Origin: Elainella saxicola E1 | GTDB lineage: Bacteria; Cyanobacteriota; Cyanobacteriia; Elainellales; Elainellaceae | Assembly (NCBI GenBank): GCA_002796835.1 | Contig: LUGL01000012.1 | Location: forward strand, 34,872 to 72,332 | Direction: 5' to 3' | Length of the DNA stretch: 37,461 bases | Part shown: positions 1-37,461 of the stretch, in pieces | Numbering within the stretch: the stretch's first letter is position 1 | Layout of the letters: the number at the start of each line of letters is the position of its first letter | Program-made: the position numbers and the translations under genes | The notes under the pieces: generated by a model | Databases searched by the model: none | What the model was told of the DNA's origin: nothing | What the model saw: the letters and a program-made list of their open reading frames with translations, nothing else

Positions 1-9
1 AAAAAAAAG

Positions 10-288
10 GTGATGCTGCGTTTTGGAGATCTGCCTCACCTCACTAATTTTTCGCAAGCCCGATTTTCTCCTGGACAAGTAGCATCAGCCCATGCTCATA
101 GCGACATGTGTGAAGTGTTCTTTGTGGAATCAGGGGAAGGGGTAATTCTAATTAATGGTGATAGGCATCCCCTCACAGTCGGCGTCTGCGTTGCCGTTGA
201 GCCAGAGGAAGTGCATGAAGTCTGTAATACAGGCACAGAGGAGTTAGTGCTTACCTATTTTGGCTTGCGGGTTAACCCAGAGGGGTAA
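10..288 (+). CDS. Small cupin-domain protein, 5' end uncertain
   Basis: This is a single-domain cupin of about 92 residues. Cupin motif 1 is visible as a glycine followed by HAH, then an E four residues further on and a G (GQVASAHAHSDMCE...GEG). Motif 2 appears as PEEVHEVCN near residue 65-75. The two His, the Glu and the second-motif His are the usual metal ligands, so a metal-binding beta-barrel is expected. The substrate cannot be read from the sequence. The frame is open to the left edge; a GTG at 10 and an ATG at 13 are possible starts, and the true start could lie outside the window. The gene stands alone, with no partner overlapping downstream. Confidence 0.7.
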   Translation: MMLRFGDLPHLTNFSQARFSPGQVASAHAHSDMCEVFFVESGEGVILINGDRHPLTVGVCVAVEPEEVHEVCNTGTEELVLTYFGLRVNPEG

Positions 289-387
289 GTCAGCACGATC
301 GACTCTCTACCAAGTTTTAGGAGAATCCAACCATGCGTATTTCAGTGCAATAGGGGGCTGAGCAATAGGAGTCTGAAAAGCCTGTTC

Positions 388-1089
388 TTAGACAAGGGTA
401 CGCTCTAGGGCAGCAGCATCAGGAATACAAAGCGTGTCGCGATCGCGCTGAATCAGCCCTTTTTTCTCTAACTTACTCAGTACCCTTGTAACAGTTTCAC
501 GCGCGAGACCACTAAGACTACTCAACTCCCGGTGAGGCAAATTGGGAATTTCGATCCCCTGTTCGCCGGGTTTGCCTTGGCCATCTGCTAGAAAAAGTAA
601 AATATCCGCCACGCGCGACACACTATCGGATTCGCGTAGCCGCAATCGCCGATTAACCTGTCGCAGCCTACGGGCCATAAGCTGGGCTAAACGGATACCT
701 GATTGGGGTTCTGTTGTCAGTAATTGTACGAAATCCTGCGCAGGCATGTTCCCGATAATCGTGGGCACCAGAGTGATTACGTCAGTCGAACGCGGCACCT
801 CATCTAGCGCAGCCATTTCTCCAAACAGCTCCCCTTTGCCAAGGATGTTTAGCGTGACTTCCTTGCCGTCCAGGTTATAGGTGCGAATTTTTACCCAACC
901 ATCTAAAATAAAGTAAACCGAGCTACCCCAATCGTTCTCCAGCAGCAACACCTGATTGGGTGGATGAGTGCGCACGACAACATGAGCCAAGGCTGCTTCT
1001 ACAATTGCTTCTGGTAGACCCTGAAAAAAGGGATTGGAACGAATTAATAAAGCGTCCCGCGTCTCACGGGTGGTATAGCGATCGTGCAT
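388..1089 (-). CDS. Crp/Fnr-family transcriptional regulator
   Basis: The protein has an N-terminal cyclic-nucleotide-binding fold, with residues such as FFQGLP, GSSVYFILDGWVKIR and GELFGEMAALDE. A long dimerisation helix follows (RLAQLMARRLRQVNRRLRLR), then a C-terminal Crp-type winged helix whose recognition part reads LSGLARETVTRVLSKLEKKG. The cNMP pocket has GELFGEMAALDEVPRSTDV, close to the Crp phosphate-binding GExxxxxxxxRSA pattern but with T after RS, so effector binding is uncertain. It lacks the NtcA recognition helix. I chose the ATG at 1089 (233 aa) because the conserved domain begins just after it. A GTG at 1167 would add 26 residues including a CTLC motif. The gene is divergent from a small ORF at 1268. 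Confidence 0.85.
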   Translation of the reverse strand: MHDRYTTRETRDALLIRSNPFFQGLPEAIVEAALAHVVVRTHPPNQVLLLENDWGSSVYFILDGWVKIRTYNLDGKEVTLNILGKGELFGEMAALDEVPRSTDVITLVPTIIGNMPAQDFVQLLTTEPQSGIRLAQLMARRLRQVNRRLRLRESDSVSRVADILLFLADGQGKPGEQGIEIPNLPHRELSSLSGLARETVTRVLSKLEKKGLIQRDRDTLCIPDAAALERTLV

Positions 1090-1203
1090 GGAAACATGCT
1101 GCTGCGATGAGGTAGACAGAACTGAGATTTGAGCTTGACAAAGAGTGCAGGTAGGAATCAAGCTCACTGGGAATCGTTCTAATTCCAGCGTAGCCGATTT
1201 TTT

Positions 1204-1234
1204 CTTAGTTAGATTAATTAATACTAACCTAACA
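1204..1234. promoter_or_regulatory. AT-rich imperfect dyad upstream of the Crp-family gene
   Basis: GTTAG (1208-1212) and CTAAC (1224-1228) form an inverted repeat around an AT-rich core that contains TTAATTAA. It lies between the Crp-family gene and the divergent small ORF, where an operator or promoter would be expected. Assignment to any regulator is inference. Confidence 0.25.
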
Positions 1235-1267
1235 AAGCAGATACCGAAATCTGAGGAGTAATAAGGA

Positions 1268-1495
1268 TTGCCCTCTCAGCTCCATACGGAAAGCAGCACC
1301 CTGACCCGAGATACGCTATACACCATTGAAGGCTGTGAAAGTTGCTTCAAGGCAATCGATATAGACGCATTAGAACTGGTCAAGCATGACCAACAAGGGG
1401 AATCCTCGCCAGCTTTAGGACATCATAACTTAGAGTCTGTCCTCCATTTGCAAAGACTTAATCAAGCTGTTGCGACTGCAAAACAACTGGAGTGA
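1268..1495 (+). CDS. Hypothetical small protein, TTG start
   Basis: I do not recognise this 75-residue ORF. Its support is a good Shine-Dalgarno sequence (GAGGAG at about 1253-1258) spaced correctly before a TTG at 1268, and its position divergent from the Crp-family regulator. The product is soluble-looking and has a CESC motif near residue 23 and an acidic centre. There is no signal peptide or membrane segment. A spurious ORF is possible because of the TTG start and the lack of a known family. Confidence 0.4.
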   Translation: MPSQLHTESSTLTRDTLYTIEGCESCFKAIDIDALELVKHDQQGESSPALGHHNLESVLHLQRLNQAVATAKQLE

Positions 1496-1514
1496 TTTGA
1501 AACTTCAATTCCCC

Positions 1515-1943
1515 TCAATCACCACCGATACTGATGCTTGTGCCGAAGATGTCAGCATCTGTCAGATTCATATTTTGCATCGTTGCGCCTGACACATCGG
1601 CATGATAGATTTGGGCACGAGTTAGATTGATGCCATTTAGATTCGCATCTGCCAAAGTCGCGTTGGTAAGATAGGCATCCGTCAGGTTCGAATTAGCTAA
1701 ATTAGCTCCAGTTAAGTCTGCCCCTTCCAGGTTTGACTCAGACAAATTGCTGCCTTGCAGGTTTGCGCCGCGCAGATCGGCTCCGATCAAATGTTGCTGA
1801 CTCAGATCGGCTCCGCTTAGGTCACAGTTGGCACAGGCGCGAGTATCGAGCAATTGCTGGATGTCAGCTGGATCAAATGCTCGTGCTGGCGTGGAAAACA
1901 ACAGGGTAGGTAGTAAAGCGATCGCAGCTAGATAGAGTTTCAT
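1515..1943 (-). CDS. Secreted pentapeptide-repeat protein
   Basis: The 142-residue product begins with a signal peptide ending at PARA (about residue 22). It then has a run of A(D/N)LXX pentapeptide repeats from about residue 40 to 135, including GADLRGANLQGSNLSESNLE. These stack as a right-handed quadrilateral beta-helix, and such proteins are abundant in cyanobacterial periplasm and thylakoid lumen. A CANC motif precedes the first repeats. I chose the ATG at 1943 because a GGGAGGA Shine-Dalgarno sequence lies just upstream and the signal peptide begins there; the upstream start at 2036 would spoil the signal peptide. The function is unknown. Confidence 0.85.
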   Translation of the reverse strand: MKLYLAAIALLPTLLFSTPARAFDPADIQQLLDTRACANCDLSGADLSQQHLIGADLRGANLQGSNLSESNLEGADLTGANLANSNLTDAYLTNATLADANLNGINLTRAQIYHADVSGATMQNMNLTDADIFGTSISIGGD

Positions 1944-2259
1944 AATTATCCTCCCTGGAAAGCTGATGGGTGATGCAGTCAACCCGGCAATTTTGATGAA
2001 ATTGCTCAAGTTCATCTGAACATCAAATGCCTGCACTGAAATAGATACATCGCCCTTTTGCAGAATTCCAGAAACCTACTGACAAATTTGTCGAAAAGGT
2101 GATCGCTAGCCCAGAAAAGGGCACCGTATCCAATCTCAGGTGGTCCTACATCTCATTCCAGCCTAAAGCGAAACGACAGGGATGCACTCCTCCCCATGGG
2201 CGAATCGACAGCATTCTTCACATCTGCTGTACATCAACGGCTGCCATTGCCATCCAGTG
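1944..2259. other. Intergenic region with a perfect 12-bp palindrome
   Basis: This 316-bp stretch between the inositol-monophosphatase-family gene and the pentapeptide gene has no convincing ORF. It must hold the pentapeptide gene's promoter. The clearest structure is GACAAATTTGTC at 2081-2092, a perfect palindrome that could bind a dimeric regulator. Nothing else stands out. Confidence 0.4.
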
Positions 2260-3126
2260 TCAAATCGTAGTCTGACCAGACAGGACTGCTTGCTGTAATT
2301 TTGGCAGGAGTGCTTCCACATAGCTGGGCCACCCGATCACAATGGCTTGCTGATGCGCCAGGGATTGGAGGTTAATCGCATCGGGGGTGAAGCGTAACGG
2401 CTGTCCTGTCAGATCACAGCAAGTTAAGCCAGCCGCTTGAGCGATCGCCAAAGGCCCGGTGGTATCCCAAAGCTTGACGCGACCATTCAAATAGAGATAG
2501 AGGCCCGCCTGACCTTCCAGCACATGCATCACTTTCAAACCAAAGCTGCCAACACAGTTAAATTGCGCCGCTGGAATCTGTTGCTGAATCGCCGCCCCGA
2601 ACCGTTTTTGATCTTTGTAGCCAACCAAAATGGGACAGAAGTGATTGGACGGTGGAGCGGGTTCAATCGGCTGGAGTGGCTGAAGGGTTGCATCACCCGC
2701 AGTTTGAAGGAAGATGCCTGTCTCTTTGCCGCCATAATAAAGCCGATCGAGCATGGGGGCATAGATCCAACCGAGCGCAGGCTGATGCTGAATTAATAAC
2801 CCTGCCATCAAGGCATAGTGGGCTGAACCGTGGATGAAATCTTCAGTCCCGTCCAGTGGATCGATCAACCACAATCGATCGGCAGCGGCGGTAAACGCTT
2901 CCCAAGAGGCGGCATTTTCTTCAGTGATGACGCGATCGGTCGGAAACAGGTGATTGAATCCTGTAGTCAATTGACGATCGAGGGTGCGATCAATATCGGT
3001 GACGTAATCCTGACGGCCCTTTTCATAGACTTCAAATGTCTGCTGAGCTAATTCGGGTACAGCCTCTCCGCAGGTGCGGATTAACTGAATTACAGCCTGA
3101 ATCTGATCGTTGGATAGCTGGTGCAT
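2260..3126 (-). CDS. Inositol-monophosphatase-family phosphatase (CysQ/IMPase-like)
   Basis: This is a Mg-dependent, Li-sensitive-type phosphatase of the FIG superfamily. The three metal-binding signatures are present: VITEEN, then WLIDPLDGTEDF (the DPxDGT motif), and a C-terminal VKLWDTTGPLAIAQAAG (WDxxxxxxIxxxAG). Its length (288 aa) fits the family. Members hydrolyse inositol phosphates, fructose bisphosphate or 3'-phosphoadenosine 5'-phosphate (CysQ); sequence alone does not decide which. The ATG at 3126 is taken as start; a GTG at 3150 would add eight residues and has no better ribosome-binding site. Confidence 0.85.
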   Translation of the reverse strand: MHQLSNDQIQAVIQLIRTCGEAVPELAQQTFEVYEKGRQDYVTDIDRTLDRQLTTGFNHLFPTDRVITEENAASWEAFTAAADRLWLIDPLDGTEDFIHGSAHYALMAGLLIQHQPALGWIYAPMLDRLYYGGKETGIFLQTAGDATLQPLQPIEPAPPSNHFCPILVGYKDQKRFGAAIQQQIPAAQFNCVGSFGLKVMHVLEGQAGLYLYLNGRVKLWDTTGPLAIAQAAGLTCCDLTGQPLRFTPDAINLQSLAHQQAIVIGWPSYVEALLPKLQQAVLSGQTTI

Positions 3127-3241
3127 GGAGACAAGGATGAAAGGAATCACTGCGAAGAATGTTGGAATCGTGCTGAGGGGTTCTAGAAAGGTGATCTAGA
3201 AAAATCTCCTGGCAACCGTTATCCAGATACTCTCTGCCATC

Positions 3242-4651
3242 CTAAAAGTTTTCGATCACATATTGCAGAATTCCGCGAGTAATGGCCTGCGCCAGCAAGG
3301 TGCGAAATTCCTCCGTTGCCAGCTTGGGGGCATCCTGTGCGCCTGTGACAAAGCCAACTTCTACCAAAGAGGCTGGCATATTGGTGCGGCGTAACACATA
3401 AAAGCGGGCCTCCTTGACGCCACGGCTATTCAGATTGGTGGCTTCCAGAATGCTTTGCAAGAGGATATCTGCCAGTTCTTCACCGCCACCAGAGCCATAA
3501 TGATAGGTTTCGACACCATTCACATCCGGTCGGCTCATACTAATTGCATTGGCATGAATGCTGACAAATAAATCGGCGCTGGCTCGATTTGCCGTAACTA
3601 CACGCGGCTCCAGGTCAATTTCTCGATCGTCCTGGCGAGTCATCACGACTTGAACACCCTGCTGCTGCAATAGGGCCTGCACCTGAAGGCTGACATCCAG
3701 CACAATATCAGTTTCGCGCAGCCCTCCAATGCCAACTGCACCTGGGTCGCGGCCCCCATGACCCGGATCGATCGCCACCACCACCCGTTTACTGGCGACA
3801 TTGGGCAGTTGATTCAGCGGTGGAAACGTGCGACTTGCAGCCCGATCGCCTGGAGTGAATTGCCGTTGTGCCCGTCCTGAAAAAGCCAGCGATAGGGTTT
3901 GATTTTGTTGGGTGACATCCCCAAGCCGCACGCCTGGAGCAGGCTGGAGCGAAATGACTACATCTTCACCTACTTGCTGAGAACGGAGACGTAGCAGGGG
4001 ACCATTGGGGCTAAGGGTCGGACTGCCCAGACCTCTAGCCAATTTTGCTTTGCTGAGACGAATTTGATAGCTGGCCGTGGTTTGGTCCCAGCCGCTGGTG
4101 TAGTTCGTAACCGGTCGATCGGTCTGAATCATCAGTCCCTGACCATCTGCGGTTAATGCAACGGATTGAACTGTGGCGGCTTCTACAAAGGGAGTGACTT
4201 GAATTGGCGTGCCCTGCTCATCTGATCGGCGCGATCGACGACTGGTTTCGGGAGCCCGTTGCGGCCTAGGTAACTGAATGCTCCAGGTGGTTGGATTGGT
4301 ACCGCGTACCAGCACTTGAGATGGGTCTAACGTGTAATCCTCTTCCAGCTCAATCACGATACGGGCCACATTATCATCCATGCGGCGGACCTGGATTTCG
4401 TCAATGATGCCGTCTAGATTCTCTTTGATGCGGCGGCGTTCTAGTTCTGTATTTGGCAGATCGATTACAACTCGCACCGGATTTTGCAGTAACTGAACCG
4501 TTGGCTGCACCGGTTCATCGGTGGTGAAGGTGAGCTGATTTTGGCTTTGACTAAACTGCCAGGATTGTAGCTTTGCTGCTTCTGCCGAGAGCGCGATCGC
4601 AAAAATACTCAGCGTGCTCAGCAAGCCGGAGAAAAACCAGTGAATTTTCAC
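3242..4651 (-). CDS. N-acetylmuramoyl-L-alanine amidase with AMIN domain
   Basis: This is a 469-residue exported cell-wall hydrolase. A signal peptide ends near residue 26. An AMIN-type beta domain covers about residues 28-130, a second AMIN-like segment about 160-260, and an Amidase_3 catalytic domain about 290-469. The expected zinc and catalytic residues are visible: H298 in DPGHGG, E313 in GLRETD, H366 in SIHANA and E431 in LVEVGF. It should cleave the amide between MurNAc and the stem peptide and act in septal or junctional peptidoglycan remodelling, as cyanobacterial AmiC-type enzymes do. The start is the ATG at the signal peptide. Confidence 0.92.
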   Translation of the reverse strand: MKIHWFFSGLLSTLSIFAIALSAEAAKLQSWQFSQSQNQLTFTTDEPVQPTVQLLQNPVRVVIDLPNTELERRRIKENLDGIIDEIQVRRMDDNVARIVIELEEDYTLDPSQVLVRGTNPTTWSIQLPRPQRAPETSRRSRRSDEQGTPIQVTPFVEAATVQSVALTADGQGLMIQTDRPVTNYTSGWDQTTASYQIRLSKAKLARGLGSPTLSPNGPLLRLRSQQVGEDVVISLQPAPGVRLGDVTQQNQTLSLAFSGRAQRQFTPGDRAASRTFPPLNQLPNVASKRVVVAIDPGHGGRDPGAVGIGGLRETDIVLDVSLQVQALLQQQGVQVVMTRQDDREIDLEPRVVTANRASADLFVSIHANAISMSRPDVNGVETYHYGSGGGEELADILLQSILEATNLNSRGVKEARFYVLRRTNMPASLVEVGFVTGAQDAPKLATEEFRTLLAQAITRGILQYVIENF

Positions 4652-4784
4652 AGTAAAGATTGTCCCTCACGGTCATCAAGGAAAGGAGTGAAATAGCGAG
4701 GTGAATGAAAGTGGGCAATCGGACCAGCGGAGCAAGTGTGAGGTTGCCCCATGCAAATAAAGGACGGGTGCTTAGGCAATTCTG

Positions 4785-4802
4785 TAGATTCAGTAGATTC
4801 AG
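4785..4802. repeat. Tandem 9-bp repeat
   Basis: TAGATTCAG occurs twice head to tail in the gap between the amidase and the metal-transport permease. No role is evident. Confidence 0.4.
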
Positions 4803-4937
4803 GAGATGCCAAACAAGCTCAGACCCATCATCGGGTCCGAAGTGACGATGCTTACCCGGAATCCAACAATACCAGAGAACGTCAATCGAATTTCGCTAGC
4901 CTGCGAAAATTTATGCCCGGTGATGCTGCCTTAACCG

Positions 4938-5804
4938 TCAGGACTGCTGATTAGGGGTTGAGTGCCGACGAGTCAAACGGCTAAAAATGCCTGAATCAGG
5001 ATTGCAGAGAAAGGCGAGGGCGAAAATAACAGAGGCGACCATGACAATCGCTGGACCAGAAGGCAAGTTCAAGTAATAGCTGAGGTACATCCCGCAGACG
5101 CTGGAAAATGCGCCGATCGCCGCTGCCAAGCCCATTACCTGATGAAACCGGGGCACCAGCAAATAGGCCGTAGCTGCAGGCGTAATCAGCAATGCCAACA
5201 CCAAAATGACGCCTACTGTTTTCATACTGGCCACTACAGTAAGCGCCACCAGAATCATCAAACCCGTATTAAAAGCTTGAATTGGCAGACCTGCCGCCTG
5301 AGCGCCCAGCGTATCGAAGCAGAAAAACAGCAGTTCTTTGTAGAGCAAAACGATCGTCACCAAAACCACGATCGCAATCAGCACCACATCCCGCACTTCC
5401 GTCAAGGTTACACCCAGAATGTTGCCAAACAGAAAGTGATTCAGGTCGATTTTGTTGTCTTTTTGAATCAGCGTAATCAGCGTGATGCCCAATGAAAAGA
5501 AGGCCGAGAACACAATCCCCATCGCGGCATCTTCTTTAATCGTCGATCGCGTATGGATCCAGCCAATCAGTAGCGCACTGATCACGCCTGCAATAAACGC
5601 ACCGACATAGAGATTAATCCCCAACACAAAAGCGATCGCTAATCCCGGCAGTAAAGAATGACTGATTGCATCACCCAACAAAGCCAAACGCCGCACCAGC
5701 AGGTAACTACCCACGACAGCACAAAGAACACCCACCACTACTGCGACCACGAGCGATCGCTGCATAAACCCATATTGCAGCGGTTCAATCACCAAATTGA
5801 GCAT
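4938..5804 (-). CDS. Metal ABC transporter permease (ABC-3 family, Mn/Zn type)
   Basis: This 288-residue integral membrane protein has eight or more hydrophobic segments and matches the ABC-3 (ZnuB/MntB/TroC) permease family. Typical stretches are YLLVRRLALLGDAISHSLLPGLA near the N terminus and VILVLALLITPAATAYLL further on. The start is the ATG at 5804, which has a GAGGTG Shine-Dalgarno sequence; a start at 5852 would overlap the ATPase gene and lacks this support. It lies 7 bp downstream of the ATPase gene in the same operon. The pair works with the divergent binding protein at 6714. Confidence 0.9.
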   Translation of the reverse strand: MLNLVIEPLQYGFMQRSLVVAVVVGVLCAVVGSYLLVRRLALLGDAISHSLLPGLAIAFVLGINLYVGAFIAGVISALLIGWIHTRSTIKEDAAMGIVFSAFFSLGITLITLIQKDNKIDLNHFLFGNILGVTLTEVRDVVLIAIVVLVTIVLLYKELLFFCFDTLGAQAAGLPIQAFNTGLMILVALTVVASMKTVGVILVLALLITPAATAYLLVPRFHQVMGLAAAIGAFSSVCGMYLSYYLNLPSGPAIVMVASVIFALAFLCNPDSGIFSRLTRRHSTPNQQS

Positions 5805-5811
5805 GGTCACC

Positions 5812-6585
5812 TCAGGCAACCCGTCCGGTGAAGAAGCTGACATGCCCACCATAGGCTTTAGCCATCGTCTCTGGGGTTAAGACATGCTGATGGGTCCCTT
5901 CTGCAATCAGTTGGCGGTTGAGAAGAAGCAAGCGATCGAACTGGGTGATGGATTCACCTAAATCGTGATTGACAACCATGACCGTTTTGCCCTGGCCTAC
6001 CAGTTCCCGGAAGCAGCTAAACAGCACATCTTCGGTTTTCTGATCAACGCCAACAAACGGCTCATCCAGGAAAAATAGATCGGCTTCTTGCGCCAAAGCA
6101 CGGGCCAGAAACACGCGCTGCTGTTGCCCACCGGACAGTTGACCAATGCGACGATTACGCAGATCGGCAATGCCCACCCGCTCCAGAGCCTCCATTGCCA
6201 GCCGCCGACTGGTAGCCGAGAACCGATTGAAATAGCCAGATTTGCGAACGCGGCCCATCATCACCACATCCCAGGCGGTAGCTGGAAAGGTCCAGTCGAT
6301 TTGCGATCGCTGCGGTATGTAAGCAACCCGATCGAGCTGTTGGGTAAGCGGCTGATTCTGATAGCACACCGACCCCGACTCCAGCGGCACTAAACCTAAC
6401 ATCGCCTTGATCAGCGTACTTTTACCTGCCCCATTCGGACCAAATACGCCAATCAACTGACCGGGCTGAATTGAGAGATTAATAGAGTCTAGCGCCAGTA
6501 ACGATCGATATCGCACGCTCAAATTACGCACAGTAAGAATGGGCAACTGGGCCACCCTGGATTCATTCGATCGCTGCTCACTCAT
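5812..6585 (-). CDS. Metal ABC transporter ATP-binding protein
   Basis: This is a 257-residue ABC ATPase. Walker A is GPNGAGKST, the Q-loop region contains YIPQRSQIDW, the signature is LSGGQQQR, Walker B is LFFLDEP and the switch His is in VNHD. The YIPQR...DWTFPATAWDVVMMGR stretch is typical of Mn/Zn/Fe uptake ATPases of the MntA/ZnuC class. The ATG at 6585 is preceded by a strong GAGGTGGAG ribosome-binding site, better than the start at 6618. It is the first gene of a two-gene operon with the permease and is divergent from the solute-binding protein gene. Confidence 0.9.
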   Translation of the reverse strand: MSEQRSNESRVAQLPILTVRNLSVRYRSLLALDSINLSIQPGQLIGVFGPNGAGKSTLIKAMLGLVPLESGSVCYQNQPLTQQLDRVAYIPQRSQIDWTFPATAWDVVMMGRVRKSGYFNRFSATSRRLAMEALERVGIADLRNRRIGQLSGGQQQRVFLARALAQEADLFFLDEPFVGVDQKTEDVLFSCFRELVGQGKTVMVVNHDLGESITQFDRLLLLNRQLIAEGTHQHVLTPETMAKAYGGHVSFFTGRVA

Positions 6586-6713
6586 GCTCCACCTCTCAAG
6601 TGCGTCCTGCTCCAACAACCCTATTTCAACAAAATGAAACGATTATGAAAAATCTTTTCTCTAGTTTATCTTAAAGATGAAAGAAGTATGAAAGGCACTG
6701 CACAAAGGTAGAA

Positions 6714-7685
6714 ATGTTGAGCAAGCAGACGTTGAGCAAGCAGGCAAAATTAGGATGGACGGCTGCCGTCGCCGCATTCCTGCTGATGGGACTAACAAGC
6801 TGTGATGGATCAAAATCTCCAGATCGAGCAAATGCTAGCGATAGGCCGATCGTCGTTTCCACCAGTACCTTGATTACTGATTGGACCCAGCAAATTGGCG
6901 GGGATGAAATTGAGCTGATTGGAATCCTTAAACCAGGGACCGATCCCCATATTTATGAGCCTGTGCCAGCCGATACCAAAGCCTTTGAAACTGCCGATCT
7001 GATTCTATATAACGGCTATAACCTGGAACCTGGCCTGATTCGCCTGATAAATGCAGCCGGAGCCCAGGCTAAAAAGGAGGCTATTGGAGAAGTTGTCCCA
7101 CCGCTAAAAATGCAAAAAGAAGGGAGGCAAGTGCCCGATCCGCATGTTTGGGGCAATGTCAAAAATGCAATTTTGATGGTGGAAGCGATTCGGGATATCT
7201 TGAGTGAGCAGTTGCCCGAAGACCAGGCGCTATTTAATGCCAATGCCGAAAAGCTGATCCTGCAACTGCGCCAACTCGATACCTGGATTCAGCAACAAAC
7301 TGCAACGATTCCGGCCCAGCAGCGCAAGCTCGTCACCACACATGATGCTTTTCAGTATTATGCACAAGCTTATGGTTTGACTGTTCCTGGGACTTTGATT
7401 GGCATCAGTACTGAAGAGCAGCCCAGTGCTCAAACGGTACAAAAGCTGGTCGAAGCCATTCGGGGCATTGGGGTACAGACTGTTTTTGCTGAATCTACAA
7501 TTAATCCTCAGTTGATGACTACCGTGGCTGAAGAAGCAAATATTAAACTGGCAGCGCAGAAACTTTATTCTGATTCGATCGGTCCATCAGGAAGTGATGC
7601 CGATAGCTACGTCAAAATGATGGTCGCGAATACGCAAGCGATCGTGCAAAATTTGGGTGGTCAGGAAGAGCCGTTTAAGTTCTGA
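6714..7685 (+). CDS. Metal ABC transporter substrate-binding lipoprotein (TroA/ZnuA/MntC family)
   Basis: This is a 323-residue cluster A-I binding protein. A lipobox LTSC places the modified Cys at about residue 30, so it is membrane-anchored in the periplasm. The expected ligands are visible: H79 (DPHIYEP), H144 (DPHVWG), H210 (TTHDAFQYY) and D287 (LYSDSIG). The third ligand is His as in TroA and ZnuA, not the Glu of MntC and PsaA, and there is no His-rich loop. The metal (Zn or Mn) is therefore uncertain. An AAAGG ribosome-binding site precedes the ATG. It is divergent from its ATPase and permease genes across a 128-bp gap that should hold the control region. Confidence 0.9.
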   Translation: MLSKQTLSKQAKLGWTAAVAAFLLMGLTSCDGSKSPDRANASDRPIVVSTSTLITDWTQQIGGDEIELIGILKPGTDPHIYEPVPADTKAFETADLILYNGYNLEPGLIRLINAAGAQAKKEAIGEVVPPLKMQKEGRQVPDPHVWGNVKNAILMVEAIRDILSEQLPEDQALFNANAEKLILQLRQLDTWIQQQTATIPAQQRKLVTTHDAFQYYAQAYGLTVPGTLIGISTEEQPSAQTVQKLVEAIRGIGVQTVFAESTINPQLMTTVAEEANIKLAAQKLYSDSIGPSGSDADSYVKMMVANTQAIVQNLGGQEEPFKF

Positions 7686-7714
7686 GTGCTGGATGCTGAG
7701 TGCTAAGTGCTGAG
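7682..7714. repeat. Degenerate GTGCTGA-type short repeats
   Basis: Just after the binding-protein stop codon, variants of GTGCTGA/GTGCTAA occur about four times in a row. Such simple repeats are common in cyanobacterial intergenic DNA. No function is inferred. Confidence 0.4.
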
Positions 7715-7723
7715 CGATTTCTG

Positions 7724-8344
7724 CTAGGCCCGCAGCTCGATTAAGCCAACCAAGCCAAACACTAAGAAAAGGCTACCGCCGATTAGGGTAATGGTTCGTT
7801 CAGAAAGGCGACCACAAAGGAATTTGCCGCACACGACCGCGATCGCCGCACAAATGGCATGGCCGAGAATGGCCCCTATCGTGACGCCAACTGGATGATT
7901 CGCCGCAGCAAGTGCGATCGTTGTAAATTGAGTGCGATCGCCCCATTCGGCAATAAAAGTAAGGCCAAATGCCTCAGTGACAATGGCGGGCCAAGAATAG
8001 CGTCTGGCCAACTTTTCGTCAGAGGCTTTCACCACAGACAGAGCTTCTTCCTGCTCTTCTACGTTTGGTAAATCGGACATTTTGCGGGCATCCAAAAGTA
8101 ACTTGATGCCAAATCCGAGAAATAGAATCGCTTCGGCCCATTGCACATAAGCCTGGGGCAACAACGTGGCAACCTGCCCAAACAGCACTGATAGAACTGT
8201 CATTAGGGCGAGAGCGGCGATCGCCCCAGCAAATACCAATCTGCGCGGATGGCGGGTTGCCAGGATGGCGGCGATGAAGAAAGTCTTATCGCCCAGTTCT
8301 GAAATGGTGATTAGTAAAAGTGCTGCGGTGAAAGCAGATAACAT
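7724..8344 (-). CDS. UPF0016/GDT1 (TMEM165) family manganese transporter, Mnx-like
   Basis: This 206-residue membrane protein carries the two hallmark ExGD(K/R)(T/S) motifs of the GDT1 family, ELGDKT near residue 16 and EWGDRT in the second half. They come from an internal duplication of three-helix units. Cyanobacterial members export or redistribute manganese. The start at the ATG 8344 has a GAGGAG Shine-Dalgarno sequence; the TTG at 8365 does not. The 5' leader contains a yybP-ykoY manganese riboswitch, which independently supports a manganese role. It lies convergent to the metal-binding lipoprotein gene. Confidence 0.9.
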   Translation of the reverse strand: MLSAFTAALLLITISELGDKTFFIAAILATRHPRRLVFAGAIAALALMTVLSVLFGQVATLLPQAYVQWAEAILFLGFGIKLLLDARKMSDLPNVEEQEEALSVVKASDEKLARRYSWPAIVTEAFGLTFIAEWGDRTQFTTIALAAANHPVGVTIGAILGHAICAAIAVVCGKFLCGRLSERTITLIGGSLFLVFGLVGLIELRA

Positions 8345-8379
8345 ACTCAAGCTCCTCGTCTTCAAGGGATCGGATGCGA

Positions 8380-8418
8380 GTAAGCTTGATGAACCTCATA
8401 AGACTCCACCAAGCTCAC
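8380..8418 (-). promoter_or_regulatory. Expression-platform hairpin candidate for the Mn riboswitch
   Basis: On the minus strand GTGAGCTTG (8418-8410) can pair with CAAGCTTAC (8388-8380), with one G-U pair. The second arm's CAAGCT can instead pair with AGCTTG at 8353-8348, which overlaps the GAGGAG ribosome-binding site at 8357-8352. No U-tract follows, so control of translation initiation is more likely than termination. The pairing scheme is inference. Confidence 0.4.
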
Positions 8419-8429
8419 ATCGCGTGAAC

Positions 8430-8625
8430 TTAGTGAAGGTCTCACTTACTAATCGGTACGTCTGGAAATCAGCGCTGAAACTCGAAAAACGACTCTCTGG
8501 TCTGCACTGGATACCCAGGGATACCGACTCGTCACTTAAGCCAGGTTCATCACCAGTATGTTGACTTAAGCCATCTGAACGTCCGACTCATGGAAGTCTT
8601 GGTATCAGGAGCTACTCCCCTTCAT
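8430..8625 (-). promoter_or_regulatory. yybP-ykoY manganese riboswitch
   Basis: Read on the minus strand, the element opens with AAGGGGAGTAGC (8622-8611) and closes with GAGACCTTCACT (8443-8432). These are the conserved ends of the yybP-ykoY class. Between them lie a GTCAACATACTGG segment and GATGAACCTGGC, which resemble the internal conserved loops. The AAGG/CCTT ends can form the closing stem. Known members bind Mn2+ and turn on Mn-export genes, and this one lies directly upstream of a UPF0016 gene. The match is from memory of the consensus, not a covariance search. Confidence 0.85.
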
Positions 8626-8740
8626 TTAGTTTGAATTTATCCAATCGGCGTAGCCCTGTCAATAGCAATAAGCAAAAAGACTCAATCCGATCGGCTCAAA
8701 TCAGCCTGGAAATTTAATAAGTTACAATAAGTAATGACAT

Positions 8741-8758
8741 TGACAATCAAAATTGTCA
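8741..8758. promoter_or_regulatory. Palindromic operator candidate and promoter for the MerR-like gene
   Basis: TGACAAT and ATTGTCA form a perfect 7-bp inverted repeat with a 4-bp spacer. It sits 17 bp before the ATG at 8775. A TTGACA at 8740-8745 with a 17-bp gap to TAGGAT at 8763-8768 would give a near-leaderless transcript, and a TACAAT at 8723-8728 is another possible -10. A dimer bound here would contact either promoter, so autoregulation by the MerR-like protein is plausible. Confidence 0.45.
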
Positions 8759-8774
8759 TGATTAGGATGGACCT

Positions 8775-9473
8775 ATGCAATTACTCCAACAGTTCGCTCA
8801 AATCCAGTCGCAGTGGACGCTGGAGGAATTTGTCGAGGTTGTCAATGAGCTGCTGCCGCAATTTTTGCCGCTGCCAGAAGGGGAAACTCGCATTCTTGAG
8901 GCCGTAAATCCTCGATTAGTGCGGCATTACACCACCCAAGGTTTGCTGGATAAACCCCAGCGATCGGGCCGGGAGGTGCGGTATGGCTATCGTCACTTGC
9001 TGCAGCTCTTATTGCTGCGCCGCCTGCTGATGGAAGGCTATGGCAGTGGGGCGATCGAACGGCTGAGCTTAAGCCAATCTAACGCAGAGTTAGAAGCGTT
9101 GTTGCAGGGTGGGGTGCAGTTGAAAGCGGAAACGGCCAATCCGGCTCTGGCTTTCCTTCAGCAAATCCAGCAACGCCAACAAAATTTAGATGCTGCCGCG
9201 CCCAGCCCACCGCTCGCTCAAACTGATCCTAGGATACCTCCCTCTGCTGCGGCTCCTGCTGCTGCGACTCCTCCCTCTGCGGCTCCTGCGGCTCCCCAAA
9301 CTGTGCCAAATAAGTCTCAGCGCTGGTTACGGGTTGAAGTGCTGCCCGGTTTAGAACTCCATATTCGGGAGGATTTTGTCTATCCCAGCAGTCCCTATGA
9401 GCAGCAAAACCTCCAGCAACTCATTGCTGACCAACTATCCATCCTCACCCCTAATCGGAGGCGATCGTCATGA
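8775..9473 (+). CDS. MerR-like HTH regulator with proline/alanine linker
   Basis: The N-terminal half of this 232-residue protein contains a MerR-type winged-helix unit. Its key residues are NPRLVRHYTTQGLL, then GREVRYGYRHLLQLLLLRRLL and a GYGSGAIERL helix, at about residues 45-105. An Ala/Pro-rich linker (about 150-180) leads to a short C-terminal segment beginning RWLRVEVLPGLELHI. There is no Cys-rich metal-binding loop, so it is not a classical metal sensor. The stop codon overlaps the start of the vWA gene (ATGA), so the two proteins are probably co-translated. A palindrome upstream suggests autoregulation. The ligand is unknown. Confidence 0.75.
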   Translation: MQLLQQFAQIQSQWTLEEFVEVVNELLPQFLPLPEGETRILEAVNPRLVRHYTTQGLLDKPQRSGREVRYGYRHLLQLLLLRRLLMEGYGSGAIERLSLSQSNAELEALLQGGVQLKAETANPALAFLQQIQQRQQNLDAAAPSPPLAQTDPRIPPSAAAPAAATPPSAAPAAPQTVPNKSQRWLRVEVLPGLELHIREDFVYPSSPYEQQNLQQLIADQLSILTPNRRRSS

Positions 9474-10708
9474 CATCCTCATCCCCTCAAATTGATTTGA
9501 TTCCCCTGCGGGCTGTTTTAGCGTCTGGTCAACCCACCACGCTAGATCTGGTTGTGAAAATCACGCCCCCCGCTCCCACCGTTGAAGTCCAGCGTCCGCC
9601 GCTCAATTTGGGATTGGTGATCGATCGCTCTGGTTCGATGACAGGTGCAAAAATCGACTATGCCCGTCAGGCCGCCTGCTATGCTGTCGAACAGCTTTTG
9701 CCAACGGATCGGGTCAGCGTCACCATTTTTGACGACCGGATAGAGACGATCGTACCTTCTACACCTGCGCTTCAAAAAACGCCGATTCTACAAGCGATTC
9801 AGCAGGTTTCAGCTCGTGGCTCTACAGCCCTGCATGGAGCGTGGATCGAGGGTGGGATGCAAGTAGGACAACAACTTCAGCCCGCCTGGTTGAATCGGGT
9901 GATTTTACTGTCTGATGGGTTGGCCAACGTTGGGGAAACCAATCCTGATGTGATTGCTGCCGATGTGCATGGACTGTCGAAACGCGGCATTAGCACTACA
10001 ACGATGGGCGTTGGCAACGACTATAACGAAGACATGCTGGAAGCGATGGCTCGCAGCGGCGATGGCAATTTTTACCACATTGAATCCCCGCAGCAGTTGC
10101 CCAGTATTTTTCAAACGGAGCTGTTTGGGTTGATGGGAACGATCGGTCATCAAGTCAGTTTGGGCATTGAACCGCAATCTGATGTTGCCGTTGTTGATGT
10201 GTTTAACGATCTCGATCGCAATCAGTACGGAAGGCTCCAGTTGCCAAATTTGATTGTTGGCATGCCGATTTTGATTGCGCTGCGGTTGAAAGTTCCAGCT
10301 CTGACTGAATCAACTGAGTTTTGTCGCTTCCGCTTGGCCTGGAATGACCCAAATCAAGCAGGACGACAAGTGTTACGGGTGAGTTTGCGGTTACCGATCG
10401 TCCCTGGGACTCAACTCGAAGAATTTCCGCTCAATCCGATCGTCCAGGAACAAATTGCGCTCTTATTGGCAGCCAGAGCCAAGGCTGAAGCTGTGCGTCA
10501 ACTGGATTTGGGAAATTTTGCTGAAGCCAGCAAGTCACTGCAATGTGCTCAACAGGCGGTTGCGGCGGCCCCAGCTTCTGCACTCACCCAAACCGAGATG
10601 CAGCGATTGCAGGATCTCGACAAAGATATTACGAATGGGGAAATTGCTCGATCGCGCAAAAATGCCGTTTACCAGCGTTATTCCAGCGAACGCAGTCGGC
10701 CTGTTTAG
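9470..10708 (+). CDS. vWA-domain protein
   Basis: This 412-residue protein has a von Willebrand factor A domain from about residue 45 to 230. All MIDAS parts are present: DRSGSM (DxSxS), STALHG (the Thr) and LSDGLANVG (the Asp). The C-terminal 170 residues form a beta-rich then helical region with an Ala-rich helix, without a signal peptide or membrane segment. Metal-dependent protein binding in the cytoplasm is likely. The gene overlaps the MerR-like gene by 4 bp and converges on a minus-strand gene 7 bp after its stop. The partner and process are unknown. Confidence 0.85.
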   Translation: MTSSSPQIDLIPLRAVLASGQPTTLDLVVKITPPAPTVEVQRPPLNLGLVIDRSGSMTGAKIDYARQAACYAVEQLLPTDRVSVTIFDDRIETIVPSTPALQKTPILQAIQQVSARGSTALHGAWIEGGMQVGQQLQPAWLNRVILLSDGLANVGETNPDVIAADVHGLSKRGISTTTMGVGNDYNEDMLEAMARSGDGNFYHIESPQQLPSIFQTELFGLMGTIGHQVSLGIEPQSDVAVVDVFNDLDRNQYGRLQLPNLIVGMPILIALRLKVPALTESTEFCRFRLAWNDPNQAGRQVLRVSLRLPIVPGTQLEEFPLNPIVQEQIALLLAARAKAEAVRQLDLGNFAEASKSLQCAQQAVAAAPASALTQTEMQRLQDLDKDITNGEIARSRKNAVYQRYSSERSRPV

Positions 10709-10715
10709 CAGAGAC

Positions 10716-11156
10716 TTAATGCTCAAATACACCGCCCTCGATCGCATCTTCGTTGATGGGGGCGATGTAGCGGGCATTGGCTCTTACATAACAAATGCCA
10801 GGTTCACCAATCATCAATGGATCTGTGCCGCTGACTCGCAGCCAGGGTTCGCCTGCTGTAAAGACGATCGCATCCCCGTTCCTCTCCTCAAAAACGGCAG
10901 TCAGCACCGCACCTGGTGCCACTCTTAGACGCACTGCGCCATTGGGTTGCGATCGACAGTTGAGATAAGTCGGGTCTGGATCGACGACCAACCACTTGCG
11001 GGTTGGGTAAACATTGCCACGATTGCCGAGTTGGAGGGCTGTTGTAAAATTGCCGTTTGCATCTGGAGCCGGAACACCTGCCATTTGAGCAAATGCTGTC
11101 GGACTCAATAGCACGGTAATGGCTGCCGCCAACCTAATCATCCTCCAATCGATCAT
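10716..11156 (-). CDS. Secreted small protein, SH3-like
   Basis: The 146-residue product starts with a signal peptide ending near AFAQ. The mature part has LNCRSQPNGAVRLRVAPGAVL, which resembles the first strands of a bacterial SH3 (SH3b) domain, and two Cys that could form a disulphide (in LNCRS and GICYV). I chose the ATG at 11156 because AGGAG lies just before it; an ATG at 11141 or 11183 is possible. It is a periplasmic or extracellular protein of unknown role. Confidence 0.65.
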   Translation of the reverse strand: MIDWRMIRLAAAITVLLSPTAFAQMAGVPAPDANGNFTTALQLGNRGNVYPTRKWLVVDPDPTYLNCRSQPNGAVRLRVAPGAVLTAVFEERNGDAIVFTAGEPWLRVSGTDPLMIGEPGICYVRANARYIAPINEDAIEGGVFEH

Positions 11157-11204
11157 GGCTCCTGAATTGCCTTTCCCAAGCATCTGGGGAATGAATCGGT
11201 GTGC

Positions 11205-11822
11205 CTAAGATGCAGAAGTGAGAACGCCATTTAAGAAGATATCTGCCATACCTTCCGCCATTTCCAGCATGGCCTGCGGCGGGGCATCACCCGGCATAAT
11301 GGTATCGCGGCTGAATCCGGCGATCGTAAACATGCCTAGAAATACCTGAGCGACAATGCGGGGATTCATGCGGCGATAAATCCCTTGATCCATGGCCGTT
11401 TCAAAAAAAGCTTCTGCCACATCGGTCATTTTGGCGATCACATCCGTTTGGATTTGCTCTCGCAGGTCGGGGTGAAATTGTGCTTCCATGAAGCAAACTC
11501 GGAGTAAATCAGCATTTTGGTGCAAATTCAGCATCCGCTTCCGCATGACTTGAGCAATCGCTCGATAGCTGGCCATTTCGCTCAGTTCCGTCAGCAAATC
11601 CGTCAGAATTTCGACCCAGCCTTGCGTCGCCACTTCCACTAAAATCGCCTTCTTGCTCTCAAAATGGCGGAAAATGGTGCCCTCTGCCACCCCTGCTTCC
11701 TGGGCTAAATCGCGCGTTGTAGTGCCGTCATAGCCGCGTCGAGCAAACAACTTCCTGGCAGCTCGCAGAATTCGAGCTTGGGTTTCTGCTTCACTAGAGG
11801 AAGGTACGGAAACAGGACGCAT
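11205..11822 (-). CDS. TetR-family transcriptional regulator
   Basis: This is a 205-residue regulator with a typical TetR helix-turn-helix at about residues 12-60: RILRAARKLFARRGYDGTT, then TRDLAQEAGVAEGTIFRHFESK. An all-helical ligand-binding domain follows. Such proteins are usually repressors that dissociate on binding a small hydrophobic molecule. No adjacent efflux or catabolic operon reveals the target. The next gene downstream is the secreted small protein, 48 bp away on the same strand. Confidence 0.9.
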   Translation of the reverse strand: MRPVSVPSSSEAETQARILRAARKLFARRGYDGTTTRDLAQEAGVAEGTIFRHFESKKAILVEVATQGWVEILTDLLTELSEMASYRAIAQVMRKRMLNLHQNADLLRVCFMEAQFHPDLREQIQTDVIAKMTDVAEAFFETAMDQGIYRRMNPRIVAQVFLGMFTIAGFSRDTIMPGDAPPQAMLEMAEGMADIFLNGVLTSAS

Positions 11823-11922
11823 AGTTATCAGGTGTCGATACTAGGATCTACTAGCCGATATTAGCCACATTACATGGAAGAGTGATTATCTAATCCGCAA
11901 AACTTTACAGAACATTACGTTA

Positions 11923-14109
11923 CTAGAGCCGCCGACTGCCCATGGGATTAAATTGTCCATGTTCTAATTCATGTAGCAGCATGGCCTCGATCGACTCCAC
12001 ATCACGGGGCTGGGAGAACAAATAGCCCTGAGCATATTCACATTGCAGCGATCGCAATTGGGCCAGCTGTTTTGGGGTTTCCACGCCCTCTGCCACCACT
12101 TCCATGCCTAAATTCCAGGCCAGCGTAATAATCGTTCGGACGATCGCCAACTGTTCCCCGTCGCTATCCACACGCTGGACAAAAGAACGGTCAACTTTAA
12201 GGGTATCGATCGGTAAACGATGCAAATAGCTGAGGGAGGAATATCCGGTGCCAAAATCATCGATCGCTAACTGAATGCCAAGCGCTTTGAGCTGAGAGAG
12301 GGTGGCAATGGCCGATTCCGCATGACTCATCAACACACTTTCAGTAATTTCAAGCTTGAGATATTGAGCTGGCAGCCCTGTTTCAGTCAGGATTTGTTGC
12401 ACCAAATCAACCAGGTTGGGCGTAAATTGATGGCTGGATAGATTGATGTTGACTGTAAAAGGTGGCCAGTTCGGAAACTTCTCCTGCCAGCGGCGCATTT
12501 GGGCACAGCCCTCTTTGAGAATCCAGCTGCCGATCGGCAAAATCAGCCCCGTCTCTTCTGCAATTGGAATAAACTTCACGGGTGAAATCAATCCTTGCTG
12601 AGGGTGCTGCCAGCGCACTAAGGCTTCAAACCCAACCAAGCGATTCGTCCGGAGCGAGACGATCGGTTGATAGTACAGCTTGAGCTCTTGTCGTTCAACC
12701 GCTCGCCGTAAGTCGGTTTCCAGTTCTAATTGGGCGACAGCAGAGGTATGCATGCGGGGATGGAAAATTGCGTAGTGTCCCCGGCCCTCATTCTTGGCCC
12801 GATACATGGCTAAATCTGCGTCACGCAGCAGGTTTTCTGGATAAATGAAGCCTGTGGAGCTGAAGGCAATGCCAATGCTGGCGCTGGTAAAAATATCTCG
12901 GCCTTCAATACAGAAAGGAACCGCCAGCTCCTGCAAAATTTTCTGCGTAATTGCGATCGCTTTATCTTGCGTCTGAATATCTTCTAGCAAGATCACAAAT
13001 TCATCTCCTCCCAAACGGGCGATCGTATCCTGGGGACGGAGACAGGTTGCTAAACGTCCTGCAATTTCATTTAAAAGCTGATCGCCGATTTCATGGCCTA
13101 AGCTGTCGTTAATGGTTTTGAACCGATCGAGATCAATAAACAAAACGGCAAATAAATACTCGGGTCTATGGTTCGCCAGTTCGCCAGCCCGCCTCAACAA
13201 TTCGATGAACGAAAGTCGATTGGGCAAACCCGTGAGTGAGTCATAAAGCGCATCCTGAACCAGTTTTTCCTCAGTTTGCTTCAAAGCGTTGATATTGGTT
13301 TGAATCCCTACCATCCGAGTGGCTTGGCCTAGGCCGTTCCGCATTGCTTGGCCTCGCGTTAATACCCAGCAATAATTGCCATTCTGATGCAGAATGCGAT
13401 ACTTGCTCTCGAAGCAGGACTGTTTCCCTTCTAAATGAGCAGCCAGCGATTGTTTCACCCAATAGAGGTCTTCCGGGTGGATCCGTTCAAACCAGACTTG
13501 CGGATGACAACGCAGTTCGATTTCTGGATACCCCAGCATGCGCTGCCACTCGATCGAGAACACAATTTCGTTAGTGATCAGGTTCCAATCCCAAATGCCG
13601 TCACTTTTGCCTTGAAAGGCTAGCAGATAGCGTTCCTCATGCTGATTCAACGTTTGGATCGTCTGTAAAAGCTGTTCGTTCTCTTGAGTCAGATGGTCAA
13701 CCTGTTGCAAAAGTTGGATCCGTTCGCTGGCGCTTTGCAGCATGGTATTGAGGATCTCAGGTGTGAGCTGGGTCAAATCTAGCCACGTCAGGCCGTCTGG
13801 TTGTAGTGGTATCTCGGCTTGTAGTGGTATCTCGGCTTCTGGCCGATGGGTGAGTAAAATTGTTGCCAGGGGACCATTCGCCTGGATGGTTTGGTGCAGG
13901 TGATCCCAACCGATTTTCTCGGCGATCGTCTGTCCAATCAAATAAATTTTGTGCGATCGCTGTTCGATGGAATCGAGTAAAGCCTCACGGTTAGTTAAAA
14001 TATCGAGTTGATAAGGATTTCCAGGAATCTGAGCAATCAAGGTCTTGATCAGGGCAGTGCTGTCTTGATCATTCTCAGCAAATAAAATTTGGACTGGAGG
14101 GTTGCACAT
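11923..14109 (-). CDS. Pseudo-receiver-PAS-GGDEF-EAL cyclic-di-GMP signalling protein
   Basis: The 728-residue protein is built as a degenerate receiver (about 1-115), a coiled coil (125-158), a PAS domain (160-280), GGDEF (285-450) and EAL (465-715). The receiver has ILFAENDQD but Gly (YLIGQ) where the phospho-accepting Asp should be. GGDEF is intact at about 367-371, with an RPQD inhibitory I-site five residues before it. EAL (494-496), DDFGTGYSSLSYL and VVAEGVET are present, so both synthesis and hydrolysis of c-di-GMP are possible. It carries an in-frame 18-bp tandem duplication (13801-13836). Confidence 0.93.
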   Translation of the reverse strand: MCNPPVQILFAENDQDSTALIKTLIAQIPGNPYQLDILTNREALLDSIEQRSHKIYLIGQTIAEKIGWDHLHQTIQANGPLATILLTHRPEAEIPLQAEIPLQPDGLTWLDLTQLTPEILNTMLQSASERIQLLQQVDHLTQENEQLLQTIQTLNQHEERYLLAFQGKSDGIWDWNLITNEIVFSIEWQRMLGYPEIELRCHPQVWFERIHPEDLYWVKQSLAAHLEGKQSCFESKYRILHQNGNYCWVLTRGQAMRNGLGQATRMVGIQTNINALKQTEEKLVQDALYDSLTGLPNRLSFIELLRRAGELANHRPEYLFAVLFIDLDRFKTINDSLGHEIGDQLLNEIAGRLATCLRPQDTIARLGGDEFVILLEDIQTQDKAIAITQKILQELAVPFCIEGRDIFTSASIGIAFSSTGFIYPENLLRDADLAMYRAKNEGRGHYAIFHPRMHTSAVAQLELETDLRRAVERQELKLYYQPIVSLRTNRLVGFEALVRWQHPQQGLISPVKFIPIAEETGLILPIGSWILKEGCAQMRRWQEKFPNWPPFTVNINLSSHQFTPNLVDLVQQILTETGLPAQYLKLEITESVLMSHAESAIATLSQLKALGIQLAIDDFGTGYSSLSYLHRLPIDTLKVDRSFVQRVDSDGEQLAIVRTIITLAWNLGMEVVAEGVETPKQLAQLRSLQCEYAQGYLFSQPRDVESIEAMLLHELEHGQFNPMGSRRL
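13801..13836. repeat. 18-bp perfect tandem duplication inside the GGDEF-EAL gene
   Basis: Two identical head-to-tail 18-bp units (13801-13818 and 13819-13836) duplicate the residues AEIPLQ in the linker after the pseudo-receiver. The reading frame is kept. It looks like a recent slippage event. Confidence 0.85.
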
Positions 14110-14240
14110 AACGCACTTAATAGCTTCAGAGAACTAGACAGGTATTCTGAAAAGACTCTGCTTAGAATTCCCGCAAACGGCTCGCTGCGCTCAGAAATTC
14201 GCTTCTGATTAGTGCACACGCTCTGCTGAAAAACCCCTAA

Positions 14241-14942
14241 TTAGTCTGCTTGAGTTGACCGAATAAGTGCTGAGCAATAAGCTTTGACTAAGGCATCAAT
14301 TCCCGTAATTGCCGTACCGACTACGACTGCATAAGCACCGAGATCGATCGCCTGCTTTGCCTGATCCGGAGAGGCGATTCCACCCTCGCAGATCACAGGC
14401 ACAGAGAGTTGCTTGACCATTTCGGCCAGCAGTTCAAAACTGGGTGGTGATTGATGTTGGGTTGCAGCCGTATAACCATAAAGGGTCGTGCCAACCAAAT
14501 CTGCACCCGCAGCTACAGCCGCAATGGCAGCCTCTAAGGTGTCCACATCGGCCATGACGGGTTTGCCTAAAGTTTGATGAATTTGCTGAATCAAAGCGGC
14601 CAGGGTTTCTCCATCAGGACGATCGCGATCGGTGGCATCAATGGCGATCACATCTGCTCCAGCAGCTGCAACGGCTTGAGCATGCCTGAATTGGGGCGTA
14701 ATGTAAACTTCATATCCAGAAATTTCCTGCTTCCAAAGACCGATGATCGGGCAGCTTACTCGTTGTCGGACGGCCTGGATATGGGTTGGAGTATCAATTC
14801 TGACGGCAACTGCACCTCGTTGGACGGCTGCTTCTGCCATCGCCGCAATGACGCTAGGCTCATGCAGCGGCGAGTCGATTGGGGCTTGACAAGAAACCAC
14901 AAGGCCCTGGTAGAGGGATGGAACAACAGAGTTGGCAGTCAT
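14241..14942 (-). CDS. nanE: Putative N-acylglucosamine-6-phosphate 2-epimerase
   Basis: This 233-residue TIM barrel matches NanE, which interconverts ManNAc-6-phosphate and GlcNAc-6-phosphate. Family stretches are visible: LVVSCQAPIDSPLHEPSVIAAM at the N terminus, GAVAVRIDTP, CPIIGLWKQE, VIAIDATDRDRPDG, PVMADVDTLEAA, GADLVGTTLYGYT and VICEGGIASPDQA. The Lys in GLWK and the Glu in CEGG fit the catalytic residues of the family. The start at 14942 is chosen because the conserved part begins there; a GTG at 14966 is the alternative. It is divergent from glucokinase, so both may serve amino-sugar or glucose recycling. Confidence 0.88.
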   Translation of the reverse strand: MTANSVVPSLYQGLVVSCQAPIDSPLHEPSVIAAMAEAAVQRGAVAVRIDTPTHIQAVRQRVSCPIIGLWKQEISGYEVYITPQFRHAQAVAAAGADVIAIDATDRDRPDGETLAALIQQIHQTLGKPVMADVDTLEAAIAAVAAGADLVGTTLYGYTAATQHQSPPSFELLAEMVKQLSVPVICEGGIASPDQAKQAIDLGAYAVVVGTAITGIDALVKAYCSALIRSTQAD

Positions 14943-15082
14943 CGAAGATAAAATTCCCAGTTTCACAAATCAATCATAAATCTTGATGGTCTATAAATAT
15001 TTCTCCGGACAAATTGAATCAGTTTTCTGGGAATCTAGACTGAAAGATGTGATCGGTTACCGTTGATTTTAGGTCAATCCCC

Positions 15083-16132
15083 ATGACGCAAATATTGGCA
15101 GGTGATACTGGCGGCACTAAAACCGTCTTGCTTCTCGCAGAAGTCCACGAGACTGAACTGGGCGCAACGCAAATCAAAGCCCTCCATCAGCAGCGGTTTG
15201 TCAGCGCTGAATTTCCAGATTTGGTGCCCATGGTCCGACAATTTTTTGATGCAGCTAAGGCCGCAACTGGCAATCCCCCTGCTCCTGAACAAGCCTGCTT
15301 CTCGATCGCCGGACCTGTTGTCAACAACACCTGCCATTTGACCAATCTGTCCTGGCTGTTAGATGGCGATCGTCTAGCCCAGGATTTAGGCATTGCTCAC
15401 GTGCAGTTGATCAATGATTTTGTGGCCGTTGGGCATGGCACTCCTGGCCTGGAAGCCAACGATCTATGTACTTTACAGACTGGAGAATACCGTCCAGATG
15501 CGCCCATTGCCCTGATTGGAGCCGGAACCGGACTGGGACAAGGTTTTTTGATTCGAGAAGGCAAACAATATCGCGTATTTGGTTCAGAAGGCGGCCATAC
15601 GGATTTCGCGCCGCGATCGGAACTGGAGTTTCAGTTGCTGAAATATTTGCGAGACAAACTGAACCTCTCGCGAATTTCGGTTGAGCGCGTGGTTTCAGGT
15701 ATGGGCATTGCGGCCATCTACCAATTCTTGCGCGATCGTCAATCTATTGGGGAGTCTCCGGAAGTGGCAGCGGCGATTCGCACCTGGGAGCGGGAAGCAG
15801 GTCTGTCTGAAAAAACGGTCGATCCGGCATCGGTGATCGCGATCGCTGCGACCCAGCAAGATCCTCTCTCCAAGACAACCATGGAATTGTTTGTTGACCT
15901 CTATGGGGCGGAAGCAGGCAATTTAGCCCTGAAGCTATTACCCTACGGCGGCCTTTATATTGCAGGGGGTGTGGCAGCCAAAAACTTATCGCTGATGAAA
16001 TCAGGCATTTTTATCAGCGCTTTGATCGACAAAGGTCGCATGCGTCCTCTAATGGAGCGAATCCCTGTACATGTGATTCTCAACCAAAATGTGGGGTTAT
16101 TAGGAGCAGCCCGCTATGCCGCGAGGTTATAA
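15083..16132 (+). CDS. glk: Glucokinase
   Basis: The protein (349 aa) belongs to the bacterial Glk family (PF02685 type). It has the N-terminal phosphate loop GDTGGTKT, the catalytic VQLINDFVAVG, a second phosphate motif GAGTGLGQGF, and the sugar-binding SEGGHTDFAPRS. Near the C terminus GLYIAGGVAAKNL closes the adenosine site. It phosphorylates glucose with ATP to glucose-6-phosphate in the cytosol. The length is normal. The gene stands alone on the plus strand next to divergent nanE. Confidence 0.93.
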   Translation: MTQILAGDTGGTKTVLLLAEVHETELGATQIKALHQQRFVSAEFPDLVPMVRQFFDAAKAATGNPPAPEQACFSIAGPVVNNTCHLTNLSWLLDGDRLAQDLGIAHVQLINDFVAVGHGTPGLEANDLCTLQTGEYRPDAPIALIGAGTGLGQGFLIREGKQYRVFGSEGGHTDFAPRSELEFQLLKYLRDKLNLSRISVERVVSGMGIAAIYQFLRDRQSIGESPEVAAAIRTWEREAGLSEKTVDPASVIAIAATQQDPLSKTTMELFVDLYGAEAGNLALKLLPYGGLYIAGGVAAKNLSLMKSGIFISALIDKGRMRPLMERIPVHVILNQNVGLLGAARYAARL

Positions 16133-16257
16133 ATTGTCTCGACTGAACGATTGGCAAAAATGAGAGCAAACGGTCGGTGTGAAACAGAGTACTCCGCGTT
16201 TCTGCGCCACGCCAACCGATGCTTAAGAGACTGAGCCTTGCATCTCAGCTTGTCAGA

Positions 16258-16854
16258 TTATGCTGTGACTAAAGCCGCAGCTGGATTCAAAGACTCAAGG
16301 TTGGGTTGAGCCGGCGTTTGACCTTTACAAAAGGCAAGTTCAGCTTCGATCTCATAGACTTCTGTCCAAGCATCCTGGACTTCTTGAGCTTCTGCACCAA
16401 GGGAAGCATTGAGCGATCGCGCTTTATCAATTGCTTCCTGTAATACACGCTCTAGAATGGCAACTCTGGGATTTTCCAGAAAATCGCTCTTGGTCAGAAT
16501 GTCTGTGAGAGAAATGATGCCAATCAACTCATCCTTGATGACTGGGGCACGATCGATACCGACTTGACCAAATAGTCTCGCGACATATTCTACCGCCAGG
16601 TCAGGATTGACAACCACGCAGGGTTTGGTCATCACTTCATAGACCTTGACTTGCTTTGGATCTTTGCCATAAGCAACGACTTGGCTAGCGATATCTGTAT
16701 CGGTAATAATGCCATACGCATCATCATCACTGCGGCGTTCTACAATCAGAGAATGTAGGCCACGCAATTTCATGAGGCGAACCGCATCAGCAACCGTTGC
16801 AGAACCACGAACTGTTGCGACATCTTCAGTCATTACATCCTTTGCTTTCACCAT
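16258..16854 (-). CDS. CBS-CP12 fusion protein of the nif operon
   Basis: This is a 198-residue protein with two CBS domains (a Bateman module, about 1-125) containing KDVMTEDVATV, GIITDTDIAS and IIGIISLTDIL. A C-terminal CP12-like segment (about 135-180) has the core QDAWTEVYEIEAELAFCKG. CP12 in its free form regulates GAPDH and phosphoribulokinase; CBS-CP12 fusions are known in cyanobacteria. Only one of the usual CP12 Cys is evident. A strong AAGGAGGA precedes the ATG. It follows the fdxB-like gene as the last gene of the minus-strand nif arm, which suggests adenylate-responsive control during nitrogen fixation (inference). Confidence 0.85.
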   Translation of the reverse strand: MVKAKDVMTEDVATVRGSATVADAVRLMKLRGLHSLIVERRSDDDAYGIITDTDIASQVVAYGKDPKQVKVYEVMTKPCVVVNPDLAVEYVARLFGQVGIDRAPVIKDELIGIISLTDILTKSDFLENPRVAILERVLQEAIDKARSLNASLGAEAQEVQDAWTEVYEIEAELAFCKGQTPAQPNLESLNPAAALVTA

Positions 16855-16924
16855 CTGGAATATTCCTCCTTGTTATCAATGGCTGGATGTTCCAGATACC
16901 TTCTAACTGCTCTTGCTACCGCTA

Positions 16925-17224
16925 TTAGCAACCAACTGCAAGTGGGCTATGCGTATAGCAATTCTTGGGACAAACTCTGGAGCAAGCTTGACAACCAATG
17001 CAATTATCTGAATTTGCAATTGTCATCACTTTCCGTTCAATCTCTTCTCCATCTTCGTCTTCTACAAACTCTCCATCTTCATTTAAAGCTTTTAAGGATA
17101 AAACATCTCGACCACATACCTTAAAGCATCTACCGCAGCCAATACATTTAATTTGGTTGATCACCTGCACGAATTGCGGCACCCAAGATTTGCCCCCCAG
17201 GGTGAGACCTGTTAGTGTTGTCAT
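16925..17224 (-). CDS. fdxB: Nif-specific ferredoxin III (two [4Fe-4S] clusters)
   Basis: The 99-residue product has two cluster-binding motifs, [12 protein letters not shown] at about 27-38 and [15 protein letters not shown] near residue 75. An acidic insert of about 25 residues between them is typical of ferredoxin III encoded in nif clusters. It should be a low-potential electron carrier for nitrogenase or for NifB-type cofactor synthesis. It lies between the FeoA-like and CBS-CP12 genes in the same direction. AGAGG precedes the start. Confidence 0.9.
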
Positions 17225-17285
17225 TGTTGATAATTCCTCTCTGGTTGAGTTAATCCGATCTCTAAGTGATATCTACGAATGATGT

Positions 17286-17549
17286 CTACAGCGGTGAACG
17301 GCGATCGAGCGGGCGAATATAAATGGCTCGAATCAGGGTTTCGTCTAATGCAAAGCGTTGAAATCCAGTTGCAATAATGAATCGGGGAAAGCGCTGCTCT
17401 AATCGAATGGCCATGCCAGGGCGAAGATCCATTGACTTCAGTTTTCGCGCAACCGCGTCGTTCGTGTTGCCAAATCCAGTAATGATTCCTTTTGCACCCA
17501 CTTTCAGTAGCTTCAGAGAAGACCCAGTCACGGTTAATCCTTGATTCAT
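17286..17549 (-). CDS. FeoA-domain protein
   Basis: This 87-residue protein consists of one FeoA (SH3-like) domain, with IITGFGNTNDAVARKLKSMDLRPGM and a C-terminal RFALDETLIRAIYIRPL. FeoA domains accompany FeoB Fe(II) permeases or occur alone in nif clusters, where they probably help iron supply. No feoB is present here. The ATG at 17549 has TGGAG upstream. It sits between fdxH and the fdxB-like gene. Confidence 0.88.
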   Translation of the reverse strand: MNQGLTVTGSSLKLLKVGAKGIITGFGNTNDAVARKLKSMDLRPGMAIRLEQRFPRFIIATGFQRFALDETLIRAIYIRPLDRRSPL

Positions 17550-17616
17550 GGCGATTTACTCCAAGCTCGATCGCTAAATATTTGCAAACGCTGTCTGCTT
17601 CGGGCAGAACTAATCC

Positions 17617-17916
17617 TTAAACGAGGTAGGCCTCTTGATGGGTGCGGATCGTACAGTCTGATTTGGGGTGGGCAACACAGAGCAGCACAAATCCTTTTGC
17701 AACTTGCTCATCATCTAAGAAGGTTTGATCAGATTGATCAATGTCACCTTCAACGACTTTGCCAACACAGCTAGAACAAGCCCCAGAACTGCAAGAGAAG
17801 GGCAGATCCAGATCGGCATCTTGTGCTGCTTCAAGAATGGTTGTCTCTTCATCGACTGGGATCGTCAGGTCGATGTTATATTTTTTGCTAATCAGCCGAA
17901 CGTTGTAGGTCGTCAT
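17617..17916 (-). CDS. fdxH: Heterocyst-type [2Fe-2S] ferredoxin
   Basis: This 99-residue plant-type ferredoxin has the CxxxxCxxC...C cluster motif as [11 protein letters not shown] and LLCVAHP. The surrounding sequence ([44 protein letters not shown]) matches the FdxH type that donates electrons to nitrogenase reductase. It is distinct from photosynthetic PetF. The gene lies downstream of hesA and hesB, the classical cyanobacterial order. Confidence 0.95.
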
Positions 17917-18028
17917 TGTCTTGTTCTCTAAATGGGTGATGGGGTATTTTTTCGGATCGGTCAGTTCACAGGAATGAATTTCGGGTGTGTCAGTGGGGAT
18001 CTGTCACCGATGCCCTGATGGTGTGGGA

Positions 18029-18394
18029 TTAGCTGCAAGGAGTCCCTTCAGGTGAACAGTCTCCTGCTTTGAAAGATTGGCCGCAACCACAGGTATCTGT
18101 TGCGTTGGGGTTGCTAAATTTGAAGCCGCTTTCAAGAATTCCTTCAACATAGTCAATCACGACCCCGTCTAGCAGAGGCGCACTGGTTGGATCAACAAAA
18201 AGACGGACTCGGCCTTGCTGGGTGACAATATCCCCTTCAGCAGGGGATTGATCGATGTTGATCGTATATTGATAGCCACTGCATCCCCCATCTGACACAC
18301 CAACTCGAATCCCTTTGTCCGAAGTTTTGTCAGCGGAGCCTTGCAGAAAAGCACGTAACCGGAACTCTGCTTTTTCTGTTAACGTAATCGACAT
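18029..18394 (-). CDS. hesB: HesB/IscA-type Fe-S assembly protein
   Basis: This is a 121-residue A-type carrier. The three conserved Cys are in GGCSGYQY and in the C-terminal DTCGCGQSF. Extra Cys (AGDCSPEGTPCS) form a short tail seen in some nif-linked HesB proteins. It should carry Fe-S clusters or iron for nitrogenase maturation. The ATG has AAGGAGA upstream. It lies between hesA and fdxH. Confidence 0.93.
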   Translation of the reverse strand: MSITLTEKAEFRLRAFLQGSADKTSDKGIRVGVSDGGCSGYQYTINIDQSPAEGDIVTQQGRVRLFVDPTSAPLLDGVVIDYVEGILESGFKFSNPNATDTCGCGQSFKAGDCSPEGTPCS

Positions 18395-18529
18395 GATCTA
18401 GTCTCCTTGAATAATAAAAGGGCGTTATCGCGAGTAAACTGGATATTTTGCTTGCTGGATGGTTTGAGTTGGGAAATTTAGACTGATCGAAAAAAGAGAA
18501 AATTTGGTCGATCGGGCTAATTCCCTGAA

Positions 18530-19327
18530 TCAGCTAACCGTCAGTAATGACGATCGATCTACTGAAAGAGAGTGCGATCGGCTACTTGGCTGACTGCAAA
18601 CGGGACAATTTGGATCGTGATAAGTGCGTCGCTTGGCAAATTCCATTCGATCCAGATCCATCGTCAGCAGTTCAGACAAAAGCGGTGAACTAAATCCAGT
18701 GACGAGTTTGATCACCTCTAAGGCTGCTAAACAGGCCAGCGTTCCAGAAACGGCACCGAGTACGGCAAAACCTCGTCGATCCCATTCTGGTTTTTCGGGA
18801 AATAGGCAAGTCAGACAACCCGTTGTGCCAGGAACGATCGTGGTTAGATAAGCCTCCATGCCATTCATCGCCGCTTCCACCATCGGCTTCTGCCAGCGCA
18901 CGCTTGCGGCATTCAACAAATCCCGCTCTGCAAAGTTGTGGGCACAGTCCAATGTAATATCTGAGTCATGCACTAAGCCATCGACATTTTCCGGTGTCAC
19001 ATAATCAAAAACGGCTTCGATTTCTACATCCGGATTAATCTTTGCTAACGTTTCCTTGGCTTTCAAAACTCTCGGTTTGCCAACCCAATCGTCGGTCATT
19101 AGAACCTGTCGATTCATATCGTCCAAGCGCAGTTCACCGCCTCGAACCAGAATCAATCTGCCGATTCCCGCAACAGCTAGATAAAGAGCAGCCGTACCAC
19201 CCAAACCACCAACTCCTGTCACCAGGGCAGTGGTTGATTTAAGCCGTTGCTGAGCTGCCTCACCAAATTGGGGCAACATCATTTGACGCCGATAGCGTTC
19301 AAGTTCGATCGAGGAAAGAAGGGTCAT
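18530..19327 (-). CDS. hesA: HesA, ThiF/MoeB-type E1-like protein
   Basis: The protein has 265 residues and belongs to the ThiF/MoeB/HesA superfamily. It has the nucleotide-binding GVGGLGGTAALYLAVAGIGRL, the conserved DDMNRQVL, and a zinc site formed by CLTCLF and CPVCSQ. The family adenylates C-terminal Gly of ubiquitin-like carriers, often for sulfur transfer. In nif clusters the role is thought to be in FeMo-co or Fe-S sulfur supply, not firmly shown. A good AGGAG site precedes the ATG. Confidence 0.93.
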   Translation of the reverse strand: MTLLSSIELERYRRQMMLPQFGEAAQQRLKSTTALVTGVGGLGGTAALYLAVAGIGRLILVRGGELRLDDMNRQVLMTDDWVGKPRVLKAKETLAKINPDVEIEAVFDYVTPENVDGLVHDSDITLDCAHNFAERDLLNAASVRWQKPMVEAAMNGMEAYLTTIVPGTTGCLTCLFPEKPEWDRRGFAVLGAVSGTLACLAALEVIKLVTGFSSPLLSELLTMDLDRMEFAKRRTYHDPNCPVCSQPSSRSHSLSVDRSSLLTVS

Positions 19328-19378
19328 GCTTGCTCCTGAGAGTTTTGAAGGGCCAAATTGCTAGGAAATGGTTTTGCG

Positions 19379-19687
19379 TTAGCTAATTTCGCTCAACATC
19401 ACCACGTTTTTGGGTTTGTCGTGAAAGACCTTAAACAGCTTTTGTTCAACCCCTGTAGAGGTCAAGAACAGATTGTAGGAATCCACCAGAGCCTCCTGAT
19501 ATTTTTGCAGTCGTTCTGCATCACTCAGCTCTGAAATTGCGTCAATTTGTCTGATCTGATTGGAAAATTTCTTCAGAATATGTAGACGATTGACATTCAC
19601 TGTAGTTGGATCGTAGGAAAGACCGAAAAACTCAAAATACTGTTCAGCGTCAGTGATTTGTTTGAATTCAGCTAACGTACCTGTCAT
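19379..19687 (-). CDS. nifW: Nitrogenase-stabilising protein NifW
   Basis: The 102-residue product matches NifW, with FKQITDAEQYFEFFGLSYD, then VNVNRLHILKKFS and a central YQEALVDSYNLFL. NifW associates with the MoFe protein and protects it or assists P-cluster maturation. Its ATG overlaps the stop of the DUF683 gene by 4 bp, so translation is probably coupled. Confidence 0.93.
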   Translation of the reverse strand: MTGTLAEFKQITDAEQYFEFFGLSYDPTTVNVNRLHILKKFSNQIRQIDAISELSDAERLQKYQEALVDSYNLFLTSTGVEQKLFKVFHDKPKNVVMLSEIS

Positions 19688-19917
19688 GATGCCTTGTCTC
19701 CTTGTAACGTCGCAAGCTGTTGTTTCATCTGAGTAATTTGATGAAAGATCGCATAGGTTTCCCCTGCAACATCCATCAACTTTTCATAGTCAGTCGGTAA
19801 ACCTTCGGCTAAATCGTGCAGATCCATTTTGAGTTGCCCTGCTTTGCTGTTGAGCTTCCGGATCTGCGTTTTCAGCTCATCTGGGCTGAGATCGGGCGTG
19901 GAAGTTGTTTGAACCAT
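19684..19917 (-). CDS. DUF683 (CCE_0567-type) nif-associated protein
   Basis: This is a 77-residue helical protein with LKTQIRKLNSKAGQLKMDLHDLAEGLP and a helix beginning YAIFHQITQMKQQL. It belongs to the DUF683 family found next to nifX and nifW in diazotrophs, probably a coiled-coil iron-binding or scaffold protein. GGGGAGGAT lies before the ATG. Its 3' end overlaps nifW. Confidence 0.9.
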   Translation of the reverse strand: MVQTTSTPDLSPDELKTQIRKLNSKAGQLKMDLHDLAEGLPTDYEKLMDVAGETYAIFHQITQMKQQLATLQGDKAS

Positions 19918-19928
19918 GCCATCCTCCC

Positions 19929-20396
19929 CTAGATTTTTGCAACGTCGGGGAAACGATTGATGTAGTCAACGCCGCTCTTGACTAGCTTTTCACCCTCGGC
20001 TGCAACTTTTTCCAGCGAATCAAAGCCAAACCGCTGGGCATCGCGTAACGTTCTGCTGACGACCAGCAATCTGCCGCAGAACACCAAGGCCCAACCAAAC
20101 CCTTCATGGCTCAAATCAATCACAACCTGGGCCAACTGCCCGGTTTCCGTTTCAATGCAGGATGCGATCGCCCGATAAAATGCCATAATCCGGCCTTTGG
20201 TAATCGGATCGACATCTCCTTCAACGGAAATTTCACGTTTTTGAGCTTTGGTTACCACATAGGGTTTGAGCAGTAATTCATCAGACCAATTGCGGTAGGT
20301 GCCATAGGGATCATTCGCGCGAATTTGTTGCACGATCGCTTTCAAAAAGGCGCTGTTCTCAACATCAACAGCGGTCGGAGTGGGGGAAACAGTCAT
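19929..20396 (-). CDS. NifX-associated nitrogen fixation protein (DUF269)
   Basis: This is a 155-residue DUF269 protein. Recognisable parts are FLKAIVQQIRANDPYGTYR, GRIMAFYRAIASCIE and GWALVFCGRLLVVSRTLRDAQRFGF. The family is strictly linked to nifX and nifN and may bind FeMo-co precursors, but the function is not settled. Its start overlaps the nifX stop codon (ATGA), so the two are translationally coupled. Confidence 0.92.
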   Translation of the reverse strand: MTVSPTPTAVDVENSAFLKAIVQQIRANDPYGTYRNWSDELLLKPYVVTKAQKREISVEGDVDPITKGRIMAFYRAIASCIETETGQLAQVVIDLSHEGFGWALVFCGRLLVVSRTLRDAQRFGFDSLEKVAAEGEKLVKSGVDYINRFPDVAKI

Positions 20397-20809
20397 ACAG
20401 GTACTTCCTCTTCGGTTTCAAGTTCATCTAAATCAACACTGCGTTGCTGTAGGGCTTTTCTCAGCCAGGGCGGCGGACTGCCTTTCAGCGTTTCGACCAA
20501 TTTGGTCAGGACTTCGGGAATTTCATCTTCTTCCGATCGCGCCTTAATTGGCGTAATCCGTTTTCTGATCAATCTTGCTGCTGCACTACCGCCGATCGCT
20601 GAAACATAGACGATCGTGCAGTCCTGCAACGCCTCGATTTTGGGCAGCAGTTTGTCTTCGTTGCCATCTTCTTTCAGATCGCCATCAAATGTGAGGGTTT
20701 TCAGAAATTGATAGCCTTCGGTTGAGACTTCGTAAACGTCAATTTTCTTAGCCCAGCCGAAATGGGCGTTAATATGCACCTGATCGCTGGTGGTGAATGC
20801 AATTTTCAT
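20393..20809 (-). CDS. nifX: NifX, FeMo-co precursor carrier
   Basis: This 138-residue protein has the NifX/NafY/NifB-C fold: MKIAFTTSDQVHINAHFGWAKKIDVYEV at the start, where the His in AHFG is typical, and IVYVSAIGGSAAARLIRKRI. It binds NifB-co or the VK cluster and passes it to NifEN. The ribosome-binding site is excellent (GAGGAGG, 7 nt before ATG). It is followed by the overlapping DUF269 gene. Confidence 0.94.
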   Translation of the reverse strand: MKIAFTTSDQVHINAHFGWAKKIDVYEVSTEGYQFLKTLTFDGDLKEDGNEDKLLPKIEALQDCTIVYVSAIGGSAAARLIRKRITPIKARSEEDEIPEVLTKLVETLKGSPPPWLRKALQQRSVDLDELETEEEVPV

Positions 20810-20850
20810 AACATATCCTCCTCAGTGATAAATCCAAAGTGATGCCAGCG

Positions 20851-22158
20851 TTACCGTTGCTGAGCATGGCTTTCCTCTTCTTCCAAGAACAAATTGCCAA
20901 TATCGAACAAAAGCTGCATTGTGCCACGATAGCCGACTTTAGTGGCTTGACCATTCCCTAATCGATCGAAAATTGGAAAACCCATCCGATAGAGTGGGAT
21001 ATGCAATCGACGAGAGATCGCAGCTCCATGGGAATTGGTGATCAACAAGTCAGCACCCACGGCCTGCTGCTCAAAGTCTGCTAGGTCACCAATCAGCACC
21101 GTTTCCAAAGGCAGCGCTTCCAGCAAGGGCGATCGGGTCGTGGTGACAGCCGTATGAATTTCGCATCCCATTAACTGCAGACAGTGAGCGACGCCGCTTA
21201 ATAGGTCGGGTTCTAACGCTAAGGCAATCCGCTTACGACCAAAGAAAAAGTGTGTATCCAGGATCGTATCCTGCAATTGTCGCCGCTGTCGTCGATAGGT
21301 TTCTGGTACTTCTGCTCCGCTAATATCGGCTAAACCTTGCAGAAACTCATCTACTGCATTTAACCCAGTTAAGTGAGGAAATACCTCATAGGGAATATTA
21401 AACCGCTGTTCCAAAATCTCTGCAGCTTTGCGCATACTTTCGCCCACAGCCAATGTGAAAATGGAGCACCCCATTTCTCGCAATTCTGCTAATGTTGTGC
21501 CGCCAGCAGTGACTGTACCGGGAGAATCATCTAAGTGACCATCCAGAGAAGCAGACAGATCGGGAACGACGATCGGTTTTAAACCAAAGGACTGCACGAT
21601 GTCTTTAATCTCCTGCACATCGCCGGGAGTGAAAGCAGAGCTAGCCAGAATATTGACTTGATTCAGCCGGATTTCTCCAGGTTGGGGGAGCTCACTGACC
21701 ATACTTTCAACCGCTGCGGCGAAACCATCCTGTAAGGCACCGCGAAAGTCCGGAGTAGAAACAAAAACGATCGGCACATCAAACAACTCTGGGTGACGTT
21801 TGCGAATGCTGCGGAGAATTCCCTGCATATCATCGCCTCGCGTTTCGGTAAGGCCGGTGGTGCAGAGGCCGATAATTTCTGGCTTCGACTTTTCCATCAG
21901 GGTGAGAATGGCTTGCTCTACATTATCCTCACCGCCCAGGATGGTGCTGACTTCAGTCATAGCGGTTGTGGAGAGCGGAATGGCTTCCCGATAATGACGC
22001 ACGAGCATCACTTTAGCAAAAGCCGTGCAGCCTTGGGAACCATGAAACAGGGGCATCATCCCCTTCAGTCCTAGAAAAGCAAGGGCAGCACCCAGCGGCT
22101 GACTTTGTTTAAGGGGATTAACGGCAACAGACTTTTTGGTGGTTTGAACGGTAGCCAT
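20851..22158 (-). CDS. nifN: NifN, FeMo-co scaffold subunit
   Basis: This 435-residue homologue of NifK forms the NifEN scaffold. Early residues NPLKQSQPLGAALAFLGL and MPLFHGSQGCTAFAK mark the cluster region, with ACQ replaced by KQSQ and one remaining Cys in GSQGC. CTTGLTETRGDD aligns to the NifK CTTCMAEVIGDD region with the second Cys replaced. The C-terminal YRMGFPIFDRLG is typical. It lies 75 bp after nifE and 41 bp before nifX. Confidence 0.95.
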   Translation of the reverse strand: MATVQTTKKSVAVNPLKQSQPLGAALAFLGLKGMMPLFHGSQGCTAFAKVMLVRHYREAIPLSTTAMTEVSTILGGEDNVEQAILTLMEKSKPEIIGLCTTGLTETRGDDMQGILRSIRKRHPELFDVPIVFVSTPDFRGALQDGFAAAVESMVSELPQPGEIRLNQVNILASSAFTPGDVQEIKDIVQSFGLKPIVVPDLSASLDGHLDDSPGTVTAGGTTLAELREMGCSIFTLAVGESMRKAAEILEQRFNIPYEVFPHLTGLNAVDEFLQGLADISGAEVPETYRRQRRQLQDTILDTHFFFGRKRIALALEPDLLSGVAHCLQLMGCEIHTAVTTTRSPLLEALPLETVLIGDLADFEQQAVGADLLITNSHGAAISRRLHIPLYRMGFPIFDRLGNGQATKVGYRGTMQLLFDIGNLFLEEEESHAQQR

Positions 22159-22233
22159 GGGTATCTCTCGGCGGGTGGTAGGGGTGAATTCAAACAGTGG
22201 ATGGATTCAGCAGAACCTCACTTCAAATTGGCC

Positions 22234-23631
22234 TTATTCCAGCTCAGCAGAAGGTTCACAAACAATGTCCCAGGGCGCAGGTTGCCGTACTTGTTGCCAA
22301 ATTGGGCTATAGAGCGCTTCTTCCAGCTCACGAGCCATTTCCACCATGCCGCTGTAGCCTGCGTAGGGATGATGGCGTTCCTGATTAATATCTAAAAATG
22401 GAATCCGGGCCTTCAATGCGGTGTATTGGTTACGTCCACCTGCAATGAGCATATCGGCTTTGGTCTGGGCGATCACCCGCAGCAGTTCCTGCGCATTACC
22501 TTTTTCTAGCATGATGCCATCCTGACCCAGCAGATCGCGAATCCGCGCTTTATCCTCTTCTGTACTCTTTTTAGTGCTGGTGGCCACCACTTCCATGCCC
22601 AGATCCTTGGCGGCAGAAATAATTGACCAGCTTTTCACACCCCCCGTGTAAAGGACAACGCGCTTGCCTTTCAATCGAGCACGATAGGGAGCTAATTGAC
22701 GATCGAGCTCTTCTGTTTCTTCTGCAATAACCGCTTCAACTCTTGCTTGCAGTTGGGCATCGCCAATCTTCGCGGCAATATTCCGCAAACAGCGATTCAT
22801 GTCATCCACACCATAGAAAGACTCTTCGACATAAGGAATCCCATAGCGTTCCTCCATCTTACGAGCCATGTTGATCAGTGCTTTCGAGCAAATCATCACA
22901 TTTAACTTGGCCCGATGTGCATGACAGACTTCTTGATATTGGGCATCGCCAGTAATTTTTGCCAGGACACGAATGCCTACCTTCTCAAATATCGGCAGGA
23001 CATTCCACAGTTCTCCAGCAATGTTATACTCCCCAATCAAATTAATATCATAGGGCGTCGTGTATTCTGGTTCTGCCGTGCCTACGACATATTCCATCAG
23101 GGATTCACCACCGACTCGGTTGCCGAGGTTCTTACTGCCGATAAAGCCAGGTGAGTTGACTGGAATCACAGGGGTGCCAGTTTTCTCTGCCGCCTTTTGG
23201 CAAACCGCATCCAGATCGTCCCCAATTAAAGCTGTCACGCAGGTGGAGTAAACAAAAACGGCGGCTGGATTGTACTCTTTCTGCACTTCCAGGATCGCTT
23301 TGAACAGGCGTTTCTCGCCACCAAAAATCACGTCATTTTCGTTTAAATCGGTCGTAAAGCCCATCTTATAGAGTTTGGAACCCGAAGAAAGACTGCCTCG
23401 TCCTCCCCAGGAGTTGCCTGCACAGGCGATCGGGCCATGCACTAAATGAGCCGCATCCGTAATCGGCACTAGAGCGATCATTGCCCCATCAAACGCGCAT
23501 CCGCCTTGAGCAGCACCCGGTTGAGCTTGCTGAGTACAAGACTTGTTTTTGCCTTTCGCTTCTTTTTTGTGATTGTGCTCGCAAGCTGATTCACTCAGCA
23601 ATTCGTTAATCTTACCTTGGGTCATTCTCAT
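22234..23631 (-). CDS. nifE: NifE, FeMo-co scaffold subunit
   Basis: The protein is 465 residues and homologous to NifD. It has a Cys-rich N terminus (ESACEH...KSCTQ...GGCAFDGA), [34 protein letters not shown] and the C-terminal [13 protein letters not shown]. NifEN converts the NifB-co-derived cluster to FeMo-co. The start ATG 23631 is preceded by AAAGGA; an in-frame ATG two codons later is possible. The 57-bp gap to the upstream gene carries TCCACCC-type repeats. Confidence 0.95.
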
Positions 23632-23688
23632 GGCTCAAGTCCTTTAAGGGTGGAGGGTGGTGGTTGACAAATGAGCTGGACTGTTAAA

Positions 23689-24006
23689 TTAGCCAATATA
23701 GGCGGAAATATCTTCGTTGACTTCGGCAAGATAGCTAAGTGCTCGGAAGCGGAGATCGATCAACTCCTCGTAAAGCGGATTGAATTTGCAAAGTGGTGGA
23801 ATATGAAACAGAACATAACCAAAAAAGCGGACATCCCTTTCAAAGGGGCAGCTTGGAGGAATTAACTTACAGGTGAGATGGGCTATTCTCGTATTATGAA
23901 ATTGCATTTGATTTAACCTTTTACGGATTGGAGATAGGAGCTCTCTTGTAAGATATCCCCTGAGCTGAAAGGAATAGGTCTGGTGGTTTTGAGAAGTAAT
24001 GTTCAT
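23689..24006 (-). CDS. Mo-dependent nitrogenase C-terminal-domain protein
   Basis: This 105-residue protein matches the cyanobacterial Mo-nitro_C (PF06967-type) family, with RIAHLTCKLIPPSCPFERDV, FFGYVLFHIPPLCKFNPLYE and LRFRALSYLAE. Three Cys (LTCKL, PSCPF, LCKFN) are conserved as I recall and could bind metal. The function is unknown. The ATG at 24006 keeps the N-terminal helix that precedes the conserved block; an ATG at 23907 with a better ribosome-binding site would remove it. It lies directly upstream of nifE. Confidence 0.82.
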   Translation of the reverse strand: MNITSQNHQTYSFQLRGYLTRELLSPIRKRLNQMQFHNTRIAHLTCKLIPPSCPFERDVRFFGYVLFHIPPLCKFNPLYEELIDLRFRALSYLAEVNEDISAYIG

Positions 24007-24056
24007 ACAAATTGTGCAGTGAAGGAGATTGAGGGTGGGTGGAGTGAAACATTGAA

Positions 24057-24194
24057 TTAGACATTATGAGTCTGACTTTTGGGTTTAGCTTGAGCATCTT
24101 GATGGGTGGAATCATCGAGTGCTTTGTTGAGCAGGAAAACATAAGTCATCGTGAAACTAAAAAATAAACTAACTACTATAAACGCCGAAAACAT
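24057..24194 (-). CDS. Small single-pass membrane protein in the nif operon
   Basis: This 45-residue ORF starts at an ATG preceded by a perfect AGGAGG seven bases upstream. Residues 1-24 form one hydrophobic helix (MFSAFIVVSLFFSFTMTYVF), followed by a charged, polar tail rich in Lys, Gln and Asp. It does not match a family I know. Its position between the DUF2949 and Mo-nitro_C genes and the strong ribosome-binding site make it likely to be real. Confidence 0.65.
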   Translation of the reverse strand: MFSAFIVVSLFFSFTMTYVFLLNKALDDSTHQDAQAKPKSQTHNV

Positions 24195-24254
24195 AGCTGG
24201 CCTCCTGGGGTAGGAACACTGCGTTAAACCTGTAAATTCCACTAATGACTTCTA

Positions 24255-24467
24255 CTAAAAGAGAACTGAAATAGGTTGTTCACATAACCAGTCAAACGTT
24301 TGACTGAGCTGATCGATCGAAATTAAGCCATATTGCCAAAGGATCATGTGTAGAGGCGCATCCTCTTGTTCCGGATGTTTGAGGGCCAGAGTAATTGCCT
24401 CGTCTGATAGGGCAAGTTCATGTTGCAGAAACTGAATGAGTTGACCGTGGCTGAGAGAACATTTCAT
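24255..24467 (-). CDS. DUF2949 small protein
   Basis: The 70-residue product resembles the cyanobacterial DUF2949 family: LIQFLQHELALSDEAITLALKH, then LHMILWQYGLISIDQLSQTFDWL. It is soluble and helical. The ATG at 24467 is preferred over a TTG at 24479. The function is unknown; the gene lies within the nifP-to-nifE gene run. Confidence 0.75.
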   Translation of the reverse strand: MKCSLSHGQLIQFLQHELALSDEAITLALKHPEQEDAPLHMILWQYGLISIDQLSQTFDWLCEQPISVLF

Positions 24468-24489
24468 AAGGCACCCCAATCTTGTCGGT

Positions 24490-24792
24490 TTAATCCTGTC
24501 GGCCAGTATTCTTCCAAAGCTGCATACCCCAGCATTGTTCTAACCAGTTAATGAGTTCTTGTCGGGGTGCGAGAATTTGGTGAATTACACTACGGAGCAG
24601 CAGAGCGGTGGTGCTGTTGGGAATATCGACCCAGCAAGAACCATCTTCAAGACACCAGCAGGCAATCTGCAACTCTTGCAGACGATGGGCAATGGTCCAG
24701 CGATCGGTGCGATCGATCGTTAAGCGGTGGGCAGACTCAGGTGGACGAGATGGAAGGTGGAGGAGTGAATGGGTGGAGAACGAGGGTGGCAT
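24490..24792 (-). CDS. Small protein resembling the Asr1405/Asl0597 family
   Basis: This is a 100-residue protein whose C-terminal half (TDRWTIAHRLQELQIACWCLEDG, then RQELINWLEQCWG) recalls the cyanobacterial Asr1405/Asl0597 family. That assignment is from memory. The N-terminal 35 residues are Pro/Ser-rich. The ATG at 24792 has a good AGGTGA site; the TTG at 24897 would translate the upstream TCCACCC repeats. It lies 91 bp after nifP. No function is known. Confidence 0.65.
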   Translation of the reverse strand: MPPSFSTHSLLHLPSRPPESAHRLTIDRTDRWTIAHRLQELQIACWCLEDGSCWVDIPNSTTALLLRSVIHQILAPRQELINWLEQCWGMQLWKNTGRQD

Positions 24793-24877
24793 GGAAATCA
24801 CCTGAACGATCGGAGGAAATTGGGTGGAAATGGAGCAGTTGGGTTTGGGTGGAAACGATGAACTGAAATTGGGTGGA
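24740..24877 (-). repeat. TCCACC/TCCACCC short repeats between nifP and the next gene
   Basis: On the plus strand GGTGGA occurs at 24740, 24756, 24772, 24823, 24848 and 24872. The last three belong to TTGGGTGGA units spaced 25 and 24 bp apart (GGGTGGA at 24822, 24847, 24871). In the mRNA sense they read TCCACCCAA. They fill most of the gap after nifP and reach into the start of the next gene. Confidence 0.7.
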
Positions 24878-24883
24878 GACGGG

Positions 24884-25675
24884 TTATTGACGGACAAACT
24901 CGCGGTCTAGAGCAACTGGTTCTTGAGTCTGTTGCAATTGAGCAACTTGGGCTTCTAGCTGTTCAATCCGATTGAGCAGGGTTCGAATTGCGATCGCTTC
25001 AGCGTCTGGAAGCTGGCCATGCTCTAATGGACTGGTTTGGGTGTTGGTGCGGCAGAGATTGCAAATGTTGCGGCTGGGTGCTCCTACAGCCGTGCACTTG
25101 GTTGGAACAGGCTTAAGGACCACTGATCCAGCTCCAATCCGCGCATAATCCCCAATCTCGATATTGCCGAGCACTTTGGCTCCAGCCCCGATCACAACAT
25201 GATGACCAACGGTAGGATGGCGTTTGCCGACTTCCTTGCCTGTGCCGCCCAATGTGACGCCCTGATAAATCAGCGTGTAGTTGCCGACAATGGCCGTTTC
25301 TCCAATCACAACTCCCATGCCATGGTCGATAAACACACCTTGACCGAGGGTTGCACCAGGATGAATCTCAATGCCGGTAAACAAGCGTCCAATGTGGGAA
25401 ATCAAGCGAGGGAAGAAAATCACGCCCTGCTGATGCAGCCAGTGAGCCAGCCGATGCAACAAGATGGCATGAAAGCCGGGATAGCAGACCAACACTTCCA
25501 ACCAGTGGCGGGCCGCCGGATCGCGATCGAAGATGATTTGAAAATCAGCCTGGATTAGCCGGAAAGCAGCAGTAAGCTCTTGAATCCTTTGTTGAGGCCA
25601 TTGAGAGCAAGATTTACTCCAGTTGGCAGCAAAGGCAAAGGGCGATAAGCGTGAGAGGGGAGAGGACAGTCGCAT
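24884..25675 (-). CDS. nifP: Serine O-acetyltransferase (NifP/CysE type)
   Basis: The protein has 263 residues. After an N-terminal helical region it forms a left-handed beta-helix with hexapeptide repeats, including [30 protein letters not shown] and [27 protein letters not shown]. The catalytic DH of FIDHG and the His of KRHP are present. It makes O-acetylserine for cysteine synthesis; nif-linked paralogues (NifP) support the sulfur demand of cofactor assembly. The C terminus is a coiled coil. It is the first gene of the minus-strand nif arm, and its promoter mirrors that of nifB. Confidence 0.92.
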
Positions 25676-25707
25676 TGGGGCTACGCAAGAGGTGCTATTC
25701 CTCCTGC

Positions 25708-25786
25708 TTATATCAGGTGATGAACAGCGCCTTGATGCAACCGTTGCGGATAGAATTTATTGGATTAATTAGATTTGTACTCAAGC
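25708..25786 (-). promoter_or_regulatory. nifP promoter with candidate CnfR-type element
   Basis: On the minus strand GCTTGAGTACA (25786-25776) is followed after exactly 58 bp by CCTGATATAA (25717-25708), whose TATAAG would serve as -10. Transcription would begin near 25700, about 25 nt before the nifP ATG. The nifB promoter shows the same motifs at the same distance, and 20 of the 29 bases after GAGTACA agree, including CAATAA and TTC. Assignment to CnfR rests on the known nifB/nifP pair in Leptolyngbya boryana. Confidence 0.75.
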
Positions 25787-25964
25787 TTGCAAAGCCACTC
25801 CGTATACCGATCGAAAAAAAAAGATGGGGTGGGGGACAGGTATTTTTTTCTGAGGGAGTCAGTATTTATCAGGGCAGGGATCTAGTATTTTAGGACTCAC
25901 CCTCAAACCCAGGATTAGCAAGCCCTGTAACGACTATTTACAGGATAATTTTGACTCAATCGAG

Positions 25965-25984
25965 CTGTACTCATCTGTACTCAA
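25965..25984. repeat. Tandem 10-bp CTGTACTCA repeat
   Basis: CTGTACTCAT and CTGTACTCAA lie head to tail. In the opposite sense they contain GAGTACA, the core of the two nif promoter elements, so they may be extra activator half-sites. Confidence 0.5.
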
Positions 25985-26017
25985 AGATGAGCTTTTTCAG
26001 ACCAAAAAAGTGTTTCT

Positions 26018-26031
26018 GTATCTATATATAC
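26018..26031. promoter_or_regulatory. NtcA-like site GTA-N8-TAC
   Basis: The sequence fits the NtcA consensus GTA-N8-TAC, in a region where nitrogen control is plausible. It has no clear TAN3T -10 at the usual distance and lies in AT-rich DNA, so it may be chance. Confidence 0.25.
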
Positions 26032-26267
26032 GATACGGTTTTGATTAATTCAATCCCATTAATGGCTAAATATCCTTAAGAAAATCTAAACACGAGATCT
26101 TTGCCTTGAAAAATGATATTTTAGATACAGAATCAACCAGCCGATCGCTTTATCGGCCTGCACTGTATTGGCTGTGCGTTTGTTGACCGTGCTGGGTGTT
26201 CAAACTCAATTCCCTAACATCATGCTGAGTTGGCTCGAAATCATCCTGAATGGTTGGGCTTTGGATA

Positions 26268-26280
26268 GGGCTTGAGTACA
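26268..26280 (+). promoter_or_regulatory. Second upstream copy of GGGCTTGAGTACA
   Basis: This 13-mer is identical to 26455-26467 in the nifB promoter. No CCTGATATAA follows at 58 bp, so it may be an additional upstream binding site and not a promoter by itself. Confidence 0.5.
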
Positions 26281-26353
26281 ATTAATTTTTTGTTAAAACG
26301 GTCACAAAACGATTCAAGATCCTTGCTAAATCAAGCTTTGAATTGAGTGCATA

Positions 26354-26411
26354 AATACTTGAGCCCCTGACAGTAAATACTCGCTCCCTACTGCTAGAAT
26401 ACTCAGTCCCC
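26354..26411 (+). repeat. Three AATACT motifs at exact 22-bp spacing
   Basis: AATACTTGAGCCCC (26354), AATACTCGCTCCC (26376) and AATACTCAGTCCCC (26398) begin exactly 22 bp apart, about two helical turns. They lie just upstream of the nifB promoter element. Binding sites on one face of the DNA are a reasonable inference. Confidence 0.6.
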
Positions 26412-26456
26412 TATCCCCAAAAAATTTTTTCAATCAATCAGGTTGCGAGTTTGAGG

Positions 26457-26535
26457 GCTTGAGTACATTTCCAATCAACTCAATAAGTTCGATTCGACGA
26501 CATGTTTGAGAGGGGCGATCGACCGCCTGATATAA
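26457..26535 (+). promoter_or_regulatory. nifB promoter with candidate CnfR-type element
   Basis: GCTTGAGTACA (26457-26467) is followed after 58 bp by CCTGATATAA (26526-26535), where TATAAA is the likely -10. Transcription would begin near 26543, leaving a leader of about 280 nt before nifB. The layout and much of the intervening sequence match the nifP promoter on the other strand. No cnfR gene is present in this window. Confidence 0.75.
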
Positions 26536-26825
26536 ATCTCGTAACGTCAAGCACTGTAATTCCTCACCTGAAACTCAAATGACTTAATAAAGAGGTTCAA
26601 GAGAGGTTCGAGCAGGATGCGGTGCTAGGAGCGATAGTGCCTTGTCCAATTGGAAATCGCGCCTGTATTCAGGATTATTCATCACCCTTTCAAAACTTCC
26701 CAGCCGAAGGGCCATTCTAACTTGCGTAGGTAAGTTCCTTGGGTGCAGACGCGATTCCACTTTTTTTGATGAGCCACTTGAGCATTTGACGTCAATTGCC
26801 ACCCCTATTTCTGGAAGCTCACTCA

Positions 26826-28295
26826 ATGACACCACCACCTGCCGCGTCTTTGTCTGCTCCTCCAATTACAGATATTTCGGTTACTAAGAATACAGTTACA
26901 CAAAAAAAATCAGGCGGCTGCGGTTGCAGCAGTAATCAATCTGATGCAAAACCTGCAATAGACGATCGCCTGCGGGAACGAATCGAAAAACACCCCTGTT
27001 ATAGTGAAGAAGCGCACCATCATTATGCCAGAATGCATGTTGCAGTTGCGCCTGCCTGCAATATCCAATGTAACTACTGCAACCGAAAATACGATTGTGC
27101 CAATGAAAGTCGTCCTGGAGTTGTCAGTGAACTCCTAACTCCTGAAGAGGCAGCTCATAAAGTTCTCGTGATTGCGGGTAAGATTCCTCAAATGACCGTT
27201 CTCGGCATTGCAGGACCGGGTGATCCCCTCGCAAATCCAGAAAAAACATTCCGGACTTTTGAATTAATTGCGGATAAGGCCCCTGACATTAAACTCTGTT
27301 TGTCTACCAACGGGTTGATGTTGCCTGATCACGTCGACAAGATCAAAGCGCTGAATGTTGATCACGTCACCATCACCATTAATATGGTCGATCCGGAGAT
27401 CGGCACCAAGATCTATCCCTGGGTGCATTATCGCCGCAGACGTTATAAAGGATTAGAAGCAGCTCGGATTCTACATGAGCGGCAAATGGAAGGGTTGCAG
27501 GCCCTCCGAGAAGCAGACATTCTCTGCAAGGTCAACTCGGTAATGATCCCTGGCATTAATGATGATCACCTGGTTGAAGTCGATCAGGTCATTCGTCAAA
27601 ATGGGGCGTTCCTGCACAACATCATGCCGCTGATTTCAGCGCCAGAACATGGCACCTACTTTGGCTTAAACGGCCAGCGCGGTCCCACGCCCAAGGAACT
27701 GAAAAAACTACAAGATGAATGCGCAGACAGCAACATGAAAATGATGCGCCACTGCCGTCAATGTCGTGCGGATGCTGTGGGTCTTTTAGGTGAAGATCGT
27801 TCTCAGGAATTCACCAAGGAGAAATTCCTTGAAATGCCAGTAGAATATAGCCTGGAAGAGCGGCAGAAAGTTCACGCCAAGATTGCAGTTGCCCGCGAAG
27901 AATTGCAGAAGGAAAAGGTGAAAGCCAAGCAGGCTGAAGTCATTCCGAGTCCTAAAATCCTGGTGGCGGTGGCAACGAAAGGTGGTGGATTAGTCAACCA
28001 ACACTTCGGTCATGCTAAAGAATTCATGATTTACGAAGTGGATGCCAGCGAAGCTAAATTTGTGGGTCACCGCAAGATCGATCACTACTGCCAAGGAGGC
28101 TATGGTGAAGATGCTTCACTAGACGGCATCATCAAGACGATCGCCGATTGTAAGGCTATCCTCGTTTCTAAAGTCGGGGAATGTCCCAAGTCAGAACTGA
28201 AGCAAGCTGGCTTAGAAGTCGTTGAGGCTTACGACGTCATCGAAAATGTTGCCCGTCAGTTCTACGATCAGCACTTCGCTTCCAGCACCATCTAG
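26826..28295 (+). CDS. nifB: NifB, radical SAM NifB-co synthase
   Basis: NifB (489 aa) makes the Fe8S9C core of FeMo-co. The radical SAM motif is CNIQCNYC (CxxxCxxC), followed by [20 protein letters not shown] and NTIN-type strands follow, and [15 protein letters not shown] closes the SAM part near residue 330. The C-terminal 110 residues ([23 protein letters not shown] onwards) form the NifX-like carrier domain. An N-terminal SGGCGCSS motif is present. The ATG at 26826 is chosen over a TTG at 26796. It is the first gene of the plus-strand arm. Confidence 0.96.
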
Positions 28296-28306
28296 GACAG
28301 ATCTAA

Positions 28307-28381
28307 GACAGACTGTCTGTCGCGTGGAAATTGGGTAGGTTGGGCAATTGTTGCTTCCTTCAAGGTTGGTTCAACCTACCC
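28307..28381 (+). other. Inverted repeats between nifB and nifS
   Basis: GACAGACTGTCTGTC (28307-28321) is a near-perfect palindrome. GGGTAGGTTG (28333-28342) and CAACCTACCC (28372-28381) form a 10-bp perfect inverted repeat with a 29-nt loop. The 126-bp gap holds no ORF, so fdxN, usually found here, is absent. Confidence 0.6.
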
Positions 28382-28421
28382 CCACTGCATCGCCATCCGC
28401 ATTGAATCCAGAGGAAGAGTT

Positions 28422-29648
28422 ATGCAAAACAGTATTCGTCGAGATCAACCCGTCATTTATTTAGATAACAACGCCACAACGAAAGTGGATCTGGCTGTTG
28501 TGGAAGCCATGCTGCCCTTCTTAAGCGACTATTACGGCAATCCTTCCAGTATGCATAGCTTTGGAGGACAGGTCGGTAAGGCAGTGAAGGAAGCCCGCGA
28601 TCATGTGGCAGCGCTCTTCGGTGCAGAAGCTTCTGAAATTGTGTTCACCAGCTGCGGTACAGAAGGAAACAATACAGCCATTCGTGCAGCACTCGCAGCT
28701 CAGCCCGATCGCCGTCATATCATCACTACACAAGTTGAACACCCCTGTGTACTGAATGTCTGCAAGCAGCTTGAAAAACAGGGATATACGGTTACCTATC
28801 TATCGGTTGATCACCAAGGTATGATAGACTTGATGGAATTGGAAGCTGCCATTACCGGCAATACGGCATTGGTGACGACCATGTATGCCAATAATGAGAC
28901 GGGTGTGATCTTCCCGATCGAAGAAATTGGTGGAATCGTCAAAGAATATGGAGCGACATTCCATGTAGACGCGGTGCAGGTAGCGGGTAAACTACCGCTG
29001 AATATGAAAACCAGTACGGTCGATTTGATGACGATTTCAGGTCATAAACTACACGCTCCCAAAGGAGTTGGTGCACTTTACGTCAGAAAAGGCTTCCGCT
29101 TCCGGCCTTTTATGATTGGCGGTCATCAAGAACGCGGACGCCGAGCCGGTACCGAAAATGTTCCTGGCATTATTGGACTCGGTAAAGCCGCAGAAATCGC
29201 CAATTTTGAACTGAACTATCTGGGCCGCGAAGCGAGATTGCGCGATCGGCTAGAACAAGGCTTGTTAAACAGCATTCCTGACTGCCAGGTAAACGGCCAT
29301 CCCACCAAACGTCTCCCGAACACCACAAACATTGGTTTCAAATACATTGAAGGGGAAGCAATTCTGCTCTCGCTCAACCAATATGGCATCTGCGCTTCTT
29401 CAGGCTCTGCCTGCACTTCTGGCTCGCTCGATCCCTCTCATGTTTTGCAAGCAATGGGATTACCCTATACGATTCTGCATGGTTCGATTCGCTTTAGCCT
29501 CTCGCGGTTTAGCAACGAAACTGAGGTCGATCGCGTTCTAGAAGTGATGCCTGGAATTGTAGAGCGTTTACGAGCGATGTCTCCCTTCAACAGCGACGAA
29601 GCAGATTGGTTGCAGGGTCGCCAAGAAGCGATTCTGTCTCATCACTAA
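28422..29648 (+). CDS. nifS: NifS cysteine desulfurase
   Basis: This is a 408-residue PLP enzyme that supplies sulfur from cysteine for NifU and nitrogenase clusters. It begins with IYLDNNATTKVD, carries the PLP Lys in SGHKLHAPKG, and the catalytic Cys in SSGSACTSGSLDPSHVL. Length and motifs are normal for the NifS/IscS class. AGAGGAAGAG lies before the ATG. It is followed by nifU after 73 bp. Confidence 0.96.
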   Translation: MQNSIRRDQPVIYLDNNATTKVDLAVVEAMLPFLSDYYGNPSSMHSFGGQVGKAVKEARDHVAALFGAEASEIVFTSCGTEGNNTAIRAALAAQPDRRHIITTQVEHPCVLNVCKQLEKQGYTVTYLSVDHQGMIDLMELEAAITGNTALVTTMYANNETGVIFPIEEIGGIVKEYGATFHVDAVQVAGKLPLNMKTSTVDLMTISGHKLHAPKGVGALYVRKGFRFRPFMIGGHQERGRRAGTENVPGIIGLGKAAEIANFELNYLGREARLRDRLEQGLLNSIPDCQVNGHPTKRLPNTTNIGFKYIEGEAILLSLNQYGICASSGSACTSGSLDPSHVLQAMGLPYTILHGSIRFSLSRFSNETEVDRVLEVMPGIVERLRAMSPFNSDEADWLQGRQEAILSHH

Positions 29649-29721
29649 ACCTCTGCTGAGATCTTGATTCATTTTTGCCTCAACTATTCTTTTACTTCGC
29701 ACATTCAGGTGGTGAATAACG

Positions 29722-30615
29722 ATGTGGGACTACACCGAGAAGGTATTGGATTTGTTCTATAACCCCAAAAATCAAGGGGCGCTTCCCGATAACAATGAAG
29801 CCGGTGTTGCTGTTGTTTATGGTGAAGTTGGCAGTATTGCCTGTGGTGATGCTTTGAGACTCCATCTCAAGATTGAAGTTGAGAGCGATCGCATTCTCGA
29901 TTCGTCATTTCAGACGTTTGGCTGCACAAGCGCAATTGCATCCTCTTCAGCATTAACAGAGTTAGTTAAAGGATTATCGCTCGACGAAGCACTCAAAATT
30001 AGCAATCAAGATATTGCTGAGTACTTGGGCGGTTTACCTGAAGCCAAAATGCACTGTTCGGTGATGGGTCAGGAAGCTTTAGAAGCAGCGATCTTTAAGT
30101 ATCGTGGTATCGAAGTTGAAGCCCATGAAGATGATGAAGGCACGCTAGTTTGCTCTTGCTTTGGCATCAGCGAAAATCGCATCCGTCGGGTAGTGATTGA
30201 GAATAACCTGACCACTGCTGAAGAAGTCACCAATTACGTGAAAGCAGGCGGCGGTTGTGGTACCTGCCTGACTAACATTGAAGACATTATTGAGGCAGTG
30301 CAAGCAGAACGAGAAGCCATGCCTGCCAAACTAGCGGCTGAAATCACCACGGTTCAAGAGCAACCCAACCGTCCACTCACCACCGTTCAAAAAATCGAGT
30401 TGATTCAGCGGGTGCTGACCGAAGAAGTTCGACCGGTCCTATTGGCCGATGGTGGCGATGTTGAACTCTATGACGTGGATGGCGATCGCGTTTTAGTCAC
30501 ACTCACCGGAGCCTGTGGTTCTTGCCCCAGCAGCACAGCCACGCTGAAAGGTGCGATCGAATCTCGTTTGAAGGAGCGCGTTTTGCCCAGTCTGTTTGTT
30601 GAAGCGGTTAACTGA
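29722..30615 (+). CDS. nifU: NifU Fe-S scaffold
   Basis: NifU has 297 residues in three parts. The IscU-like scaffold (about 1-125) has Cys in SIACGD, TFGCTSA and KMHCSV. The central [2Fe-2S] domain (about 140-185) has VCSCFG and GGGCGTC. The C-terminal Nfu domain (about 220-297) has the CxxC of GACGSCPSS. It builds [Fe-S] clusters for NifH and NifB-co formation. AGGTGG precedes the start. Confidence 0.96.
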   Translation: MWDYTEKVLDLFYNPKNQGALPDNNEAGVAVVYGEVGSIACGDALRLHLKIEVESDRILDSSFQTFGCTSAIASSSALTELVKGLSLDEALKISNQDIAEYLGGLPEAKMHCSVMGQEALEAAIFKYRGIEVEAHEDDEGTLVCSCFGISENRIRRVVIENNLTTAEEVTNYVKAGGGCGTCLTNIEDIIEAVQAEREAMPAKLAAEITTVQEQPNRPLTTVQKIELIQRVLTEEVRPVLLADGGDVELYDVDGDRVLVTLTGACGSCPSSTATLKGAIESRLKERVLPSLFVEAVN

Positions 30616-30673
30616 ACGCTCAAACTATCCCTAACATCCCTATGACTGATAACTCTATGCATTTAGTGAAAAC

Positions 30674-30730
30674 GGTGGAACGATCGCCGCCTATTCAACT
30701 TTGTGATCGCTAAACCTGTTTCGTTCCACC
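30674..30730 (+). other. Stem-loop upstream of nifH
   Basis: GGTGGAACGA (30674-30683) and TCGTTCCACC (30721-30730) form a perfect 10-bp inverted repeat with a 37-nt loop. A further GTTCCACCC copy follows at 30737. It could mark an RNA end or a processing site that stabilises the nifHDK transcript. Confidence 0.6.
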
Positions 30731-30757
30731 TGTAGAGTTCCACCCACAAACATTTAA

Positions 30758-31660
<903 letters not shown>

Positions 31661-31685
31661 TCCGCCTGCTACCTGACCCTGGGTT

Positions 31686-31711
31686 GGATTGGGGACTCAC
31701 AGCCTCAATCC
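31686..31711 (+). other. Stem-loop between nifH and nifD
   Basis: GGATTGGGG (31686-31694) pairs with CCTCAATCC (31703-31711) with one G-U and an 8-nt loop. No U-run follows, so it is more likely an RNA-stability or partial-attenuation element than a terminator. Confidence 0.55.
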
Positions 31712-31751
31712 GCCCGCCCCTCCTGCTCTATTGAATTTGAGAGTATCGTCT

Positions 31752-33254
31752 ATGACCCCTCCGGAATCCGCCACCTTAAACGAAGTTGCTCCGCAGCAGC
31801 CTGTTGCTGACACAAAAGAATTGATTAAAGAAGTCCTGGAAGCCTATCCTGAGAAAACTCGCAAGAGAAGAGAAAAGCATCTCAACGTCTACGAGGAAGG
31901 CAAATCGGACTGCGGCGTTAAATCGAATATCAAATCTGTTCCTGGCTCCATGACCACCCGCGGCTGTGCCTATGCCGGATCGAAAGGGGTGGTTTGGGGA
32001 CCGATCAAAGACATGATCCACATCAGCCATGGTCCGGTTGGCTGTGGCTACTACTCCTGGTCTGGCCGCCGCAACTACTACATTGGCACCACCGGCATTG
32101 ATACCTTCGGTACAATGCAATTCACTTCCGACTTCCAGGAACGTGACATTGTATTTGGCGGTGACAAAAAGCTAGCCAAGTTGATTACCGAATTAGAAGA
32201 GCTTTTCCCGCTCAACCGAGGCGTTTCGATCCAATCTGAATGTCCGATCGGTCTAATCGGAGATGACATTGAAGCCGTTGCTAAAAAATCGGCAAAAGAA
32301 ATCGGCAAAACGGTTGTTCCAGTCCGTTGCGAAGGTTTCCGGGGTGTTTCTCAATCTCTGGGCCACCACATCGCCAACGACGCAGTTCGTGACTGGGTTT
32401 TTCCACAGTACGACAAAGAAAAGAAAGCTGGAAACATCCCTGATGGCACTGCCTATGATGTTGCAATCATTGGTGACTACAACATTGGCGGAGATGCCTG
32501 GTCGAGCCGGATTTTGTTAGAAGAAATTGGCTTGCGCGTTGTAGCCCAATGGTCTGGAGATGGCACGCTCCATGAAATGATCAACACGCCTTCGGTGAAG
32601 CTGAACCTGGTTCACTGCTACCGCTCAATGAACTACATCAGCCGCCATATGGAAGAAGCATACGGTATTCCCTGGTTGGAATATAACTTCTTCGGTCCCA
32701 CCAAGATTGCTGAATCGCTGCGCGAAATTGCTTCTAAGTTTGACGAAACTATTCAGCAAAAAGCTGAAGAAGTCATCGCTAAATACGAAGCTCAAACCCA
32801 AGCCGTTCTTGAAAAATATCGTTCACGCCTCGAAGGTAAGACCGTTGCTCTGATGGTGGGTGGTCTACGTCCTCGCCACGTCGTACCTGCGTTCCATGAT
32901 TTGGGAATGCGCCTGATCGGTACTGGCTATGAGTTCGGCCATAACGATGACTACAAACGGACGACCCACTACATCGAAAATGGCACGCTGATCTACGATG
33001 ACGTTTCTGCCTATGAGTTCGAAGAATTCGTCAAAGAACTGAAGCCCGACCTGATCGCTTCTGGCATTAAAGAGAAGTATGTCTTCCAAAAGATGGCACT
33101 TCCCTTCCGTCAGATGCACTCCTGGGATTACTCCGGTCCATACCATGGCTATGACGGATTTGCCATCTTTGCTCGTGACATGGATCTCGCCCTGAATAGC
33201 CCCACCTGGAGCTTGATCGGCGCACCCTGGAAAAACGCTGAGGCCGCGAAGTAA
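31752..33254 (+). CDS. nifD: Nitrogenase MoFe protein alpha chain NifD
   Basis: This 500-residue subunit carries the FeMo-co site. P-cluster Cys lie in [20 protein letters not shown] and [11 protein letters not shown]. The FeMo-co ligands are the Cys in VHCYRSMNY and the His in [12 protein letters not shown]. The ATG at 31752 (MTPPE, as in other cyanobacteria) is chosen over a TTG at 31689. The gene is continuous, with no excision element. It lies 91 bp after nifH. Confidence 0.98.
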
Positions 33255-33267
33255 CTCGTAGATGAGT

Positions 33268-33289
33268 GGAGGGGTTAGTTAACTCCTCC
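33268..33289 (+). other. Stem-loop between nifD and nifK
   Basis: GGAGGGGTT (33268-33276) pairs with AACTCCTCC (33281-33289) around AGTT, with one G-U. A pyrimidine-rich stretch with TTCCACCC follows before the nifK ribosome-binding site (AAGGAG). Confidence 0.55.
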
Positions 33290-33344
33290 TACCCACTTCC
33301 CCTTCCACCCACTCCCCCCATCACCCTCAAGGAGAATTCAAGTC

Positions 33345-34883
33345 ATGGCTCAAAATGACATCAACAGAATTAAAGACCACGCTGAACTGTTCCACCAAGA
33401 TGAATACCAAGCGCTCTTCGCAGGCAAAAAGCAATTTGAAGGTGGACATGACCCAGAAGAAGTTACTCGCATCGCTGAATGGACTAAAACTTGGGAGTAT
33501 CGCGAGAAGAACTTCTCCCGGGAAGCGCTAACCGTTAACCCAGCGAAAGCTTGCCAACCCTTAGGTGCAATCCTGGCTGCGGTCGGTTTTGAAGGCACGT
33601 TACCCTTTGTGCACGGTTCTCAAGGTTGCGTTGCTTACTTCCGCTCTCACTTCACACGTCACTTCAAAGAACCCTTCTCTGCCGTTTCTTCCTCGATGAC
33701 CGAAGATGCAGCGGTGTTCGGGGGCTTGAACAACATGAAAGATGGGTTGGCAACCTCCTACAACCTCTACAATCCCAAAATGATCGCAGTCTGCACCACC
33801 TGCATGGCTGAGGTGATTGGAGATGACTTGCAGGCATTCATTCGTACCTCAAAAGATGAGGGCTTTGTTCCACAGGAATTGCCCATTCCTTATGCTCATA
33901 CGCCCAGCTTTGTCGGTTCCCACATCACGGGCTACGACAATATGATGAAAGGGATTCTGTCCAACCTGACCGCAGGTAAGAAAGCAGAAACCACCAACGG
34001 TAAGATCAACTTTATTCCTGGGTTTGAAACCTATATTGGCAACCTGCGTGAAATTAAGCGCATTGCAGAGCTGATGGATGTCAACTACACCTTGTTGGCA
34101 GACAATACCGAATACTTGGATTCACCCAACAATGGGGAATATAACATGTATCCGGGTGGTACCAAGTTAGAAGATGCGGCAGATTCGATCAACGCTGAAG
34201 CCACCATTTCATTCCAGGCCTATTCTACGACCAAGACTCGTGAATATATCCAAAATGACTGGCAACAAGCAAGTTATGTTGCACGTCCCGTTGGCATTCG
34301 CGGCACCGATGAGTTCTTGATGAAACTCTCTGCCCTGACTGGCAAGCCCATTCCGAAGGAGCTCGAAGATGAGCGGGGCCGCGCAGTAGACGCGTTAACT
34401 GACTCTCAAGCTTGGCTGCATGGCAAGAAGATCGCAATGTATGGCGATCCTGACCTCGTAATCGGCTTGACCCAATTCTTGCTAGAAGTTGGTGCAGAAC
34501 CCGTTCACATCGTTGTCACCAACAGCAATGACGTGTTTGAAACTGAATTGCGTGCGCTGCTTGACACCAGCCCATTTGGTGCAGGTGCAACGATTTGGGG
34601 CGGCAAGGACCTGTGGCATCTGCGTTCACTCCTATTCACCGAACCCGTAGACCTGCTGATCGGCAACTCTTACGGTAAGTATCTCTGGCGTGACACCCAC
34701 ACCCCGATCATTCGAATTGGCTATCCTATCTTCGATCGCCATCATCTACACCGCTATGCCACCTATGGCTATCAAGGAACGATCAACTTGTTAAATTGGA
34801 TCGTGAACACCATTCTGGATGAACTCGATCGCAATACGATCATCCCAGCGAAGACGGATATTTCCTACGACCTGATTCGCTAA
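33345..34883 (+). CDS. nifK: Nitrogenase MoFe protein beta chain NifK
   Basis: The 512-residue beta subunit shares the P-cluster with NifD. Cys ligands lie in ACQPLGAI, GSQGCVAYFR and CTTCMAEVIGDDL. IRIGYPIFDRHHLHR near the C terminus is typical. The start ATG has AAGGAG upstream. It is the last of the structural HDK trio and is followed by a palindromic repeat before nifV. Confidence 0.98.
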   Translation: MAQNDINRIKDHAELFHQDEYQALFAGKKQFEGGHDPEEVTRIAEWTKTWEYREKNFSREALTVNPAKACQPLGAILAAVGFEGTLPFVHGSQGCVAYFRSHFTRHFKEPFSAVSSSMTEDAAVFGGLNNMKDGLATSYNLYNPKMIAVCTTCMAEVIGDDLQAFIRTSKDEGFVPQELPIPYAHTPSFVGSHITGYDNMMKGILSNLTAGKKAETTNGKINFIPGFETYIGNLREIKRIAELMDVNYTLLADNTEYLDSPNNGEYNMYPGGTKLEDAADSINAEATISFQAYSTTKTREYIQNDWQQASYVARPVGIRGTDEFLMKLSALTGKPIPKELEDERGRAVDALTDSQAWLHGKKIAMYGDPDLVIGLTQFLLEVGAEPVHIVVTNSNDVFETELRALLDTSPFGAGATIWGGKDLWHLRSLLFTEPVDLLIGNSYGKYLWRDTHTPIIRIGYPIFDRHHLHRYATYGYQGTINLLNWIVNTILDELDRNTIIPAKTDISYDLIR

Positions 34884-34915
34884 ACATCACTGAAAAGTGG
34901 ATGAGCCCTCGCATT

Positions 34916-34999
34916 GATCCCCCTAAATCCCCCTTAGAAAAGGGGACTTCAAACCAGGCTCAGTAAAGCCCCCCTTAAAAAGGGGGGTAAGGGGGGATC
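34916..34999. repeat. Palindromic C/G-run intergenic repeat
   Basis: An 84-bp element starts GATCCCCC and ends GGGGGGATC. Its terminal inverted repeats are about 20 bp (CCCCCTTAG at one side, AAGGGGGGTAAGG at the other) and an inner CCCCCCTTAAAAAGGGGGG forms a second hairpin. Such dispersed C-run palindromes are common in filamentous cyanobacterial genomes and resemble non-autonomous elements. It lies between nifK and nifV and could weaken read-through. Confidence 0.8.
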
Positions 35000-35049
35000 A
35001 AAAATTCTCAGGACAAGGCAAGTCAGTTGCATCCAGGAGTCTACTTCTC

Positions 35050-36186
35050 ATGGATAATGTTATTCAAGTCAATGATACAACGCTCCGAGACGGTGAACAG
35101 GCCGCAGGCATTGCGTTTACGCTAGAAGAGAAAGTCGCGATCGCCCAATTATTAGATGCGATCGGTGTGCAAGAGTTAGAAGTTGGCATCCCCGCCATGG
35201 GGCAAACCGAAATTCAATCGATTTCAGCCATTCGAGATCTGGGACTAAACGCCAAATTACTAGGTTGGAATCGCGCAGTGATTTCAGATATCACGGCCTC
35301 ATTATCTTGTGGCCTGCAGCGTGTTCACATTTCCGTTCCCGTTTCTGATGTTCAAATTGAGACCAAATTTCGTGGCCAACGGCAGCTGATGTTGGAGCAG
35401 CTTAAAGCCTCGATCGAATATGCCTGGGATCGTGGATTGTTTGTTGCGGTGGGTGGCGAGGATTCCTCTCGTGCAGATGAATCGTTTTTGCTGGAAGTGG
35501 CGCTACTGGCTCAGGAATGGGGAGCATCCCGATTTAGATTCTGCGATACGGTTGGCATTCTCGATCCGTTTACCACCTATCGCAAGGTGAGTAATCTAGT
35601 GGCATCGCTGACGATTCCAGTTGAAATGCATACCCATAATGATTTAGGTCTGGCAACCGCTAATGCCTTGGCTGGTATTAAAGCGGGGGCACAATCTGTA
35701 AATACAACTGTGAATGGCCTAGGAGAACGAGCAGGGAATGCGGCATTAGAAGAGGTCGTGGTGGCGCTGAAGCAAATTTACGGCATCCGTCTTAAAATTA
35801 ATACGCAACGATTGCTGGAACTCTCGCGATTGGTGATTCAAGCATCCGGCTGTGCCATGCCACCCTGGAAGGCAATTGTTGGCGATAATGCATTTACTCA
35901 CGAGTCGGGCATTCATGCGGCGGGTGTTCTAAAAAATCCCGCAACCTATCAACCCTTTGCGCCCGAAGAGTTAGGGCGTCAGCACCAGTTAGTGATCGGC
36001 AAGCATTCTGGTCGTCATTTGCTGTATGAAGTATTGCAGCAAGCAGGCATTCAGCTAACTGAAACGGAAAGTCAGCCGATCCTCGATGCAGTTCGTCAGT
36101 TTTCGATCGCAGTTAAACGCAATTTGACGATCGATGAGTTGGTAAACCTCGTTGCGGAATGGAGAACGATTCATGCAATCCGATGA
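35050..36186 (+). CDS. nifV: Homocitrate synthase NifV
   Basis: This 378-residue member of the DRE-TIM acyltransferases condenses acetyl-CoA and 2-oxoglutarate to homocitrate, the organic part of FeMo-co. Motifs are [46 protein letters not shown] and the [13 protein letters not shown] stretch. The ribosome-binding site is CAGGAG. Its end overlaps nifZ by 14 bp. Confidence 0.95.
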
Positions 36187-36430
36187 AATTGAAATTGATA
36201 GTCCGCCAATGTTTGAGATCGGTGAGAAAGTGCGGGTGCGCAAACTAATCCGCAATGATGGAACTTTTCCAGGTAAAGATATTGGAGAAACACTGGCCAA
36301 AAAAGGAGAGGTAGGTTACGTCGTCAGTATTGGCACTTTTTTGCAATCCTCCTACATTTATGCGGTGCATTTTCTTCATTCAGGCTATGTAGTTGGCTGC
36401 CGTAAGAAAGAACTCGAATTTGTTGACTAG
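36173..36430 (+). CDS. nifZ: NifZ
   Basis: This 85-residue protein has the NifZ core [21 protein letters not shown] and the [21 protein letters not shown] strands, ending near VGCRKKELE. NifZ assists formation of the second P-cluster of the MoFe protein. I chose the ATG at 36173 with GGAGAA upstream; a start at 36152 would overlap nifV more deeply. It is translationally linked to nifV. Confidence 0.93.
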
Positions 36431-36457
36431 AATCAAGAACATCGTTGGAGAATTAAC

Positions 36458-36661
36458 ATGAAAGTGATGCTGCGGCAGAACTCCCTTGGCCATCTTGTTG
36501 TCTATGTTGCTAAAAAAGACCTGGAAGAGGAAGTGGTTAAGCAGGAGGTAGTTGAAGAAGGTAAAGTATTTACCCTGGCGAATGGCTGGGAACTGGCAAT
36601 TCCAACGCTGGAAGAACCATTACGCTTGCCTCAAACGATTGAAGCAAAACGGTTGGCATAA
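36458..36661 (+). CDS. nifT: NifT
   Basis: This 67-residue protein matches NifT/FixU: MKVMLRQNSLGHLVVYVAKKDLEE and FTLANGWELAIP. Its role in nitrogen fixation is minor or unknown. GGAGAATTAAC precedes the ATG. The stop lies in a CATAAAGATTTT motif that is repeated 25 bp downstream. Confidence 0.92.
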   Translation: MKVMLRQNSLGHLVVYVAKKDLEEEVVKQEVVEEGKVFTLANGWELAIPTLEEPLRLPQTIEAKRLA

Positions 36662-36693
36662 AGATTTTCAACCTGACCAATCATAAAGATTTT
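36657..36693 (+). repeat. Direct repeat of CATAAAGATTTT after nifT
   Basis: CATAAAGATTTT occurs at 36657-36668 and 36682-36693, each soon followed by ACCT. The first copy includes the nifT stop codon. No function is inferred. Confidence 0.5.
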
Positions 36694-36801
36694 GACCTCG
36701 TAATGACATGCTTTGAAACCTTCGATCCTTCCTAACCCGATTCAAGGTGGCGTGGAATGACTTGTTCTTCTCCCTCTTTGATCAGGATGAATTAGGGGGA
36801 T

Positions 36802-37461
36802 ATGTGCAAGTCCGATCGCCCCTTTTTCTTGGAAAATCCTATGGCTCCTTCCCCGAAATTGACCTCCCGAAAAGCGACTGTTTCAAATGTGACTGCCCTA
36901 AATGTGACCACGGCTGCAGCGATCCCAGAATTTTGCTTGACCGGCCAGTTTCTAGCATTTGTGTTTGATGATGGCAAAGTGAAATATATTCGTTTGATCG
37001 TTGCTGATCAAGAATTGCGGATTAAATTATCCAAACAAGCTAGAGCGACTCTGTTTCGATCGCAGCAGGATCGCACAACCATCTTACAGCCCTGGGAAAC
37101 CGTAAGAATTTCAGGAACACGCAAACTGAATCGCAAGGGTGAACTGAAATGGAAGGCTGATCATGTTCAGCGGATCGGGACGACAGGGGAATTCCGACTG
37201 TCCGATTGGGGCGATCCGATAGATACAGTCGTGACAACAAGTCAGGAATCTAAGCAGGGTAAATCAGCTCCATCGAAAAAGGTAAGCCTGAAAATTCTCA
37301 CTTGTCACAAGTCAGGTTGTGCTAAAAAAGGCGGCGATCGGCAATGTGAGGCAATTAAGACGCTTTTGCAGGAACGGGGGCTTTCCCATCAAGTTTCTAT
37401 TCAAGAGACGGGATGTCTGGGCAAATGCTCAATGGCTCCCAACCTAATGTTGATGCCTGGT
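36802..37461 (+). CDS. Thioredoxin-like [2Fe-2S] ferredoxin protein, 3' truncated
   Basis: This frame stays open to the right edge (220 codons so far). The N-terminal part (about 40-125) has FCLTGQFLAFVFDDGKVKYIRL and LSKQARATLF, a beta-barrel type segment. After a polar linker, the C-terminal domain starts KVSLKILTCHKSGCAKKGG and continues with GCLGKCSMAPNLML. The C-x4-C (in TCHKSGC) and C-x3-C pairs fit the thioredoxin-like ferredoxin family. ATG 36802 (AGGGGG just upstream) or ATG 36841 could be the start. It follows nifT and probably serves nitrogenase electron transfer. Confidence 0.8.
   Translation, partial: MCKSDRPFFLENPMAPSPKLTSRKATVSNVTALNVTTAAAIPEFCLTGQFLAFVFDDGKVKYIRLIVADQELRIKLSKQARATLFRSQQDRTTILQPWETVRISGTRKLNRKGELKWKADHVQRIGTTGEFRLSDWGDPIDTVVTTSQESKQGKSAPSKKVSLKILTCHKSGCAKKGGDRQCEAIKTLLQERGLSHQVSIQETGCLGKCSMAPNLMLMPG

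What the first reader, a model, noticed from the sequence alone, without database searches (positions are those of the whole stretch)
25708..26535. nifP and nifB are driven by mirror-image promoters with identical 58-bp spacing
Both divergent promoters contain GCTTGAGTACA, then exactly 58 bp, then CCTGATATAA: minus strand 25786-25708, plus strand 26457-26535. In the first 29 bases after GAGTACA, 20 match without gaps (including CAATAA and TTC). The match is too long and too precisely spaced for chance. In Leptolyngbya boryana, CnfR is known to act on a shared cis-element upstream of nifB and nifP, so this is probably its counterpart, here with the element-to-minus-10 distance readable directly. 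No cnfR lies in the window, so a distant regulator must act on it.
Basis: partly seen in the sequence, partly recalled or inferred. Interest (0 to 1): 0.8.

Follow-up and report, generated by a model that had tools for sequence, protein, structure and literature searches.

The report
Divergent CnfR-type nitrogen-fixation promoters
Two back-to-back nitrogen-fixation promoters in a cyanobacterium carry a regulator-binding layout that most of the related nitrogen-fixing cyanobacteria examined share, so they are ordinary members of a known switch, although the spacing between its DNA sites appears to follow the turns of the double helix.

Summary
In detail: GCTTGAGTACA-N58-CCTGATATAA occurs exactly twice in the window, where stated. 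Each copy is the promoter-proximal part of an array of GAGTACA-type sites (CS1, CS2, CS3) followed by an extended -10 without a -35: the known CnfR-dependent nifB/nifP control region of diazotrophic cyanobacteria. The equal spacing is a family trait: 59 of 65 nifB loci have the layout, 75 of 79 gaps being 58-61 nt, and two random members share a gap about 39% of the time. The distant-regulator inference is wrong: a CnfR-type gene lies 2.3 kb beyond the window; a second is on another contig.

Not seen in my paper searches: CS2-CS3 spacing is bimodal. Of 90 readable arrays 57 have 113-118 bp, 32 have 126-129 and one reads 144; none has 119-125. The classes are about one helical turn apart and coexist in 16 genomes. 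A second locus set has four exceptions in 99. CS3 to -10 is near-constant, with one one-turn-shorter case. CnfR-type sites also precede a ParB-like gene beside the second CnfR. Verdict: new member of a known kind, with a testable helical-phasing rule.

The parts
24884..25675 (-). nifP (serine O-acetyltransferase)
   Evidence: TIGR01172 cysE, E 1.6e-72; named nifP by its place divergent to nifB
25708..25715 (-). extended -10 of nifP (TGATATAA); predicted start near 25700
   Evidence: family logo
25748..25786 (-). nifP CS3: GCTTGAGTACA plus conserved A/T body TAATTAATCCAATAAATTCTATCC
25892..25899 (-). nifP CS2, degenerate (TGAGTCCT), 116 bp from CS3
   Evidence: print-out of the d=116 position; 2 mismatches to TGAGTACA, so assigned by position and the AAAATACT context; inference
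25966..25973 (-). nifP CS1 copy (TGAGTACA), 190 bp from CS3
25976..25983 (-). second nifP CS1 copy (TGAGTACA), 200 bp from CS3, about one helical turn further
26273..26280 (+). nifB CS1 (TGAGTACA), 187 bp from CS3
26344..26351 (+). nifB CS2 (TGAGTGCA), 116 bp from CS3
26457..26495 (+). nifB CS3: GCTTGAGTACA plus A/T body CAATCAACTCAATAAGTTCGATTC
26528..26535 (+). extended -10 of nifB (TGATATAA); predicted start A at 26543
26826..28295 (+). nifB
   Evidence: TIGR01290, E 1.9e-202

Best explanation
The 1.1-kb nifP-nifB intergenic region is the bidirectional master switch of this cyanobacterium's nif cluster. Each side carries a promoter made of same-direction GAGTACA-type elements (CS1 about 190 bp and CS2 116 bp upstream of CS3; the nifP CS2 is degenerate) and an extended -10 TGnTATAA with no -35. 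CnfR, an Fe-S ferredoxin/XRE-HTH activator whose gene lies 2.3 kb beyond the window, most likely binds the elements when its Fe-S clusters are intact (low oxygen). CnfR on CS3 (GAGTACA ends at about -76) contacts RNA polymerase at a near-constant distance and stands in for the missing -35. CS1 and CS2, on the same DNA face, strengthen this through a bent or wrapped complex. Shown here: the sites, the spacings, their conservation, and co-occurrence with CnfR-type proteins. Inferred: binding, polymerase contact, oxygen sensing in this strain, and DNA wrapping.
For: The layout occurs exactly twice in the window and in no shuffle. Among 64 cyanobacterial nifB loci plus the window, 59 of 65 have GAGTAC-gap-TGnTATAA (56 on the nifB strand, 3 only on the other); 77 of the 79 hits found in a 30-102 nt range fall at gaps 56-61 (mode 60), and 16 proteobacterial nifB loci have none. 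114 distinct sites give a CS3 consensus TTGAGTACAa..tTAATaAaT..AATAA. No column between -45 and -23 exceeds 0.21 bits, so no -35 is seen, and A is 88% conserved at the predicted +1 (n=120). CnfR matches (E at most 1e-30) are found in 69 of 71 genomes with exact triple arrays and in 92 of the other 317. The gene at L001:2305-3939 has a C-terminal HTH_3 above Pfam's cut-off and N-terminal 4Fe-4S matches that stay below the curated cut-offs; this is the CnfR architecture described. Literature passages: three cis-elements, extended -10 without -35, divergent CnfR-dependent nifB/nifP transcription.
Against: No footprint, start-site map or expression data for this strain. The gene is called CnfR from its architecture and place; it was not compared with a named CnfR sequence. 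The window's nifP CS2 is degenerate (2 mismatches), so three-element status on that side rests on position. Of 65 loci, 6 lack the exact pattern: L017 has only 10 bp of upstream DNA; L041, L042, L063, L064 and L067 were not followed up. This genome has two full-length CnfR-type genes, so which one acts is open. Related genomes are not independent, so the Fisher p of 1e-28 overstates the evidence.
Confidence: 0.88

Rival explanations
1. The motif is bound by another nitrogen or redox regulator (NtcA or another XRE protein), and CnfR acts indirectly.
For: The passage I read says the elements are 'thought to be' CnfR binding sites. NtcA is needed for cnfR2 expression in A. variabilis.
Against: TGAGTACA is not the NtcA palindrome GTA-N8-TAC (recalled). 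CnfR supplied to Synechocystis 6803, which does not fix nitrogen, activates the nifB and nifP promoters (passages). Arrays and CnfR-type proteins co-occur.
Confidence: 0.07
2. The similarity is an accident of local duplication: one promoter is a copied, inverted version of the other and the spacing has no function.
For: nifP and nifB elements share 20 of 29 bases.
Against: The same layout lies before nifB, nifP, nifV and other genes in many genera, also where it serves a single gene with no partner nearby in the fetched stretch, while the sequence between CS3 body and -10 is unconserved. That suggests selection on sites and distance.
Confidence: 0.02
3. Only one promoter-proximal CS3 matters; CS1 and CS2 are relics.
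For: Sites before the ParB-like genes show no CS1 or CS2 at one mismatch or less. The window's nifP CS2 is degenerate.
Against: CS2 is found at 1 mismatch or less in 99 of 114 sites, and CS1 in 92 of those 99. Loss of the first or second site lowers nifB1 transcription by about 50% in A. variabilis (passage).
Confidence: 0.08

Closest known systems
CnfR cis-element of nifB/nifP in Leptolyngbya boryana (Tsujimoto, Kamiya, Fujita 2016, Mol Microbiol 101:411; paper not held, abstract recalled; reference seen)
   Same: Divergent nifP-nifB intergenic region, CnfR-type element, similar gene order. A gap of 60 nt to TGnTATAA puts GAGTACA's end at -76, the distance I recall from the abstract.
   Different: No direct sequence comparison was made. 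The window's nifP side has two CS1 copies 10 bp apart, and this genome has two CnfR-type genes.
nifB1/nifB2 promoters of Anabaena variabilis with CS1, CS2, CS3 (Vernon 2017, not held; described in PMC8510180 and PMC4284476, passages seen)
   Same: Three conserved upstream motifs, extended -10, no -35.
   Different: The Nostocales nifB promoters in my set mostly use the 124-129 bp CS2-CS3 class; the window's nifB uses 116. PMC4284476 calls the motif TGAGTATA; here it is TGAGTACA.
Class I activator-dependent promoters (for example CRP at -61.5 or further upstream; recalled)
   Same: Activator site upstream of -60 at a helix-dependent distance, replacing a poor -35.
   Different: Multi-site same-direction array by an Fe-S/XRE activator; the promoter-proximal distance is nearly fixed, with one one-turn-shorter example seen.

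Membership tests
CnfR-dependent nif promoter | TGAGTACA-type element with A/T-rich body (CS3) | tested here: met
CnfR-dependent nif promoter | Fixed distance from element to extended -10 (gap 58-61 to TG) | tested here: met
   Gap 60 on both sides; family histogram
CnfR-dependent nif promoter | Two further elements CS1 and CS2 upstream in the same direction, nifB side | tested here: met
   Exact CS1, CS2 with 1 mismatch
CnfR-dependent nif promoter | Two further elements CS1 and CS2 upstream in the same direction, nifP side | tested here: inconclusive
   CS1 exact, twice; CS2 only by position with 2 mismatches
CnfR-dependent nif promoter | Extended -10 without -35 | tested here: met
   TGATATAA on both sides; no sigma70-type hexamer pair found there; family shows no conserved -35
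CnfR-dependent nif promoter | cnfR present in the genome | tested here: met
   CnfR-type genes at C55:74640-76271 and C163:18194-19774; called CnfR by architecture, not by comparison with a named sequence
CnfR-dependent nif promoter | Transcription start at the predicted place and loss of expression without CnfR | not testable with these tools
   Needs wet-lab work
CnfR-dependent nif promoter | Direct binding of CnfR to the element | not testable with these tools
   Needs footprinting

The most novel reading that the evidence does not exclude
CnfR promoters are helically phased nucleoprotein platforms. CS3 keeps a near-constant distance to the -10, and spacers change by about whole turns of DNA (CS2-CS3 116 or 127; in a few promoters CS1-CS2; once CS3 to -10), so that all CnfR molecules sit on one face of a bent or wrapped segment. 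The regulon also reaches beyond nif to a ParB-like gene divergent from a second CnfR.
Probability: 0.5. Interest if true: 0.6.

Novelty: new member of a known kind. Interest (0 to 1): 0.42.

Why it matters
The nifP-nifB control region is part of what has been moved into a non-fixing host, with cnfR, to switch on nitrogenase, so a spacing rule for its parts is directly useful for rebuilding nif regulation. If the helical-phase rule holds, it says how a poorly understood Fe-S activator talks to RNA polymerase, and it would help read the CnfR regulon from sequence.

Tried and rejected
A Rfam search of 25500-27000 found nothing at E 1, so no catalogued RNA element explains the region. The sigma70 scanner found only one weak unrelated site. 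I first took the own-genome third match (C163:20541) for chance, then dropped that view when the same arrangement appeared beside CnfR in relatives. The unknown small operon under a CnfR-type promoter in Nostocales looked exotic, but its 98-aa protein has relatives in 132 of 388 genomes (weaker ones are parts of large proteins) and in at least 10 genomes lies within 5 kb of a CnfR match (coordinates compared by eye), so it is more likely a nif accessory operon. A Rayleigh test by period gave a broad optimum (R 0.76 at 10.5, 0.82 at 12), so it does not single out 10.5; the bimodality and the 11-bp difference are the firmer evidence. A/T peaks around CS2 were noted but not tested statistically. 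A first logo script had a slice error and saw only 2 sites; it was redone. G390 (9 hits, tandem repeats) was dropped before the array counts. G411's two overlapping arrays look doubtful but were kept.

Full report
WHAT IS THERE. The pattern GCTTGAGTACA-N{50,66}-GATATAA matches the window exactly twice, at 25786-25708 (-) and 26457-26535 (+), with the same length, and never in 100 shuffles. TGAGTACA occurs six times in the window against 0.64 expected; five copies lie between nifP and nifB, each pointing towards the gene on its own side. nifB (26826-28295, +) and a serine acetyltransferase in the place of nifP (24884-25675, -) are confirmed by NCBIfam.

WHAT IT IS. I collected 80 nifB loci (the best 80 of 583), of which 64 are cyanobacterial and 16 proteobacterial. 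With the window added, 59 of 65 cyanobacterial loci have GAGTAC followed by TGnTATAA at a gap of 56-61 nt: 56 on the nifB strand, three (L012, L031, L061) only on the other. There are 77 such sites (56 nt: 2, 58: 6, 59: 20, 60: 45, 61: 4) and two other hits in the scanned range of 30-102, both at 34; the 16 proteobacterial loci have none. The six loci without it are L017 (only 10 bp of upstream DNA), L041, L042, L063, L064 and L067. In 18 loci, the window included, sites run in both directions. Across 114 distinct sites from a wider set of loci the proximal element reads TTGAGTACAa..tTAATaAaT..AATAA. Anchored on the -10 (120 sites), columns -45 to -23 carry 0.21 bits or less and the predicted +1 is A in 88%. 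So there is an extended -10 and no visible -35.

TWO MORE ELEMENTS. Upstream of CS3 lie CS2 and CS1. In the window's nifB promoter these are TGAGTGCA at 26344 (116 bp) and TGAGTACA at 26273 (187 bp). On the nifP side TGAGTACA occurs at both 190 and 200 bp (25973-25966 and 25983-25976), and a degenerate TGAGTCCT sits at 116 bp.

A SPACING RULE. A search of 388 genomes of the class with GAGTACAN{48,78}GAGTACAN{96,126}GAGTACA matched 72 genomes; the window's own genome is not among them because its CS2 sites are imperfect. After dropping G390 (nine tandem-repeat hits) there remain 92 arrays in 71 genomes. CS1-CS2 is 70-74 bp in 87 of 90 readable arrays (others 46, 58, 63). CS2-CS3 is 113-118 bp in 57 and 126-129 bp in 32, with none at 119-125; one reads 144, probably a parsing artefact in G411. 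After de-duplication by genus and spacing (59 values, 44 genera), Silverman's bootstrap gave no support for one mode (0 of 500); class means are 115.8 and 127.2 bp, that is 11.0 and 12.1 turns at 10.5 bp. Sixteen genomes hold both classes. In a partly overlapping set of loci, searching 106-140 bp, CS2 falls at 114-118 in 37, 124-129 in 58, and elsewhere in 4 (119, 119, 120, 137) of the 99 found among 114 sites. Counter-examples: four promoters at 119-120 bp with CS1 at 202-203 (L023, L034, L035, whose gene I did not check, and L094 upstream of nifV), and L044 and L053 with CS1-CS2 of 80 bp. The CS3 to -10 gap is 58-61 in 121 of the 131 distinct GAGTAC-to-TGnTATAA hits; of the rest, two are at 56 and the others look unrelated, except one: in L141 a site before the ParB-like gene has gap 50, one turn shorter. 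My reading is that CS3 touches polymerase at a nearly fixed distance, while CS1 and CS2 need only be on the same face of the DNA. Genomes are related, so these tests are not independent trials, and the Rayleigh test did not pick out 10.5 bp specifically.

THE REGULATOR. The adjoining stretch of the same contig holds a 544-aa protein with a C-terminal HTH_3 domain (above Pfam's cut-off) and N-terminal 4Fe-4S matches below the curated cut-offs (Fer4 E 6e-4; YfhL-type dicluster E 4e-13) (L001:2305-3939). It lies 2.3 kb past the window's end. This is the CnfR architecture described in PMC8510180; I had no named CnfR sequence to compare. The genome has a second full-length relative, 56% identical, at C163:18194-19774. 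Matches at E at most 1e-30 occur in 69 of 71 array genomes, the two misses (G603, G627) being 84% and 73% complete assemblies, and in 92 of the other 317. Some of these matches are fragments, and some lack the Fe-S part.

WHAT IS KNOWN. From passages of PMC8510180: three conserved cis-elements upstream of A. variabilis nifB1, nifB2 and L. boryana nifB, thought to bind CnfR; loss of the first or second site lowers nifB1 transcription by about 50%; extended -10, no -35. That text places the elements 300-600 bp upstream of the start sites; my geometry puts them within about 290 bp of the start site, and in most Nostocales loci roughly 350-720 bp upstream of the nifB match, so the two do not agree as worded. 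[quoted passage not shown] From passages of PMC4284476: three conserved motifs and a putative extended -10 in nifB1 and nifB2. The 2016 paper on the L. boryana element is not held; I recall from its abstract that the element lies 76 bp upstream of both start sites and is conserved in diazotrophic cyanobacteria, which fits a 60-nt gap. On print: no held paper contains CnfR, ParB and cyanobacteri- together, and none of the nif papers with CnfR listed (20 of 30 listed) contains 'helical'; the other searches were seen as listings only. Most subscription papers are outside that library.

BEYOND NIF. One search scanned 23 loci chosen mainly around CnfR matches. Seven have a ParB-like gene beside CnfR-type genes (L137, L138, L140-L144). 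Four of the seven have a core site (gap 59-60) directly before the ParB-like gene, a fifth (L141) has one with gap 50, and none of these sites shows CS1 or CS2; L143 and L144 have a core site before another ORF instead. In Nostocales a CnfR-type promoter with upstream elements precedes a small operon without Pfam match; all 7 loci that I picked from the cut list have it, one lacking a recognisable CS2.

VERDICT. A real, functional-looking and largely known control region, correctly spotted from raw sequence. The part I did not find in print is the spacing rule, which a reporter series can test.

Noticed in passing
L137:10189-13729 (G000:C163); L138:3432-9925 (G467); L141:7743: A second full-length CnfR-type gene with a ParB-like gene next to it on the opposite strand. 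A GAGTACA-type site precedes the ParB-like gene in 5 of 7 such loci: gap 59-60 in four, gap 50 in L141.
   Followed up: partly
L087-L093 (Nostocales): A CnfR-type promoter precedes a small operon (about 141, 98 and 103 aa proteins) without Pfam or NCBIfam match; relatives of the 98-aa protein lie within 5 kb of a CnfR match in at least 10 genomes.
   Followed up: partly
matches starting at CnfR residue 57-77: CnfR-like proteins about 40% identical whose match starts after the ferredoxin part, in genomes such as G412, G439 and G583; possibly an Fe-S-free branch.
   Followed up: no
window 26543-26826: The predicted nifB leader is about 280 nt long; the leader is also long in Nostocales loci. No Rfam match.
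   Followed up: partly
L138:3432-4058; also L001, L141, L143, L144, L147, L148, L151, L153, L157: A cupin-like gene of about 208 aa recurs in the stretches around CnfR-type genes; in L138 a GAGTACA site with gap 59 to a weaker -10 (TGATACAA) precedes it.
   Followed up: partly
L095: A CnfR-type promoter in a Nostocaceae genome is followed by a 440-aa ORF that by eye looks like an integrase (not searched), suggesting an insertion just downstream of the promoter.
   Followed up: no
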